A DNA stretch of 64,000 nucleotides, from assembly GCA_943789485.1 (NCBI GenBank), contig CALSUH010000017.1, positions 1-64,000 on the forward strand, read 5' to 3'. Position numbers and translations under genes: made by a program. The notes under the pieces were generated by a model. It was not told the DNA's origin. It searched no databases and worked only from the letters and a program-made list of their open reading frames with translations. This DNA comes from an uncultured Pseudomonadales bacterium. GTDB taxonomy: Bacteria; Pseudomonadota; Gammaproteobacteria; Pseudomonadales; Pseudohongiellaceae. Shown in pieces: positions 1 to 64,000 of this stretch (its first letter is position 1; every line of letters starts with the position of its first letter).

Positions 1-28
1 CGTTAGATTGAAACGGAATCAGAATGCA

Positions 29-1076
29 ATGGAAGAAGATAGACTCATCTCGCCTGAGGCGGCACCTGTAGAAGATTCGGGAGACCGTGCGATACGCCCT
101 CTAGTGCTGACAGATTATATCGGACAGAGCGGAGTCAAAGAGCAAATGGGTATTTTTATCAGCGCCGCTCGAGGCCGAGAAGAGCACTCGATCACACCTT
201 GATATTCGGTCCTCCGGGTCTGGGAAAGACTACGCTGGCGAACATCATCGCGAATGAGCTTCAGGTTTCAATAAAGACGACTCGGGGCCGGTGCTGGAAA
301 AGGCTGGTGACCTTGCGGCAATGTTAACCAACCTAGACGAGGGCGATGTGTTATTTATCGATGAAATTCATCGATTGAGCCCAGTGATCGAAGAGATACT
401 CTATCCGGCGATGGAAGACTATCAGTTAGATATCATGATCGGCGAAGGCCCTGCAGCGCGCTCGATCAAGTTAGACCTTCCACCGTTTACACTGGTTGGT
501 GCAACCACGCGAGCCGGCTTACTCACTTCACCACTGCGAGATCGTTTTGGCATCATTCAGCGCCTGGAGTTCTATTCGGTAGAAGAATTGACCCATATCG
601 TGAGTCGCTCTGCAAAAATCCTAGGTACAAAGACCGACGAATCCGGTGCAGCAGAGATCGCCAAGCGGTCGCGCGGCACGCCGCGCATCGCGAATCGATT
701 GCTGCGCAGGGTGCGAGACTATTCGGAAGTGAAGATGAACGGCGAAGTGAATTTGGAAACGGCGGGTTTAGCCTTGGATATGCTCAGCATCGATAAGAAT
801 GGCTTTGACCACATGGACCGGCGCCTGTTGATGACCATGATCGAGAAGTTTGAAGGTGGTCCTGTTGGCATAGACAGTCTCGCGGCGGCGATCAGCGAAG
901 AACGGGACACGATTGAGGATGTCCTGGAGCCCTATTTGATACAGCAGGGCTTCATCATGCGCACACCGCGCGGGCGCGTAGTCACTCAGTTCGCGTACCG
1001 CCATTTCGGCATTAAACCCTCGCAGCAGATGGCTGACATTTATAATCAGGGTCTGGCTCAACCGGAGAATGACTGA
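29..1076 (+). CDS. ruvB: Holliday junction ATP-dependent DNA helicase RuvB (two apparent frameshifts)
   Basis: RuvB is the hexameric AAA+ motor that drives branch migration of Holliday junctions with RuvA. The start [11 protein letters not shown] at base 29 matches the usual RuvB N-terminus. The Walker A loop GPPGLGKTT is encoded at about 208-234 and the Walker B stretch DEIHRL near 359; the C-terminal winged-helix part is intact to the stop at 1076. The frame is broken twice: one base is missing near 184-186 (…REE then ALDHTLIFG in the next frame) and one near 281 (…IKTT then SGPVLEKAG). Between the breaks the protein is perfectly RuvB-like, so these are more likely consensus errors than decay. 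Total length would be about 349 residues, normal for the family. RuvA and RuvC would lie off the left edge. Confidence 0.93.
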
Positions 1077-1401
1077 CTAGGGTTCATTTACTAGTGCGCC
1101 TGTTGGGGCAGTTTCTTGCACTACCCTGTATTGCCACGTTTTTGTCATGATTCATCCCCGTAATGACTCGATTTACCTCCCCGCGGTTACATTTAGTCAG
1201 TTAAATGCCTTTTCACAAAACTATTTTTCGTTTTGGCCGAATAATCCCTTGATATCGCGGATTTCCTGCGGGTTTTAATTGTCATAGTAATAGTAATAGG
1301 TTCTGAGAATTCAATCCGCGAGGATTAACTGCATCAATCTGCGGCGTAGCCGAGGTCGATTGTGGGTTATCTAAAACAGATACCCAACTTGGAGAAAGAT
1401 A
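1077..1401. other. Intergenic region between ruvB and tolQ; no ybgC
   Basis: About 325 bases without a convincing gene. In many gammaproteobacteria the thioesterase gene ybgC sits here in front of tolQ; none is visible in any frame. A possible weak sigma-70 promoter is TTGATA near 1250 followed by TTTAAT near 1275 with a 19-base spacer. The tolQ ribosome site GGAGAAAG lies at the right end. Confidence 0.5.
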
Positions 1402-2087
1402 GTGAACGAAGGGATTACACCTACTGTGTTAATTTTGGAAGCGAGCCTGCCGGTGCAGTTAGTCCTGCTTACGTTGCTTGGGCTTTCGATAGTTTCCTGG
1501 GTGATGATATTTCAGCGCGCGATGGTGCTGTCGGCTGCCGCTAAGGGAGTACTTAGTTTCGAGAACCGTTTTTGGTCAGGCATGGACCTGAGTCAGCTTT
1601 ATAAAGAAGGGAGTCAGATGCAGAAGGAGGATATTCCGCTCGTGGGCATGGAGAGTATCTTTCGCGCTGGCTTCAAGGAGTTTATGCGTCTGCGTCAGCA
1701 GCCTAACATGGACAAGGAAGCGATAATGGAGGGCGCGCAGCGAGCGATGCGTGTGGCCTATTCCAGAGAAGAGGAGAAGCTCGAGAAGCATCTGCCGTTT
1801 CTGGCAACTGTCGCATCAGTCTCAGTTTACATCGGCCTATTTGGTACCGTAATAGGCATCATGAATTCGTTTATTGGGCTTGCCAGTCAGGCTCAGTAAC
1901 GATGCAGGTAATAGCACCTGACATTGCTGAGGCGCTTATCGCTACTGCCATGGGCCTGTTCGTAGCGATTCCAGCGGTGGTCGTATACAACCGGTATACG
2001 GCGAATGTTGATAGCATCACCGGCAGTTACGTTACCTTCACCGACGAATTCTCGAGTATTCTGCATCGGCAGATACATGTTGAATAA
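1402..2087 (+). CDS. tolQ: Tol-Pal system inner membrane protein TolQ (one apparent frameshift)
   Basis: TolQ is the MotA/ExbB-type proton-channel subunit that, with TolR, energises TolA for outer-membrane constriction at division. GTG start at 1402 follows a GGAGAAAG ribosome site. The first membrane helix lies at about residues 14-36 and the ExbB-like helices around PFLATVASVSVYIGLFGTV and further on. After SFIGLASQAQ the frame hits a stop at 1897-1899, but the following frame continues with VIAPDIAEALIATAMGLF, the expected third helix. One missing base (a G in front of the TAACG near 1897) explains it. The combined length of about 228 residues is normal. First gene of a tolQRAB-pal-cpoB cluster; likely a sequence error because the protein is otherwise intact. 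Confidence 0.93.
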
Positions 2088-2113
2088 GCGCGGCTACTGA
2101 ATAGGTTTGCTTG

Positions 2114-2554
2114 ATGGAAACAATTGTCCGTAAGAAACGCAAACCTATGGGTGAGATTAACGTCGTGCCTTTTATCGACGTTATGTTGGTATTGCTAGTC
2201 GTGTTCATGGTGACCGCTCCCTTGCTTAATCAGGGCATCGAGGTGGAGCTGCCGGAGGCGAATAATGAGCCCTTGGCCATCGATGAAAACCTAGAAACGT
2301 TGGTCGTTTCGCTTACCGCCGAGGGAGATTACTTCATTAGCGTTGGGGCAACCGGTGAAGATCGTCAGCCGGTGACTTTGGAAACGTTGGGACAGCAAGT
2401 AGGCATAATCACCGCCGCGAATCCGACTATACAGGTTCTGGTGGAGGGTGATACACAAGCGGGTTGGGGGGCGATGGTAAGTCTGATCACAACGCTGCAG
2501 GCGGCCGGGGTCGCGAACCCTAATTTTATTACACAGCCCTTGGGTGTTCAGTAG
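2114..2554 (+). CDS. tolR: Tol-Pal system protein TolR
   Basis: TolR is the ExbD-type partner of TolQ, with one N-terminal membrane helix and a periplasmic domain. Residues 12-40 carry the typical GEINVVPFIDVMLVLLVVF segment, including the Asp that takes part in proton flow. Length is 146-147 residues, as usual. The start may be ATG at 2114 or the TTG directly before it at 2111. It follows tolQ by 26 bases and overlaps the likely tolA start, so translation is probably coupled. Confidence 0.94.
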   Translation: METIVRKKRKPMGEINVVPFIDVMLVLLVVFMVTAPLLNQGIEVELPEANNEPLAIDENLETLVVSLTAEGDYFISVGATGEDRQPVTLETLGQQVGIITAANPTIQVLVEGDTQAGWGAMVSLITTLQAAGVANPNFITQPLGVQ

Positions 2555-3413
2555 TGAGTCTTCCAAACGACAAATGAAAGGTACGTTCAACAATGTTGTA
2601 ATCTACAACGGCTACCCGCTCTCGGTAGTGGTAGCTGTGACCTTTCACAGTGTAATATTGGCATTGCTGTTATATCTGCAAAGCAGTAGGAGTTCCGAGG
2701 CTTTGCAATTAGTCCAGCCTACAGTGGTGAAGGCATTGCTGATTCAAGAGAATCCTCAGGTTGCGAACGAGCGCAAGCGTTTGGAGCGGCGGCAGCAACA
2801 ACAGAGAGTTCAAGAACGGGAAGTCGCGCAGCAAGCTGTTGACGCAGAACAACTAAGGAAAGAACAAGCAGACGCGAGGGCGGAAGAACAAAGAGTGGCG
2901 CGAGATCTGGCATCCTTGCGGCAACGTCAGGAACAGGAAAGGCTGGATACAGAGCAACTTGTGCGCGAGCGCAAAGAGCAAGAAGAGATTGAGGAAGAGC
3001 GGCGCAGGCAGAGGGAGCTCGCCGAGGAGCAACGCAAGATAGAGGTTCGTGATAGGCAGAGACAGCAAGAGAGGGCGGACGCTGCTGCTGCTGAACTGGC
3101 CACCTCAGAATTCGAAATGGTACAAAGTGGGACGGCGATAATTCAACAAGCTGTGCAGAGTGTTTGGTCAAGACCGCCTAGTGCCAGGAATGGTATGCGG
3201 GCGATCTTGCAGATTAGGATGTTGCCTACAGGTGAGTTGATTGATGCGCTCATCTCTGAGTCCAGTGGTGATCCAGCCTTCGACAGATCCGCAGAGAATG
3301 CGGTTTACAGTGCCGCACCGTTCAGAGAATTACAGGCATTGCCTATTAATGTGTTTAATGCGAATTTCAGGTCTCTTTCACTGATATTCCAACCCGAGGA
3401 TTTACTGAATTGA
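2544..3413 (+). CDS. tolA: Cell envelope integrity protein TolA
   Basis: TolA spans the periplasm and links TolQR to Pal and TolB. Visible parts: an N-terminal membrane helix (about residues 26-44, SVVVAVTFHSVILALLLY), a long charged coiled coil rich in Gln, Glu and Arg (about 65-180), and a C-terminal TolA/TonB-like domain starting near the QQAVQSVWSRPP segment, with the ILQIRMLPTGELIDALI strand. At 289 residues it is shorter than E. coli TolA but normal for Pseudomonas-like species. The listed GTG start overlaps tolR by 11 bases and has no clear ribosome site; ATG at 2574 is an alternative that keeps the membrane helix. Confidence 0.9.
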   Translation: MFSSESSKRQMKGTFNNVVIYNGYPLSVVVAVTFHSVILALLLYLQSSRSSEALQLVQPTVVKALLIQENPQVANERKRLERRQQQQRVQEREVAQQAVDAEQLRKEQADARAEEQRVARDLASLRQRQEQERLDTEQLVRERKEQEEIEEERRRQRELAEEQRKIEVRDRQRQQERADAAAAELATSEFEMVQSGTAIIQQAVQSVWSRPPSARNGMRAILQIRMLPTGELIDALISESSGDPAFDRSAENAVYSAAPFRELQALPINVFNANFRSLSLIFQPEDLLN

Positions 3414-4732
3414 ATCTACGCAAATCGCTAACAATCATCCTGGTGGGCAGTCTATATTTGATGTCTTTTTCTGCATACGCGGAACTAAGCATTCAGATCA
3501 CACAGGGCTCAGACAACCCAATTCCTATAGCCGTTGTGCCTTTTTCTTGGCAGGGCAATGGTGTGTTAAGTGAAGATATTTCACAGATAGTTATGAATGA
3601 CTTAGAACAGGTTGGCGAATTTAGTCCTCTGTCTCGCTCGAACATGCTCAGTATGCCGAGTGAAGAACAGGAGGTGTTTTACCGCGATTGGCGGATTTTG
3701 GCTCAGGATTATTTATTGGTTGGCAAGATCGATAGAACTTCCGGTAGTCAATTAGTTCAAGTGCAATACGAATTCTTCGATATCAACCGCGAGATAAAAC
3801 TTGCAGGCGAAGTTCTCACAGGAAGTGTGACCCAGCTTCGTGATATAGCACACGAGATTAGTAATGTGGTCTTTGAGCAAGTAACCGGTACACGTGGCGC
3901 CTTCACCAGCGAAATATTGTACGTGGTTGCCGATTACGTGAACCCTGAAAGAACAAATTTTCGTCTAGAGAAAGCAGACTACGACGGGCAGCGTGCACAG
4001 ATTTTGTTGGAGTCTGTCGAGCCTATTATGTCGCCTAGTTGGTCGCCGACCGGAAGAGACGTCGCCTACGTTTCGTTCGAGACTGACCTGCCGCGAATCT
4101 ATATTCAGAATATTGCCACCGGCGAAAGGCGTCAAATAACGAACTATCCGAACCTAAACAGTTCGCCCGAATTTTCGCCCGATGGCACCAAGCTGGCAAT
4201 GGTGCTATCCAAGGACGGTAGTCCAGATATCTATGTGCAAGACCTCACGACTAACCAGTTAACTCGGATTACAGATCATCCATTAATTGATACAGAGCCA
4301 AGCTGGACTGCCGATAGCAAATCTATCGTTTTCATGTCAGAGCGCACTGGGCAGCCGCAAATTTACCAGATCGATCTGGGAGCCAGTTCTTTTGAAGTAG
4401 AGCGGCTAACTTATGACTGTTTTCAATGCCTTAATGGCATGTTTCTTCCCGATGGTGTGAATCTTGTGCATGTGCGCCGCGAGACGCGTCAGGACCCGGA
4501 TTATCAGATAGCAGTGCTCAATATCGAAACTTTGAGAGTCATATCCTTGACGAGCACCTCTTTAGATGAATCACCCAGTATAGCGCCGAATGGCAGTATG
4601 ATAATGTATGCCACGAAATTCAATGGAAGAGGGGTGCTAGACGCCGTATCCATTGACGGAATGGTGAGATTCCGTTTACCATCCACGCAGGGCGATGTGC
4701 GGGAACCAGCTTGGTCTCCGTTCCTAAATTAA
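3410..4732 (+). CDS. tolB: Tol-Pal system translocation protein TolB
   Basis: TolB is a periplasmic beta-propeller that binds Pal and is released by TolA. The protein starts with a Sec signal peptide (MNLRKSLTIILVG… cleaved after AYA, about residue 24), then the D1 alpha/beta domain and, from about residue 200, WD40-like PD40 repeats (SPSWSPTGRDVAYVSFE, SSPEFSPDGTKLAMVLSKD, EPSWTADSKSIVFMSE). Length 440 is typical. TTG start overlaps the tolA stop by four bases, indicating coupled translation. Confidence 0.96.
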   Translation: MNLRKSLTIILVGSLYLMSFSAYAELSIQITQGSDNPIPIAVVPFSWQGNGVLSEDISQIVMNDLEQVGEFSPLSRSNMLSMPSEEQEVFYRDWRILAQDYLLVGKIDRTSGSQLVQVQYEFFDINREIKLAGEVLTGSVTQLRDIAHEISNVVFEQVTGTRGAFTSEILYVVADYVNPERTNFRLEKADYDGQRAQILLESVEPIMSPSWSPTGRDVAYVSFETDLPRIYIQNIATGERRQITNYPNLNSSPEFSPDGTKLAMVLSKDGSPDIYVQDLTTNQLTRITDHPLIDTEPSWTADSKSIVFMSERTGQPQIYQIDLGASSFEVERLTYDCFQCLNGMFLPDGVNLVHVRRETRQDPDYQIAVLNIETLRVISLTSTSLDESPSIAPNGSMIMYATKFNGRGVLDAVSIDGMVRFRLPSTQGDVREPAWSPFLN

Positions 4733-4797
4733 GCAGGAAAGTGCAGTGAGCGGCAGGTTTTTTAGATAACGATTTAAGTCTTTGGAGGACTCAAAGA

Positions 4798-5343
4798 GTG
4801 ACCAAGAAAAGCATACAAACAATTAAAATGGGCCTAATGGCTATCTCACTATTTGCCTTAGTGGCATGTAGTTCAACCAGTGACACTGAAGAAGGTGCAA
4901 TGGGCGAGGAAGGTTCTTCGGGCAGCGGTTCGTCGACAGCTAGCTCTGCGCGCACAAACGCAGGTTCTACCTCGGGTCAACTGACACAGGAAGAAATTCG
5001 AGCTGAGAATGCTCTGCGCCAGACTGTATTCTATTTTGATTTCGATATTGCCGAATTCAAACCTGCGGATCGTGAGACCCTCACTTTTCACGCCCGACAT
5101 CTTGCTGCAAATTCAGGCGAGAGAATTCGTCTTGAAGGACACGCTGATGAGCGCGGCACGCGCGAATATAACCTAGCCTTGGGCGAGCGTCGTGCCAATA
5201 GCATCCTTAACTACTTAATCGTAAATGGCGCTTCGCGTTCGCAGATTGAAGTGGTTAGTTATGGTGAAGAACAACCTGCGCAAGCTGGCCAAAGCGACAA
5301 TGCTTATAGCCGTAACCGTCGCGTGGAAGTTGTTGCCCGATAA
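4798..5343 (+). CDS. pal: Peptidoglycan-associated lipoprotein Pal
   Basis: Pal is an outer-membrane lipoprotein that binds peptidoglycan and is moved by the Tol motor to division sites. The lipobox LVAC puts the acylated Cys at residue 24. A Ser/Gly-rich linker follows, then an OmpA-type peptidoglycan-binding domain (about residues 75-181) with the hallmark GHADERGTREYNLALGERRA. GTG start with a strong GGAGG ribosome site about 10 bases upstream. Normal length of 181 residues. Confidence 0.97.
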   Translation: MTKKSIQTIKMGLMAISLFALVACSSTSDTEEGAMGEEGSSGSGSSTASSARTNAGSTSGQLTQEEIRAENALRQTVFYFDFDIAEFKPADRETLTFHARHLAANSGERIRLEGHADERGTREYNLALGERRANSILNYLIVNGASRSQIEVVSYGEEQPAQAGQSDNAYSRNRRVEVVAR

Positions 5344-5371
5344 GCACTTAACTACGTGGTAGTAGCAAACT

Positions 5372-6265
5372 ATGAATCACACCCTGAAGGCTGCAACGCG
5401 TAAGCTGCATATTTTCTTTTGTGCAAACTTGCTATGTTCATCCGTTGTAGCCCAAGGGGTTGGTTCAGTAGTCGAATCACAGCCCTTCATTCCAGGGCAA
5501 TCTCGCTCAGTCAATTCAGCTGCCGTCTCCAGCAATAACAATGATGCCATGTCGCTCTTGCTGGATCAGATTGGTGATCTACAGACCGAGGTGCAGTCTT
5601 TAAGAGCGATGGTTGAGGAGCAGAGTTTTGAGCTGCGCAAAATGCAACGCGATTCTCTTAGTCGTTATACCAATGTCGATGACAGATTGAGTGGCCTCGA
5701 ATCGAGTGCTACTTCCGCAGGGCCAGTTGCAGCTAGCGCAGTGCCACTAACGCAAAGATCAAATTCTACTACTCGTCCAGATTCTGTTTCTCAACCACAG
5801 GCGCAGCCAGCTCCACTGTCATCAGCAACAACTCCCAGCAGAGTACCGGCAACGCGGAATATAGGCAGGGGCACGTTAGAGCCGGCAGTACTCAGTGAAC
5901 AGCAGCTTTATCAGATGGCCTATGATTCGGTAATCAAGAGCAATTTCGATCTTTCAATCGCTGAATTCGATCAGTACCTGAGCATCTATCCTGAGGGTCG
6001 TTTTGTTGCCAACGCGCACTATTGGAAAGGGCAGGCCTATCTCTACCTGAATCGATACGACGAGGCAGTAGAATCTTATGAGGTGATCAGTAATCAACAT
6101 CAAGATTCGGCGAAGCTCCCAGATGCGCTTTATGGGTTGGCGCTCGCTCACGAAGGCATGGGAAACATCTCTGAAGCTAAACGTCTATTAAGTGACATAA
6201 GAAGAAGATTTCCTAATACCGGTGTCGCTAATCTAGCTGATACCCGGCTATTATCCCTCGACTAA
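5372..6265 (+). CDS. cpoB: Cell division coordinator CpoB (YbgF)
   Basis: CpoB is a periplasmic protein that ties peptidoglycan synthesis by PBP1B to Tol-driven outer-membrane constriction. It has a signal peptide (cleavage likely after SSVVAQ), a trimerising coiled coil at about 60-95 (LLDQIGDLQTEVQSLRAMVE), a Ser/Pro/Gln-rich linker, and three TPR-like repeats from about 175 (AYDSVIKSNFDLSIAEFDQYL). At 297 residues it is slightly longer than E. coli CpoB because of the linker. Last gene of the Tol-Pal cluster. Confidence 0.93.
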   Translation: MNHTLKAATRKLHIFFCANLLCSSVVAQGVGSVVESQPFIPGQSRSVNSAAVSSNNNDAMSLLLDQIGDLQTEVQSLRAMVEEQSFELRKMQRDSLSRYTNVDDRLSGLESSATSAGPVAASAVPLTQRSNSTTRPDSVSQPQAQPAPLSSATTPSRVPATRNIGRGTLEPAVLSEQQLYQMAYDSVIKSNFDLSIAEFDQYLSIYPEGRFVANAHYWKGQAYLYLNRYDEAVESYEVISNQHQDSAKLPDALYGLALAHEGMGNISEAKRLLSDIRRRFPNTGVANLADTRLLSLD

Positions 6266-6363
6266 TTAATCAATCAAATTTCAGAAAAACGCGGAGGCAA
6301 GCTGTGCGACGTGCATTATGCAGGGCGAGATAGCCGCCGTTACTATTCCGAAGAGATAGCGCA

Positions 6364-7017
6364 ATGAACCCGACAACCACACTACGTATTACTGAGATAT
6401 TTCATTCGTTGCAGGGCGAATCCAGAACAGTGGGCATTCCAACCGTATTCGTGCGCCTGACTGGCTGCCCACTTCGTTGCCAATACTGCGATACAGCTTA
6501 TGCGTTTGACGGTGGTGAACTCATGGAGTTGGACGCCATAAAAGCGCTGTTAGAAGAAATTGCTTGCGATTACGTGACGGTCACAGGGGGCGAACCATTG
6601 GCGCAGCCAAATTGTCTGCCGCTGCTTGAGCAGTTGTGTGATTCTGGCTATAACGTGTCGCTGGAAACGAGTGGCGCGATGCCTATAGAGGGGGTTGATA
6701 AAAGAGTTTCGATTGTTATGGACCTTAAGACACCTGCCTCGACAGAGGTTGATAAAAACCGTTACGAGAACATCGCATTCCTGAAGCCTAGCGATCAAGT
6801 TAAGTTCGTGATCTGCGATGAGAAAGATTACCTTTGGTCTAAAGCGAAACTTGATCAATTCGACCTGCGAGCGAAGGTGGACGAAATACTTTTTTCGCCT
6901 TCGTTTGATGAGATAGAGCCTGCGCAGTTAGCTGAGTGGATCCTGAGGGACAAACTAAAAATTCGTATGCAAATGCAACTACATAAACAGATATGGGGTT
7001 CGGTCGCAGGCAAGTGA
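6364..7017 (+). CDS. queE: 7-carboxy-7-deazaguanine synthase QueE
   Basis: QueE is a radical-SAM enzyme converting 6-carboxytetrahydropterin to 7-carboxy-7-deazaguanine in queuosine (preQ0) synthesis. The compact cluster motif is CX3CX2C at Cys35, Cys39 and Cys42 (CPLRCQYC), followed by the glycine-rich SAM-binding [11 protein letters not shown]. Length 217 residues fits the short QueE fold. It lies 20 bases in front of queC, which uses its product, so the pair is probably one operon; queD, the preceding enzyme, is far away at 27.4-27.7 kb. Confidence 0.95.
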
Positions 7018-7036
7018 CCCGCGACCAGTAAAAAGT

Positions 7037-7720
7037 ATGACCGCAGTAAAGAAAAACAGAGCAGTAGTCTTGGTTTCGGGAGGCTTGGATTCGGCAACCT
7101 GTCTGGCGATAGCCGTCGATCGTGGTTTCGATTGTTATGCGCTAAGTTTTGACTACGGGCAAAGAGCGAGCAGTGAACTCCATGCGGCACGGCGCCTAGC
7201 TGAAACTGCAGGCGTGTTAGAGCACAAGGTTATTGAGCTAAATATGGGCGCTATCGGCGGCTCTGCGCTCACCGATACGGACATATCCATACCGGAGCAT
7301 GAGTCAGAGGGAATTCCTGTCACCTATGTGCCGGCTAGAAACACGGTGTTCTTGTCCTACGCTTTAGCCTGGGCCGAGGTATTAAATGCCAATGCTATTT
7401 TTATCGGGGTGAACGCGCTGGACTATTCGGGATACCCGGACTGTCGGCCAGAGTATATTGAGGCGTTTCAGAAACTCATTAACTTGGCGACGAAAGTGGG
7501 AGTTGAGGGTTCAGTAATCAGCCTAGAAACGCCATTGATCGATCTGACTAAAGCGGAAATCATTAAGATAGGGGTAGGCCTGTCTGTGGACTATAGCCTA
7601 ACGGTATCTTGCTATCAGGCGGACCCTCAAGGCAGAGCTTGTGGTCAGTGTGATAGTTGTCGATTTCGAGTTAGCGGCTTTAAAAAAGCAGAAGTAGGGG
7701 ACCCGACTCGCTATCAATAG
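7037..7720 (+). CDS. queC: 7-cyano-7-deazaguanine synthase QueC
   Basis: QueC uses ATP and ammonia to turn the carboxylate made by QueE into the nitrile preQ0. The PP-loop ATP motif [14 protein letters not shown] lies at residues 11-24. The zinc site is formed by four Cys near the C-terminus ([17 protein letters not shown]). Length 227 is standard. Placed directly after queE and before tRNA-Lys, an order also known from Pseudomonas. Confidence 0.96.
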
Positions 7721-7761
7721 TGAGAATCGTCTGTTTGAGAGCAAAAAGTGCCCGTCATGAC

Positions 7762-7789
7762 TTGTCTTTTTTTATTATGATAGTACTAT
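7762..7789 (+). promoter_or_regulatory. Candidate sigma-70 promoter of tRNA-Lys
   Basis: TTGTCT at 7762-7767 and TACTAT at 7784-7789 with a 16-base spacer, followed by a GC-rich discriminator (GACGCCC) typical of stable-RNA promoters under stringent control. The expected start site is about 8 bases before the tRNA. Confidence 0.45.
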
Positions 7790-7803
7790 GACGCCCTCTC
7801 ATT

Positions 7804-7879
7804 GGGGCGTTAGCTCAGTCGGTAGAGCAGTTGGCTTTTAACCAATTGGTCGTGCGTTCAAGTCGCACACGCCCCACCA
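7804..7879 (+). tRNA. tRNA-Lys (anticodon TTT)
   Basis: A 76-base cloverleaf with acceptor stem GGGGCGT/ACGCCCC, D-arm TAGCTCAGTCGGTAGAGC, anticodon loop CTTTTAA reading TTT, T-arm with GTTCAAGTC and an encoded CCA end. It follows queC, the same place as the Pseudomonas tRNA-Lys that is a known integration site for genomic islands; no island is inserted here. Confidence 0.98.
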
Positions 7880-7930
7880 ATTTCCCTAGTACATGATTTG
7901 GCAAGTTAACCGCCTCGTAGCCCCTGCCTA

Positions 7931-8692
7931 TTAGCAACTATCGACTGCTAATAGCGCTGGGATATCTAACTCTTCAAACGGCTCAAAATCAACAACCTTG
8001 CCTCGTATGGCTAAAGTACACATCCTGTCTGCAAGTTCATTTCCTTCAATACCGATGTGTGCTTTCACGTGGACTAAGTTGATGTGCGCCGCTATATCGC
8101 TGTAAACCTCTAACATCTGGGCTATGAGTTCTCGATTTGCTAAAGCCTTGCCTTTGCCAAATAGCCTGCCAGAGCGCTTCCAGCCTTCCCCCCAGAGTGT
8201 CATTGAATTCACCGAGTAGGTGGAGTCAGAAAGTATCTGAACTTTCCTGCCTTGTTTAAGCTCTTTCTGTGCAATTAGCATCGCTTGATGCAGTGCATTA
8301 AGCTCTGCTGTGTTGTTAGTACCATTAGGCTCATAAAGACCGTGATACAGGCTTTTAAGGCTGCCGGATTCATATACCGCAACTCCAGATGCCGCCTCGC
8401 CGGGGTTAGGGTCGCAACCGCCATCAGAAAATATATGGACGTCGAAAAAGGGGCTCATTGCAGCGGCAAACTCTGTAGAGCTAGTAGAGGTCTTCGGTCC
8501 CTTGGTGGAGCTTGATGAGGCCTTGGTTTGCTCGAGGGGGTTACGCAAAGCGGCTTCTGCTTCAACTAGAGTAGGGAAGCTCTTGTGTTTAGCCCCTTTA
8601 TACCCGATAACGGATTTTTGAACTTCAGGCCAGTTATTGAATATACCCGTGTTTTTACCCGCCCAGACTACATAGAACTTTTGCTTCGCCAT
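7931..8692 (-). CDS. rnhA: Ribonuclease HI with N-terminal hybrid-binding (viroplasmin) domain
   Basis: It degrades the RNA strand of RNA-DNA hybrids. The first 45 residues (KFYVVWAGKNTGIFNNWPEV) form a viroplasmin/HBD-type hybrid-binding domain as in eukaryotic RNase H1; a Ser/Thr-rich linker leads to the RNase H domain at about residues 88-235. The four catalytic acidic residues are visible: Asp in FSDGGCDPNPG, Glu in NTAELNAL, Asp in LSDSTYSV and Asp in NELADRM. Most gammaproteobacterial RnhA proteins lack the HBD. I chose the ATG at 8692; a GTG at 8704 is in frame. The gene converges on tRNA-Lys. Confidence 0.92.
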   Translation of the reverse strand: MAKQKFYVVWAGKNTGIFNNWPEVQKSVIGYKGAKHKSFPTLVEAEAALRNPLEQTKASSSSTKGPKTSTSSTEFAAAMSPFFDVHIFSDGGCDPNPGEAASGVAVYESGSLKSLYHGLYEPNGTNNTAELNALHQAMLIAQKELKQGRKVQILSDSTYSVNSMTLWGEGWKRSGRLFGKGKALANRELIAQMLEVYSDIAAHINLVHVKAHIGIEGNELADRMCTLAIRGKVVDFEPFEELDIPALLAVDSC

Positions 8693-9031
8693 TATTTTGT
8701 CCACATCCGTTATAGGGTATTGATAGGAAATCTGCTAATGCCACAAAACATCAGGAAAACTTTGCGTGGTTGCGGGCATCGTACCATCAGCAATAGCGTC
8801 ATATAAGGGGGCTCGGGGTTGACGGGTCTGGGCTGTATTTTCTCTACTCTAATTGTTTAGCTGGCAGGTGGATTAATCTCGTTCTGATGCTGGAGATTGT
8901 AGAGGTAATGGCTTGCGTTTAAATCGCAGATATAGCCAGTCATTTAGCCATATTACTACAAACTGTCTATCCTCTGGCGATTGCAGCTGTTAATTAAAAA
9001 TAACTGGCATAACGCAATGCAAGGATTGAAG
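8693..9031. other. Divergent intergenic region between rnhA and a small secreted peptide gene
   Basis: About 340 bases with no recognisable gene. It must hold the rnhA promoter (minus strand) and that of the small peptide gene (plus strand). TTGACG near 8819 is a possible -35 element but no well-spaced -10 was found. An in-frame upstream extension of the peptide ORF begins at 8981 but lacks a ribosome site. Confidence 0.4.
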
Positions 9032-9184
9032 ATGAAAGGCCTCTCTTTCTTTAAAAAACTAGTTTTTTCCCTGGCGGCTGCAGTATTAGCTGTACTGCTT
9101 GTGCAGAGTAATGTCTTGGCACAGGATCATCCCGCAGTAGGAGACGAGCATGAAGATCATGGGGTAGGAGCCAATCCTCACTAG
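9032..9184 (+). CDS. Small secreted His/Asp-rich peptide, unknown function
   Basis: I do not recognise this protein. From ATG at 9032, six bases after an AAGGA ribosome site, it encodes 50 residues: a Lys-containing N-terminus (MKGLSFFKK), a hydrophobic Sec signal helix and cleavage likely after VLA, leaving a mature peptide of about 19 residues ending in HPAVGDEHEDHGVGANPH. That tail has four His and several acidic residues, suggesting (inference only) metal binding. Two further in-frame starts lie upstream (8981 and 9017). The clear ribosome site and signal peptide support a real gene; the lack of a known family keeps confidence moderate. Confidence 0.5.
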   Translation: MKGLSFFKKLVFSLAAAVLAVLLVQSNVLAQDHPAVGDEHEDHGVGANPH

Positions 9185-9283
9185 GTAGAACCTAAACAGG
9201 CGTGGTTCATTTGCTTCCCCGCGATAAAGCTATTACCGCTATACCCCGAGCGCAGACTCCAGCATTTTTCTTCTGTTAAAAAC

Positions 9284-9315
9284 CACAGGCTTCAGCACGG
9301 GAATAGAAGCCTGTG
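9284..9315. promoter_or_regulatory. Inverted repeat in the nadA upstream region
   Basis: Arms CACAGGCTTC (9284-9293) and GAAGCCTGTG (9306-9315) are perfect 10-base complements with a 12-base loop, ending 37 bases before the nadA ATG. There is no T-run, so it is not a standard terminator; it may be an operator or an mRNA leader hairpin. Confidence 0.5.
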
Positions 9316-9352
9316 ATAAACTGGCCCTTGTTATTATTCGTAGTTGGCGACA

Positions 9353-10444
9353 ATGAATCAGATCATTTCAAGTGAATCCTCCACGGCGCTATCCGCCGAC
9401 ACTGTGCTGGTGCGTAAGTATCTAGACCGTGCCGTTCGTCCCGCTGTTCTGGATGAAGAAACTCAAAAAACCTATAAAGCCAATATCACGCAACTGATGC
9501 GGCAGAAGAATGCGCGCTTGGTTGCTCACTACTATACCGATGCGGTACTGCAAGACCTGGCAGAGGAAAGTGGCGGTTTTGTAGGCGATAGCTTAGAAAT
9601 GGCACGTTTTGGTAGAGACTGCGATGCCGAAATCCTTATTGTTGCCGGTGTGAAATTCATGGGCGAATCGGCGAAGATTCTTAGCCCTGAAAAAACTGTA
9701 CTGATGCCTACTCTAGAGGCGACGTGCTCTTTGGACATCGCCTGCCCAATCGACAAATTCTCTGCCTTTTGCGATCAGCATTCAGAGCGAACGGTAGTCG
9801 TTTATGCGAATACGTCGGCTGCCGTGAAGGCACGAGCCGACTGGGTGGTTACCTCCAGCATCGCCTTAGATGTAGTCGAGCACTTGATGGAGCAGGGTAA
9901 GAAGGTGCTGTGGGCTCCCGATAAGCACCTTGGTTCTTATATTCAGAAGACTACTGGCGCCGATATGTTGCTGTGGGATGCCGCCTGTATAGTCCATGAG
10001 GAGTTTAAGGTGCGAGGCCTTGCGGATATGCGCAAGCTTTATCCTAATGCAGCAATACTCGCGCATCCAGAATCGCCTAGTGCGGTATTAGAAATGGCCG
10101 ATGTAGTCGGCTCCACTACTCAGATTATCAATGCGGCGAAGCAGTCTGAGAAATCAGAGATTATTGTGGCCACCGATCAGGGTATTTTTCACAAATTGCA
10201 GCAGGTAGCGCCTGAGAAAAAATTTATAATCGCGCCAACAGCGGGCGTTGAAGCAAGTTGCCGCAGTTGTGCGCAATGTCCATGGATGGGAATGAACTCA
10301 TTGGAAAGCCTGTACGGCTCTCTGCAAGAGTCTAGCAATGAGGTATGTGTCGATTCAGCGCTGGCTACTCAGGCAATGATCCCGCTGCAGAGGATGTTAG
10401 ATTTTGCCGTGAACAATCAACTTAAGGTGCGTGGAAAAGCCTAG
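9353..10444 (+). CDS. nadA: Quinolinate synthase NadA
   Basis: NadA condenses iminoaspartate with dihydroxyacetone phosphate to quinolinate in de novo NAD synthesis and carries a 4Fe-4S cluster. Landmarks: [14 protein letters not shown], the cluster Cys regions [17 protein letters not shown] and [13 protein letters not shown] near the C-terminus. Length about 363 residues, the long gammaproteobacterial form. Start chosen at ATG 9353; TTG at 9344 is possible. It is convergent with bepA, an order also seen in Pseudomonas. Confidence 0.95.
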
Positions 10445-10478
10445 GTGGATACCTGACTAGCACTGGTATTTTGCTAGC

Positions 10479-11927
10479 TTAGACATTTTGCTGCAATCTT
10501 TCGATCTCTTGAATTTTCTGTCTTAGGCGCGCCTCTTCAGCAGGTGCGATGCCATTGTCACTCTCTATTTTCAAGGCCGAGCGCAATTGCTGCCGTGCTC
10601 TTTGATAGTCTCCTAGAAGGCGAAAATACTCCGCTCTTGCCTGGTGTACCTGGCTGATATTACCAGCCTGGCCGTGAGTCTCGGCGAGCTTGAACCAGAG
10701 TTGAAAGTCGTTGGGTCGGGAAAGGCTGTGTCGCTCCATGACCTGGGAGGCAGTGGTGTATGAGCGTGCTGCTATCAGGGCGTCAACATAGGCTATCGTA
10801 AGCGGATTATTGCCCGGGTTTATAGCAAGATGACGCTGCAGAAATTCAATTGCCTGACCTGGCTCATTCTGTTCAGTAAGAATTTCAGCCAGAGTTACCG
10901 CATAGCTTATACGATTCGGGTCCTTCTCCAGGAGTGGTTCAAGAGTAGCACTGGCTTGTGCAAACTGTTGATTCTCGTAATAGGCGATTGCGAGAGAATA
11001 GCGGTTCGCATCGCGTGTAAATTCACTTGTGCTGTATTCAAAAAGGCGCTCATGTTCAAGCACGAGGTCTGCCTTGTTGGCCGCGTAGTGGCCGACCACG
11101 CGGGCACGGACGATCTGGTATTCGAGGCTGGCGTTGTATTGCTTCTGTGGGTAGCGGCTCGCTCTGCCACGGCTACCTGAGACACGAGATTCCGTTAGAG
11201 GGTGCGAGAGAAGAAACTCCGGTGGTTGGCGCCCAAACCGATTGATCGCCAGTAGCCTCTCGAATAGTGTTGACATGCCATCGGGGTCGAAGCCGGCGCG
11301 GTACATCACATCTTGGCCGACTCGATCAGCCTCGGTTTCATTGCTTCTGCTGAAGCGAAGTTGATTCTCGAGTGCGCGGCCCTGAACCGCCGACACAGCG
11401 GCGGTGCCGTGGCTGACATCTGAGGTCGCCATAATGATTACGCTAGCTAACAACGCCGCCATGCCGGGTATTCTTGCAGCCTGGGCCTCATCGATTCCAC
11501 GTGCAAAATGACGTTGGCTCACGTGAGCGATTTCGTGAGCCATGACTGAGGCAAATTCCGCCTCTGACTGCGCGTTGAGGAATAGGCCGGTATTCACGCC
11601 AATAATGCCACCGGGTGCGGCAAAGGCATTTAGTGCCTCGCTGTCGATGATTATAAAGGAGAGGCGATGGTCCTGCAGTTGGCTTCTGGAAGCTAGCTTA
11701 TAGGTTACGTTCTCAAGGTAGGCATTGAGCAGTGGGTCGGAAATTGTTGGCGCACCACGGCGAATATTGCTGAGAAACTGTTGTCCCATAGCATATTCCT
11801 GCTCAATCGAGACGGTCCCAGAGATACGATCTCCGAGGCTGGGTAGGGCAGGCTGGGCTGACAGCAAACTAGGGACAATCGCTGAGAGTAACAGCACTAG
11901 GAATTTTTTGAGGCAACTGGTGTGCAT
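10479..11927 (-). CDS. bepA: BepA-type M48 metalloprotease/chaperone with TPR domain
   Basis: BepA is a periplasmic zinc protease and chaperone that helps or clears outer-membrane proteins such as LptD during assembly by the BAM complex. Start at ATG 11927 gives a signal peptide (MHTSCLKKFLVLLLSAIV… cleaved after LSA). The zinc motif HEIAH lies in VMAHEIAHVSQRH and the third ligand in ETEADRVG. After the protease domain, from about residue 280, come TPR repeats (SYAVTLAEILTEQNEPGQA and others). About 482 residues, normal. An in-frame extension to 11999 has no signal-peptide logic. Confidence 0.93.
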   Translation of the reverse strand: MHTSCLKKFLVLLLSAIVPSLLSAQPALPSLGDRISGTVSIEQEYAMGQQFLSNIRRGAPTISDPLLNAYLENVTYKLASRSQLQDHRLSFIIIDSEALNAFAAPGGIIGVNTGLFLNAQSEAEFASVMAHEIAHVSQRHFARGIDEAQAARIPGMAALLASVIIMATSDVSHGTAAVSAVQGRALENQLRFSRSNETEADRVGQDVMYRAGFDPDGMSTLFERLLAINRFGRQPPEFLLSHPLTESRVSGSRGRASRYPQKQYNASLEYQIVRARVVGHYAANKADLVLEHERLFEYSTSEFTRDANRYSLAIAYYENQQFAQASATLEPLLEKDPNRISYAVTLAEILTEQNEPGQAIEFLQRHLAINPGNNPLTIAYVDALIAARSYTTASQVMERHSLSRPNDFQLWFKLAETHGQAGNISQVHQARAEYFRLLGDYQRARQQLRSALKIESDNGIAPAEEARLRQKIQEIERLQQNV

Positions 11928-12055
11928 AATTTCCACTAATAATACGCTAAATTCGAGATTAACATAATTAACTCGTCGTTTTGAGTAACTTTCGATCAAT
12001 ATTTAGACGATATCTTTCATGGTGTTTAGCCCGCATAGCTTGATAAAATGCAGGG

Positions 12056-12289
12056 ATGGAGATAAGCGCCGATATAGAGATAGATCTGAGTGGCTTGCAG
12101 TGCCCAATGCCGCTGCTGAAGGCTAAACTGGCTCTGAATAGCATGGATTCCGCTCAGGTTTTGAAGGTGGTTGCCACAGATCCGAGTTCGGAGAAAGATT
12201 TTTATATGTTTGTTAATCAAACTGATCACCAAATTCTGGATTTCCAGAAAGATGATAGCGCCTATTTTTACTGGATTAAGAAGGGTTAG
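12056..12289 (+). CDS. TusA/SirA-family sulfur-carrier-like protein
   Basis: A 77-residue protein with the family motif LSGLQCPMPLLKAK, the Cys being the sulfur-carrying residue in TusA relatives. TusA-type proteins pass persulfide sulfur to tRNA thiolation, molybdenum cofactor or respiratory enzymes. The position next to bepA, with nadA beyond, matches that of the Pseudomonas aeruginosa TusA-like gene linked to molybdenum homeostasis rather than the tRNA-thiolation TusA; this orthology is inferred from context. Confidence 0.9.
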   Translation: MEISADIEIDLSGLQCPMPLLKAKLALNSMDSAQVLKVVATDPSSEKDFYMFVNQTDHQILDFQKDDSAYFYWIKKG

Positions 12290-12437
12290 GGAGTCTCTGA
12301 TCAAGTCTCCGACCACTCGGGACTCTGGCCGCACCCTTTTGGGGCGCTCTAGCGCGCGGCCCGTCTTTACTAAGATCCGCACAGAGCGGCCATGGACTTA
12401 ATCAGAGGCTTCTGCAGCCTACTGGAGACATCTCGAA

Positions 12438-13530
12438 ATGAAGAGGTTGGTTAACGATTTCTTCGATCGTTATTTTCACGACGAAGAATCTATCATTCTT
12501 ATGCTGCTGCTGAGCGTGGGCCTAGTGGCACTGCTGTTGTTCGGTGGTGTTTTGGCGCCGCTGATTACGGCAATCATCATTGCCTACCTGATGCAGGGTC
12601 TAGTCGAAATTCTGCTGCGCCAGGGCCTTTCATCGCGGATTTCTTTTGTTCTCGTCTACGCTGTATTTATTGGTGTATTCCTGTCGATGCTGTTGTTTCT
12701 TCTTCCTTCGGCCTGGAATCAGCTGCGCCGATTGATGAATGAGTTACCCAATCTGATTAGTCAGTGGCAAGCATCCCTGTTATTGCTGCCCGAGAATTAT
12801 CCGAATCTCGTTTCCGAGCAGCAAATTCGTGAGTTTATCAATGGCGTGCAGGGTGAGCTGGGAGGGTATGGCCAATCAGTGCTGGAATATTCTTTGGCGA
12901 GTATCCCGAGCATCATTTCCTGGATCGTGTTTATAGTCTTAGTTCCTATACTTGTCTATTTCGTCATGAAAGATAAGTCAGATTTAATCAACTGGGCAGG
13001 TAATTTTCTGCCGCGTAATCGCCCCTTGATGAATCGAATCTGGTTAGAGATGGATCAGCAGATTTCAAATTATATTCGTGGCAAGGTGCTTGAAATTTTC
13101 ATCGTCGGCTGCGTGAGTTATCTCATGTTTGTTATATTGGGCATTAATTATGCCTTGCTACTTTCGGTGTTAGTGGGACTTTCGGTGATCGTTCCCTATA
13201 TCGGCGCGACAGTAGTAACTATCCCGGTGGGCCGCAGTAGCCTATGTACAGTGGGGAATTGGCAGTGAATTCTATACGGCTCTCGTGGCCTATGGCGTGC
13301 TGCAGTTGGTAGATGGCAATGTGTTGGTACCGGTCATCTTCTCCGAGGCGGTTAACTTGCATCCGGTCGCGATTATTGCTGCCGTTCTTGTTTTTGGAGG
13401 AATTTGGGGGCTAGCAGGGGTGTTCTTTGCCATACCGCTGGCGACTCTAGTTAAAGCTATCATTAATGCTTGGCCGAATACGATTCAGCCGGGCGCAGAG
13501 TCCCCGGAGCAAGAAGGCGGTGCTGCCTAG
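12438..13530 (+). CDS. perM: AI-2E/PerM family permease (one apparent frameshift)
   Basis: A multi-pass inner-membrane protein of the PerM/AI-2E transporter family; the substrate is unknown. Hydrophobic helices are visible at about residues 20-55, 68-90, 155-180, 215-260 and near the C-terminus ([20 protein letters not shown]). The frame breaks in a GGG run near 13229-13231: [13 protein letters not shown] must be followed by [20 protein letters not shown], which is present in the next frame if one base is removed. Combined length about 363 residues, normal for the family. The break is probably a sequence error. Placed between the tusA-like gene and dapA. Confidence 0.88.
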
Positions 13531-13606
13531 CGGCGTCGTGACTCCTTTGGTCGATGTCCTTTTGCTGTGCTAAAATTCGCAGCTTCAATTTTGTACTGGT
13601 ATTACC

Positions 13607-14494
13607 ATGCTTGATCAAATACGCGGCAGTATTGTTGCTATAGTTACGCCGATGCAGCCTGACGGATCGCTAGATATGTTCGGTCTGGATACGCTACTCG
13701 AATGGCATATCGCATCGGGTACGAACGCCGTAGTTATCGTTGGTACTACTGGTGAGTCTGCCACCCTCAGCACCGATGAACATTGCGATCTGGTCGCTCA
13801 TTGTGTAACTCAGGTTAATGGAAGAATCCCGGTAATAGCCGGCACCGGCTCAAATAATACGGCAGAAGCACTCTATTTCACCGAGTCTGCAAAGAAGAAT
13901 GGCGCAGATGCTGCGCTATTGGTTACGCCTTATTATAATAGGCCTTCACAGGAAGGCCTGTATCAACATTTTAAGCTCATAGCGCAGGGCGTGGATATTC
14001 CGCAAATCCTCTACAATGTGCCGGGCCGCACCGCATGTGATTTGCAGCTGGCCACAGTTAAGCGGCTTGCCGAACTCGATAACATCAGAGCAATTAAAGA
14101 TGCCAGTGGTGATTTGGCGCGGGGATTGGAATTAATTGAACACTGCGGTGAGAAACTTTCTATTTATAGTGGGGAAGATGCGCTTAGTCTGCCCTTGATA
14201 TTGGCCGGAGCCGATGGGACCATTTCCGTTACCGCGAATGTGGCGCCGGAATTGATGTCACAGATGTGTGCTCATGCCCTGGCAGGCAATGCGATGGAGG
14301 CGAGCGCGGTAGATAAAAAGTTAGAGCTACTGCACCAGGCTCTATTTTTGGAGGCGAACCCAGTCCCAGTGAAGTGGGCTTTGCAAGCGATGGGCAAGAT
14401 AGACAGCGGAATAAGATTGCCACTTGTGGAACTTGATGCGCAATATCACGTCAAAGTTCGGAAAGCCCTCGCGCAAGCGGACATAGATGCCTGA
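13607..14494 (+). CDS. dapA: 4-hydroxy-tetrahydrodipicolinate synthase DapA
   Basis: First committed enzyme of lysine and diaminopimelate synthesis, condensing pyruvate with aspartate semialdehyde. Visible: VGTTGESATL near residue 46, the active-site Tyr in ILYNVPGRTACDL, and the Schiff-base Lys in IRAIKDASGD near residue 161. Length 295 residues. Start ATG at 13607. It lies directly before bamC, a linkage conserved in gammaproteobacteria (usually followed by purC, which is missing here). Confidence 0.97.
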   Translation: MLDQIRGSIVAIVTPMQPDGSLDMFGLDTLLEWHIASGTNAVVIVGTTGESATLSTDEHCDLVAHCVTQVNGRIPVIAGTGSNNTAEALYFTESAKKNGADAALLVTPYYNRPSQEGLYQHFKLIAQGVDIPQILYNVPGRTACDLQLATVKRLAELDNIRAIKDASGDLARGLELIEHCGEKLSIYSGEDALSLPLILAGADGTISVTANVAPELMSQMCAHALAGNAMEASAVDKKLELLHQALFLEANPVPVKWALQAMGKIDSGIRLPLVELDAQYHVKVRKALAQADIDA

Positions 14495-14545
14495 TGTTTG
14501 GGATTGGTTATAGTGATGAAGAAGGTAATACAGGAATCCAGTTGC

Positions 14546-15601
14546 ATGTCTAAACCCCTAACAATCCTCAGCCTAGCGATGTTGCTGAGCGGCTGTAACT
14601 ATCTTGCCGGCGACAATGGACCATTTCGTGATCGCGGGGATGATTACATGGAGGCTCCGGTATTGCCTCTGATGGCTATTCCTGATGAGCTGGATAGCTA
14701 CACGCTAGATGAACTGTATGTCATTCCAGCGTTGATCTCTTTTTCTGCGTTGCCCTTCAATGAAATTCCTCTGCCTAAGCCTATTGAAACCAATGGCAGA
14801 GAAGGCGTAATCATACAAAACCTAAACGAAATAAGCTGGATAGTCTTGGATGCTACACCGGGGCAGGTATGGCCGTTGGTGCGAGATTACTGGACACAGC
14901 TGGAGGTGATTTTAGAACACGAAGAGCCAGGCGCAGGCATCATGGAAACCTCTTGGCTGGAGGTTGATAGCAATTTAGAGACCCGACATAAATACCGCAT
15001 CACGATAGAGCCAGGTCTACATTCCGGTTATTCAGAGATCTACGTGATTCATATGGAAAGCTCAAGGAGTGAGCCGGCGCCACTGGTGACAACCTGGCCG
15101 GAGACGTCTGTATCGGAAGACCGCGAGCGCCAAATTCTTGATAGCCTTTCACAATACCTAGCCGATAGAAACGATGTTTATCAGGCCTCGTCAGCCAGTC
15201 TTCTTGCGGGTAGCATCGAAGCTGAGAGAAAAGCAAATATAGTTGATGACGGGCAGGGCCAGCAAGTATTGCAGCTTCGCCTCAGTTACAGGCGTGCGTG
15301 GGTGTTGGTCCGCTCAGCACTAGACGAAGCGGGAGTAACTATTCTGGAGAATGACCGAGACTTAGCTTTTCTGAATGTACGCTTCTCTGGTGCTAGCGTA
15401 GATGAAGATGAGCCCGGATTCATCGGCAGGCTGTTCACTCGCAACGATGAGGAAAGCGCAGCTATAGAGCAGGACTTCAGCGTCCGACTTGTTGACGAGG
15501 ACGGTGTCGTCACAGTAACTGCTGAACCATTGGAGTCGGCCGATGATCTGTCTGATCTTACTGCCGAGTTACTGCTCGTTATCAATAATAATTTGTCCTA
15601 A
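14546..15601 (+). CDS. bamC: Outer membrane protein assembly factor BamC
   Basis: BamC is a lipoprotein of the BAM complex that inserts beta-barrel proteins in the outer membrane. From ATG 14546 (AGGAA nine bases upstream) the protein begins MSKPLTILSLAMLLSGC, a lipobox with the acylated Cys at residue 17. Then an unstructured N-terminal stretch and two helix-grip domains (about 105-190 and 245-350). In-frame starts at 14498 and 14516 would lengthen the signal peptide. About 351 residues. Identification rests on the lipobox, length, domain pattern and position behind dapA. Confidence 0.85.
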   Translation: MSKPLTILSLAMLLSGCNYLAGDNGPFRDRGDDYMEAPVLPLMAIPDELDSYTLDELYVIPALISFSALPFNEIPLPKPIETNGREGVIIQNLNEISWIVLDATPGQVWPLVRDYWTQLEVILEHEEPGAGIMETSWLEVDSNLETRHKYRITIEPGLHSGYSEIYVIHMESSRSEPAPLVTTWPETSVSEDRERQILDSLSQYLADRNDVYQASSASLLAGSIEAERKANIVDDGQGQQVLQLRLSYRRAWVLVRSALDEAGVTILENDRDLAFLNVRFSGASVDEDEPGFIGRLFTRNDEESAAIEQDFSVRLVDEDGVVTVTAEPLESADDLSDLTAELLLVINNNLS

Positions 15602-15687
15602 AGCGGCGCAGCCGATGTATTGCTGTGTGACAACGTTCGTTTCGCCGCAGCAAAGCGGTATAGGCCGCTCACTTTAATGCGAGAATT

Positions 15688-17070
15688 ATGAATTCCCCAG
15701 TTGTTATCGCCCTCGCTGCTTTAGCTGTCACGTTGATAGTCATCCTTGTTTGGGCCTTGCGTCAGTCACAGCGGCTTAAACTGGCGGAACTGTCGTTGCG
15801 AGAAAAGCTGCTCGCTAGGGAAAATGAGTTAAGCAGCGCGATACAATCTTGGAATAATTCAGATAATCAAAATGCATCATTTAGACAAGAGCTACAAGCA
15901 CTGCGAGAAACTAAAGCCAGGCTAGAGACTAGTTTGGAATTAGAGCGGAAACAGCACGGCGAAAAGCTGACCCTGCTTAACGAATCTAAAGAACAGCTAA
16001 CTGTGGCGTTTAAGAATATTGCGAACGAAATATTCGACGATAAGAGCAAGAAACTAGTCGACAACAACAAGGAAAGTCTGGCTACTGTTTTAAGCCCTCT
16101 GCAAGATAAAATTCGTCAGTTTGAGAAGCGAGTAGAGGACACCTACGATAAAGAATCCCAACAGCGATTCTCACTGGCGCGAGAAATTAAGCAGTTGCAA
16201 CAGATGAATACCCAGATCAGTGAGGACGCGGTGAATCTCACCAACGCCTTGAAGGGTGATAACAAGGCGCAGGGGAACTGGGGAGAAATGATTCTCGAGA
16301 CTCTGTTGGAAAACTCCGGTCTAGTTAAGGGTAGGGAATACGAAGTGCAGGTGAGCCTGCAGTCGACAGAGGGAGGCAAGTTCCAACCTGACGTTGTTGT
16401 TCACCTGCCTGAGTCGCGGGATATCATTATCGACTCTAAAGTATCGCTTAAGGCTTGGGATGCTTACTGCTCAACAGACGATGTAGATGAGAAGGCAGGT
16501 TTTCTGAAGCAGCATGTTCAGTCTGTGCGTAGCCATGTTAAAGGGTTGTCGGGCAAGGACTATCAGAATCTTGCGGGTATCAGTACTCTAGATTATGTAT
16601 TCTTGTTCATGCCAATAGATGCCGCCTACTCAGTCGCGATTCAGAGCGATCCGGGCTTGTCTCAGTATGCGTTTGAGAAGAACATCGTCTTCGTTAGTCC
16701 GACAATGTTACTAACCACATTGAAGCTGGCGCAGAACCTTTGGCGCCTGGATCAGCAAAATCGCAATGCCGTAGAAATCGCTGAAAAGGCAGGCGCTTTG
16801 TATGACAAGTTCGTAAACTTTGTCGGGGACCTAGAAGATGTCGGTGCGAGAATCGACTCGAGCAAGAAGAGCTATGAAAATGCGCACAAAAAGCTTCGAT
16901 CCGGTACGGGAAATTTAATACGCCGTGTAGAGGATCTCAAAACCTTAGGAGCGAAGACCTCCAAGAAGCTTGAGCGCGAAGCGCTAGCCGAAGAAGAACC
17001 TTCTAGCAAAGAATTGAAGGGTGTAACAGCTGATGCCAAGAAAGAGTTGCCTGACAAGGCTCGGCACTAA
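15688..17070 (+). CDS. rmuC: DNA recombination protein RmuC
   Basis: RmuC-family proteins limit inversions at short inverted repeats and contain a predicted nuclease-like domain. An N-terminal membrane helix (about residues 5-24, VIALAALAVTLIVILVWAL) is followed by a coiled coil to about 170 and the RmuC core: KAQGNWGEMILETLLENSGL, QPDVVVHLPESRDIIIDSK and YVFLFMPIDAAYSVAI. A charged C-terminal tail ends at residue 460. It stands where purC follows bamC in other species. Confidence 0.94.
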   Translation: MNSPVVIALAALAVTLIVILVWALRQSQRLKLAELSLREKLLARENELSSAIQSWNNSDNQNASFRQELQALRETKARLETSLELERKQHGEKLTLLNESKEQLTVAFKNIANEIFDDKSKKLVDNNKESLATVLSPLQDKIRQFEKRVEDTYDKESQQRFSLAREIKQLQQMNTQISEDAVNLTNALKGDNKAQGNWGEMILETLLENSGLVKGREYEVQVSLQSTEGGKFQPDVVVHLPESRDIIIDSKVSLKAWDAYCSTDDVDEKAGFLKQHVQSVRSHVKGLSGKDYQNLAGISTLDYVFLFMPIDAAYSVAIQSDPGLSQYAFEKNIVFVSPTMLLTTLKLAQNLWRLDQQNRNAVEIAEKAGALYDKFVNFVGDLEDVGARIDSSKKSYENAHKKLRSGTGNLIRRVEDLKTLGAKTSKKLEREALAEEEPSSKELKGVTADAKKELPDKARH

Positions 17071-17135
17071 TACCCGGTAAGCCTCTGCGTCAATTCGTTA
17101 ACGTTCTCTCAAGCCAACTTAGTTTTTCAATACCT

Positions 17136-17741
17136 ATGCTCACTGAAATAACACATTTTCTTGCTTGCCCTACACCGGATGCCTGGCTGCAAGAAGCGCT
17201 TTTACATCAGGATCTATTGCTCATCGATCACGCTAACTGTGAAAAGAAAGCGGCGGCCACAGCGATGAACCTTATGTACCGGCATACAAATAAGCCGGAT
17301 TTGTTAAAGAAGATGTCGCAGTTGGCTCGTGAGGAGTTGCTGCACTTTCAGCAGGTCGTCGAAATAATGCAGCTCACAGGTGTCGAGTACGTGCGGTTAA
17401 GTCCTTCACGCTACGCGGCAGGCTTACGTGAGTTAATAGCCAAGGAAGAAAGGCAGCAGCTGATTGATACCTTGATCGTAGGCGCCTTTATTGAGGCGCG
17501 TTCTGCTGAAAGATTCGCGAAATTAGCGCCGCTTCTAGGTAGTGATCTACAGAAGTTCTACCGTAGCTTGCTTAAATCTGAGGCACGGCATTTCGAGGAT
17601 TATCTTGCGCTAGCCAGGCAATATTCCGATAAAGATATAGGGCTAAAACTTGAGGAGGTTGCTGCCGAAGAAGGCCGCCTCGTCTTAGAGCCTGACGAGG
17701 AATTTCGTTTCCACAGTGGCCCGCCGGCTCTGCATCGTTAG
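17136..17741 (+). CDS. miaE: tRNA 2-methylthio-N6-isopentenyl adenosine hydroxylase MiaE
   Basis: MiaE is a non-haem di-iron mono-oxygenase hydroxylating the isopentenyl chain of ms2i6A37 in tRNA. The ferritin-like four-helix bundle holds the iron ligands seen as Glu in ANCEKKAAATAM, EELLHFQQV, Glu in AFIEARSAERF and EARHFEDY. Length 201 residues, typical. No clear ribosome site before ATG 17136. Its stop overlaps the convergent LRR lipoprotein gene by four bases. Confidence 0.93.
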   Translation: MLTEITHFLACPTPDAWLQEALLHQDLLLIDHANCEKKAAATAMNLMYRHTNKPDLLKKMSQLAREELLHFQQVVEIMQLTGVEYVRLSPSRYAAGLRELIAKEERQQLIDTLIVGAFIEARSAERFAKLAPLLGSDLQKFYRSLLKSEARHFEDYLALARQYSDKDIGLKLEEVAAEEGRLVLEPDEEFRFHSGPPALHR

Positions 17742-18280
17742 TCCTGGCAGTTTGCCGGCTTGCTCAAGTTACTTCCCAGTCTCTGTTCCAAAGAAAGAAG
17801 TTGCTGGCAGGGTATGTTGTCGTTACCGACTAGATTGACTGAGGTGAGGTTAGTCATGCTCAGAAGAGGGCTGATGTCGAGAACCGCGTTGTTCGTAAGG
17901 TTCAGGCCGCCGAGCAACCTTAGCCCCACTAGGGGTGACACGTCTCTTATGAGGTTGTTATTCAGATCCAAAAAGCGCAATTGAGTCAGCTGTTCAATGT
18001 TTCCCAGCGTCTCTACCTGTGAATTGCCACACGACAGTACACGCAACAACCCTGCATTCTGCGTGCTTTGCTGCTGCATCGCGATATTGACGCAACCCTG
18101 AAGGTCAGGGTCGGCTAGTTCACCGCTAAATAGCCGTCCTGTAGGGTCGAACACTGCCTGATTATTCACCGACACCGTATAGTTCGAAGAACAGGCGGAT
18201 AGCAAAAGCAGTAGAGTCGCAGCTAGCAGTTTTGCTGCGCAAAATGCGCTATTTACTATCAGTTTGAGACGATTTTTCAT
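17738..18280 (-). CDS. Leucine-rich-repeat lipoprotein, unknown function
   Basis: From ATG 18280 the protein has a signal peptide ending in the lipobox LSAC, so it is probably an outer-membrane lipoprotein of about 180 residues. The middle carries three LRR units of the SDS22/internalin type (LTQLRFLDLNNNLIRDVSPL, LLGGLNLTNNAVLDISPL, LTSVNLVGNDNIPC). Cys residues flank the repeats. LRR proteins bind other proteins; the partner here is unknown. Starting further upstream at 18328 would bury the signal peptide. Convergent overlap with miaE. Confidence 0.85.
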   Translation of the reverse strand: MKNRLKLIVNSAFCAAKLLAATLLLLLSACSSNYTVSVNNQAVFDPTGRLFSGELADPDLQGCVNIAMQQQSTQNAGLLRVLSCGNSQVETLGNIEQLTQLRFLDLNNNLIRDVSPLVGLRLLGGLNLTNNAVLDISPLLSMTNLTSVNLVGNDNIPCQQLLSLEQRLGSNLSKPANCQD

Positions 18281-18459
18281 GTTTGGCGTGGCGTCGGAAA
18301 TATTGCGAAAATGTGCTTGAATACACACTGTTTGCGATTCGTTTTACCCGCCATAGGCTGGTATTTTCTGGGCATCCCAGTTAGTATGCGAAAGTTTTGT
18401 CGCTGACAGGATTGAACCCCTTATCCTGGCAATTGTCCAATGAATCTAAGGAATTTAGC

Positions 18460-19161
18460 ATGAACATAAGCACACGCAAGAGTCGGGTCCTGGTAACTAT
18501 TTTCTCTACCTTACTGAGCGCTCAGTTATTTGCCCAAGACGATACCCCTCTGGAAAGTGAAGGTGCACAGATCGCTTACTCGATCGGCGTCAACATCGGT
18601 CAGAACCTCCAGTCTCAGGGAATCTTGGAAGGCTTAGAACTTGATACTTTTATGGTAGGCATGTTCGATGCGATCAACGAAGAAGTGAAAATGAGTGATG
18701 AAGATATGCTCGCTGCGATTCAACTGTTTCAGCAGCGTATGGCTGAGCAGCAGCAGGCAATCCTGACAGAAAGCACGGCCGCTAGCGTAGAATTTCTAGC
18801 GAACAATTCGACTCAGGAGGGTGTTGTAACGCTTGCCTCGGGCTTGCAATACATGATCCTAGAGTCCGGCCCTGAAGGCAGTGCTTCGCCTGCGGCTACA
18901 GATTCGGTTCTTGCCCACTACCACGGCACGCTAATTGATGGCACGGTGTTTGATAGCTCCGTTGATCGTGGCGAACCTGCACAGTTCGGTTTGTCCCAAG
19001 TAATAAGTGGATGGACCGAAGGGTTGCAGTTGATGTCAGTAGGAGATAAATGGCGCCTATTTATTCCTGCGGCTATGGCTTACGGCGAGGCTTCACCTAC
19101 GCCGGCTATTCCGCCAAATTCTGCGTTGATCTTCGACGTAGAGATTTTGGAAATTCGCTAA
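18460..19161 (+). CDS. FKBP-type peptidyl-prolyl cis-trans isomerase, secreted
   Basis: From ATG 18460, preceded by AAGGA, it encodes 233 residues: a signal peptide (MNISTRKSRVLVTIFSTLLS, cleavage after LFA), an N-terminal dimerisation helix domain like FkpA/Mip (residues 30-125, AQIAYSIGVNIGQNLQSQG) and a C-terminal FKBP domain (about 150-233) with VLAHYHGTLIDGTVFDSS, SGWTEGLQLM and AYGEASPTPAIPPNSALIFD. It acts as a periplasmic folding helper. FkpA or Mip subfamily cannot be decided from this sequence alone. Confidence 0.93.
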   Translation: MNISTRKSRVLVTIFSTLLSAQLFAQDDTPLESEGAQIAYSIGVNIGQNLQSQGILEGLELDTFMVGMFDAINEEVKMSDEDMLAAIQLFQQRMAEQQQAILTESTAASVEFLANNSTQEGVVTLASGLQYMILESGPEGSASPAATDSVLAHYHGTLIDGTVFDSSVDRGEPAQFGLSQVISGWTEGLQLMSVGDKWRLFIPAAMAYGEASPTPAIPPNSALIFDVEILEIR

Positions 19162-19197
19162 TTTAAGTCGCTGTTAACAACTAGGTAGGGCACTATT

Positions 19198-20508
19198 TTG
19201 ACTAGTACTGATCGTCAAAAAGGATTGCTGCAGTTCCTGCAGCAATCCCCCTCACCTTTTCACGCAGTTGCCAACATGGCGACGCTGCTGGATGCAGCTG
19301 GCTTCCAGCGTCTGGACTCATCGAACAGCTGGAGTCTAGATAAAAACTCTCGTTACTATGTGTCTCGCAATGATTCTGCACTGATCGCATTCAAGACGGG
19401 TGTCGGCGACCTTCCCGATAGCGGCTTTAGAATAGCCGGCGCACACACTGATAGTCCCTGCCTAAAGATAAAGCCGCATGCGGATGTTTTTAGCCAAGGC
19501 TATGCCCAGTTAGGTGTCGAAGTCTATGGGGGTGCATTGCTCCATCCTTGGTTCGATAGAGACCTGTCAATCGCTGGCAGGGTGAATTATCAAAACGCCG
19601 ATGGCAGCTTGGCCTCGATTCTTGTGGACCTTAAAGACCCGGTCGGATTCATTCCTAGTCTCGCAATTCATCTCGATCGCACAGCGAATGAAGGACGAGC
19701 GATCAATAAACAAAAAGAACTGCCGCCTATTTTGTTGCAGTTAGATGAAGATGAAAAATTTAACTTCGAAGATTATTTGCTCGAGTATCTGCAGACGGAA
19801 CTAGGTTGCTTTGATGCCGACGCGATTCTTTCTCATGAATTGCTACTCTACGATACCCAGGCGCCAGCATTAGTTGGTCTGCGTAAACAATTTATCAGTA
19901 GTGCTCGCCTCGATAATTTACTGAGCTGTTTTGTCGCGCTTCATGCCCTGATTGAGGGTAAGGATGAAACGGCTAGCGTCTTAGTTTGCAATGACCACGA
20001 AGAAGTGGGCTCGGTCTCCGCCTCTGGAGCAGAAGGGCCATTCTTAAAATCCGTATTGCAGAGGATGCTTGAGTCTGAGGATAAAGCCGGCGGAAGTAGT
20101 GCTGCTAGTTTTGATAGGGCGATACAAAATTCGGTTCTTCTTTCTGTGGACAACGCACACGGTGTTCATCCTAATTTTTCAGATAAGCACGATAGTGCGC
20201 ACTCGCCAAAGCTCAATGCGGGGCCGGTCATCAAGATAAATGCTAATCAGCGCTACGCGAGTAATAGCGAATCTATCGCGCTGCTAAAATCAATCTGTAA
20301 TCGTCTGGACATAGGCCATCAATCGTTCGTCATGCGTTCCGATATGGGATGCGGTAGCACCATTGGGCCTATCACGTCTGCGCTACTCGGCATTTCAACA
20401 GTTGATATAGGGATTGCGAGTTTCGCCATGCATTCCATTCGAGAGAGTGCTGGGGCGGAGGATGTTGAATCTATGGGTACGCTAATTCAGGCATTCTTTG
20501 AGCGCTAG
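19198..20508 (+). CDS. apeB: M18 family aminopeptidase (ApeB-like)
   Basis: Zinc aminopeptidase of the aspartyl aminopeptidase family, cytosolic. Metal and catalytic segments: AGAHTDSPCLKIKP, SSARLDNLLSCFVALH, CNDHEEVGSVSASGAEG, SVDNAHGVHPNFSDKHD and the C-terminal MGCGSTIGPI. Length 436 residues is normal. TTG start at 19198 with AGGTAGGG upstream and the conserved N-terminus LLQFLQQSPSPFHAVANMA. Confidence 0.94.
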   Translation: MTSTDRQKGLLQFLQQSPSPFHAVANMATLLDAAGFQRLDSSNSWSLDKNSRYYVSRNDSALIAFKTGVGDLPDSGFRIAGAHTDSPCLKIKPHADVFSQGYAQLGVEVYGGALLHPWFDRDLSIAGRVNYQNADGSLASILVDLKDPVGFIPSLAIHLDRTANEGRAINKQKELPPILLQLDEDEKFNFEDYLLEYLQTELGCFDADAILSHELLLYDTQAPALVGLRKQFISSARLDNLLSCFVALHALIEGKDETASVLVCNDHEEVGSVSASGAEGPFLKSVLQRMLESEDKAGGSSAASFDRAIQNSVLLSVDNAHGVHPNFSDKHDSAHSPKLNAGPVIKINANQRYASNSESIALLKSICNRLDIGHQSFVMRSDMGCGSTIGPITSALLGISTVDIGIASFAMHSIRESAGAEDVESMGTLIQAFFER

Positions 20509-22509
20509 CTATCGCTGTTTCTTTAAGTCTTTAATTAGAAAGCGTGTTGGGTTGAGGGATCCTATAATGTCGCGACTCAGCGGCAAATTTTCGTTAGCTA
20601 TTAGGCTCGCTAGAAACTCGGCACTAAGTGGGCAGCTGGCAAGCCCATTCGACCCGTGTGCCACATTCAGATAGAGGCCCGTATAATATTCCCCAGTTGA
20701 ATTAAACTTCGCTCTCGCGTTCCTTGAAAGCTCCGCATAGCGTGTGCGCATTTTCTCTAGATCCGGCGCCGTACCAACCAAAGGCAAGCGGTCGGGCGAG
20801 TTGCAACGCAGTGATACACGCTCAACAGCAGCGTCCTCAGTTAAGATGCCAGCGCCAGCAAAGTTAGCGGCAGCCACTATTATGTTCTCATGCGTATCGG
20901 CAGCACGTGTTCGCAACTCGCTGCTGTTAGCGTAGCTGGCAGAAAGAAGGTGCCGGTCTTCGCTAGCAGGGAATACCGTGCGACCACCGCTGACTACACA
21001 TTCGAGTCTGTTACTGATTTGATTGGCGGGTATTTCTGAGGTTTGTCCGCGCAAAGTTTGCAGAGGCAGGCCCGCAAACTGATCAAGCTGCTCTGCACTA
21101 TGGCTGTTGGCGACAACGACAACGTCCGCATCAGCCACCAGGGTCTGACCTGCACTAAGCTGCCATTTCTCGTCCGTTCTACTCAACGCAGTAATTCGAG
21201 TATTAAAAACGCAGCTTATGTTGCTGTGAGCGAGATAGGCCTCGCACAAAGAAGCGGGTTTCATTGCTCCGCCGGATGGGAACAGCCAAGCTTCTTCGCG
21301 CAGTGCTATTCCAGCTTTACTCGATGCCTGGTCTTTGGATAGTTGTTGCACAATCTGTGCTGAGTAGAGTTGCTGCAATTTTTCCAATTGAAGCGGGTTT
21401 CGCTTGTTCATGGCATTCGACAATTGCAGTACGCCGCAGGGATTCCAGGCGATGCTGTGGTGCCGGTTGATCTGCTTGAACTGCCGCAATGCGAACAGAT
21501 AGGCGTGTAAGAAGAATTGCGCTTCAGGGGAGGCCGCGTTAAATAACCGACAGCGCAGGGCCATTTGGGTACTTCCCGAAGCGCCGCTTGCGGGCGTTTG
21601 ACCGGCGTCGACTACTGTTACCTGCCATCCGCGCTGCGCGAGGCTGTGGGCAGTGCTGCAGCCGGCCAGACCGGCGCCAATGACGACGGCAGTTCTACCT
21701 TTGAAGTGCGGCTTTGGCAAGGTGAGCCACGGAGAATCTCGTCTGTGCAGTGTTTCTGTCTGTTTTGGATTGCCCGGTGGCGGTGGAATCTTGATAGCCG
21801 GCATTCTTGCGAACAAGCTATGGCGTTTTCTCCCGAAGCCTTCGATTTTGCTCACTTCAAAACCGGCATTTTTGAGAGCTGTGCGTACCTTCCCGGCGAC
21901 GCTGTAGCTACTGAGTGTAGTGGTCTCGTCGCTGCAGCTAGCGAGTAGACGCATGAGGGGTTCTTCCCAAAGCCCGGTATTGGTAGCCGGTGAGAACCCA
22001 TCAAGAAACCAGCACTGTATAGCAGGGCAGGCGTCGGTCATGCGGCGATTTAACTGCTCATGGGCATCACCATAGTAAACATCGAGGGTGATTTCGTTCG
22101 CAGGTGATAGGCGGTGACAGCCCTCACTGTGGTCTGTGTATTGCTCTAGCAGTTCAGCACTTTGGGCAGCAAGGTTCGGCCAGCGCTGATGTATCCTCTG
22201 CATTTCCTCAATCGTTAGAGGGTGTTTCTCGAAAGCGATGTAGTGTAGGCGGCCTGGTCGCTTTTCCAGCTTCTGCCAGAGTTTCATCACTTGTAGGAAG
22301 TTGAGCCCACTACCGAATCCCAGTTCGCCGATATGGAATGTCTCAATGCAGCTGTCATGGTTCCAGCGCTGCTTGAGTTTGTTTGCTTCCAAGAAGACGT
22401 GCTGGCTCTCCGCGGCTGCGTCATCCCGCGAATAATAGATATCCTGGAACTGCGTAGAGTAGGGTAGGCCGGATTCGAGCCAGCTAATTTTGGCGTTCTC
22501 GATTTTCAT
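20509..22509 (-). CDS. mnmC: Bifunctional tRNA mnm5s2U biosynthesis protein MnmC
   Basis: MnmC completes 5-methylaminomethyl-2-thiouridine at the wobble base of tRNAs for Lys, Glu, Gln and others. The N-terminal half (1-240) is the SAM methyltransferase MnmC2 (FHIGELGFGSGLNFLQVMK, CWFLDGFSPATNTGLWE). The C-terminal half is the FAD oxidase MnmC1, with the dinucleotide motif VVIGAGLAGCSTAHSLAQRG near residue 273. Length 666 residues, the full fused form. Convergent with apeB, whose stop codon is adjacent. Confidence 0.95.
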   Translation of the reverse strand: MKIENAKISWLESGLPYSTQFQDIYYSRDDAAAESQHVFLEANKLKQRWNHDSCIETFHIGELGFGSGLNFLQVMKLWQKLEKRPGRLHYIAFEKHPLTIEEMQRIHQRWPNLAAQSAELLEQYTDHSEGCHRLSPANEITLDVYYGDAHEQLNRRMTDACPAIQCWFLDGFSPATNTGLWEEPLMRLLASCSDETTTLSSYSVAGKVRTALKNAGFEVSKIEGFGRKRHSLFARMPAIKIPPPPGNPKQTETLHRRDSPWLTLPKPHFKGRTAVVIGAGLAGCSTAHSLAQRGWQVTVVDAGQTPASGASGSTQMALRCRLFNAASPEAQFFLHAYLFALRQFKQINRHHSIAWNPCGVLQLSNAMNKRNPLQLEKLQQLYSAQIVQQLSKDQASSKAGIALREEAWLFPSGGAMKPASLCEAYLAHSNISCVFNTRITALSRTDEKWQLSAGQTLVADADVVVVANSHSAEQLDQFAGLPLQTLRGQTSEIPANQISNRLECVVSGGRTVFPASEDRHLLSASYANSSELRTRAADTHENIIVAAANFAGAGILTEDAAVERVSLRCNSPDRLPLVGTAPDLEKMRTRYAELSRNARAKFNSTGEYYTGLYLNVAHGSNGLASCPLSAEFLASLIANENLPLSRDIIGSLNPTRFLIKDLKKQR

Positions 22510-22712
22510 CTAGGGAAACGGTTTTCCTGTAGTGCACTGACTATTGGGCGCTTGCGAATGCTATTAGAATCACGGCAGAGCTTACACGCTTTCAAGATTA
22601 GCCAACAGCGTCGAGCATGGCTGCCAAGCCAAAGGATTGTGAGCTGACATATTGGGCTGTTAATGAGGTAAAATGCTGCTTTTGGCCTTGGCCGCACACA
22701 GGATTTTGTAAA

Positions 22713-23811
22713 ATGTTGGAAATTAACAGTCAGCTTGGGGTGTTAAAGGAGTTAGGTAACAGAACCGATAGTCTCAGGGGGTATCTTTGACTACGAGACC
22801 AAGAAGGAAAGGTTGGCCGAGGTTGAGCTAGAGCTGGGGGAGTCTTCGGTTTGGGATAAGCCTGAGTATGCACAGGGTCTTGGCAAGGAACGTTCGAGCC
22901 TAGAGGCCGTCGTTGCGACTATCGAGAAGATGGAATCTGGTATTGTCGATGTTGCAGAGCTATTAGGGCTGGCGCAAGAAGAGTCTGATGAAGAGCTCTT
23001 TGATGCGGCGAACAAAGACCTGGAATCATTAAAGACGAGTTTAGAGACGCTTGAATTTCGCCGCATGTTTTCTGGCGAGATGGATGAGGCTAGCGCCTAT
23101 CTCGATATCCAGGCAGGTTCTGGTGGCACAGAGGCTCAGGATTGGGCGGAGATGCTGCTGCGAATGTATCTGCGCTGGGGCGAGAGCAAGGGCTTTAAGG
23201 CTGAACTTGTGGAGGTGTCCGGTGGTGATGTTGCTGGCATTAAGAGTGCGACGATTCTGATCAGCGGCGACTATGCCTTCGGTTGGCTGCGCACCGAAAC
23301 GGGCGTGCACCGACTAGTTCGTAAATCACCATTCGACTCAGGTAGTAGGCGCCATACTTCATTTGCCTCGGTGTTTGTATCGCCAGAGATAAACGATGAT
23401 ATCGAAGTAAATCTCGATATGTCGCAGGTGCGAATTGATACCTACAGAGCAAGTGGTGCAGGCGGTCAGCACGTCAATAAAACCGACTCCGCTATTCGCC
23501 TGACGCATGAGCCTAGCGGCATAGTGGTCCAGTGCCAGAGTCAGCGATCGCAGCACAAGAACAAAGATGCGGCGATAAAGCAGCTGAAGGCAAAGTTGTA
23601 TGAGTTGGAAGAACTGAAGCGCAAAGAAGAGATGCAAAGTGTTGAAGAATCCAAGGCGGATATCGGCTGGGGCAGTCAAATCCGCTCCTATGTTTTAGAT
23701 CAGTCGCGCATCAAGGATTTACGTACGAATGTTGAGGCGACCAATACCGGCGCCGTACTCGACGGTGATTTAGATAAATTTATCGAGGCGAGTTTAAAGA
23801 TGGGGCTGTAA
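22713..23811 (+). CDS. prfB: Peptide chain release factor 2 with programmed +1 frameshift
   Basis: RF2 releases peptides at UGA and UAA. Translation starts at ATG 22713 (AGGA nine bases before) and reaches an in-frame UGA at codon 26 (22788-22790). The context AGGGGGTATCTTTGAC is the classical RF2 recoding signal: an internal Shine-Dalgarno sequence, a slippery CTT and UGA-C. After a +1 shift the frame continues [13 protein letters not shown] to the stop at 23809-23811. Seen further on are the SPF stop-recognition tripeptide ([12 protein letters not shown]) and the GGQ motif ([13 protein letters not shown]). Low RF2 raises frameshifting, so the gene regulates itself. It lies before lysS, as in many Proteobacteria. 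Confidence 0.97.
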
Positions 23812-23884
23812 CTGAGCCTTGGAAAGAGAAAATCGAAAATCGAACGCATAGAATTGATAGCAGGGTTACAGGAACCATAAGCAA

Positions 23885-25375
23885 ATGATTGAAGAAAATC
23901 AGGACGAAAACAAGCTAATCGCTCAGCGCAGAGAAAAACTAACAGCCATCCGTGCGAAGCGAGTGGCGTTCCCTAATGGCTTTATCAAAGAAGACACATC
24001 GACTGACTTGATTGAAAAATACGAGACTAAGACAAAGGAAGAGTTAGAAGGCCTGGCCGTTACTGCCGCTATAGCAGGAAGAATAATTCGCATGCGCGGC
24101 CCATTCGTCGTACTACAAGACGGAAGCGGTCAAATGCAGATCTATCTTAATAACAAGTCATACTCTGATGAGCAGGCGGAGGAGATCAAGGCATTCGATC
24201 TGGGCGATATAATCGGTGTTCATGGTGAGATATTTAAAACTGGGAAGGGAGAGCTGACGCTGCGCGCTGGCACGTTTGAGTTACTGACTAAGTCGCTGCG
24301 CCCGCTACCGGACAAGCACAAGGGATTGACCGACACCGAAATGCGCTATCGTCAGCGCTATGTTGATTTAATCGTTAATGAGGAGTCTCGGAAGATCTTC
24401 CAGACTCGTTCTCGCATAATGCGACTTATCCGCCAATATTTTGAGTCGCTGGATTTCATGGAGGTGGAGACACCAATGATGCAGGTGATTCCCGGCGGAG
24501 CAACAGCCAGACCTTTTATCACACATCACAATGCATTGGATCAGGAGATGTATCTGCGGGTGGCGCCGGAATTGTTTCTTAAGCGTCTGGTCGTAGGCGG
24601 TTTCGAGCGCGTCTTCGAGTTGAATCGAAATTTTAGGAATGAGGGTTTGTCTACGCGGCATAACCCCGAGTTTACGATGTTGGAGTTCTATCAGGCCTAT
24701 GCGCGTTATCAAGACCTCATGGACTTAACAGAAGATCTATTTCGTAAGATAGCAATTGAAATTGGCGGTAGCAGCAAAGTTAGTTTTCAAGGCTCGGAAT
24801 ACGATTTCGCAGAACCTTTTGCCCGGCTTTCTGTAACTGATTCGATAAAAAAATATTGTTCAGTGGTGGATGACGCCGCCTTCGCCTCCACAGAATCTGT
24901 GGTGGCCCTTGCCAACAGTCTCGATGTTCATTTCGATGAGAACTGGTCGAAGGGGAAAGTGCTGATGGAGATATTCGACCAGAAGGTAGAGGCGCAGATA
25001 GACCAGCCAACGTTTATTACTGAATATCCTATTGAGGTTTCACCACTTGCCAGGCGCAATGAGCAGAACCCTGAGATCACAGATCGATTCGAGCTGATCA
25101 TCGGTGGTAGAGAGTTAGCCAATGGCTTTTCGGAGCTCAACGATCCCGAGGATCAAGCGGAACGCTTTAAGGAACAGGTGGCACAGAAAGATTCGGGCGA
25201 TAGTGAGGCGATGCATTTCGATCATGACTACGTGACGGCCTTGGAATATGGAATGCCACCGACCGCCGGTGAGGGCATAGGCATCGATCGCTTGGTTATG
25301 TTGTTTACCGATTCTGCTTCCATTAAGGATGTGCTGCTGTTTCCACACATGCGTGTACAACAAGATCCTACGTAG
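23885..25375 (+). CDS. lysS: Lysyl-tRNA synthetase, class II
   Basis: Charges tRNA-Lys. An N-terminal OB-fold anticodon-binding domain (about 55-150, [19 protein letters not shown]) precedes the class II core: motif 1 with [19 protein letters not shown], motif 2 with [16 protein letters not shown] and motif 3 with [13 protein letters not shown]. Length 496 residues. It follows prfB by 73 bases and is probably co-transcribed with it. Confidence 0.97.
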
Positions 25376-25407
25376 CAGAAATGCTGCTAGACAAAGAGTA
25401 AAGACGC

Positions 25408-26109
25408 GTGGGACAGACCGAGTCAGAGCTAAGCGAGATAGAACTAGAAAGCTCTTGGAGAAAGAGGTTGCAGGGTGACCTAGATTCGCAGTATATGCTT
25501 GAGCTGCGCAATTTTTTGCGTGAACAGAAGACGCTTGGTAAGACGATCTATCCTGCAACCGATAAAATTTTCGCTGCACTTAATACAACGTCATTCGATG
25601 CCGTGAAGGTGGTCATACTCGGGCAAGACCCCTATCACGGGCCAGGGCAAGCGCACGGCCTCTGCTTCTCCGTTAGGCCGGATGTGCCAGTACCTCCTTC
25701 GCTGCGAAACATCTACAAAGAGCTGGCTGCCGATGTTAAATTTCTGCCGCCCAAGCATGGCTGCCTTAATGAGTGGGCGCAGCAGGGAGTGCTGCTTCTC
25801 AACTCTGTGTTAACAGTTGAACAGAGCCTGGCTTCTTCACATAAGGGAAAAGGGTGGGAGAAGTTTACTGATAGCGTAGTGAATCAACTGAACGCTGAAA
25901 CGAAGAATATCGTTTTTGTGCTGTGGGGGAACTATGCCCAGAAGAAGGGTGAATTGATCGATAGGCAGAGACATCTCGTGCTGCAGTCAGCGCATCCCTC
26001 GCCGCTATCTGCGAGCCGAGGATTTTATGGAAATCACCACTTCACTAAGATTAACGAGTATTTACGCACACATGACAAGGCGGTAATCGACTGGCAGCTA
26101 TCAGGCTAG
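25408..26109 (+). CDS. ung: Uracil-DNA glycosylase
   Basis: Family 1 UDG that removes uracil from DNA to start base excision repair. The catalytic segment GQDPYHGPGQAHGLCFSV holds the water-activating Asp, and HPSPLSASRGFYG the second catalytic His. Length 233 residues. The GTG start at 25408, 32 bases after lysS, gives the standard N-terminal length; its ribosome site is weak. Confidence 0.96.
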   Translation: MGQTESELSEIELESSWRKRLQGDLDSQYMLELRNFLREQKTLGKTIYPATDKIFAALNTTSFDAVKVVILGQDPYHGPGQAHGLCFSVRPDVPVPPSLRNIYKELAADVKFLPPKHGCLNEWAQQGVLLLNSVLTVEQSLASSHKGKGWEKFTDSVVNQLNAETKNIVFVLWGNYAQKKGELIDRQRHLVLQSAHPSPLSASRGFYGNHHFTKINEYLRTHDKAVIDWQLSG

Positions 26110-26142
26110 TGCTTACTGCGAATTTAACGTTGGGACAAAATT

Positions 26143-27369
26143 ATGAGTGATAGCTGCATCATCGTCGGCGCTAGCCATGCAGGGGTTTCTCTTGCGCTAC
26201 AACTTCGCAAGGAAGGGTGGACCGCTCCAATCAAATTAATCGGCGAGGAGTCTGAGTTGCCGTATCATCGGCCGCCGTTGTCTAAGGAGCATCTCGCGGG
26301 GAAAAAAGACCTGGATGTCATGCGTCTGCGTCCCGCCAAGGTATATGCAGATAACGGTATCGACCTTCTGCTGTCTACACGAGTAAGTAGCATCGATACT
26401 CAATCAAGAGAAGTTAAGTTAAGCAGTGGCGAGAGCTTAGGGTATCAAAAGCTAGCATTGTGTACCGGTGCGAGCGCCCGTGAATTCATCCCCGCCAGAG
26501 GGTTGGAGAATGTATTTTATATTCGCACTGCTGCAGATATTGCCCGGCTTGCACCGCATATCCAAAAGGGGCGCCGGGTTCTTGTAATTGGCGGTGGTTA
26601 CATCGGGCTGGAGGCGGCTGCGGTATTAGCAGAGCTGGAAGTTAGTGTTTCGGTGCTTGAGATGTCCGAGCGCATCTTGCAACGAGTTACGAGCCCAAAG
26701 ATGTCGAGTTATATGCAGCAGCTGCAAGAGTCGCACGGTGTAGAGGTTTATACCGGAGTCGAAGTTGAATCGATTCGAGAAGAAGGGCAGGAAAAGCTAG
26801 TTGGTTGTGCCGACGGCACCGAGTTTCGAGCAGACTTCTTACTAATCGGTATAGGGGTGGAGGCGAATGTATCCCTTGCGCTTGAGGCTGGAATTCAATG
26901 CGAGGCTGGCATACAGGTGAACGAGTATTGTCGTACCAGTGACGCACATGTTTATGCTGCCGGTGATTGCACTGTGCACCCCAGTCTAATTTACCAGCGG
27001 CAGATTAGATTGGAATCGGTTCAGAACGCCAATGATCAGGCGCGTGTCGCGGCAGCCAATATTTGCGGGAAAGAGCAGGTGTACGATGCCGTGCCCTGGT
27101 TTTGGTCGGATCAATACTCTATAAAATTGCAAATGGTAGGCCTGAATACTGATTACGACCAAGTTGTAATGAGGGGCTCGGCTGAGGGCGGGGTCGAGGC
27201 AAGTTTCGCCCTATTTTATTTAAAGGAGGGTGTGTTGATCGCAGCGGACTGTGTAGGGCGACCCAAGGAATTTATGATCAGCAAGAAATTGATAAAAGCG
27301 AGAGACAAGGTTCCTGCAGAACATTTGCAGAACGAGGCGATAGAACCGATAAGTTTTTCTACAGTCTAA
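26143..27369 (+). CDS. FAD-dependent ferredoxin--NAD(P)H reductase
   Basis: Two Rossmann motifs are visible: an FAD site at the N-terminus (IIVGASHAGVSLALQLRKEG) and an NAD site near residue 145 (VLVIGGGYIGLEAAAVLAEL); YAAGDCTVHPS is the second FAD-contact motif. The C-terminal reductase domain carries WFWSDQYSIKLQMVGL, as in putidaredoxin and rhodocoxin reductases, which pass electrons from NADH to a ferredoxin for a P450 or dioxygenase. No such partner lies nearby, so the physiological acceptor is unknown. 408 residues. Confidence 0.9.
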   Translation: MSDSCIIVGASHAGVSLALQLRKEGWTAPIKLIGEESELPYHRPPLSKEHLAGKKDLDVMRLRPAKVYADNGIDLLLSTRVSSIDTQSREVKLSSGESLGYQKLALCTGASAREFIPARGLENVFYIRTAADIARLAPHIQKGRRVLVIGGGYIGLEAAAVLAELEVSVSVLEMSERILQRVTSPKMSSYMQQLQESHGVEVYTGVEVESIREEGQEKLVGCADGTEFRADFLLIGIGVEANVSLALEAGIQCEAGIQVNEYCRTSDAHVYAAGDCTVHPSLIYQRQIRLESVQNANDQARVAAANICGKEQVYDAVPWFWSDQYSIKLQMVGLNTDYDQVVMRGSAEGGVEASFALFYLKEGVLIAADCVGRPKEFMISKKLIKARDKVPAEHLQNEAIEPISFSTV

Positions 27370-27375
27370 ATCTGT

Positions 27376-27732
27376 TCAGCTACCGTTGTATATACAGCCA
27401 CTGGTGCAGGTTTCGCGAATTTCGATGATTGATAATTCAGCGAGCTGGGGATATAGTTTATTCCAAATCCAGCGTGCCAGCACTTCGCTGGTTGGATTCT
27501 CGAGCCCTGGGATCTCATTCAAATAGTAATGATCCAGTTGTGCCAAGATCGGGTTAAATGCATCCGCAATCTTTGAAAAATCCATGACCCAGCCGCTGTC
27601 GTTTCCAACAGGGCCTTCGACTTCTATTCTAATGAGAAAGGAGTGGCCATGAAGACGAGCACATTTGTGACCTTCTGGAACGTTGGGGAGTCTGTGAGCC
27701 GCTTCGAAGCGAAATTCTTTGAATATTTTCAT
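27376..27732 (-). CDS. queD: 6-carboxy-5,6,7,8-tetrahydropterin synthase QueD
   Basis: QueD makes 6-carboxytetrahydropterin from dihydroneopterin triphosphate, the step before QueE. The zinc ligands and active-site Cys are visible in [20 protein letters not shown] and GHSF. Length 118 residues is standard. It is convergent with the ferredoxin reductase gene (six bases between) and about 20 kb from queE-queC, so it is regulated apart from them. Confidence 0.95.
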
Positions 27733-27874
27733 AGCGTAGTGCCCGTGCGCAGCCGTAGCCCGGCCGGAAGCGGTTTAGGATTGGCGCAACATACTATCTT
27801 GTCCGTTTTATGTATAGGCCCTTTGGAATATAATCATTCCATCGAGTAGGTAACTCTATAGGATCAGGCGTTAT

Positions 27875-30235
27875 ATGAACCTCTCCATCAGGCTAAAGGC
27901 CCTACGTCGCTTCGTTACTAATGGCAAGAGACTGCCTATCTATCTGGGTATCTTTAGTACTTGCTTGATACTGCTATTACAGCTCAATCCACCCATTGTC
28001 ATCGCTAGTATTCTCGAACGACTCGAATTTCTGGTCTACGATCAGCGACTCAAAATCATGCCAAAACACGTCAAGTCGCCTGACAACAAGATCGTTATCG
28101 TCGATATTGACGAGCGCTCACTGCAGGCTGAAGGACAGTATCCCTGGAATCGAATCAAAGTTGGTCAGCTAACGGAAAAGCTGCGCGAGAATGGTGTGCT
28201 TGTGGCTGGTTTCGATATTACCTTTCCAGAGCCCGACCGAGATATTCGAGATCTACTGGAGAGTGTTGATCTTTCCCAGTTTGGTCCTGGCTTTAATGAG
28301 ACTTTGGCGGAGATCGAGCCACAGATTAATGCCGATCAATATTTTGCGAGAGCGATGCAGAGCGGCATTGATGTGATTTTGGCAATTAATTTTACTACAC
28401 AGTCCTCTGCCACCTACAACGAACTACCGGAATCTATCGTCGATATCGGGGCTGAGTTGGCAAGGAATGTTACCGTTTCAAATATGACGGGTTACACGGG
28501 AAATATCGACGTCTTACAGGCGGCTGCCTTTGGCAGCGGCAGCATGAATCAGGTGCCCGATTCGGACGGTGTAGTCCGTCGCGTTCCTCTAATGTTCCGT
28601 TACGGTTCAAATCTCTATCCTACGCTTTCATTAGAGATGGTTCGAGTTTACAACTTTGCCGAAAGCTATGAGCTAATCACGGTAGATTATGATGGCTTAG
28701 AGGTCATGCGTGGAGTTAGCGTCGGCGTCGGTGCTGGTAGATTCGAAATTCCAACCGATGGCTTTGGCAAGGTCACCGTGCCGTATATTGGTCCCTCATC
28801 GGAATTCGATGACAGTTCATTTCCTTATATCTCGGCCACCGATGTACTGAGAGATAATCTGAGCGAAGAAGAGAAGAGTCAGCTGCAGAATAGTCTTGTA
28901 CTTGTTGGCACCAGTGCTCCAGGCCTCGGTGATATTCGGGTCATGCCACTGGATCGTGTGTATCCTGGAGTAGAGGTGCACGCGAATATGCTAAATGCCC
29001 TTTTGGATTCCGTCGCTACAGTGGAAGTAGAATCTGGCGGTGTGTCGACTGAGTCGGCTTTCTCAGACTTTACTTCACCTAGTACTATTTATTTTCCTTA
29101 TAGGCCAGATTGGACAAGCGGGGCGCTGTTTGTAGGTATAACAGCCTTAGGTTTGCTTATGTCGATGATTTTCCCGGTCATGGGTGCGGCGAGTATGGTG
29201 GCAACGGGAGCTGTGCTACTCGCTGCGGTCGTGTGGGGGAATTTTCAGTTGTGGGATATTTACAAATTAGATTTTCCGCTTGTCTTGCTCTTGCTCTTGC
29301 TCATTCTCGTAACAGCAATAAACTTGATCTATGGCTTTTTGAGCGAGAGTCAGACGCGCAAGACCATTAAAGGTATGTTTGATCAATATGTGCCACCGGC
29401 CCATATTGATTCGATGTTAGACGACCCGGATAATTATAGCTTCGATGGTGAAAGTAAAGACCTTACTGTCCTGTTCGCTGATATTCGAAATTTCACAACC
29501 ATCTCCGAAAAATTGAGTGCGACAGAGTTGAAGAATTTGATGAATGATTTCTTCACTCCGCTTACGAAAATTATTTTCGAGAACAACGGCACGATCGATA
29601 AATATGTTGGTGACATGGTGATGGCTTTCTGGGGAGCACCTTTGGAAGACCTCAACCACCGGGAGAATTCGATCAAGGCGGCTCTGTTAATGCTAGAGAA
29701 GGTCGAGGAACTGCGTCCGATTTTTTTAAAGAGAGGCTATCCCGAAATCGCGATCGGCATTGGTGTCAACTCGGGCATGATGAATGTGGGTGACATGGGG
29801 TCGATCTATCGCCGTTCCTATACGGTGCTGGGCGATGCGGTAAATTTGAGCTCAAGGCTCGAGGCGCTCACGAAGTTCTACGGCATCAAGTTATTGGTAG
29901 GTGAGGCCGCGATAAAAGACCTTGATGGCTTCCTGTTCCGGCACATCGATAGGGTAAAGGTGAAGGGCAAGATCAAGGCCGTGGATTGCTTCGAGCCTAT
30001 CTGTAGCTTAGATAAGGCTGATACTGAGCTACACCTAAGGGTGTCCGATTATCACAAGGCGCTCGATTACTACTACGCTCAAGACTGGGACCGCGCTGAA
30101 AAAATTCTCAAGGCCCTGCAGCAGAGCGAGCCAGATGCTCTTTTATATAAGTTGTATGTAGAGCGAATTGAGATTCTGAAGGAGCAAGTGCTTGCTGAGG
30201 ATTGGGATGGCTCTTTCACCCATACCAGCAAGTAA
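27875..30235 (+). CDS. Adenylate cyclase with CHASE2 sensor domain
   Basis: A membrane-bound class III cyclase of 786 residues. One N-terminal membrane helix (about 22-45) leads to a periplasmic CHASE2 domain (about 45-400, KIVIVDIDERSLQAEGQYPW), then three helices (about 412-510) and the catalytic domain (about 530-710). The metal-binding Asp residues are in VLFADIRNF and KYVGDMVMAFWG; the purine-selecting Lys (DKYVGD) and Asp (TVLGDAVN) are those of adenylate, not guanylate, cyclases, and the Asn/Arg pair is in VNLSSRLE. A C-terminal helical tail of about 70 residues follows. The CHASE2 ligand is unknown. Monocistronic, before tRNA-Val. Confidence 0.93.
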   Translation: MNLSIRLKALRRFVTNGKRLPIYLGIFSTCLILLLQLNPPIVIASILERLEFLVYDQRLKIMPKHVKSPDNKIVIVDIDERSLQAEGQYPWNRIKVGQLTEKLRENGVLVAGFDITFPEPDRDIRDLLESVDLSQFGPGFNETLAEIEPQINADQYFARAMQSGIDVILAINFTTQSSATYNELPESIVDIGAELARNVTVSNMTGYTGNIDVLQAAAFGSGSMNQVPDSDGVVRRVPLMFRYGSNLYPTLSLEMVRVYNFAESYELITVDYDGLEVMRGVSVGVGAGRFEIPTDGFGKVTVPYIGPSSEFDDSSFPYISATDVLRDNLSEEEKSQLQNSLVLVGTSAPGLGDIRVMPLDRVYPGVEVHANMLNALLDSVATVEVESGGVSTESAFSDFTSPSTIYFPYRPDWTSGALFVGITALGLLMSMIFPVMGAASMVATGAVLLAAVVWGNFQLWDIYKLDFPLVLLLLLLILVTAINLIYGFLSESQTRKTIKGMFDQYVPPAHIDSMLDDPDNYSFDGESKDLTVLFADIRNFTTISEKLSATELKNLMNDFFTPLTKIIFENNGTIDKYVGDMVMAFWGAPLEDLNHRENSIKAALLMLEKVEELRPIFLKRGYPEIAIGIGVNSGMMNVGDMGSIYRRSYTVLGDAVNLSSRLEALTKFYGIKLLVGEAAIKDLDGFLFRHIDRVKVKGKIKAVDCFEPICSLDKADTELHLRVSDYHKALDYYYAQDWDRAEKILKALQQSEPDALLYKLYVERIEILKEQVLAEDWDGSFTHTSK

Positions 30236-30286
30236 ACGCATAGTGCCATTTTTCGTCCTTGTTTGCCTCTAAGAGCGCCGTCGTTG

Positions 30287-30314
30287 TTGACATGTCGACC
30301 TAAATCGGTAAAAT
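30287..30314 (+). promoter_or_regulatory. Sigma-70 promoter of the tRNA-Val/tRNA-Asp unit
   Basis: Perfect TTGACA at 30287-30292 and TAAAAT at 30309-30314 with a 16-base spacer, 19 bases before the first tRNA base. A GC-rich discriminator follows. Confidence 0.75.
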
Positions 30315-30333
30315 GCGCCTCTCTCTGTGCTAT

Positions 30334-30409
30334 GGGTGATTAGCTCAGTTGGGAGAGCGTCGCCCTTACAAGGCGAATGTCGGGGGTTCAAATCCCTCAT
30401 CACCCACCA
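30334..30409 (+). tRNA. tRNA-Val (anticodon TAC)
   Basis: 76-base cloverleaf with acceptor GGGTGAT/ATCACCC, anticodon loop CTTACAA reading TAC, T-arm GGGGGTTCAAATCCC and encoded CCA. Twenty bases before tRNA-Asp; transcribed together from the promoter at 30287. Confidence 0.98.
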
Positions 30410-30429
30410 CATAGTTAGAAGATTGCTGC

Positions 30430-30506
30430 GGACCGGTAGTTCAGCTGGTTAGAATGCCGGCCTGTCACGCCGGAGGTCGCGAGTTCGAGTCTCGTCCGGT
30501 CCGCCA
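30430..30506 (+). tRNA. tRNA-Asp (anticodon GTC)
   Basis: 77-base cloverleaf with acceptor GGACCGG/CCGGTCC, anticodon loop CTGTCAC reading GTC, T-arm GCGAGTTCGAGTCTCG and encoded CCA. Second gene of the Val-Asp pair. Confidence 0.98.
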
Positions 30507-30568
30507 TTTTTCTTGTAAGACCTCTTCGGATTTTTCCTTCGATTTCTATACTAGTTATTTCACGGCTT

Positions 30569-31480
30569 ATGCCAGTAGATATTTCTATTAGCAAACCTTC
30601 TATCGAACCACTGCACTGTGAATTACTGCGGCGGACAGGCGTGGCAGTGAATATTCTGCGCCTGGATAAGTGCCACCCACTGCTATCAGGCAATAAATGG
30701 TACAAGCTGAAATATAACCTGCTCGAATTCCAGCAGCGTCGAGAACTTCCAATTCTTAGCTTCGGCGGGGCCTATTCTAATCACCTTCACGCGCTAGCGG
30801 CTGCTGGAATGCTATTTGGCATGCGAACTATTGGCGTCGTGCGAGGGGAAATGCCCGAACCATTGAACCCGGTACTCACGTTTGCTAAAGAGCAGGGGAT
30901 GACTTTGCTGCCGGTAAGCCGTGGCGACTATCGGCGCAAGGATGAGGCAAATTTCCTAGAAGGTTTGCGTGGCAAGTTCGGAAACTTCCATCTACTGCCA
31001 GAGGGAGGCAGTAATTCCCTGGCGATCAAGGGCTGCGAAGAGATTGCACCGTTACTTAAGTGGCAGAATGCCGATTCGAAGCAGTTAGTCGCTCTATGTT
31101 GCGGTACAGGCACCACCATGGCAGGGCTGATAAGCGGGTTATCGAAAATCCACGGTGATAATGCTCCCCAGGTGCTGGGAATCAGTGTTTTGAAAGGAGA
31201 TGGTTATCTGCAGTCTGAAATTTTGAGTCAATTAGCAGCATGTGGCTGCGCCGACCCCGCTGATTGGCAGGTCGATGACACGCACCACTGTGGCGGTTAT
31301 GCGCGCTCCAATGCGGCCTTGCAGTCATTTCTGCGTGAATTCGCGGGATTCTCCGATGTGCCCCTCGAGCCGGTCTACACCGGCAAGCTGTTCTACGCTC
31401 TATTTGATTTGATTGAGAAAGGTATGATCTGTGAGGGGACTGAAATAGTGGCTATACATAGTGGCGGAATACACAACTAA
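30569..31480 (+). CDS. PLP-dependent enzyme of the D-cysteine desulfhydrase/ACC deaminase family
   Basis: Fold-type II PLP enzyme of 303 residues. The Schiff-base Lys lies in LSGNKWYKLKYN, and the phosphate-binding region is around CCGTGTTMAG; the FGGAYSNHLHALAAAG helix is typical of the D-cysteine desulfhydrase branch. Such enzymes split D-cysteine to pyruvate, ammonia and sulfide, or act on 1-aminocyclopropane-1-carboxylate; the substrate cannot be settled from sequence. Stands alone behind tRNA-Asp. Confidence 0.85.
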   Translation: MPVDISISKPSIEPLHCELLRRTGVAVNILRLDKCHPLLSGNKWYKLKYNLLEFQQRRELPILSFGGAYSNHLHALAAAGMLFGMRTIGVVRGEMPEPLNPVLTFAKEQGMTLLPVSRGDYRRKDEANFLEGLRGKFGNFHLLPEGGSNSLAIKGCEEIAPLLKWQNADSKQLVALCCGTGTTMAGLISGLSKIHGDNAPQVLGISVLKGDGYLQSEILSQLAACGCADPADWQVDDTHHCGGYARSNAALQSFLREFAGFSDVPLEPVYTGKLFYALFDLIEKGMICEGTEIVAIHSGGIHN

Positions 31481-31685
31481 AGCTAATAAAAACAACTAGA
31501 TAATGCCGCTGTTCAATGTATAGTGAAAATATTGAGTGGCCGCTACAGCCGCGTTGCAGATAGCAATGTGCAGGACTAGTCGCTAAAATGATAGGCACTC
31601 GGGCCACTTTGTAAGGTCTCGCGCCCAATCTGACTGAGGAGAGAATTAGTTGAGAAGCACTAGCTGCTGCTAACTATTCATCGCC

Positions 31686-33965
31686 ATGCCCCTATCACTT
31701 TTTACTAAGCAGATTTCAATGTCGAGAGGTTTAAGTCGCGCCTGCGTTATGCTTGTCCTGCTTTGGCTGGCTCCGTTGTATGGGCAGCAAGCTTTCATCT
31801 ACCCCATACAGCAGCTCGATAGTCAACAGGAGCCGCCAACCTATGCTGAAATCTCGCAGGCGATAGCGCTGGATAGCGCTCAATTGAACAACCTCTACTT
31901 GGGTGCTTACCTGAGCTTGCAAATTTCTGATAGCAGGCAGATACAGTTGCAGGTTGTGACGTTGGACCGCTATGTGAATGGTGACCGGGTAATCGGGGCA
32001 GAAGGACGCGACGACGATAGATTCTTCTCGCTCACTATCACCCAAGGGCAGCGGAGCCTGTTCGGACACCTGAGCAGCGACGACGAGACCTTTCAGCTAT
32101 ACGCGATCGCGAACGCAGATAATGCGCACTATCAGGGTTGGATCTATAAGCCCGGCAGTCTGCTCGGCTTCGAGCAGGATTTTCAGAAAGATTACATCAT
32201 TATTGATAAAGCCAGTAGTGATGCGCTATTAAAGCCGCAACCAGAAATACTCTCTATTCTCCCGATGCAGGCCAGTAACGCGAATTCGCCATCATTGACT
32301 GCAGACGCAGGGGCCGATTCGGCAGCGGTGAGCACGCCTGAAATTGACCGCAATAACTTTCGCATCACTCAACGCTTTGCCAGCGATAGCGTATTGGTTG
32401 GTAACACGATAGATGTCAGTCTCGAGTTTGAAAACATCAGTGATCAATCACATAACGATCTATATGTGGAGTTTTTTTTCGTTCTCGAGAACAGCGAATT
32501 GCTTACAGCTCCAAATGAGTGTCGAGAGCAACTGAGCCTTTCTCTGCAGAAAACCCTCTATTGCGAGCTTGGAAATTTTCTGTCTGGAGAGAAAAAATTC
32601 TTTAGCTATAGTGTCGCAACGAATGATCAGTCAAAACCCCGTGTGATCAGTTCGGTGATCATGGGTAATCTGCGAGTCGATGGCATTGTAAATGTAGTCG
32701 AAGATATTCGAGTAGATAGCGATGGCGATGGCATTAGTGACTTCAATGAGATGTTGCTGTCTACCGATGCCACAAACCCTAGCTCGGTGGACCACAGTAA
32801 CACGGTCATCGATGTGCTAACTCTCTATACGCCAAGTGCTGCAGCCATCTATCCCCATGGTGTCCAGACTCGTATCAATCAATTGATTAGCGTAGCCAAT
32901 CAGATCTATGCCGATAGCGGTGTCAAGATCACGCTGCGCCCGGTCTATTACGGTCTGGTTAACTATAACGACAGCGATGACATGGATGCGGCTCTGAATC
33001 ATCTCATCGAGAAAACTGATAGTGCATTTAGCAGCGTCGATAGTCTGCGAGAAACTTATGGGGCTGACCTGGTTGTGCTGTTTCGGCCAACGCAAGCCGG
33101 CGAAGGGCGTTGTGGCTTGGCAGCAGTAGGTGGGTTTAGTACCAATGGCGACTTTAGTCGTGTGGCTGAGCGAAACACTGCCTATTCGCAGATCGCGGTG
33201 GATTGTCCTGTCGATCTGGTTGTCGCTCATGAGCTAGGGCACAACATGGGGCTAAGCCATTCGCATTTAGAAGACGGCAGTGGTGGCACCTTTAATTTTT
33301 CAACTGGCTACGGAGTCGAAGGCCAGTTCGTAACAGTGATGGCCTATCCCGGGGCATTCAATTCCGAGGCGCGGGTATCACTCTTCTCCAATCCGCTCCT
33401 TGACTGTCTAGGGTTTGCTTGTGGTGTCGATGCCGAGCATGAGTTTGGCGCGGACGCCGTACAGTCTCTAAATCTTGTTCGGCACCAGATTGCGAATTAT
33501 TTTCCCACGCAGGTGCCCGATTTACCCAGTGCTGCTATCTCCACGCTTTCTGGAGATGGAAGTGAAGCTAATATATCTATCGCAGCGAGTCGTGATGGTG
33601 GCTTATCCTTCACGAAGAAGGTCAATACAACTGATTCGGTGAACATACAGGCGAATATATTAATAGACGAGCGGCACATTGGTTTACACGGCGGTATCTT
33701 TGTGCTTTTCGGGCTCGAGGGCCAGAGTCTTTATCAGTTGAACGAATTGGGAGAGCTGGAAAAGTGGGATAAAACCTTAGCAGGGTTGATCGCTTTCAGC
33801 GGCAAGCGTGCGCTGCGCAAGCTTGAACATATTACGCTAGTAAATGGTTTTCGATTCGATCAGATATTCTCGAATCAGAAGCTGCTGGTGTACGTCGCCT
33901 ATTGGGTTGAGAGTAGTGGCGAGCTGGTGTACACCCGCGAGCCTTTTCTGCTTAGCATTGAGTAG
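31686..33965 (+). CDS. Secreted reprolysin-like (M12) zinc metalloprotease with calcium-binding repeat
   Basis: A 759-residue exported protein. The signal peptide (CVMLVLLWLAPLYGQQ) can start at ATG 31686 or, more neatly, ATG 31719. Residues 40-190 form an unknown N-terminal domain; about 220-330 looks like an Ig/DUF11-type beta domain (VLVGNTIDVSLEFENISDQS); about 344-361 is a thrombospondin-type-3/EF-like calcium loop (DSDGDGISDFNEMLLSTD). The protease domain follows, with HELGHNMGLSHSH near 515 as zinc site and VMAYPG as the Met-turn. A C-terminal beta-rich region of about 150 residues may be a pro- or binding domain. Substrate unknown; probably extracellular. Convergent with the epimerase gene. 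Confidence 0.88.
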   Translation: MPLSLFTKQISMSRGLSRACVMLVLLWLAPLYGQQAFIYPIQQLDSQQEPPTYAEISQAIALDSAQLNNLYLGAYLSLQISDSRQIQLQVVTLDRYVNGDRVIGAEGRDDDRFFSLTITQGQRSLFGHLSSDDETFQLYAIANADNAHYQGWIYKPGSLLGFEQDFQKDYIIIDKASSDALLKPQPEILSILPMQASNANSPSLTADAGADSAAVSTPEIDRNNFRITQRFASDSVLVGNTIDVSLEFENISDQSHNDLYVEFFFVLENSELLTAPNECREQLSLSLQKTLYCELGNFLSGEKKFFSYSVATNDQSKPRVISSVIMGNLRVDGIVNVVEDIRVDSDGDGISDFNEMLLSTDATNPSSVDHSNTVIDVLTLYTPSAAAIYPHGVQTRINQLISVANQIYADSGVKITLRPVYYGLVNYNDSDDMDAALNHLIEKTDSAFSSVDSLRETYGADLVVLFRPTQAGEGRCGLAAVGGFSTNGDFSRVAERNTAYSQIAVDCPVDLVVAHELGHNMGLSHSHLEDGSGGTFNFSTGYGVEGQFVTVMAYPGAFNSEARVSLFSNPLLDCLGFACGVDAEHEFGADAVQSLNLVRHQIANYFPTQVPDLPSAAISTLSGDGSEANISIAASRDGGLSFTKKVNTTDSVNIQANILIDERHIGLHGGIFVLFGLEGQSLYQLNELGELEKWDKTLAGLIAFSGKRALRKLEHITLVNGFRFDQIFSNQKLLVYVAYWVESSGELVYTREPFLLSIE

Positions 33966-34014
33966 TTCCTAATCTTTCTGAGTTTTTTAATCGCTGCCCT
34001 GGCCAGGCTGCAGC

Positions 34015-35022
34015 TTAGACTTTGTAATAGTGGCGATACCAATCGACGAATCGTGCGATACCCGTCTCGATCTTGGTTTCCGGCTTGTAGCCTACATAAT
34101 CCGCCAGTGCTGTTACATCTGCGCTAGTCTCTGCCACATCACCAGCCTGCATAGGCAAGAAATTTTTAAGCGCGCTCTTGCCTAGGCAGCTCTCTATGGT
34201 TTCGATGTAGTGCATAAGCTCGACGGGATTACCGCCGCCAATGTTGAAAACGCGGTAGGGAGCTTTGCTAGTAGCCGGGTCTGGATTATGGGAATCGAAG
34301 ACATCGCTAGGCGTCGCGACCTTGTCGATTGTGCGCAATACGCCTTCGACAATGTCGTCAATATAGGTAAAGTCCCGCCTGTGATTTCCGTTATTGAATA
34401 TGTCTATCGGTTCGCCGGACAGTATCGCCTTGGTGAATAGGTACAGGGCCATGTCTGGACGGCCCCAAGGGCCATAGACGGTAAAAAATCGCAGGCCGGT
34501 AGTGGGCAAAGAAAATAGATGGCTGTAGGTATGCGCGAATAGTTCGTTCGCCTTTTTGCTCGCTGCATAGAGGCTGACAGGGTGATCTACGTTGGTATGT
34601 ACCGAGAAAGGAAGCGCGGTGTTGCTGCCGTAGACTGAGCTGCTTGAAGCATAGATGAGATGCTCTACCTCGTTATGCCGGCAACCTTCGAGAATATTCA
34701 CGAAACCCTCAAGATTTGCGCTCACATAGGCTTGCGGGTTCTTAAGTGAATAGCGCACTCCAGCCTGAGCCGCCAGGTTCACTACTCGCCGCGGTTGATG
34801 CTCTTTGAAGATAGTGGCAATGGCTTCGGCATTCTCGAGGTTTGCTTTGAAGTTTACGAAGTTCTCATGACTTTCGAGTCGAGCAAGCCGCGCCTTTTTT
34901 AATCCGACATCGTAGTAGTCATTCAGATTGTCTATGCCGATGACTTTATCGCCACGTTGCAGAAGACGCTGCGAGAGAGCGTGTCCGATAAAGCCTGCGC
35001 TACCAGTTACGAGTATTTTCAA
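34015..35022 (-). CDS. NAD-dependent epimerase, UDP-glucuronate 4-epimerase type
   Basis: Extended SDR of 335 residues with the N-terminal NAD motif [19 protein letters not shown], the catalytic YAASKKANE and the family signatures DNLNDYYDV and [12 protein letters not shown] that mark UDP-glucuronate epimerases (CapI/LpsL type). It would supply UDP-galacturonate or a related sugar for polysaccharide or LPS. Start is TTG at 35022; an ATG six bases upstream is in another frame. It lies 32 bases downstream of the nucleotide-sugar dehydrogenase gene on the same strand, so the two probably form one operon. Confidence 0.88.
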
Positions 35023-35054
35023 TTTTCATAATCCATCGTGATCGTGATTAACTG

Positions 35055-36338
35055 CTAGAGAGCGCCGTCGACGTCATCGGAAGCGAAGACGTGCTTGACA
35101 TCGAATATTACCGATTTTTCTTTCGCGAATTTGCGTATTCCAGCTATGCCGAGATCCCTGAATTGATCGTGTGCCACGGCGATAATAACCGCGTCATAAC
35201 AGTTTTCTTCAGGGATACCGATAAGCAGTTCGGATGATTCAGGATCTACCCAGGGATCATACAAATCGATGCTGCTGTGGTAGGACTGCAAGGTCTCGAT
35301 AATATCCACTACTTTACTATTCCGGGTGTCTGGGCAGTTCTCTTTGAAGGCGAGTCCGAGTACCAGAACCTTAGATTCAATGATATGAATTCGCTTAGAT
35401 AGCATTAGCTTGACGACACGCTCTGCGACATAGGCACCCATTGCATCATTAATGCGTCGTCCCGCGAGAATAACCTCGGGATGATAGCCTACTTGCTGTG
35501 CTTTGTAGGTAAGGTAATAAGGGTCTACACCGATGCAATGTCCACCCACGAGTCCAGGAGAGAAGGGCAGGAAGTTCCATTTGCTGCCGGCGGCTTTCAA
35601 TACTTCCTGAGTATTTATATCTAGTTTGTCGAACAGAATGGCTAACTCATTGACTAGCGCAATATTCAAGTCTCTCTGAGTGTTTTCGATCACCTTAGCC
35701 GCCTCGGCTACCCTGATACTGCTTGCCAGATGCGTACCTGCCGCGATGATACTTTTGTAAAGTTGATCTACAGTTTGCGCAGCTTCGGGTGTCGAGCCAG
35801 AGGTTACTTTGACGATACTAGTTAGAGAGTGTTGGTTGTCCCCCGGGTTGATGCGTTCCGGGCTGTATCCGACAAAGAAATCTGCGTTGAAAGATAATCC
35901 GGAAATCTCACTGAGCAGGGGCACGCATTCTTCTTCGGTCGCACCCGGATAGACAGTAGATTCGAAGACAACTATATTGCCCTTTTTGAGTCGGGAGGCA
36001 ACCATCCGTGTAGCCTGTTTGACCGGCTCCAAGTTTGGATGGTTCTGCTCGTCGACAGGTGTTGGAGCGGTGATGATATAGATGTCACAGTCCGCCAGAC
36101 AGTTTTCATCATCACTGTATGCGATATTAAGTGTTTCCTTGAACTGCTCGTTTGTCAGTTCACTATTGCTATCGATGCCCTTATTAATCTCCGTGATTCG
36201 CTGGGAGTTGATGTCGAAGCCTACGGTAGGGTAGATTTTACTAAAGGCATGCGCTAGCGGCAGGCCAACATAGCCAAGGCCAAGAATGGCAATGCGTGAA
36301 TCCTTGCTGAGTGGCTTTATGTTTGTGCTAGAAGTCAT
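35055..36338 (-). CDS. Nucleotide-sugar dehydrogenase of the TviB/WbpO type
   Basis: UDP-glucose/GDP-mannose dehydrogenase family, 427 residues. N-terminal NAD motif ILGLGYVGLPLAHAFSK, the middle-domain catalytic segment VGGHCIGVDPYYLTYKAQ with the nucleophilic Cys, and the C-terminal UDP-binding domain (VLVLGLAFKENCPDTRNSK). The sequence type resembles enzymes that oxidise UDP-N-acetylhexosamine to the uronate (TviB, WbpO) more than UDP-glucose dehydrogenase. With the downstream epimerase it forms a two-step nucleotide-sugar module; no glycosyltransferase is nearby. Start ATG 36338, preceded by an in-frame TTG. Confidence 0.88.
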   Translation of the reverse strand: MTSSTNIKPLSKDSRIAILGLGYVGLPLAHAFSKIYPTVGFDINSQRITEINKGIDSNSELTNEQFKETLNIAYSDDENCLADCDIYIITAPTPVDEQNHPNLEPVKQATRMVASRLKKGNIVVFESTVYPGATEEECVPLLSEISGLSFNADFFVGYSPERINPGDNQHSLTSIVKVTSGSTPEAAQTVDQLYKSIIAAGTHLASSIRVAEAAKVIENTQRDLNIALVNELAILFDKLDINTQEVLKAAGSKWNFLPFSPGLVGGHCIGVDPYYLTYKAQQVGYHPEVILAGRRINDAMGAYVAERVVKLMLSKRIHIIESKVLVLGLAFKENCPDTRNSKVVDIIETLQSYHSSIDLYDPWVDPESSELLIGIPEENCYDAVIIAVAHDQFRDLGIAGIRKFAKEKSVIFDVKHVFASDDVDGAL

Positions 36339-36543
36339 CAATGTTCAAATACCGTGTAATAATTAAGAAGAGCTTTATTTTACTCTAAGTGAGGGTAACT
36401 TTGCGAAAAAGATGAATGTAGGCCGAGTTGAGTATGTGGTGAATTGAGAGCGATTCGCTGTGATATACTGGCGCGCTCGTGGGATGGGGTAAGCAGCCTA
36501 GCTGCATTGGAAATTCTTGAACCAAATAGCTAAGGGTTTGGCG

Positions 36544-37446
36544 ATGTCAGAATTCAACAACATAGGGCTCGTGGGCCGTCCTGGTCATGCTGGAGTGGTC
36601 GATACGCTGCGGCGTCTGTTGGATGTTTTAAGTGGGAAAGAGCTGACAGTTTTCGTAGACGATCTGACGGCTGAGCTGGTGAGCGGTCACGGGCAGAGGC
36701 AATGTAAGCGTACTGAACTCTCGAAGTTCTGTGACCTGGTGATAGTGGTCGGTGGTGATGGAAGCATGCTAAACGTAGCCAAGTTTGTGGCGTCCGATCA
36801 GGTGCCGGTTATTGGTATCAATCGCGGACGGCTGGGCTTTCTTACCGATATTCACCCCGACGAGTTAGAAGAAGGTATTACCGCAGTCTTAGATGGCCGC
36901 TATAGTGTTGATTCTAGGTTCTTGCTAGACGTGGTAGCGCGGCCTCACTGTGCTAAAAACTCTGAAGATCGCCATCTTGGATCCGCCTTGAATGATGTCG
37001 TATTGCATCCGGGAAAGGCTGCACAGATGATAAAGTTCGAGCTATACGTTGACGGTAACTTTGTCTACAGCCTCGACTCGGACGGACTTATCGTTGCGAC
37101 ACCCACAGGCTCTACCGCCTATGCATTATCTGCCGGTGGTCCGATCATGCATCCGGGCCTGAACGCAGTTGTGTTGGTGCCTATGTATCCTCACTCACTC
37201 GGCAATCGGCCCATCGTAGTAGATGGCGACAGTGAAATTCGTATAGTAGTTTCTCCTCAAGGAATTCTCGAGCCACAGGTTAGCTGTGATGGTCAGGTGT
37301 TGTATACCGCGGCAGCGGGGGATGAGATCATTGTTCGGAAGAAAGACGTGCCGCTGAAGCTGATTCATCCGCCAGAGCACACTTTCTATCAGGCTTGTCG
37401 CAGTAAATTAGGCTGGGGTAATCGTTTGGTTAGGGATGATGATTAG
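36544..37446 (+). CDS. nadK: NAD kinase
   Basis: Phosphorylates NAD to NADP. Start ATG 36544 follows AAGGG. Family motifs: the GGDGSMLNVAK loop near residue 63, the NDVVLHPGKA substrate segment and the glycine-rich TPTGSTAYALSAGGPI. Length about 300 residues. The next frame (GlpG N-terminus) starts inside its last codons, so translation may be coupled. Confidence 0.96.
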   Translation: MSEFNNIGLVGRPGHAGVVDTLRRLLDVLSGKELTVFVDDLTAELVSGHGQRQCKRTELSKFCDLVIVVGGDGSMLNVAKFVASDQVPVIGINRGRLGFLTDIHPDELEEGITAVLDGRYSVDSRFLLDVVARPHCAKNSEDRHLGSALNDVVLHPGKAAQMIKFELYVDGNFVYSLDSDGLIVATPTGSTAYALSAGGPIMHPGLNAVVLVPMYPHSLGNRPIVVDGDSEIRIVVSPQGILEPQVSCDGQVLYTAAAGDEIIVRKKDVPLKLIHPPEHTFYQACRSKLGWGNRLVRDDD

Positions 37447-38319
37447 AGCGGCGAGCCTGCCCATAGAAGTCAACTTGTTGCGCTTTAGTCGGTTCTTGCA
37501 GAGTCAGGGCATTGCTCATCGCATCAATGAGGAGTCTGGCCAGCAAGTGATCTGGGTTGACGGTGATCAGCAGGCGAGCGCTGGTTCGTGAAGCTCTTGC
37601 TAATTGGCCCTTTGATGAAGACTCTTCTCTGGGGAGTTCTGCTGCTTATAATTTAACGTCTCTATTCAATCCTTTTGCTTTTTCTACGTAAGCTCATTCA
37701 TGCCTTTATGCGCGCTCCGGTCAGCTTTGCTCTCATTCTGGCGTGCTTATCGGTTGCCTTGCTCAGTTTACTGGGTACGCAGCCGCAGCGTGTGGCGATC
37801 CTGTTTTATCCTGTACTAGATTCTTCTGGGCTACTTCCTCTGCTCGCGAGCATCAATAGCCCTGTCGCAATACTGCGTAGTTTGAGTCCTATGCTGCTTC
37901 ATTTTGGGGAACTGCATCTCGTCTTTAACATGATGTGGCTGTGGTATTTTGGACGTCAATTAGAAAGCGCGCAGCCACGCTGGCTATTCATCGTATTGAT
38001 ACTATTCTGTTCGTTCGTCGGGAATACCGCGCAATACCTAACTAGTGGCTACAATAATTTCGGGGGCATGTCGGGAGTGGTCTATGGTTTGGTTGGTTAT
38101 ACATGGATAGTGCATAGCTTCATGCCGCGCAGCAATCTACTTATTAATAACAAGATGTTTGTGGTTTTTGTCATTGCGCTGGTTGCAATGGAATTTGTTG
38201 CCTCATCGTTGATAGCAAGTGCGGCGCACCTTGGCGGGCTAGTGGCAGGCCTGGTGGCAGGCGTGGTGGTCGTAGGTCTCTATCGATTCGCTCTGGGTCG
38301 TGCGGCGATCGGCAGCTAA
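37439..38319 (+). CDS. glpG: Rhomboid intramembrane serine protease GlpG (two apparent frameshifts in the N-terminal half)
   Basis: An ATG at 37439, overlapping the nadK stop, opens a GlpG-like cytosolic domain (MIRAASLPIEVNLLRFSRFL). After QQASAGS it stops at 37589-37591, but the neighbouring frame continues ALVREALANWPFDED to about 37665, and the third frame holds the intact six-helix rhomboid core from about 37675. Two single-base insertions (near 37575 and in the T-rich stretch near 37665) would restore one gene of about 290 residues. The catalytic Ser is in GMSGVVYG, the His in SAAHLGG, and the HLVFNMMWLW oxyanion segment is present. If only the core were made, it would start at TTG 37675. 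Confidence 0.85.
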
Positions 38320-38379
38320 AGTCTGAAGAAGTTTGATTCTACGAAATTTGATTAGAGGTTCGATAAGAGGTTTGAAGAG

Positions 38380-38694
38380 ATGTCTGATAGTAAGCAACAA
38401 GGTTTCGAAGAGTTTTTTAGGCAGAAACCCGCGTCTATAGAGCAGCTGATAGATGAAATGAATTCGGATGTCTACGACTCTCTTAAGCTTGCCATAGAAC
38501 TCGGCAAATGGGCTGATGGGGCGCGCTTGGGTGCACCGCAGATCGATTTCTGTATGCAGGCAATAATACTCTATGAAGCGAAGCATCTCCGGGAACAGGA
38601 CAGAGTTGGGTTTGATCTTTCGGCTAGCTGCAAGAGTAAGGCGGCCCCAGTGCAGGCGCAGACTATTTCTATTGTTACTAATACCAACGAGTAA
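38380..38694 (+). CDS. DUF1315 family protein (YeaC-like)
   Basis: A 104-residue soluble protein matching the YeaC/DUF1315 family in the segment MNSDVYDSLKLAIELGKWAD and the following AIILYEAKHL. Function unknown. It sits between glpG and the DUF2797 gene in an order conserved with Pseudomonas, which suggests one transcription unit. Confidence 0.88.
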   Translation: MSDSKQQGFEEFFRQKPASIEQLIDEMNSDVYDSLKLAIELGKWADGARLGAPQIDFCMQAIILYEAKHLREQDRVGFDLSASCKSKAAPVQAQTISIVTNTNE

Positions 38695-38736
38695 TAGCCC
38701 TATGAATCAGAAAGGAAACAATGAAGGAAGATTGAC

Positions 38737-39567
38737 ATGAAAAATAGGGGGCAGGGTACGCTGAGGAAAATGCGGAGTCGCCTTTCGCAGCCCGTAGAAT
38801 ATCAGCTACGTTTAGGTGAAGAAGAAATTTTACTTAATCCGCTGTTAGAAAAGAAGATCAGCTTGCAATACAGCGGTCTTATAAATTGTACAAACTGCGG
38901 GCGAAAAACAAACAAAAGTTTTAACTCAGGTTATTGTTATCCTTGTTTTCAGAGACTAGCCGAGTGCGACTCTTGCATCATTCATCCCGAAAAGTGTCAC
39001 TTCGATCAGGGGACCTGCCGCGACCCTGCCTGGGGTGAACGTTTCTGTTTACAGGATCACATCGTCTATCTGGCGAATTCTTCTGGGCTGAAGGTTGGAA
39101 TAACAAGGGGCACACAAGTTCCCACGCGTTGGATTGATCAGGGAGCGACGCAGGCTCTGGCGATTATTCGAGTGCGCAGCAGACTCCAGTCCGGTGCGGT
39201 GGAGGTAATGTTTAAGCAATTTGTCGCTGACAAGACGAATTGGAGGGATATGCTCAAGGGCGTGGCCACACCTTTAGATATGCACGCTGAGGCGAAGAGG
39301 TTGATTGAAAAATGTCAGTCTGATTTGAAAGAGCTAGAGGACAAATTTGGATTCTTCGCAATTAGCGTTCTAAATGGAGTCGACGCTGTATCGATCGACT
39401 ATCCGGTTGTGAGCTACCCAGAAAAGGTAACGTCTCTCAATTTCGATAAGACTCCGATCGTGGAGGGGACGTTGTTAGGCATAAAGGGCCAATATTTAAT
39501 TCTCGATTCGGGGGTTATAAATATGCGCCGCTTTGCAGGTTATGAAGTCGCGCTTCATAGTGAGTAG
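38737..39567 (+). CDS. DUF2797 domain protein with Cys-rich motif
   Basis: A 276-residue protein of unknown function. The middle carries a Cys-rich, probably zinc-binding region (CTNCGRKTNKSFNSGYC, then CYPCF and CDSC). The following LKVGITRGTQVPTRWIDQGA segment resembles a GIY-YIG-like core, as noted for this family. Start ATG 38737 with GGAAG upstream. Between the YeaC-like gene and pepN. Confidence 0.85.
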   Translation: MKNRGQGTLRKMRSRLSQPVEYQLRLGEEEILLNPLLEKKISLQYSGLINCTNCGRKTNKSFNSGYCYPCFQRLAECDSCIIHPEKCHFDQGTCRDPAWGERFCLQDHIVYLANSSGLKVGITRGTQVPTRWIDQGATQALAIIRVRSRLQSGAVEVMFKQFVADKTNWRDMLKGVATPLDMHAEAKRLIEKCQSDLKELEDKFGFFAISVLNGVDAVSIDYPVVSYPEKVTSLNFDKTPIVEGTLLGIKGQYLILDSGVINMRRFAGYEVALHSE

Positions 39568-39649
39568 TTAGTTAAGCCTAAGCAGTGCCTTGCGATTTTC
39601 GCAGGGCGTATTTTGAATTTTAATACCCAATTAGACAGAGTTGTAGACT

Positions 39650-42343
39650 ATGAAAAACGCATCGGCCAGAACCACCTATTTGAAAGATTATAGTCCGCCA
39701 CCATTTACTATCGAAACCACAGATCTTCATTTTGACCTGTATGAAGATCATGCAAGTGTTGTCGCCAAGCTGCTGTTTAAGTGTAACGGTGGCTCTGACG
39801 TGACCACCCTACGGCTCCATGGGCAGGTCTTAACCTTAGAGAAGGTCTTTATAAACGGACAGCAATTAAATTCTGATCAATACAGTCAAGACGATGAAAG
39901 TTTAACCGTCCCGGCACTGGACAGTCTTTTGGGTGAAACATTCGAAGAATTTCAATTTGAGTGTCACACAAGAATCGAGCCGCAAAATAACACGGCGCTT
40001 GAGGGCTTATATAAGTCGAAGAAGATGTTCTGTACGCAGTGTGAGGCAGAAGGCTTTCGCCGCATCACCTATTATCTAGATCGCCCCGATGTCATGTCGG
40101 TATTTACAACTACGGTAGCGGCAGACAAAGCCAAGTACCCGGTACTGCTTTCCAACGGCAATAATATCGCAAGTGGTGATGTAGATGGCGCGCCCGACAG
40201 ACACTGGGTAACTTGGGAGGATCCGTTTAAAAAGCCGAGCTACTTATTTGCTCTGGTGGCAGGTGATCTGCTCAGCCTTGATGATACCTTTGTAACCTGC
40301 AGCGATCGAGAGATCGAGCTGCGTATATTCGTCGAAGAAAAGGATATCGATAAGTGCGACCATGCGATGCTATCGCTGAAAAATTCGATGCGCTGGGACG
40401 AGGAGGTCTATGGTCGCGAATACGACCTCGATATATTCATGATCGTTGCTGTCGATGACTTCAACATGGGAGCGATGGAGAACAAAGGCCTGAATGTATT
40501 TAACACTTCTTGTGTGCTCGCCAGCCCACAGACCACGACCGACTTCTCCTTTCAGCGTGTCGAGGCGGTTGTAGCTCATGAATATTTTCACAATTGGTCG
40601 GGCAACCGAGTCACCTGCAGAGATTGGTTTCAGCTTAGCTTGAAGGAAGGGTTTACCGTATACCGTGATTCTGAATTTTCCGCGGATATGGGCTCGCGGA
40701 CAGTCAAGCGAGTTGAGGATGTCTCCTTCCTGCAAACCGTACAGTTCGCTGAAGATGGTGGCCCGATGGCACATTCAGTGCGACCTGACTCGTACATGGA
40801 AATCTCAAATTTTTACACGGTTACCATCTACGAAAAGGGGGCTGAGGTTGTTCGTATGATCGCCTTGTTGCTGGGGCCGGAAAAATTTAGGGCCGGCAGT
40901 GACCTGTACTTTGAACGGCACGATGGACAGGCCGTCACTACTGAGGATTTTGTGAAGGCCATGGAGGATGCTAGCAACATCGACTTAGGTCAGTTTCGTA
41001 ACTGGTACTATCAGGCTGGTACTCCAGTGGTCTCTATCCAGAGCGAGTATGATGCCGATACCAAGCGCTACACCCTGTATGTCAGTCAGTCCTGCCCGGA
41101 CACTCCGGGGCAGTCGAACAAGAAGCCATTAACTGTCCCGCTGCGGCTGGGTCTGCTGGGAAGCGATGGTAAAGACCTGCCGCTAAGGTTGCTAGTCGAT
41201 GATGCATCTCCGAGCAAAACCGATAGAGTGTTGTCCGTAACACAGCAAGAGCAGCAGTTCGTCTTCGAGGGACTGGAGTCTGAACCAATACCCTCATTGC
41301 TGCGCGGCTTTAGCGCACCGGTGAGGCTGCAGTATGACTATTCCCGTGCCGAGCTGTTATTTCTCATGGTCAACGACAGCGATGGCTTCAACCGTTGGAA
41401 CGCTTCTCAGTTACTTACTATAGGGCTGATTGACGAGCTTCAGTCTGATTTGGCTGCGGGCAGAGATTTAGCTCTTCCGCAGAGCTTGGTTGATGCCTAT
41501 GCCGGCGTGCTCGATTCGACCCTGTCAGATCCTAGCGTGGATAAGGCGATGGTCGCACAGTTGCTTAGTCTTCCTACGGTTGGTTTTCTGATCGAGAGAG
41601 CTGCGGTGGCCGATGTTGAGAGCATTTACCGTGTGCGCGAATTTCTATTGAATGGTGTTGCTGCCAAGTTCTATTCATTGTTCCTCGATGTGTATACCGC
41701 TAACACTAGCGATGCTGAATACGCGGCGAACGCTGAATCAATAGCAAGGCGATCGCTGAAGAACCTAGCGTTATCCTACTTGATGAGAAGTGACAAGGAT
41801 GAAGCGGTTACGCTGGCGCAGACGCAGTTTGTTCATGCTAGCAATATGACCGATCAATTATCCGGCTTACGCTGCCTCGTGAATAGTGGTGCAGGGGCCG
41901 CTGTCGACTTAAAGCGCGATGCGCTAGATAGCTTTTATAAGCAATGGAGTCATGAGCCTCTCGTGGTTGATCAATGGTTCGTTGCGCAGGCTGTGTGTCA
42001 GCTACCAGGTAGTTTGGCTCAAGTTAAGCAATTGCTTGAGCATGCGGACTTTGATATCCGCAATCCCAACAAAGTGCGTTCGTTAATTGGTGCATTCTGT
42101 GCGCAGAATCATCTTGGATTTCATGATGCCAGTGGCGAAGGCTATGAATTCTTGGCTGATCAGGTCCTGGTTCTCGATAAACTGAATCCGCAGATAGCCT
42201 CTAGGTTACTCACACCATTAACACGCTGGAGGAAGTTCAGCGCTAAGCGACAGGGGTTAATGCAGGCGCAACTTCGGCGCATCAAGGCGCAAAAGGAATT
42301 GTCGAAGGACTTATTCGAAATCGTGGAGAAGAGCACGATTTAA
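39650..42343 (+). CDS. pepN: Aminopeptidase N (M1 family)
   Basis: A large zinc aminopeptidase that degrades peptides in the cytosol. The substrate-anchoring GAMEN motif is in MGAMENKGLNVF and the zinc site in VVAHEYFHNWSGNR, with the third ligand Glu in LKEGFTVYRDSEFS. Length 897 residues is typical of gammaproteobacterial PepN. A shared hairpin terminator separates it from the convergent acnB. Confidence 0.97.
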   Translation: MKNASARTTYLKDYSPPPFTIETTDLHFDLYEDHASVVAKLLFKCNGGSDVTTLRLHGQVLTLEKVFINGQQLNSDQYSQDDESLTVPALDSLLGETFEEFQFECHTRIEPQNNTALEGLYKSKKMFCTQCEAEGFRRITYYLDRPDVMSVFTTTVAADKAKYPVLLSNGNNIASGDVDGAPDRHWVTWEDPFKKPSYLFALVAGDLLSLDDTFVTCSDREIELRIFVEEKDIDKCDHAMLSLKNSMRWDEEVYGREYDLDIFMIVAVDDFNMGAMENKGLNVFNTSCVLASPQTTTDFSFQRVEAVVAHEYFHNWSGNRVTCRDWFQLSLKEGFTVYRDSEFSADMGSRTVKRVEDVSFLQTVQFAEDGGPMAHSVRPDSYMEISNFYTVTIYEKGAEVVRMIALLLGPEKFRAGSDLYFERHDGQAVTTEDFVKAMEDASNIDLGQFRNWYYQAGTPVVSIQSEYDADTKRYTLYVSQSCPDTPGQSNKKPLTVPLRLGLLGSDGKDLPLRLLVDDASPSKTDRVLSVTQQEQQFVFEGLESEPIPSLLRGFSAPVRLQYDYSRAELLFLMVNDSDGFNRWNASQLLTIGLIDELQSDLAAGRDLALPQSLVDAYAGVLDSTLSDPSVDKAMVAQLLSLPTVGFLIERAAVADVESIYRVREFLLNGVAAKFYSLFLDVYTANTSDAEYAANAESIARRSLKNLALSYLMRSDKDEAVTLAQTQFVHASNMTDQLSGLRCLVNSGAGAAVDLKRDALDSFYKQWSHEPLVVDQWFVAQAVCQLPGSLAQVKQLLEHADFDIRNPNKVRSLIGAFCAQNHLGFHDASGEGYEFLADQVLVLDKLNPQIASRLLTPLTRWRKFSAKRQGLMQAQLRRIKAQKELSKDLFEIVEKSTI

Positions 42344-42378
42344 TTAGCGCCTATTGCGTCGGCCGAAAATGAGGCAAT

Positions 42379-42405
42379 AAAAAGGTGGCCTAGGCCACCT
42401 TTTTT
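42379..42405. terminator. Bidirectional intrinsic terminator between pepN and acnB
   Basis: Stem AAAGGTGGCC/GGCCACCTTT around a TA loop, with A-runs on the left and T-runs on the right. It serves pepN on the plus strand and acnB on the minus strand. Confidence 0.85.
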
Positions 42406-42428
42406 ATCGAAGCGAGTTTTACGTTTTA

Positions 42429-45023
42429 CTAGGCGACTTCTTGCACGTCAGTCACGGGAATATTCTTCGCTCGGTCTGCCGCTTCCATAAAGTCCGCAAT
42501 CTCATGGAAGTTCAGGTAACGATAAATGCTATCGGCCATGGTGTTGATGTTGCCCATATAAGCCATGTACTCATCCATAGTTGGAATTTTACCGAGAGCC
42601 GCGCAGACCGCTGCCAGCTCTGAGGATGAGAGGTAAACATTTGCCCCCTGACCAAGCCGGTTAGGAAAGTTTCGGGTAGAGGTCGATACCACCGTTGAGT
42701 TTGGGGCGACTCTTGCCTGGTTTCCCATGCAGAGCGAGCAGCCTGGCATCTCGGTTCTGGCGCCAGATACTCCGAATACATTGTAAATGCCTTCTTCGCT
42801 TAGTTGGTGCTCATCCATCTTCGTTGGAGGTGCGATCCAAAGTTTGGTAGGTAGGCCGCCATCGACCTGCTTTAAAACCTCGGCAGCCGCTCGGAAGTGA
42901 CCGATGTTGGTCATGCAGGATCCGATGAAGACTTCGTCTATCTGCGTACCTTGTACCTCGGAAAGCGTCTTCACGTCGTCTGGGTCATTCGGGCAGGCCA
43001 GCAATGGCTCGGTAATCTCATTCAAGTCGATCTCGATGACCTTGTAGTATTCAGCATCTGCATCCGGCGCTAGCAGTTCTGGGTTTTCTAGCCATGCTTC
43101 CATAGCTTGTGCGCGTCTCTCAAGAGTGCGCGCATCCTGATAGCCATTGTCGATCATCCAGCGTAGCAGTGTGATGTTTGATTGGAAGTATTCGATGATT
43201 GGCTCTTTGGCAAGGCGAACGCTACATCCACCTGCCGAGCGTTCTGCGGAGGCATCGGAAATTTCAAAAGCCTGCTCGACCTTGAGATCAGGTAGGCCTT
43301 CGATTTCGAGAATACGCCCAGAGAAGATGTTCTTTTTTCCTTTCTTTTCTAGAGTGAGATCGCCGCTTTGTAGCGCGGCGTAAGGAATTGAGTTGACGAG
43401 ATCGCGCAGCGTAATGCCAGGCTGCATTTCTCCCTTGAAACGTACCAATACTGATTCAGGCATATCCAGAGGCATAACACCTGTCGCTGCTGCGAAGGCA
43501 ACAAGGCCAGAACCGGCAGGAAATGAAATGCCGATAGGGAAGCGTGTATGAGAATCGCCTCCGGTGCCTACCGTATCCGGCAGTAACATTCGGTTTAGCC
43601 AAGAGTGGATGATGCCATCGCCTGCGCGCAGTGAGACACCGCCGCGTGTCTGGATGAAATCAGGAAGTGTGTGCTGTGTTTCGATGTCCACCGGCTTGGG
43701 GTAAGCCGCGGTATGACAGAAGGACTGCATAACAAGATCGGCTGAGAAGCCGAGGCAGGCGAGGTCTTTTAACTCGTCGCGTGTCATGGGGCCAGTTGTA
43801 TCTTGACTGCCTACTGTAGTCATCTTTGGTTCGCAGTAGCTGCCTGGTCGAACGCCTTTGACGCCACAGGCCTTGCCCACCATCTTTTGAGCGAGCGTAA
43901 AGCCCTTGCCAGAAGCCTCGGCGGTAACGGGAATGCGGAAAATACCAGAAGGCTCTAGGTTTAACTCTTCGCGAGCGCGCTGCGTCAGCCCGCGTCCGAT
44001 AATCAATGGAATACGGCCACCGGCTCGAACTTCGTCGAGTAGAACGTCAGTCTTTAGTTCAAATTCTGAAATCAGCTCGCCGCTTTCATGATTAGTAATA
44101 CGGCCGGTGTAGACATCTATATCGATGATGTCGCCAGTCTTTAGCTTGTCGACTACTGTCTCAATTGGCAGGGCGCCGGCGTCTTCCATTGTATTGTAGA
44201 AAATTGGAGCAATGTTGCCGCCTATGCAGATCCCGCCATCTCTTTTGTTGGGGATATAGGGCATGTCGTCACCGATGTGCCATAACACCGAGTTCGTGGC
44301 TGATTTACGTGACGAGCCAGTACCCATAACATCGCCTACCAGTGCAACTGGATGACCAGTCAGTTCTAGCTCCTTGATCTGTTCTTCGGCATTGGTCACG
44401 CCATCTCTTGGGTTTTTATACATCGCCTGCGCATGCAGGGGAATGTCTGGGCGGGACCAAGCATCCTGAGCAGGTGAAAGGTCGTCCGTATTTGTTTCCC
44501 CGGGAATTTTATATACCGCTGCAGTAATCCTGTTTGAGAGCTCAGGCTTGCTGGTAAACCAATCTGCATCGGCCCAAGACTGCAGTACACGTTGCGCCTG
44601 TACATTACCGGATTTCGCTTTCCCCGCCACGTCATGGAAGGCATCGAACATTAGCAGGGTGTGACACAGTTCATCGCCTGCGGCGGCGGCCAGTGTGTCT
44701 GAATCGAGTAGCTCAACAAGGGTCGAGATGTTGTAGCCGCCAAGCATTGTGCCAAGTAATTTAACTGCTAGCAGTTGATCGATCAGCGGTGAATTTGTTT
44801 CGCCTTTCGCGAGCGCAGATAGGAAGCCTGCCTTAACATAGGCAGCTTCATCGACGCCGGCTGGCACGCGGTTGGACAGCAGATCGAGGATGAATTCTTC
44901 TTCGCCGGCGGGTGGCGATTTCAATAACTCTACAAGGTCTGCAACTTGTTCTGCAGATAAGGGCTTTGGGACTATGCCTTGCTCGGCGCGCTCGGCAACG
45001 TGTTTTCTGTAAGCTTCTAACAA
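42429..45023 (-). CDS. acnB: Aconitate hydratase B
   Basis: Interconverts citrate and isocitrate in the TCA cycle; a 4Fe-4S enzyme whose apo form binds mRNA in E. coli. N-terminal HEAT-like part ([20 protein letters not shown]) is followed by the swivelling domain and the cluster domains, with cluster Cys in [10 protein letters not shown] and [13 protein letters not shown]. Length 864 residues. The start is TTG at 45023 after an AGAGGA ribosome site, giving the standard N-terminus [14 protein letters not shown]. Confidence 0.97.
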
Positions 45024-45441
45024 AGTTTTATCCTCTTCGGTTCAGCACTGTCAGTGAGATCAATCGATCGGCGTTGTAGTGCGATCGAAGTGATTATAAA
45101 GAATCACTTAACAGGGGTGTCATCTAGCAAATGGATTGGACCGGTCTGCCTATTGCCTGAGATTCATGCATCGAGAGGGTACCAGTACGTGTTGTAAATC
45201 ATCTCGATTCAGAGCAGGGCAGGGCCTAAAATATGCGTGCAGTGTACTGTAAAACCAGTTAAAAATCCAGTTGGTGACTCGTCCTAGCGGTGACTTTTTA
45301 GGCCCTTTCACTAATTATGAATTCTTTTAACCGGGCACAGTTTGTGCGCGAAGTAATCTTGTAGAGGGTTTATAATTGAGCAACATTTGTTAAAGTCGCT
45401 GTCTTCAGCGCTGACTACTTTATCTTAATTGCGTTAACACC
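45024..45441. other. Divergent intergenic region acnB / DUF1289 gene
   Basis: About 418 bases without a gene. For acnB (minus strand) a possible promoter has its -10 TATAAT at complement 45093-45098 and ATGACA at complement 45118-45123, but the 19-base spacer is long. On the plus strand TATAAT at 45371-45376 lacks a good -35. A short hairpin (GTCGCTG…CAGCGCTGAC) lies near 45394-45415. Confidence 0.4.
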
Positions 45442-45909
45442 ATGGCCTCCATCAAAACTCCTTGCCTAGGTATCTGCTCTACGACTTCCGTAGGGGATGT
45501 GGTGTGCCGTGGCTGCAAGCGTTACGCTTTCGAGGTCATCGATTGGAATGGCTATGACGTCGAAGCGAAGTCAGCGGTTTTGAGCAGGATAGAAAGGCTC
45601 AGCACGCAAATTCTGGAGAATAAGCTGCGAATATTTTCAGAGCCGAATCTCAGGGCAGGCCTGAATCGCTTTCAAATTCCCTACGACGAATTGCTTTCGC
45701 CCTATTGTTGGCTGCACAATCTGCTGAAGAAGGGGCACGGCCGTATGGAGAGTTTGGAGGAATATGGCGTCTATGCGTTGGGCAACTATGCAGGCATGCC
45801 CTTATCTCAGTTGTGCGAAATCATAGAGAGTGACCTGCTGTTACTTAGTGAGGCGCATCACGCACGCTATTTTTCGGCAACGAAATTCGATAACAAAAGC
45901 CGTCCATAA
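45442..45909 (+). CDS. DUF1289 domain protein
   Basis: A 155-residue protein. The first 50 residues hold the DUF1289 Cys motif (SPC-like TPCLGICSTT, then VCRGCKR), which probably binds iron or zinc. The rest (residues 60-155) is not part of the usual short DUF1289 proteins and is unassigned. It converges on lpxH with eight bases between. Function unknown. Confidence 0.85.
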   Translation: MASIKTPCLGICSTTSVGDVVCRGCKRYAFEVIDWNGYDVEAKSAVLSRIERLSTQILENKLRIFSEPNLRAGLNRFQIPYDELLSPYCWLHNLLKKGHGRMESLEEYGVYALGNYAGMPLSQLCEIIESDLLLLSEAHHARYFSATKFDNKSRP

Positions 45910-45917
45910 AGCAGGCG

Positions 45918-46646
45918 TCAAAGAGGAAACTTCTCTAGTCGCAAGCCGTGCTCGTCTATCTCGACAAACCAGCCATGACTGTCCCAATCCCCTAGCACAA
46001 CCCTGCGTGCCTTCTTCTGGCCGAGTTTCAGTTCATGAACCTGTGGGCGGTGTGTATGGCCGTGTATCATTAATTTCTGTCCAGTCTCGTGTAGGCGCTG
46101 CTCAACTGAGGCGGCATTCACGTCCATAATCGCGTTTTGCTTGGTCGCGGTTGCCTGTTGGCTCTGCTGCCTAGCCTGAGCGGCGAATGCGCGGCGTTCA
46201 GTGAGCGTTTTACTGAGAAAGTCCTGCTGCCAGGATTCTTGGCGCACAGTATTACGGAATTTTATGTACTCAACATCATCCAAGCACAGATCATCCCCGT
46301 GCAGGACCAAGGCGGTACCAATGGGCGTATCGATAACAGTCGAATCATCGATTAGCACGGCGCCGCAGTTCGCTGCATAGCTAGCTCCCAGCAAGAAATC
46401 ACGATTGCCGTGCCCTATAAAGATGCTTGCTCCAGCCTCATGAAAGCGGCTCAATGCAGTCGCTACCGCCGTGCTCAGCGCTGTCGCATCGTCATCGCCT
46501 ATCCAGACTTCGAACAAGTCACCAAGGATATACAGAGCGCCGCAGCTCGCTGCGTTTCTCTGAAGAAAAGCAAACAGCGCTGCGGTGATATCTGCTCTAC
46601 TAGGTTGCAGATGCAGATCGGAGATGAGCAGGATTCTGCTAGACAA
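45918..46646 (-). CDS. lpxH: UDP-2,3-diacylglucosamine diphosphatase LpxH
   Basis: Calcineurin-like phosphoesterase that makes lipid X in lipid A synthesis at the inner membrane. Metal-site motifs: ISDLHLQP, GDLFEVWIGDD, GHGNRDFLLG, LHGDDLC and HGHTHRP. Length 242 residues. TTG start at 46646, two bases after the ppiB stop, so the two are translated together. Confidence 0.95.
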   Translation of the reverse strand: MSSRILLISDLHLQPSRADITAALFAFLQRNAASCGALYILGDLFEVWIGDDDATALSTAVATALSRFHEAGASIFIGHGNRDFLLGASYAANCGAVLIDDSTVIDTPIGTALVLHGDDLCLDDVEYIKFRNTVRQESWQQDFLSKTLTERRAFAAQARQQSQQATATKQNAIMDVNAASVEQRLHETGQKLMIHGHTHRPQVHELKLGQKKARRVVLGDWDSHGWFVEIDEHGLRLEKFPL

Positions 46647-46648
46647 AG

Positions 46649-47149
46649 TTACTCTTCTTCGGTGACTTCGACAGATTCGATGATTATCTCATTGACCGGC
46701 ACATCTTGATGCCCATCCTGAGATGCCGTCTCACATTCTTTGAGCTTGTTGACTACGTCCATGCCGTCAGTCACTTTGCCGAAAACTGCATAGCCCCAAC
46801 CTTGGTCGGTCTTGCTAGTGTGATTCAGGAAGTGATTGTCGCCCACGTTGATAAAAAACTGTGATGTAGCGGAGTGAGGAACTGCCGTTCTTGCCATCGC
46901 CAAGGTACCGGTTAGGTTTTTTACACCGTTGTCTGCTTCGTTTTCGATGGGTATGCCGCTGTCTTTCTGCTTAAGACCGGGCTCGAAACCACCACCCTGA
47001 ATCATGAAGTCATTGATAACTCGATGAAAGATGGTGCCATCGTAGTATCCGGATTTGGCATACTGCACGAAATTAGCAGCCGAAATTGGCGCCTTGTCGA
47101 AATCGAGTTCTACGGTAATTGCGCCGTAGTTGGTCTTTATTGTGATCAT
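46649..47149 (-). CDS. ppiB: Cyclophilin-type peptidyl-prolyl isomerase PpiB
   Basis: Cytosolic cyclophilin of 166 residues. The catalytic Arg is in FHRVINDFMIQGG, and the pocket is formed by SQFFINVGDNHFLNH and YAVFGKVTDGMDVV. Upstream gene of a ppiB-lpxH operon and divergent from glnS. Confidence 0.96.
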   Translation of the reverse strand: MITIKTNYGAITVELDFDKAPISAANFVQYAKSGYYDGTIFHRVINDFMIQGGGFEPGLKQKDSGIPIENEADNGVKNLTGTLAMARTAVPHSATSQFFINVGDNHFLNHTSKTDQGWGYAVFGKVTDGMDVVNKLKECETASQDGHQDVPVNEIIIESVEVTEEE

Positions 47150-47302
47150 GTCTACTACCTGTTGAGTGAAGCGTAAATCTTACTGTAAATGTTGCTCACA
47201 AATGAGCAAGATTGAGTAAGGGAGATTCCGAAAACCGGGTGATTAAACCGGTTGTTTATACTAGGTGCATAAACCCAGTCTGCTACTTGCCGATGAAACT
47301 TT

Positions 47303-47332
47303 TTGTTATGGCAATGCAGAAGCCGTTATAAT
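47303..47332 (+). promoter_or_regulatory. Sigma-70 promoter of glnS
   Basis: TTGTTA at 47303-47308 and a perfect TATAAT at 47327-47332, spacer 18 bases, about 78 bases before the glnS start. Confidence 0.65.
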
Positions 47333-47409
47333 AAGCGTTTTACGCGCGCCACGACAGTCTCAGTTGCAGATTGAAGGGCAATACCAGTAGAGATAGAAGA
47401 ACCCTCGCG

Positions 47410-49152
47410 ATGACAGATCAAAAATCCGCTAGCACCACTGTTGATGGGGCTGTCGATAGTAGCACTTCGTCCAATTTCATTCGCAACAAGATTGCTGATG
47501 ATATCAAGCAGAATAAGCATGGCGGGCGCGTGCACACCCGATTCCCTCCTGAGCCGAATGGTTATCTGCATATCGGCCATGCGAAGTCTATTTGCCTCAA
47601 CTTTGGCGTAGCGGCAGAAAATTCGGGACTGTGTAATCTCCGCTTCGATGACACAAATCCGGAGAAGGAGAGCCAGGAGTATGTCGATGCTATTAAGGAC
47701 AATATTTCTTGGTTAGGCTTTCAGTGGAATGGGGATGTGCGTTACTCCTCGAATTATTTCGAGCAATTGTACGCATTCGCGGTGCAGCTTATTGAATCGG
47801 GTAAGGCATACGTCTGTGACCTAAGTGCAATTGAGGCACGGGAGTATCGCGGCTCATTGACAGAGCCGGGTCGAAATAGCCCGTATCGGGATCGGTCGAT
47901 AGAAGAAAACAGGGGCCTTTTTGAGCGCATGCGAACTGGCGAGTTTGCTGATGGAAGCTGCAGCTTGCGTGCGAAAATCGATATGGCCGCGCCGAACATC
48001 AATATGCGCGACCCTGTTTTGTACCGCATCAGGCATATAGAGCACCATCAGACTGGCACTCAATGGTGTATCTACCCGACTTACGATTATACGCACTGTC
48101 TATCCGATGCGATCGAGGGCATTACTCATTCGCTGTGTACGCTCGAATTCGAGGACCATCGGCCATTGTATGACTGGATATTACACGCTCTAGAGATTGC
48201 ATCGATAGCTGGCGCTAGCGATCTGGAAGACACTGATAGTAAATATGTGCTGCCGGAACAGACCGAATTCGCGAAGCTGAAACTAAATTACACCATCGTG
48301 GGCAAGCGTAAGCTGAAGGAGATGGTAGAGACCAATGTCGTGACAGGTTGGGATGACCCGCGCATGCCAACTTTAGCTGGAATGCGTAGGCGGGGCTTTA
48401 CGGCTGCCGCCCTGCGAAATTTTTGTGAGAGCGTTGGCGTGGCGCGTAGCGATAGTATTGTCGATCTGGGTATGTTGGAGCACGCGATTCGGGATGATCT
48501 GGACAAGAATAGCCCGCGAGCGATGTGCGTGCTGAATCCAGTTACCGTCGTGTTGACGAATCTGCCGGATGAGCACCTCCAGATCCTTAGCATGGCGAAT
48601 CACCCGAAGGTTGATGAAATGGGTCGGCGCTCAGTTCCCCTAACCAAGCGAGTCGTGATAGACAGGTCTGATTTCGAAGAGCTGCCTGTGCAGGGTTTCA
48701 AGCGACTGATTGCGGGCGGCGAAGTGCGCTTGCGCGGTGCCTATGTAATCAAATGTATCGATGTGATTAAGGATGGCGCTGGAGAACTCATTGAGCTGCA
48801 TTGCAGTGTCGATCTGGACACGCTAGGCAAGAAGCCAGAAGGGCGCAAAGTGAAAGGCGTAATCCACTGGGTGTCCGAGGCTAAGGGAATACCATTGACC
48901 GTGCGGTTATACGATCGGCTGTTCAGCGTTGAAAACCCGGAAAGCAAAGACATCGAAGACATTCGTGAATGCCTGAACGAAGATTCATTGATCGAGATAA
49001 CATCGTGTATAGCCGAGCCATCGATAATGGAAGAGGGCGCATCATCGAGTTATCAATTCGAGAGAGAGGGTTATTATTGTCTCGACGAGAAGGAGTCGTC
49101 GGAGAATAAGCTTGTTTTCAATCGAACCATAACTCTGCGCGATTCTTGGTAG
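47410..49152 (+). CDS. glnS: Glutaminyl-tRNA synthetase
   Basis: Class I synthetase charging tRNA-Gln. The HIGH signature is in [14 protein letters not shown]; the KMSKS loop appears as VGKRKL (E. coli has MSKRKL). The [10 protein letters not shown] motif and the two C-terminal beta-barrels are present. From ATG 47410 the protein has 580 residues with a short extra N-terminus. The in-frame TTG at 47371 is less likely. Confidence 0.96.
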
Positions 49153-49201
49153 GCGATAAACCCTTTAAAAAGAACAATAGACAATTAATAAAGAGTAATC
49201 C

Positions 49202-50594
49202 GTGTTAAATATTTACAACAGCCTTACGCAAACGAAAGAAGAATTTAAGCCAATAAATGAAGGCAAGATTGGCATCTATGTTTGTGGAATAACGACCTAC
49301 GATTATCTGCATCTTGGTCATGCGCGCATGATGGTGGCATTTGATGTCGTGACTCGCTACCTGCGAGCACGCGGGTATGAAGTGAGCTACGTGCGAAACA
49401 TTACGGACATCGACGACAAGATTCTAAACCGTGCCAAACACAACGGTGAATTGTTTTCAGATCTTACCGATCGGTTTATCGATGCCATGCACGAAGATGA
49501 GGCGGCGTTAGCTGTACTTCCTCCGGACGTTGAGCCGCGTGCGACAGGGCATATTAACGAAATCGTTGATATGATTAAGTTGCTGATTGAGAAAGACATG
49601 GCTTATAGGGCCGACAACGGCGATGTTTATTTCTCGGTTATGAATTTTCCAAATTATGGGAAACTATCCAAAAAGAAAATGGATGAATTGTTGGATGGTG
49701 CGCGCATAGAAGTAGGCGAGCTAAAGAAAGATCCCAGAGACTTTGTGTTATGGAAGTCATCTCCGGATGATGGCGTTGGTTGGGATTCTCCCTGGGGCTA
49801 TGTGTAGGCCTGGCTGGCATATTGAATGTTCGGCCATGTCGACCTGCTGCCTCGGTGACAATTTCGATATTCACGGTGGCGGTTCGGATTTGCTGTTTCC
49901 TCACCATGAGAACGAAATCGCGCAATCAGAGGCGGCAACTCAGACGCGGTTCGCGAATGTGTGGATGCACAATGGGCCACTGCGTGTCGACAACGAAAAA
50001 ATGTCAAAGTCGCTGAATAATTTCTTCACCGTAAGGGAAATATTGGAAGACTACGATGCCGAAGTCGTTCGTCATCTGTTGATAGCAAGTCACTACCGTA
50101 GTCCGATTAATTATTCTGAGCGGAGCCTGCAGCAATCGACCAGTGTGTTGGAGCGCTTTTATAATTGCCTGAAGGGCTTGGATACCGCGACTGCAAAGTC
50201 ACTTACCAATAGTCGCTTCGAGAAGGCATTCTTCGCAGCGATGGACGATGACTTCAACACGCCGGAAGCATTCAGTGTTCTTTTCGAGATGGTGAAGGAG
50301 ATTAATAAAAATAAGGAGGCGGACCCTGGGCTTGCCAATCAACTTGGTGCCTTGCTTGTGCGACTCGCCGAATTTACTAGGTATTTTGCAGAGCACCTCC
50401 AGAGGCATTCCTGCGCAGTAATGTCGCTATTGAGTTGGATGTGGCAAGCGATAGATGAGCTGATTGCAGCTCGAAAACAGGCTCGTGCAGAGAAGAATTG
50501 GGCGCGAGCAGATGAAATACGTGACCAATTAACGGCGATGAAAGTTGTCGTGGAAGACGGCGCCGGTGGCAGTGGATGGAGAATTGAACGCTAG
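49202..50594 (+). CDS. cysS: Cysteinyl-tRNA synthetase (one apparent frameshift)
   Basis: Class I synthetase charging tRNA-Cys. GTG start at 49202. The zinc and HIGH region reads YVCGITTYDYLHLGHARM, and the KMSKS loop EKMSKSLNN. The frame is lost near 49799-49806: after DGVGWDSPWGY a stop occurs, while the next frame continues RPGWHIECSAMS, the invariant zinc-ligand segment. One inserted base explains this. Combined length about 463 residues, as usual. Since the enzyme is essential and both halves are perfect, a sequence error is likely. Confidence 0.94.
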
Positions 50595-50666
50595 TCCGCT
50601 TGCTTTTGCTTTGTCTAAGATGCCCGAGGCATAGTGTCTTTAGCTCAAAACCAATGGAATCAGGCA

Positions 50667-50695
50667 TTGACTGGTACCATCGACGTGAGTATTAA
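50667..50695 (+). promoter_or_regulatory. Sigma-70 promoter of the tRNA-Pro/tRNA-His unit
   Basis: TTGACT at 50667-50672 and TATTAA at 50690-50695 with an ideal 17-base spacer. The tRNA begins about 52 bases after the -10 box, leaving a leader that contains a hairpin. Confidence 0.6.
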
Positions 50696-50704
50696 TTCCG
50701 TCCT

Positions 50705-50731
50705 CCTCGAAAACGAAGCCGTTTTCCGAGG
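50705..50731 (+). other. Hairpin in the tRNA-Pro leader
   Basis: CCTCG-AAAACG pairs with CGTTTT-CCGAGG around a four-base AAGC loop, with one bulged C: eleven pairs. No T-run follows, so it is not a normal terminator; it may guide leader processing. Confidence 0.5.
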
Positions 50732-50747
50732 ATTCAAGGCCCATTAT

Positions 50748-50824
50748 CGGGGTATAGCGCAGTCTGGTAGCGCGCCTGCTTTGGGAGCAGGATGTCGGGA
50801 GTTCAAATCTCTCTACCCCGACCA
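50748..50824 (+). tRNA. tRNA-Pro (anticodon TGG)
   Basis: 77-base cloverleaf with acceptor CGGGGTA/TACCCCG, D-arm TAGCGCAGTCTGGTAGCGC, anticodon loop TTTGGGA reading TGG and encoded CCA. Confidence 0.98.
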
Positions 50825-50905
50825 ATTTCGTTGCCTCACTCAATGTGGGTCAATAGTGCGGATTCACGCGATTCCCCTGAATCACCGCAGTGTTAGCGAT
50901 CAATG

Positions 50906-50982
50906 GTGACTGTAGCTCAGCTGGTAGAGCCCTGGACTGTGACTCCGGTGGTCGCGGGTTCGAACCCCCGTCAGTCACCCCA
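50906..50982 (+). tRNA. tRNA-His (anticodon GTG)
   Basis: Acceptor GTGACTG/CAGTCAC, anticodon loop CTGTGAC reading GTG, T-arm GCGGGTTCGAACCCCCG and encoded CCA. A G at 50905 supplies the extra 5' G (G-1) opposite the C discriminator that histidyl-tRNA synthetase requires. Confidence 0.97.
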
Positions 50983-51379
50983 TTTTCTGGAGATCTATAC
51001 CAGGCACAGAAATGATGCCTTTTATTCCGCTTCCTCCAGACTTCAAGCCGTTCTCATCCTCGTTGGAAAACCTACAATTAAAGTGTATAAAGCTAATTAA
51101 GCCTGCTGCCTATTTGTTAAGCAGGCGGTTGGTAACATTTTGTCCATAGCGGAAATAGCTTAGGTTAATTCTCCTTAGGCCCCTTCGATCTAAGCAACTA
51201 CTACGCTTATTTTGATTATTTTCCTGATTTAGTTGATGTTTGTGACTCAGCGCAAACTTTAAGCTAGACCTGAGTCACATTAATATTGGAAGGTCTTGTT
51301 ATAACTTTCCCGCGATAAGGGGGGCACTCGGGGCGTAATTTCAAATATCTCGATTCCCGCAGGTAGGTAAGCAAAGGTG
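50983..51379. other. Intergenic region before the minor pilin operon, with inverted repeat
   Basis: About 397 bases with no gene. It contains a perfect 10-base inverted repeat, TGTGACTCAG (51241-51250) and CTGAGTCACA (51270-51279), and a TATAAC box at 51300-51305 without a clear -35. This is the likely control region of the pilin operon. Confidence 0.5.
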
Positions 51380-51928
51380 ATGGATGTGAAAACAAGAAGA
51401 CAAACAGGGCTGACGATGGTGGAGATCCTCGTCACCCTTAGCATTACGGCCGTGTTGGCGTCTGTGTCATTACCGCCACTAACCAACCTTATTGAACAGC
51501 AGTCAGGCGGACAGCGAAGCCGCTGATTTTTTTACATCGCTGTTGTTGGCAAGAAGCGACTCGGCGAACGCGTAATAATATGGTGACCCTCTGTAAGATT
51601 AATCCAGCTGTGCCAATGAGTTGCGATAATACCGAAAGCTGGCAATCTGGCTGGATCTCCTTCGAAGATACTGATGCCGACGGTGTCAAGGATGCAGGTG
51701 AAGAGGTAATTAATACATTCACAGGTATGAGCAGAAATGCGTCGGTCACAACAGTAAATTATACCAATGTGATAAGTTTTCTCCCCTCTGGTGGCATAAC
51801 CACGAATGGTTCCATCAACATATGTGTTAACGGGAAACTTTGCTAACACGATCTTCATAAATGCAACCGGTCGAACCTCGTGTGGCAAGTTCAACATGCC
51901 CGTAAGCGATACCAACCGGCAAGAATAG
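51380..51928 (+). CDS. FimT/GspH-type minor pilin (three apparent frameshifts)
   Basis: The protein can be read across three frames. The start MDVKTRRQTGLTMVEILVTL has the class III prepilin signal with cleavage before Leu/Thr and Glu at position 5 of the mature part. The next frame gives DSEAADFFTSLLLARSD, and the one after gives RNNMVTLCKINPAVPMSCD through ISFLPSGGITTNGSINIC; the last frame ends with NATGRTSCGKFNMPVSD. Single extra bases near 51506, 51560 and 51835 account for it. The whole is a typical FimT/FimU of about 180 residues that would start the pilus with PilV, PilW and PilX. Confidence 0.8.
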
Positions 51929-51931
51929 ATC

Positions 51932-52533
51932 GTGTCCTTTACTTTAAGGAAGTTTACATCACAGCGCATACAGCGTGGAGCCGGAATGATTGAAGTGCTG
52001 ATAGCTATGCTCGTTCTCAGTATTGGAATTCTCAATATTGCCGGTCTGCAAACTATGGCTAAAAAGTCTAATTTCAATGCCATACAGCGAACCTCGGCAA
52101 CTGTTTTAGCTAAGGATGTTGTGGAAAGAATGCGGGCGAACCCTGTTTCTTTGAGTCAATACCGCACTTTAGGTGTTGGCGGTGGAACACTTACTCAGCC
52201 GGTAACGACTTGTACGGAAGCGGTTCAGTGTAATACGTTGCAACTCGCCGCCTATGACCTATGGCAAGTGGGAAGATTTAATGGATGGCTCTTCAGAAAA
52301 TCGAGATATAGATGGCACCAATACAGAGACAGGCGGTATGGCGAGCCCCACCGGATGTATCTCCGGGCCTGTCGCCGGTGGTGCCGGTGTTTATACCATA
52401 AGCATAGTGTGGCGTGGCCATTACTGAACTGAGCAATGTGTCTGCAAATATGTGTGGTGTTGCTAGCGGTAAGTATGGCGCCAATGAAGAGTTTCGCCGG
52501 TTATTAACTTTTGACACATACATTGCTCCCTGA
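51932..52533 (+). CDS. pilV: Type IV pilus minor pilin PilV (two apparent frameshifts)
   Basis: GTG start at 51932. Prepilin signal RGAGMIEVLIAMLVLSIGIL, then the PilV-like LQTMAKKSNFNAIQRTSA and VERMRANP. After YDLWQ the frame moves: the next one gives WEDLMDGSSENRDIDGTN through VYTISIVWRG, and a third continues ITELSNVSANMCGVASG to the stop at 52531. Extra bases near 52268 and 52419 explain this. Reconstructed length about 200 residues. One base pair cluster of errors or true decay cannot be separated here. Confidence 0.82.
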
Positions 52534-53506
52534 ATCGACATGGATATTTACAAGTAAACAACAAGGTTTCTCACTTATCGAACTGATGGTCGCATTAGGG
52601 TTAGGACTAGTGTTATCGAGCAGTGTGGTAATCGTGTTTATTCAGAATAGTCGTAGCGCTACGCAGGATGAAGAAATCGCACGTACGATGGAAAATGGCC
52701 GCTATGTAGTACGCACCATTAGCCGGGAGATAGCAATGTCGGGGTTTTGGGGAAAGTTTTTGGATATTAGTAGTGCGACCGAAGATGTTTCGGTTAGTGT
52801 TGGCGTCGATTGTGGGGACGGGGTTAACCCATGGGCGATGGATCTGATTGCCATGCAGTTTCTAAACAATGCTACAGCTAGCACTGCTGCAGCGGCATTT
52901 GATTGCTTGCCTAGTGGGAATGTAGTGGTGGGCACCGATATTCTCGCGGCAAAACGAGTGGCCGACAGCGATACAATAGACGCTGATATACGTGTCAATC
53001 AGATGTATATGCGTACCAATGGTGTCGCTGGAATCATGTTTTTAGGCAGTGCAGGCGCGCCTCCGGCTATGACTGGCACGGTTACTAATTGGGCCTATCT
53101 ACCGCGCATGTACTTTTTACGCGATTATTCTTTTACTCTTGGAGATGGTATCCCGTCCCTGTGCAGGGGCTTTCTGCAGAATAGCTCGCCACCTGATATG
53201 ACCACGGAATGCCTTGTGGAAGGGGTTGAAAACTTGCAGATTGAATATGGCGTAGACAACGACGACGATTCGATTGCGGATTATTATACAGCTACCCCAG
53301 CGGCGAGTGAAATTTTCGACAGTGTTGCTGCCAGGATTTACGTGCTGGTAAGAAGTTTGAACCAGATACCAAATTACACAAATGACAAAGCCTATAACCT
53401 AGGGTCTGTAAACATAGCGGCGGCAAATGATGGTTTTTTCAGGCGGGTATTCAGTACAACTGTGATATTGCGGAATCCCGCGAACCTAGGAGGGATAGGT
53501 ACATGA
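52511..53506 (+). CDS. pilW: Type IV pilus assembly protein PilW
   Basis: Minor pilin of about 330 residues with prepilin motif KQQGFSLIELMVALGLGLVL. The C-terminal domain is the large PilW type, with EDLQIEYG-like ENLQIEYGVDNDDDSIADYY. The start is uncertain: TTG 52511 lies inside pilV, while ATG 52540 (MDIY…) is one frame away and would need a further one-base correction near 52550. The stop overlaps the pilX start (ATGA). Confidence 0.88.
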   Translation: MTHTLLPESTWIFTSKQQGFSLIELMVALGLGLVLSSSVVIVFIQNSRSATQDEEIARTMENGRYVVRTISREIAMSGFWGKFLDISSATEDVSVSVGVDCGDGVNPWAMDLIAMQFLNNATASTAAAAFDCLPSGNVVVGTDILAAKRVADSDTIDADIRVNQMYMRTNGVAGIMFLGSAGAPPAMTGTVTNWAYLPRMYFLRDYSFTLGDGIPSLCRGFLQNSSPPDMTTECLVEGVENLQIEYGVDNDDDSIADYYTATPAASEIFDSVAARIYVLVRSLNQIPNYTNDKAYNLGSVNIAAANDGFFRRVFSTTVILRNPANLGGIGT

Positions 53507-54036
53507 GACCTGCGAATCAAACAAAAACCGCTATCGCTGGGCGTAATGAGCAAGGAGCTTTGCTTATTATTTCTTTGATTTTCATGTTGCTGCTTATTCT
53601 TAGCGCTACCACCACGATGCGCACGAGTACTCTGGGCCTGCGCATGGCCGGTAATGAAGAAACCCGGGTGAGTACGGCGGAGATGACTCAATCGATAGTC
53701 GATGAAGTAATAGGAAATCCCAATAATCTCATCGTATCCGGTAACGTGGGATTCGTAAATTGCACTGCTAACGTACTGGGCTGTACGGAAAATAGCATCG
53801 CAATTAGTGAAAACTTGTTGCCTTTGGTAGAAACCAATAAAGCCGAAGTTATTGTGGAGAGGCTTGCGCCTGCGCTCATGCCGGCTCCACGGGGTATAAA
53901 CTCGAGTGCCGATGCTTTTTTTGCAGCGCGGTTTGAGGTTGATGCAACATATGACGGCTCCGTTGACAATGAAGGAAAGGTGGGAATATCGCAGGGCGTA
54001 ATGGTATTAGTGCCACGTGGCACTCAAACTAACTAA
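53503..54036 (+). CDS. pilX: Type IV pilus assembly protein PilX
   Basis: Minor pilin of 177 residues starting MRPANQTKTAIAGRNEQGAL; cleavage after the Gly in EQG, then the hydrophobic LLIISLIFMLLLILSATTTM helix. PilX members, like this one, often lack Glu5 at the mature N-terminus. Start overlaps the pilW stop by four bases; AGGGATAGGT serves as ribosome site. Confidence 0.88.
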   Translation: MRPANQTKTAIAGRNEQGALLIISLIFMLLLILSATTTMRTSTLGLRMAGNEETRVSTAEMTQSIVDEVIGNPNNLIVSGNVGFVNCTANVLGCTENSIAISENLLPLVETNKAEVIVERLAPALMPAPRGINSSADAFFAARFEVDATYDGSVDNEGKVGISQGVMVLVPRGTQTN

Positions 54037-54059
54037 GTATATATGCAAAAGGTCAGCCT

Positions 54060-57000
54060 ATGATTACTACACGAAAAATGCTGCTGAGTTTAGGAATTAT
54101 TCTCAGCATGCAGGCAAACTCAATTGCAGATGATACAGACATATATGTAAATGCGCGTCCCACAGCTGGCGCTGAGCCGATGATCATTTTGACCTTAGAT
54201 TATAGGTCAAATTTGGGCTCGAACCTCTGCACCGAAGTGTCACCTAAGGATATAAATAGTGCTTGTGGTGTTTTGTTAGGAGAGGCCTACCCGAGTTTAA
54301 ATACCGGAGCTGGGCGTGTAACTCTGTTCGACGGCATTAGGGCGGTGTTCAGAGCACTATTTGACGAGCTAGACGGAGTCAAGGTCGCCTTCATGATTAA
54401 TCATGACGACAGTTGTTCTGGGCGCGATGCCGATGGCGGTCCATCGGTGACCGGTTGCAGTAATGGCGCTTACTTCATCAAAGGACTCCAAAGCTTCGAT
54501 AGCACTGATTCCAATGGCGCGAAAGCAGACATGTTAGCCGCACTGGATGCGATACCGGTCCCGGGGGGTCGCCTTTCCCACCCCTATCAAGGTAAGGAAA
54601 TGTATTTTGAAATCTTTCGCTATCTCACAGGGCAGGCATGGCACAACGCTCACCTAGGGTGGGAAGATTATGCATCAAACGACACTGACAACCTTGATAC
54701 AGACTTTCCACTTTTAGCCTGGGATATAGGGATTGAAAGTGGGTCAACTTATATCACTCCGTTTGTTAATACCGCCGCATTTGCCTGTTCTCAAGCTTAT
54801 GCTGTCAATATTATGTTTCAAGTTACCAACCAAGACGGTGATGCGGATGATCAACTTAAAGCTTCAATCGCCAGCGGCGGCATGGCGGTAGGCGGAAATA
54901 ATCCCTCCTTTAACGATGTAGTAAGCAATATGTTCAGCACTGATCTGGCGCCAAGCCCTAGCAATGGATTTTGGCCTGAGATCGTTGGAAATCAGAACCT
55001 ACAGTCTTATTTTATTGCAGCACAGGTGAATAATACGACCAATGGCTATGCTGCAAGCGGCGGCACCGTATCGGCTATTGCGTTGACTGATCCTGCTGTC
55101 TTGTTAGAGGATTTACGAGCTATTGTCAGCGAAATACTATCGGTAAGCACCACGCTGGTGGCAGCTTCGGTACCGGTAAACGTGTTTAACCGCTCAGATA
55201 TCTCAGATAACATTTTTTTGGCGCAGTTCGAAGTCGATGAGAATGCAAGGCCTTCTTGGAACGGTAACCTTAAAAAACTAAAGATTGAAGAAACAGTCGA
55301 TTCATTAGGGTCGAAAACCCTCGCATTGGTTGATGTATACAGTGCCAATGCTATTGGAGCCGATGGCAGGATAGCCTTCGATGCTTTAACTTATTGGACC
55401 GACGAACTCAGCCTGCCGGCAGCAGTGGACCTTGAAGTAGAGGGAAGAGACGGAAGAGCGGTAGCTCGTGGTGGAGCGGGCCAGCTGATACCTGGCTTCC
55501 TCGGCGGTGCTAACAGCATTGGTGATGGTAATTCCGCAACTACAAGAACAGTTTTTACAGAATCAGCTGCTGGTACAACACTGATAGATTTGTCGGTTAC
55601 CAATGCCGCTATTGTGCAAGCAGACCTTAGCGCAGCTACACTAGCCGAAGCAGAAGACTTGGTTAGATGGTTACGAGGGCAGGATGTAGACGATCAAGAC
55701 GTAGACAGCGATGTTACTGAGGCGAGAGACTGGATCATGGGCCCACCGTTGCATTCTCGTCCACTGCCAATTAATTTTGGCGCCCGGGCACCCGGTTATA
55801 CCGTCAATAACCCAGACATTCGTATTTATATGGGAAGCGATGATGGTTTTATGCATTCCTTTCGAAATACAGACGCTTTAGGAGGAGAGTCGGGTGAAGA
55901 AGATTGGGCCTATATGCCCAGAGAGGTTATGGATGCGGTTTCTGTCTTGAGAAGCAACTCTCCAGCGAGTGATCACCCCTATACCGTAGATGGGGCTCCC
56001 TCAGCGTATATAGTCGATACAGATGGAGATGGGAATATCGGTCTAGACGGGTTTGGAAACCCAGACCCATCGGACAAGGTTCTGTTGTTTTTCGGTTTGC
56101 GCCGAGGCGGCAACTCCTACTACGCACTTGACGTGACGGATCCGGATTCTCCGGCAATGCTATGGAAACTGACAAACACAGGTGATTTTTCCGAGTTGGG
56201 CATGTCATTTTCTACGCCCCGTGTAAGCACGGTAAAATTTGGCCCAACTTCCACCCCCGTTATAATTTTCGGCGGCGGTTACGATCCTGATAAGGACAGC
56301 GGTACAGCTAATGATAATGAAGGTAATGCAATTTTTATTGTCAATGCACTTACCGGCGCGTTAGTGTGGAAAGCGACCCTCGGTGGCATTACTGGTAATC
56401 AGTCATCGACGCTCTATCATCACAGCGCAATGGTAGACAGTATCCCTTCCGATTTAGCAATCCTGGATACTAATGCAGACGGTAATATTGATAGACTGTA
56501 TGTGGGTGATACTGGAGGTACTGTATGGCGAGTCGACTTACCTGAAGGTGCAGCCGATAATCGAGTAGATTGGTTCGTTAGTGCAGTAGCCAATCTTGGG
56601 CTTGACGATATATCGCCCGTAGCCGGCAGTAATGACCGGCGCTTCTTTCATCGCCCGGACTTCGTTCCCAGCAGCGATGACTTTGGACCCTTCGATGCAG
56701 TCATCATCGGCTCGGGAGACCGTGCTGACCCCCGTGATACTGCTAGTTCGAACTGGCTCTATATGCTAAAGGACCGAAATACTGTTACTGGCGCTGTGGC
56801 TACTCCTGCATTCAATCATGGAGACTATCATTCCAGTCTCAATGCCTTGGGGTTGGGAGATATCACTGATACCTGTATTACAGATGACGTTTGCTTTGCG
56901 CAAGAAAATCTTACGAATGGATGGAAGCTAGAGCTGGAAGGGACTGGTGAGAAGGTTTTAGCACCCGCTCTGACTGCGTTTGGTACCATATTTTTTACAT

Positions 57001-57305
57001 CATTTTTACCGGAAGGATCTGGAGCAGAAGCCGGGACGATTTGTGCGCCTAGTGAAGGTGGCGGTAGGCTCTACGCGGTTAATATCAACAATGGCGCGCC
57101 TGCAAATAACTATAATGATACAGGAGTTAGTGCTGATGCAATTACTAAGATTGACCGCTTTAGCACTCTCGCTTCCGGCGGCATTCCCGCCGAAGTCGTG
57201 CCTATCGGTGACTATATATTGCCGCCAGACCTGACCCCTGAGTCAACTGGGGGTCGATCGTTCTGGAAGACGTTTTGGCTTGAAAAAAATATCGATAGTT
57301 TATAA
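54060..57305 (+). CDS. pilY1: Type IV pilus tip protein PilY1
   Basis: PilY1 is a large secreted protein at the pilus tip that promotes extension and, in Pseudomonas, adhesion and surface sensing. 1081 residues: a signal peptide (MITTRKMLLSLGIILSM, cleavage after SIA), an N-terminal region with a partial von Willebrand A-like pattern (VKVAFMINHDDSC), and the C-terminal beta-propeller from about residue 570. A calcium loop of the PilY1 kind is visible as DTDGDGNIGLDG near 655, and a second Asp-rich loop is DTNADGNIDRLYVGD. AAAGG ribosome site before ATG 54060. Confidence 0.93.
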   Translation: MITTRKMLLSLGIILSMQANSIADDTDIYVNARPTAGAEPMIILTLDYRSNLGSNLCTEVSPKDINSACGVLLGEAYPSLNTGAGRVTLFDGIRAVFRALFDELDGVKVAFMINHDDSCSGRDADGGPSVTGCSNGAYFIKGLQSFDSTDSNGAKADMLAALDAIPVPGGRLSHPYQGKEMYFEIFRYLTGQAWHNAHLGWEDYASNDTDNLDTDFPLLAWDIGIESGSTYITPFVNTAAFACSQAYAVNIMFQVTNQDGDADDQLKASIASGGMAVGGNNPSFNDVVSNMFSTDLAPSPSNGFWPEIVGNQNLQSYFIAAQVNNTTNGYAASGGTVSAIALTDPAVLLEDLRAIVSEILSVSTTLVAASVPVNVFNRSDISDNIFLAQFEVDENARPSWNGNLKKLKIEETVDSLGSKTLALVDVYSANAIGADGRIAFDALTYWTDELSLPAAVDLEVEGRDGRAVARGGAGQLIPGFLGGANSIGDGNSATTRTVFTESAAGTTLIDLSVTNAAIVQADLSAATLAEAEDLVRWLRGQDVDDQDVDSDVTEARDWIMGPPLHSRPLPINFGARAPGYTVNNPDIRIYMGSDDGFMHSFRNTDALGGESGEEDWAYMPREVMDAVSVLRSNSPASDHPYTVDGAPSAYIVDTDGDGNIGLDGFGNPDPSDKVLLFFGLRRGGNSYYALDVTDPDSPAMLWKLTNTGDFSELGMSFSTPRVSTVKFGPTSTPVIIFGGGYDPDKDSGTANDNEGNAIFIVNALTGALVWKATLGGITGNQSSTLYHHSAMVDSIPSDLAILDTNADGNIDRLYVGDTGGTVWRVDLPEGAADNRVDWFVSAVANLGLDDISPVAGSNDRRFFHRPDFVPSSDDFGPFDAVIIGSGDRADPRDTASSNWLYMLKDRNTVTGAVATPAFNHGDYHSSLNALGLGDITDTCITDDVCFAQENLTNGWKLELEGTGEKVLAPALTAFGTIFFTSFLPEGSGAEAGTICAPSEGGGRLYAVNINNGAPANNYNDTGVSADAITKIDRFSTLASGGIPAEVVPIGDYILPPDLTPESTGGRSFWKTFWLEKNIDSL

Positions 57306-57331
57306 AAACATACATAGTAATAAACAAGGTG

Positions 57332-57838
57332 ATGATAGTGAATGCAGGGTATTCTTCTAAATTTAACGCGGTGAAAAACAAGGCGGGTTTTACTCTTATT
57401 GAGCTACTTTTAGTTGTTGCAATCATTGGTATATTAGCTTCTTTTGCAATTTCAGCTTATCAAGGCAGTATACTGAAGAGCAGGCGAAGCGTAGCTGTTT
57501 CGGGGCTCTTGGATTTAGCTAATCGTGAGGAACAGTTTTACTTAAACAACAAAGTCTATACATCCGATTTGACTAATTTAGGCTATACCGCTGCCTTGGT
57601 TTTTGATCTGGGGGGGGACAGCGCAGTAACTCTAAACGAGAGTCAATCCCTGGTAGGGTCGACATCGACAGAGAGTGTCTATGCCATCAAAATTGACAGC
57701 GCATCGGCTTCGAGTTTTTCAATTTCGGCAGTACCGCAGCTTGGTCAGGTTGCTGACGCGGAGTGTGGAACGTTTACACTGACCAATACGAGCGCTAGAA
57801 CTGAATCAGGCACCAGTAATCCGTCTGATTGCTGGTGA
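57332..57838 (+). CDS. pilE: Type IV minor pilin PilE
   Basis: Prepilin with KAGFTLIELLLVVAIIGILA: cleavage between Gly and Phe, Glu at mature position 5. The rest is the small PilE type with YQGSILKSRRSVAVSG, NREEQFYLNNKVYTSD and a C-terminal disulfide loop (CGTFTL…CW). ATG 57332 gives a 19-residue leader; GTG 57371 would give the usual six-residue leader but lacks a ribosome site. Last gene of the pilin operon, 26 bases after pilY1. Confidence 0.9.
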   Translation: MIVNAGYSSKFNAVKNKAGFTLIELLLVVAIIGILASFAISAYQGSILKSRRSVAVSGLLDLANREEQFYLNNKVYTSDLTNLGYTAALVFDLGGDSAVTLNESQSLVGSTSTESVYAIKIDSASASSFSISAVPQLGQVADAECGTFTLTNTSARTESGTSNPSDCW

Positions 57839-58015
57839 TAAAAATTAGTGGTTAATGTACAAATGCATCCTGATTTTATCTGCTATAGCCTTGCTCGAGA
57901 CCTTTGTTCTCAGGCATCTTGATGTTTACTTATTCAGTTCCTGCCTGGAACAAAAACGTTCAGTACTGCGAACACAACAGATAGTTAATTCATTTCTTAT
58001 TGATAGAATATAAGC

Positions 58016-58255
58016 ATGTCAAAGAAGCCAACGAAAACAGCGAATGGCAGTCCGACGTCACAATCATCTTTGAATCTCGAGCTACCCCTCTCTTTGAAGA
58101 AGGTGAGTTCCGGCTCGCTAGCTTATGTCGCGCAATTCTATAGTCGACTTAATGATGTAATGTCTGGTATGTATATCGGAGTCGGCTGCGCAGGAACTGC
58201 ACAAAGTCATCACCGCTATGAAAAAAGTGAGAAGCCAAAAAGCACCTCTGATTAA
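58016..58255 (+). CDS. Small hypothetical protein
   Basis: I do not recognise it. It encodes 79 residues from ATG 58016: a Ser/Thr/Lys-rich N-terminus, then SLAYVAQFYSRLNDVMSGMY and IGVGCAGTAQSHHRY. No signal peptide or membrane helix. There is no strong ribosome site. It lies between the pilin operon and tRNA-Arg. It may be a real orphan or chance; the base composition gives no clear answer. Confidence 0.35.
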   Translation: MSKKPTKTANGSPTSQSSLNLELPLSLKKVSSGSLAYVAQFYSRLNDVMSGMYIGVGCAGTAQSHHRYEKSEKPKSTSD

Positions 58256-58284
58256 ATCAATTTCAGTTAGATACACTCTACCAA

Positions 58285-58312
58285 TGGTCAGCCAGTTGAA
58301 TTCGTGTAAAAT
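58285..58312 (+). promoter_or_regulatory. Candidate promoter of tRNA-Arg
   Basis: TGGTCA at 58285-58290 and TAAAAT at 58307-58312 with a 16-base spacer, 42 bases before the tRNA. The -10 is good, the -35 weak. Confidence 0.45.
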
Positions 58313-58354
58313 ACACGCCGATTCGCTAGAGCCTCTGGCTCAGCGATCCATTCC

Positions 58355-58431
58355 GCGCCCGTAGCTCAACCGGATAGAGCACCGGCCTTCTAAGCCGGGG
58401 GTTCCAGGTTCGAGTCCTGGCGGGCGCACCA
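58355..58431 (+). tRNA. tRNA-Arg (anticodon TCT)
   Basis: 77-base cloverleaf with acceptor GCGCCCG/CGGGCGC, anticodon loop CTTCTAA reading TCT, T-arm CCAGGTTCGAGTCCTGG and encoded CCA. Its last CCA bases are already part of a long hairpin that follows. Confidence 0.98.
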
Positions 58432-58471
58432 ATACCAAAGAACCCGCCACGGCGGGTTCTTTGGTATTGGT
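58428..58471 (+). terminator. Perfect 21-bp hairpin directly behind tRNA-Arg
   Basis: Arms 58428-58448 and 58451-58471 are perfect reverse complements around two bases (AC). The core AAAGAACCCGCC/GGCGGGTTCTTT looks like an intrinsic terminator, with T-rich bases in the right arm. The left arm starts inside the tRNA CCA end, which is unusual. Confidence 0.75.
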
Positions 58472-58481
58472 TCACCCCGCC

Positions 58482-59011
58482 AGCAGGCGCAGAACCTGCG
58501 GTTCGAAAGCTGCGAAAGCAGCGCACACGGCCAACGGCCGCCCGCAGGGTCAGGAATTTGGCTTAGCCAAATATCTGATGAGTCCTAGCAGGCGCAGAAC
58601 CTGCGGTTCGACAAGCTGCGGAAGCAGCGCACACGGCCAACGGCCGCCCGCAGGGTCAGGAATTTGGCTTAGCCAAATATCTGATGAGTCCTAGCAGGCG
58701 CAGAACCTGCGGGCCGACAAGCTGCGGAAGCAGCGCACACGGCCAACGGCCGCCCGCAGGGTCAGGAATTTGGCTTAGCCAAATATCTGGTGAGTCCTAG
58801 CAGGCGCAGAACCTGCGGGCCGACAAGCTGCGGAAGCAGCGCACACGGCCAACGGCCGCCCGCAGGGTCAGGAATTTGGCTTAGCCAAATATCTGATGAG
58901 TCCTAGCAGGCGCAGAACCCGCGGGCCGACAAGCTGCGAAAGCAGCGCACACGGCTGCAAGCCGCCCCGTAAGGAGTGTAATTTGGCTAAGCCAGATTGC
59001 GAATGAGTCCT
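58482..59011 (+). repeat. Five tandem ~106-bp structured repeats downstream of tRNA-Arg
   Basis: Units begin with AGCAGGCGCAGAACC at 58482, 58587, 58693, 58799 and 58905; the first is 105 bases, the next three 106, the last about 107 and more diverged. Every unit contains the same series of short inverted repeats: CGCAG-AAC-CTGCG, GCTGC-GNAA-GCAGC, CGGCC-AAC-GGCCG and ATTTGGC-TTA-GCCAAAT. The loop of the second is GAAA or GGAA, both GNRA tetraloops. In the last unit the third stem reads CGGCT-GCA-AGCCG, a compensatory base-pair change. The unit length is not a multiple of three, which argues against coding. Function unknown. Confidence 0.9.
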
Positions 59012-59143
59012 GGCTTCCAGCTTTCTCTATGCATCAACGAAGCGGTGCCTAGTCAAATCACTAGCTGCAGCCCCTAGCAAAACCTAAAAAGAAGGAGTAG
59101 CTTCTCTTCTTCAAGTGACAAACTTTCAGTAGGGGAAAGCAAA

Positions 59144-59899
59144 ATGAAAAACAAGCAACCAAGACGATCCATTGCCGGAGCTCGCGTAGCCCAAAACGAC
59201 CCTCTACCGCGCATACGCGTTATCTTTTTCATCCTCGCCTGCCTCCTGCTTCTAGTGTTGTCCCTAAGCCCAGCCTCAAAGCTATTCGCCGCCGAAGACA
59301 ACGAGTTCGCCGGTGAACGCATCGTGCATTTACTCCAAGAACCGAGGCACAGAACAGTCCACAACGAGGGCGATCTCTACTTACTAGATGTACAGGTCAA
59401 CCCAGGCGATACCTCTCTGCCTCATGTTCATGATCAGGCCATCATGCTTACCTATATCAGCATGGCCGATGGTCCACGCGATGGTCAGATCGGCAATAAT
59501 ACCGACTACGCCAGCGAGGCAATAACGCACAAGGTGTCTAACGCCGGCCCAGGTCTATTTCGCATCATCGCTCTGGTAAATGGCAGCGCGGGAAATATCG
59601 ACTTGCAGTCCGATAGACCATCTGGCTTAAGCGGTGAGCCGGAGCTTGAAAATGCATGGTTTAGATCCTATCGAGTTGAACTGGCTCCGGGTGAGGAAAC
59701 CAACATTCAACATCATCAGTTGCCTAGCGTGGTTGTTCAGGTAGTCGATGGCTTGCTACAAGTCACTAGAGATGACCAAGTGATCGATGAGCTCGACCAT
59801 CCTGGTAATTGGTCTTGGCGCAAGGCTGGGCAGTCTTATTCAGTTAAAAATGTCGGAGGTATTGCCACTGCCGTCGTGATCAACGAGGGCAGGTTCTAG
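59144..59899 (+). CDS. Exported cupin-like protein, unknown function
   Basis: 251 residues from ATG 59144, eight bases after AGGGGA. A basic N-terminus and one hydrophobic helix (about 26-46, VIFFILACLLLLVLSLSPA) with possible cleavage after LFA, then two cupin-like beta halves: residues 65-150 (QVNPGDTSLPHVHDQAIML) and 170-251 (VELAPGEETNIQHHQLPSVVVQVVDG). The His-rich PHVHDQ and NIQHHQ could bind a metal. No enzyme class can be assigned. Stands alone after the repeat array. Confidence 0.75.
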   Translation: MKNKQPRRSIAGARVAQNDPLPRIRVIFFILACLLLLVLSLSPASKLFAAEDNEFAGERIVHLLQEPRHRTVHNEGDLYLLDVQVNPGDTSLPHVHDQAIMLTYISMADGPRDGQIGNNTDYASEAITHKVSNAGPGLFRIIALVNGSAGNIDLQSDRPSGLSGEPELENAWFRSYRVELAPGEETNIQHHQLPSVVVQVVDGLLQVTRDDQVIDELDHPGNWSWRKAGQSYSVKNVGGIATAVVINEGRF

Positions 59900-59973
59900 C
59901 TAGAATTTATTCGTCTGATTGCTGTACGTGATCTTCTCTGTGCAGCTTCGTCGTAGGCCCTAATTTTATTTCA

Positions 59974-61128
59974 ATGACTGAAACCGTTTCTCTCAGTGAT
60001 GCACGCCGGCTCGTTCTAGCTCGCCAAGGTTTGGCCAGTCGGGGAACGTTCGGCAGTGGGCTAGGTGCGGCGCAAAAAGCTATCGAGCATCTAGGCTATG
60101 TACAGATCGATACGCTCTCGGTTGTCGCTAGGGCGCATATTCACACCCTCTGGAATAGGGTGTCTGCCTTTAGCGCTAACGACATCGATCTACTACAAGA
60201 GCAAGGTGCCGTATTCGAACATTGGGCTCATGCTCTAGCCATCTTGCCGATAAGGGACTACCGCTATTCATTGCCGATGATGCAGCGCATCGCCTCCGGC
60301 GATACCCATTGGTATCCGAAAGATGCTAAGCAGGTGAGGAAGGTTCTAAAGCGTATTCGTGAGGAAGGGCCCTTATCTGCAAAGGATTTCAAAGATAAGA
60401 AGAGCAGTGATGCGATGTGGGCGCGCTCACCCTCAAAGATAGCGTTGGAGCAACTCTTCATGGAGGGTGAGCTGATGGTTCCCCGGCGCCACAATTTCCA
60501 CAAAGTCTACGATTTGCGCGAGCGCGTGTTGCCTAGTGATATCGATGTCAGCACGCCAACCATTGAGGAGTTGTGTGGCCATTTGATCGGCAGCTATCTC
60601 CGTGCGCAGGGCCTGGCTCAGATTACAGAGCTGGTTTATCTGCGCAAGGGGCTGAAAAAACAAATGTCCCAAACTGTGGCCGATTTTGTCGAAGAGGGCG
60701 TGCTTCTAGAGCTAGAAGTTAATGGGCAGATTTATTACGCAACACCGCAAACCCTAAACGTTATCGATCAAGGCTTGCCTAGCCCTAAGTTGCGAATCCT
60801 GTCGCCATTCGACAATGCAGTCATTCAGCGCAAACGCCTCGCATCACTCTTCGATTTCGACTATCAGATCGAATGCTATGTGCCGAAGGCGAAACGCAAG
60901 TACGGGTATTTCTGTCTGCCGATATTACGTGGGAATCGATTCGTCGCTCGGCTCGATGCGAAGGCGGACAGGAAGAGCGGTGTGTTTCATGTAATGAACT
61001 TGTACTTAGAGAGAAGTGTTAGAAACTCAGAAGCTTTTCTGTCAGCTTTGCGAGCAGAACTCAAGCGCTTCGCCAAATTTGACAGTTGCAATTCGGTTGA
61101 GATTCATGCCATTACGCAATTGGAGTAA
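59974..61128 (+). CDS. YcaQ/AlkX-family winged-helix DNA glycosylase
   Basis: Member of the HTH_42 family, which unhooks interstrand crosslinks and removes bulky N-alkylated bases in E. coli (YcaQ/AlkX) and Streptomyces (AlkZ). The catalytic motif appears as QID in YVQIDTLSVVARAHIHTLWNR near residue 44, as in the YcaQ branch. Further family segments are VFEHWAHALAILP and the C-terminal LRILSPFDNAVIQRKRL. Length 384 residues, near the usual 400. Start ATG 59974; no strong ribosome site. Confidence 0.88.
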   Translation: MTETVSLSDARRLVLARQGLASRGTFGSGLGAAQKAIEHLGYVQIDTLSVVARAHIHTLWNRVSAFSANDIDLLQEQGAVFEHWAHALAILPIRDYRYSLPMMQRIASGDTHWYPKDAKQVRKVLKRIREEGPLSAKDFKDKKSSDAMWARSPSKIALEQLFMEGELMVPRRHNFHKVYDLRERVLPSDIDVSTPTIEELCGHLIGSYLRAQGLAQITELVYLRKGLKKQMSQTVADFVEEGVLLELEVNGQIYYATPQTLNVIDQGLPSPKLRILSPFDNAVIQRKRLASLFDFDYQIECYVPKAKRKYGYFCLPILRGNRFVARLDAKADRKSGVFHVMNLYLERSVRNSEAFLSALRAELKRFAKFDSCNSVEIHAITQLE

Positions 61129-61526
61129 ATGGACGCTGTTACAAGTATGTCTGAAGTACTTCATTAAAACCGCGATTAGCGGTATTCGGCGGTTTCAGTC
61201 AAACGTGCAGCATAGCGCGCAAAAAGTAGAGGACAACGCTAGGCGTTTCAGCCTGTCCTTTGCTACCTGTTTCTTGGAGGAGCTAGTAAGGGACGAGTTC
61301 TCTAGCATCTTGAAGATACGCAGCGGGTAACTGGCAAATACCGCAATGTTTGGATTTCAGCTCGGTTGGCTTCAAATAAAAGTTAATATAAAACAATAAT
61401 TTACTAAAGATACCTGCGGCAAAACCGATAGCTTATACAACAACGTTCTGGAATGGCTTAGGTTAGGATTGAATTCTTAGCGCTAGGCCTTTTTTTGCCC
61501 AAAATTCGCGTTCAGATCATTGGGCG
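61129..61526. other. Intergenic region after the YcaQ-like gene
   Basis: Nearly 400 bases without a convincing gene. An imperfect stem, AAACCGC…GCGGTTT near 61166-61196, may end transcription of the glycosylase gene. Nothing else is seen. Confidence 0.4.
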
Positions 61527-62477
61527 TTAGACTGAACCCTTGCTAGGAAGCTGCCCTAGCTTCTCTTTCGGGCAGGCAATTACATCGTCCTGCCCAGAAA
61601 TGCGCCACTCATCGAAGGGAATAAGTTGGTAGTCGCCGCTACGCTTCGCTTTAGCTCCACGGCGTCTCGCCTTGCTGCCGTCGGCTTTACGGTTATTGAA
61701 CCGGAACAATGCATAGTCTGCGGGCAGTGAGGCTTTCAGCTCATCTAGGGTGGCAAAGGAAAGTGAATTGCCGTAGGTGACTTCAACAACGGCGATCGGG
61801 CGAGACCTTTCTAGCGTGTTTCTTAAGCCTTCGAGCACATTCTTCTCGAAACCCTCGACATCAATCTTTAACAAACAGATATTTTGCAGTGCATTTTTTT
61901 CGAGATACTCATCGCCGCGCACCAGCGCTAACTTGCCTAGGTTCCGATTTCCCTTGCTAACGGTTCCGGCGTCGAAAGAGCCTATGCCCTGATTGCGTCC
62001 GGTTGGCGCATAGAAATCTAATTCTTCTTGCTGGTTGCTGAGGCCGATTTTATGTAGCTGTATATTGCTAATTCCATTCAGTTCGATATGGCGCTCAAGT
62101 TTCTGGCTGACAACGCAGTAGGGCTCGAATGAATGTACCTGATCCGCGTGCAGAGACATGAACAACGAGTGCTGGCCTATATTTGCACCTATGTCGAAAA
62201 AATTCTGTTTAGAGCCGCCGACTGACTGCTTCAGATTTAACACCGTATCGCGCAGGAACAGCAGCAGAGGCTTTTCGAATGCGCCCATATAAAAAAGTGT
62301 GAATTCAACACTATTGTTGAGATTACCCTGGTACTGAAGACCATAAAAATCGGCGGAAAAAGGGGCGTCCGGCACGTCTCCGTAACTGCACAGCTTCTTG
62401 TAGATAGCTTTTTTGTAGCGTAAATCGATCCATTTTTGATTCCAAGCGAATCGAAATATCCTGTGCAGTAAATCCAT
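61527..62477 (-). CDS. FkbM family methyltransferase
   Basis: 316 residues with the FkbM core: NFFDIGANIGQHSLFMSL is the SAM-binding motif near residue 90, followed by VHSFEPYCVVSQKLERHIEL and ICLLKIDVEGFEKNVLEGL. Family members O-methylate sugars or other small molecules. The acceptor is unknown. The C-terminal tail has a Lys/Arg-rich patch (KADGSKARRRGAKAKRSG). No surface-polysaccharide genes adjoin it. Confidence 0.88.
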   Translation of the reverse strand: MDLLHRIFRFAWNQKWIDLRYKKAIYKKLCSYGDVPDAPFSADFYGLQYQGNLNNSVEFTLFYMGAFEKPLLLFLRDTVLNLKQSVGGSKQNFFDIGANIGQHSLFMSLHADQVHSFEPYCVVSQKLERHIELNGISNIQLHKIGLSNQQEELDFYAPTGRNQGIGSFDAGTVSKGNRNLGKLALVRGDEYLEKNALQNICLLKIDVEGFEKNVLEGLRNTLERSRPIAVVEVTYGNSLSFATLDELKASLPADYALFRFNNRKADGSKARRRGAKAKRSGDYQLIPFDEWRISGQDDVIACPKEKLGQLPSKGSV

Positions 62478-62991
62478 TGTTTTGCTGTGGCCTCGTGTGC
62501 TTTCGCGAAGGGTCCTATTATACAGCTTATACGCGGTCCGCGAGCGGCGTTTGTGCGGCCTTAATGTAACGTGGGTGCGTGGGCGCTGCCTGCCGGAAAC
62601 GCCACTCCAAGACCTGTTGAGGCTAACGGTTACGTTTTCCCTAGAGAAGCGGGCATTTCGTGATGTGTATAGCCTTTCTACTGGTAACTGGCCTTTGTGG
62701 TTTGCAAATTTCCTAATGGTTTGTGAATAATAGGGGTGTTACTCGCTAAACTAAGCCGTCGCTAAGTCTTAGTTGGTTCGCTTAGATATCGACTAGCGAG
62801 CCGGTGTAGGCAGACCCGGCAGTAGGTTTCCTCCAGCTAGGTAGCTTTCTTGTTGTATTTTCACATTCCTAATTCGTCAATCCTTGCTATCTTTCTTTCT
62901 CTGTAAAGAGACCTAAAACTATCTAAAGCTGTATTTGCCTTAGTTAGGCAGGTGTCGTATGTTCACAGCCCAGATTTAATCGAGATGTCTG
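62478..62991. other. Divergent intergenic region FkbM gene / mtnP
   Basis: About 510 bases with no supported gene. A possible mtnP promoter is TTGCCT near 62936 with TATGTT 17 bases further on; both boxes are weak. A short palindrome GCCTTAGTTAGGC overlaps it. Confidence 0.4.
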
Positions 62992-63744
62992 ATGTTAGCA
63001 ATAATAGGTGGAACCGGTTTGTCCCAGCTGCAGGGCTTTGAGCAGCTAGAAAAAGTAGCTCTAAAGACGCCCTATGCTAGGAAGCTGGTGCGACTCACGC
63101 GAGTCGGCAGTGGCGATAAAGAGTTTATTTTCCTGCCGCGTCATGGCGCTGGCCACAAAATACCCCCTCACCAGATCAACTATCGCGCGAATATAGCGGC
63201 ACTTTTGGAGCTGGGTGTTACTGAGATCGTCGCCGTTAATGCGGTGGGTGCTATTCACGGCGATTTGCTTCCAGGATCCATCGCTGTGCCGGATCAGTTA
63301 ATCGACTACAGCTATTCACGCGACGTCTCTTTCTACGACGGCAAGTTAAAGAAGGTGCATCACATTGACTTCACCAATCCTTATAGCGAGGCTATTCGCG
63401 AGCGCATTTTACAAGCCGCAAGGAGGGTCAACTCGCGTTCGCAAACCCGCTGCGAAGTTATGCCCAGCGGTGTCTATGCCTGCACGCAAGGGCCGAGGTT
63501 GGAGACCGCCGCAGAGATTCGGCGCTTAGCGAAGGATGGGTGCGATATGGTAGGAATGACAGGCATGCCGGAAGCCTCGCTAGCTCGCGAGCTGGAAATA
63601 GACTATGCAAGTCTAGCGCTCTGCGTAAATTGGGCGGCAGGCCTATCGGAGGAGGCTATTACCCTCGAAGGCATACACTCGGTGTTAGAGGGCGGCATGC
63701 AGTATGTCTGTGCGGTGATTGCCGAAATCGTGCAGCACAGTTGA
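62992..63744 (+). CDS. mtnP: S-methyl-5'-thioinosine/5'-methylthioadenosine phosphorylase
   Basis: A PNP/MTAP-family phosphorylase of 250 residues. Phosphate and ribose-site segments: IIGGTGLSQLQG, LPRHGAGHKIPPHQINYRAN, VNAVGAI and MVGMTGMPEASLARE. The purine-binding loop reads LCVNWAAGLSEE, with Asn where adenine-specific MTAPs have Asp. That favours a 6-oxopurine, as in the Pseudomonas methylthioinosine phosphorylase that works after adenosine deamination. The role is to salvage methylthioadenosine from polyamine and quorum-signal synthesis. Start ATG 62992. Confidence 0.9.
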   Translation: MLAIIGGTGLSQLQGFEQLEKVALKTPYARKLVRLTRVGSGDKEFIFLPRHGAGHKIPPHQINYRANIAALLELGVTEIVAVNAVGAIHGDLLPGSIAVPDQLIDYSYSRDVSFYDGKLKKVHHIDFTNPYSEAIRERILQAARRVNSRSQTRCEVMPSGVYACTQGPRLETAAEIRRLAKDGCDMVGMTGMPEASLARELEIDYASLALCVNWAAGLSEEAITLEGIHSVLEGGMQYVCAVIAEIVQHS

Positions 63745-63773
63745 GATTAGAAAACTGAGTCGAGGCAGTGGCG

Positions 63774-64000
63774 CTAGTTCGCTTCTTCAAAATCGAATTC
63801 GGGTAAGGGAAGAGGCGGTGGTTCGTAGGGTTCCACGAGTATAACGATGCCCATCGCCGGGTGATCGATATAGTGGAATTCTGCACTGCGCATTTCCCTG
63901 CTCTGCTGCATATGAAAAACACGATTGATACCGTATTGTAAGTTCTGCTGGTCTTTTTCAATCGTATCTAAATCGCTCTTCATCGCCCTAGGAATCGCTG
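63774..64000 (-). CDS. csiV: CsiV-like periplasmic protein, C-terminal part (runs off the window)
   Basis: The last 75 residues of a minus-strand gene whose start lies beyond the window. The tail QSREMRSAEFHYIDHPAMGI is like the end of CsiV-family peptidoglycan-binding proteins (MRSGELHYLDHP type), and the gene is next to mtnP as in Pseudomonas. It ends in a Pro/Glu-rich stretch (EPPPLPLPEFDFEEAN). The open frame continues without a stop to base 64000, so the internal ATG at 63983 is not the true start. Confidence 0.7.
   Translation of the reverse strand, partial: AIPRAMKSDLDTIEKDQQNLQYGINRVFHMQQSREMRSAEFHYIDHPAMGIVILVEPYEPPPLPLPEFDFEEAN

What the first reader, a model, noticed from the sequence alone, without database searches (positions are those of the whole stretch)
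58482..59011. Tandem 106-bp repeats behind tRNA-Arg fold into hairpins with structure-preserving changes
Five head-to-tail units each contain four short hairpins. Between units the second loop changes from GAAA to GGAA, both GNRA tetraloops, and in the last unit the third stem changes from CGGCC/GGCCG to CGGCT/AGCCG, a compensatory pair change. The fourth stem tolerates a change giving a G-U pair. This suggests selection for RNA structure on the plus strand. The layout recalls the E. coli tyrT locus, where tandem repeats behind a tRNA gene give rtT RNA and a small basic protein; here the unit is shorter and no frame is kept. It could be an unrecognised structured RNA family, a decoy or a gyrase/IHF-binding element.
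Basis: partly seen in the sequence, partly recalled or inferred. Interest (0 to 1): 0.78.

Follow-up and report, generated by a model that had tools for sequence, protein, structure and literature searches.

The report
Hairpin repeats splitting tRNA 3' ends
Five copies of a small four-hairpin element sit behind a bacterial arginine tRNA gene; they belong to a large, little-noticed family whose copies often carry the end of the tRNA gene they sit behind, and the odd repeats behind an E. coli tyrosine tRNA gene are one known example.

Summary
The array is real: five 106-bp units behind tRNA-Arg(UCU). Each carries a ~75-nt core of four hairpins between TTCGA and AATC/GTCC, where a tRNA T-loop would be split. 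A covariance model finds the core in 50 of 84 genomes of the genus, 63 of 293 of the order and 41 of 369 of the class. Covariation is strong (522 two-sided changes, 128 in shuffles). Where a tRNA gene precedes a copy, its end usually lies about 70 nt upstream, and the flanks are degenerate sense and antisense copies of that tRNA's 3' end (0 of 5000 permutations). The E. coli rtT repeats (Rfam RtT) share this anatomy: a model built without them scores all four, and RtT and our first model meet at nine loci elsewhere. In E. coli one 178-bp unit is present or absent exactly between 19-nt tRNA-end repeats. So the array is a divergent rtT-type element, though it fails Rfam's RtT threshold. Few G-U pairs, loop types and non-tRNA copies lean to a DNA hairpin element; an RNA role is not excluded.

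The parts
58355..58431 (+). tRNA-Arg(UCU) gene; its 3' end resembles the flanking copies
   Evidence: ARAGORN and Rfam tRNA
58429..58470 (+). terminator-like palindrome that starts in the tRNA's CCA end
   Evidence: read from the sequence; the simple terminator scan did not call it
58463..58487 (+). R: degenerate reverse complement of the tRNA 3' end
58492..58504 (+). hairpin 0, GAACC-TGC-GGTTC, ending in the T-loop-like GGTTCGA
   Evidence: read from the sequence; similar feature in many relatives by eye
58502..58581 (+). core 1 (four hairpins: about 58509-58522, 58528-58540, 58541-58549, 58551-58577)
   Evidence: models R1 93.6 bits and R3 67.3 bits
58582..58596 (+). F2: degenerate sense copy of the tRNA 3' end (GTCCTAGCAGGCGCA; tRNA GTCCTGGCGGGCGCA), no CCA
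58607..58687 (+). core 2
58713..58793 (+). core 3
58819..58899 (+). core 4
58925..59006 (+). core 5, the divergent last unit
59007..59014 (+). F2 of the last unit, GTCCTGGC, identical to the tRNA
   Evidence: read from the sequence

Best explanation
The array is a tandem array of an rtT-type tRNA-linked hairpin element. Shown: a ~75-nt core of four hairpins lies between the two halves of a T-loop (GGTTCGA | core | AATCC), with a sense copy of the neighbouring tRNA's 3' end after it and an antisense copy before it; the flanks track the tRNA at each site; in E. coli a whole unit is present or absent exactly between tRNA 3'-end repeats, with the tRNA intact. Inferred: unit number changes by recombination between these 3'-end repeats, so the tRNA end is a safe harbour in which units cost little. 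Inferred: the core is kept mainly as a DNA hairpin module that has spread to new T-loops and to other sites; the flanks come from the target, perhaps by a small sense-antisense-sense duplication templated by the trailer palindrome and the T-arm palindrome. In some hosts the unit is also transcribed with the tRNA (rtT RNA in E. coli), as a by-product or a later use.
For: Structure: 95.3% of 664 cells paired and 100 two-sided changes against 23.3 in shuffles; 97.4% of 1990 cells and 522 against 128. Position: of 35 first-position copies, 25 start 66-75 nt after the tRNA end; 37 of 75 named sites lie 57-85 nt behind one. Flanks track the tRNA: F2 score 22.5 against 12.4 permuted, antisense R 18.1 against 12.5, 0 of 5000 each. 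T-loop splitting: cores in the T-loop of tRNA-like fragments. Link to rtT; nine loci in seven genomes hit by both R1 and Rfam RtT, three of the nine above RtT's cut-off. Presence/absence: 178 bp between 19-nt AATCCTTCCCCCACCACCA, E. coli ATCC 25922 against AREA_505; one model match in G101 against five in the window genome behind the same tRNA-Arg(UCU). Lean to DNA: in model-found cores (not pattern-picked) third-hairpin loops are GNA in 85 of 105 and second-hairpin triloops GNA in 48 of 76, and first-hairpin GNNA loops are 15 GNRA and 13 GNYA; G-U about 24 of 1938 standard cells (summed) against 69 of 1829 in tRNA stems; copies away from tRNA genes.
Against: No enzyme or movement was seen; presence/absence in E. 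coli can be plain deletion by homologous recombination. The G-U gap shrinks to 2.57% against 3.77% (p 0.017) when stems are found by free scanning. E. coli rtT is described as an RNA released from tRNA transcripts (PMC4986893, passages), and RtT appears in a table of RNA-seq-detected sRNAs of Pectobacterium (PMC4710047, passages). R1 with default filters found no match in the rtT locus of ATCC 25922 at E 0.1, so the sequence link to rtT is weak for R1 alone. R:F2 pairing beats permutation (5 of 5000) but not in every copy (median rank 0.23), so the origin of R is uncertain. Inverted flanks around 19 non-tRNA copies are only marginal (84 of 5000). Alignment A4 was fitted to R1's structure and leans to it.
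Confidence: 0.57

Rival explanations
1. Conserved structured RNA: the units are transcribed with or behind the tRNA, trimmed by tRNA-processing enzymes to a CCA-ended tRNA-like RNA with five hairpins on a closing stem, and act in trans, as proposed for rtT in the stringent response.
For: E. coli RttR is annotated ending at the CCA of the tRNA-like 3' end and folds as a closing stem with hairpins. RtT members are described in Pasteurellaceae and as released from tRNA transcripts (PMC4986893, passages) and are listed among RNA-seq-detected sRNAs in Pectobacterium (PMC4710047, passages). Strong covariation. The called tRNAs near the 38 cores are all on the core's strand.
Against: By a simple test 38 of 72 first-position copies keep a CCA near the F2 end and 51 of 72 have a T-run just upstream; the window's F2 has no CCA. 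Loops are GNNA without a clear excess of GNRA. Copies exist away from tRNA genes. Two E. coli strains examined have no unit at tyrT.
Confidence: 0.29
2. REP-like element mobilised by a Y1 (RAYT) transposase acting on the hairpins as single-stranded DNA.
For: Hairpins with loops suited to single-stranded DNA. Strong Y1_Tnp hits (E below 1e-9) co-occur with three or more elements in 21 of 35 genomes against 2 of 49 (p 1e-8; counts copied by hand into).
Against: Of 24 Y1 loci examined (some cut by contig ends), none has an element next to the transposase gene; one has an element about 2 kb away. The co-occurrence is confounded by clade and genome size.
Confidence: 0.08
3. Passive by-product: repeated duplication around the T-arm and trailer palindromes makes palindromes, and template-guided correction keeps them perfect without any function or mobility.
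For: Flanks are sense-antisense-sense copies of the tRNA end. Two-sided changes far exceed one-sided ones (522 against 20 cells).
Against: The unpaired words GAC and TGA, which the search pattern did not fix, are at 90% or more in 61 sequences behind different tRNAs, which needs common descent or selection.
Confidence: 0.05

Closest known systems
RtT RNA / rttR repeats of the E. coli tyrT operon (Rfam RF00391)
   Same: Unit behind a tRNA gene; antisense and sense copies of the tRNA 3' end; GGTTCGA-core-AATCC; hairpin order and TGA...GAATAA words; tandem copies of variable number
   Different: No RtT match is reported for the window array or its genome; it sits behind tRNA-Arg, has 106-bp instead of 178-bp units, has lost the CCA, and no transcript is known
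REP/BIME elements with RAYT transposases
   Same: Short imperfect palindromes in many intergenic copies (recalled)
   Different: T-loop address, tRNA-copied flanks, four hairpins, no adjacent RAYT gene
tRNA-gene attachment sites of integrative elements
   Same: Duplicate the tRNA 3' end at the insertion so that the tRNA survives (recalled)
   Different: The unit is about 100-180 bp in the window and in E. coli, too short for an integrase gene
AaHKsRNA22 (RF02902, Aggregatibacter sRNA)
   Same: Sub-threshold match over the core in L071 and L089 (31.7 and 30.9 bits)
   Different: Below its gathering score of 39.8; relation unproven

Membership tests
RtT (RF00391) | Reaches Rfam's gathering score of 45 bits | tested here: not met
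   No RtT match in the window at gathering or at E up to 10 over 58300-59140; 0 matches in the window genome at E 1e-4
RtT (RF00391) | Homologous core, shown by independent models meeting at the same loci | tested here: met
   R3 scores 4 of 4 rtT repeats of K-12, E 1.3e-6 to 1.5e-4, next 0.5; R1 and RtT share nine loci in seven genomes, three above RtT's cut-off. Against: R1 with default filters finds none in ATCC 25922
RtT (RF00391) | Tandem unit carries the tRNA 3'-terminal sequence | tested here: met
   13 of 15 letters in the window (GTCCTAGCAGGCGCA), degenerate and without CCA; exact 19 nt in E. coli
RtT (RF00391) | RNA released from the tRNA transcript | not testable with these tools
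   No expression data for this organism
REP/RAYT | Elements flank a Y1 transposase gene | tested here: not met
   24 Y1 loci: none with an element beside the gene, one about 2 kb away
Integron attC sites | R/L boxes and a nearby integron integrase | not tested
   Considered by eye only

The most novel reading that the evidence does not exclude
A proteobacteria-wide class of gene-less mobile hairpin DNA elements lives inside tRNA T-loops, rebuilding the host tRNA's 3' end at each site; the E. coli rtT RNA is one transcribed remnant of it.
Probability: 0.38. Interest if true: 0.82.

Novelty: new variant of a known kind. Interest (0 to 1): 0.66.

Why it matters
It turns an E. coli curiosity, the tyrT repeats, into one case of a large family with a clear address (the T-loop) and a clear rule (flanks resembling the local tRNA). 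That makes testable how gene-less elements persist beside essential tRNA genes and whether rtT RNA is a regulator or the transcript of a DNA element. It also warns that sRNA calls behind tRNA genes may be such elements.

Tried and rejected
GNRA tetraloops as a sign of RNA selection: not borne out. Over all 201 cores GNNA loops are 27 GNYA and 17 GNRA, but many of these cores were picked with a pattern; in the 120 model-found cores they are 13 and 15. The third-hairpin count (GNA in 163 of 186) is partly fixed by that pattern, so (85 of 105) is used. After this recount I lowered the leading odds slightly.

G-U depletion as proof of DNA: weakened by the tRNA control. The first two tRNA-control scripts parsed no tRNA and were replaced.

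A closing R:F2 stem as a universal RNA feature: significant overall but absent in many copies.

Hairpin targeting at non-tRNA copies: only marginal (84 of 5000).

RAYT mobilisation: no adjacency.

Model R2, built from a sequence-only alignment, got a poor structure (6 pairs) and was not used.

An empty site at tRNA-Arg(UCU) in the genus: of 30 loci fetched (of 66 genomes with a match), the simple pattern found the tRNA end in 17; some show no element, but flanks are too divergent for an exact empty site. E. coli gave one instead.

Viral contigs: one match only, without a called tRNA on the stretch held.

Paper searches (listings) showed no description of this family beyond RtT; the library holds only open-licence papers. 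Bosl and Kersten 1991 and Rossi 1981 were not read (recalled; the former also as cited in PMC4986893).

Full report
Observation. Tandem Repeats Finder reports one array in the window, period 106, 58482-58955; with the divergent fifth unit it runs to about 59011. It lies 51 nt behind tRNA-Arg(UCU), 58355-58431. Rfam gives nothing but tRNA at gathering and no RtT even at E up to 10 over 58300-59140.

Family. BLAST with the array found matches in 12 of 58 relatives, own genome included. Aligning 42 hits from fetched loci showed one core with covarying stems. A model (R1) from 32 cores finds 28 places in the window's own genome, and matches in 50 of 84 genomes of the genus (E 1e-3), 63 of 293 of the order (E 1e-4) and 41 of 369 of the class (E 1e-4), the own genome counted each time. 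Model R3, built from 110 matches outside the window genome (some of the same genus), finds matches in 54 of 398 genomes of the phylum (E 1e-5).

Structure. On A2, 95.3% of cells pair, with 100 two-sided changes against 23.3 in shuffles. On A4 the figures are 97.4% and 522 against 128, with 0 of 500 shuffles reaching either. A4 was fitted to R1's structure, so it leans to it; the slid controls fall to 32-54% paired. Recurrent unpaired words are TTCGA, GAC, TGA and GAATCA; there the pattern itself fixed TTCGA, GAATCA and the third hairpin, but not GAC and TGA.

Anatomy at tRNA genes. The core sits between GGTTCGA and AATCC, the two halves of a T-loop. Of 124 elements examined, 67 have a same-strand tRNA ending within 600 nt upstream. 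Of 35 distinct first-position copies (two from E. coli), 25 start 66-75 nt after the tRNA end. Of 75 named sites with at least 200 nt upstream (84 found), 37 have a tRNA end 57-85 nt upstream, one at 49, nine at 233-476, and 28 none within 2 kb; several of the last lie in tRNA fragments, by eye. The tRNAs are mostly Arg and Ser, also Glu, Lys, Val, Leu, Met, Tyr, Phe and Pro. F2, after the core, resembles the neighbouring tRNA's 3' end (mean score 22.5, permuted 12.4); R, before it, resembles its reverse complement (18.1, permuted 12.5); 0 of 5000 permutations reach either. For F2, no tRNA with another anticodon scores as high in 19 of 35 copies; for R in 11 of 35. R and F2 pair better than permuted pairs (5 of 5000) but not in every copy. 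In some places the core lies directly in the T-loop of a tRNA-like fragment: tRNA-Phe, tRNA-Arg; in one it replaces part of a tRNA-Gly-like sequence.

Link to E. coli rtT. The K-12 tyrT/tyrV repeats show the same order: antisense end, GAACC hairpin, GGTTCGA, four hairpins, GAATAA, ATCC...CCACCA. With filters off, R1 scores the four repeats 18.3 to 10.4 bits and R3 25.6 to 18.4 bits, the next R3 hit at E 0.5. With default filters R1 finds nothing in the one-unit locus of ATCC 25922. Rfam RtT, run over loci found by R1, reaches its threshold at L101 (49.9) and L099 (45.4). Over the class, RtT reaches 55 of 369 genomes at E 1e-4, 23 above its cut-off, none in the window genome. Nine of its places in seven genomes coincide with R1 places; three of the nine are above RtT's cut-off. 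A paper describes RtT as released from tRNA transcripts and reports members in Pasteurellaceae (PMC4986893, passages seen); another lists RtT among RNA-seq-detected sRNAs of Pectobacterium (PMC4710047, passages seen).

Gain and loss. Of 5426 E. coli genomes 5375 have some match to the tyrT stretch, whose query includes a tRNA-Tyr gene. The thirty rows listed run from five annotated RtT units to none. In ATCC 25922 one 178-bp unit follows the tRNA; in AREA_505 and MNCRE44 the tRNA is followed directly by nearly the same flank; the unit is bounded by the 19-nt tRNA end. In the window's genus one relative (G101) has a single model match behind the tRNA-Arg(UCU), with the same downstream flank by eye, and the window genome five.

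DNA or RNA. In the 120 model-found cores (15 lacked a CCC-GGG hairpin) third-hairpin loops are GNA in 85 of 105, second-hairpin triloops GNA in 48 of 76, and first-hairpin GNNA tetraloops are 15 GNRA and 13 GNYA; in 81 pattern-picked cores the last figures are 2 and 14 (stems found by a simple scan). d(GNA) triloops closed by C-G are a known stable DNA motif (PMC5815330, passages). G-U cells are about 24 of 1938 standard cells in A4 (summed) against 69 of 1829 in 109 tRNAs; by free scanning the elements have 85 of 3304, a small difference. Of 72 first-position copies 51 have a T5 run in the roughly 70 nt before the core and 38 a CCA near the F2 end. These lean to DNA, without proof.

Mobility. 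No enzyme is tied to the element. Y1 transposases co-occur with it (21 of 35 genomes with three or more elements against 2 of 49, counts copied) but do not adjoin it.

Verdict. The array is a divergent rtT-type element, a new variant of a known kind; what the core does, and whether it moves, stay open.

Noticed in passing
L022 2300-2760 and 12900-13230; L023 2320-2480 (G000:C6): Three tRNA-Phe 3'-fragments within 17 kb, each with an element, look like attachment sites of tandem islands.
   Followed up: no
L021 3600-4780 (G000:C8): A 352-bp unit holding a tRNA-Ser 3' half, terminator and element occurs three times in tandem, the first behind the one intact tRNA-Ser.
   Followed up: partly
L085 1501-1574, L154 557-637: Nearly whole tRNA-Arg-like sequences carry the core in their T-loop; probably pseudogenes.
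   Followed up: partly
L094, L095, L097, L100, L105: The core also occurs inside non-tRNA sequence, ending in ...GAATAA before TCCA; in L100 the flank looks like a dispersed hairpin repeat.
   Followed up: partly
L091, L099, L021, L101, L090 (RF04351); L071, L031, window 58355-58429 (RF04354): Two Rfam plastid UTR families match the antisense strand of tRNA genes below threshold, so they may contain antisense tRNA.
   Followed up: no
L101 1582-1790: Rfam sX4 (105.8 bits) covers a tRNA-Ser gene and its trailer; sX4 may be a tRNA precursor region.
   Followed up: no
L257 12313-12395 (IMGVR_UViG_2711768081_000001): The only viral-contig match; no tRNA called on the stretch held.
   Followed up: partly
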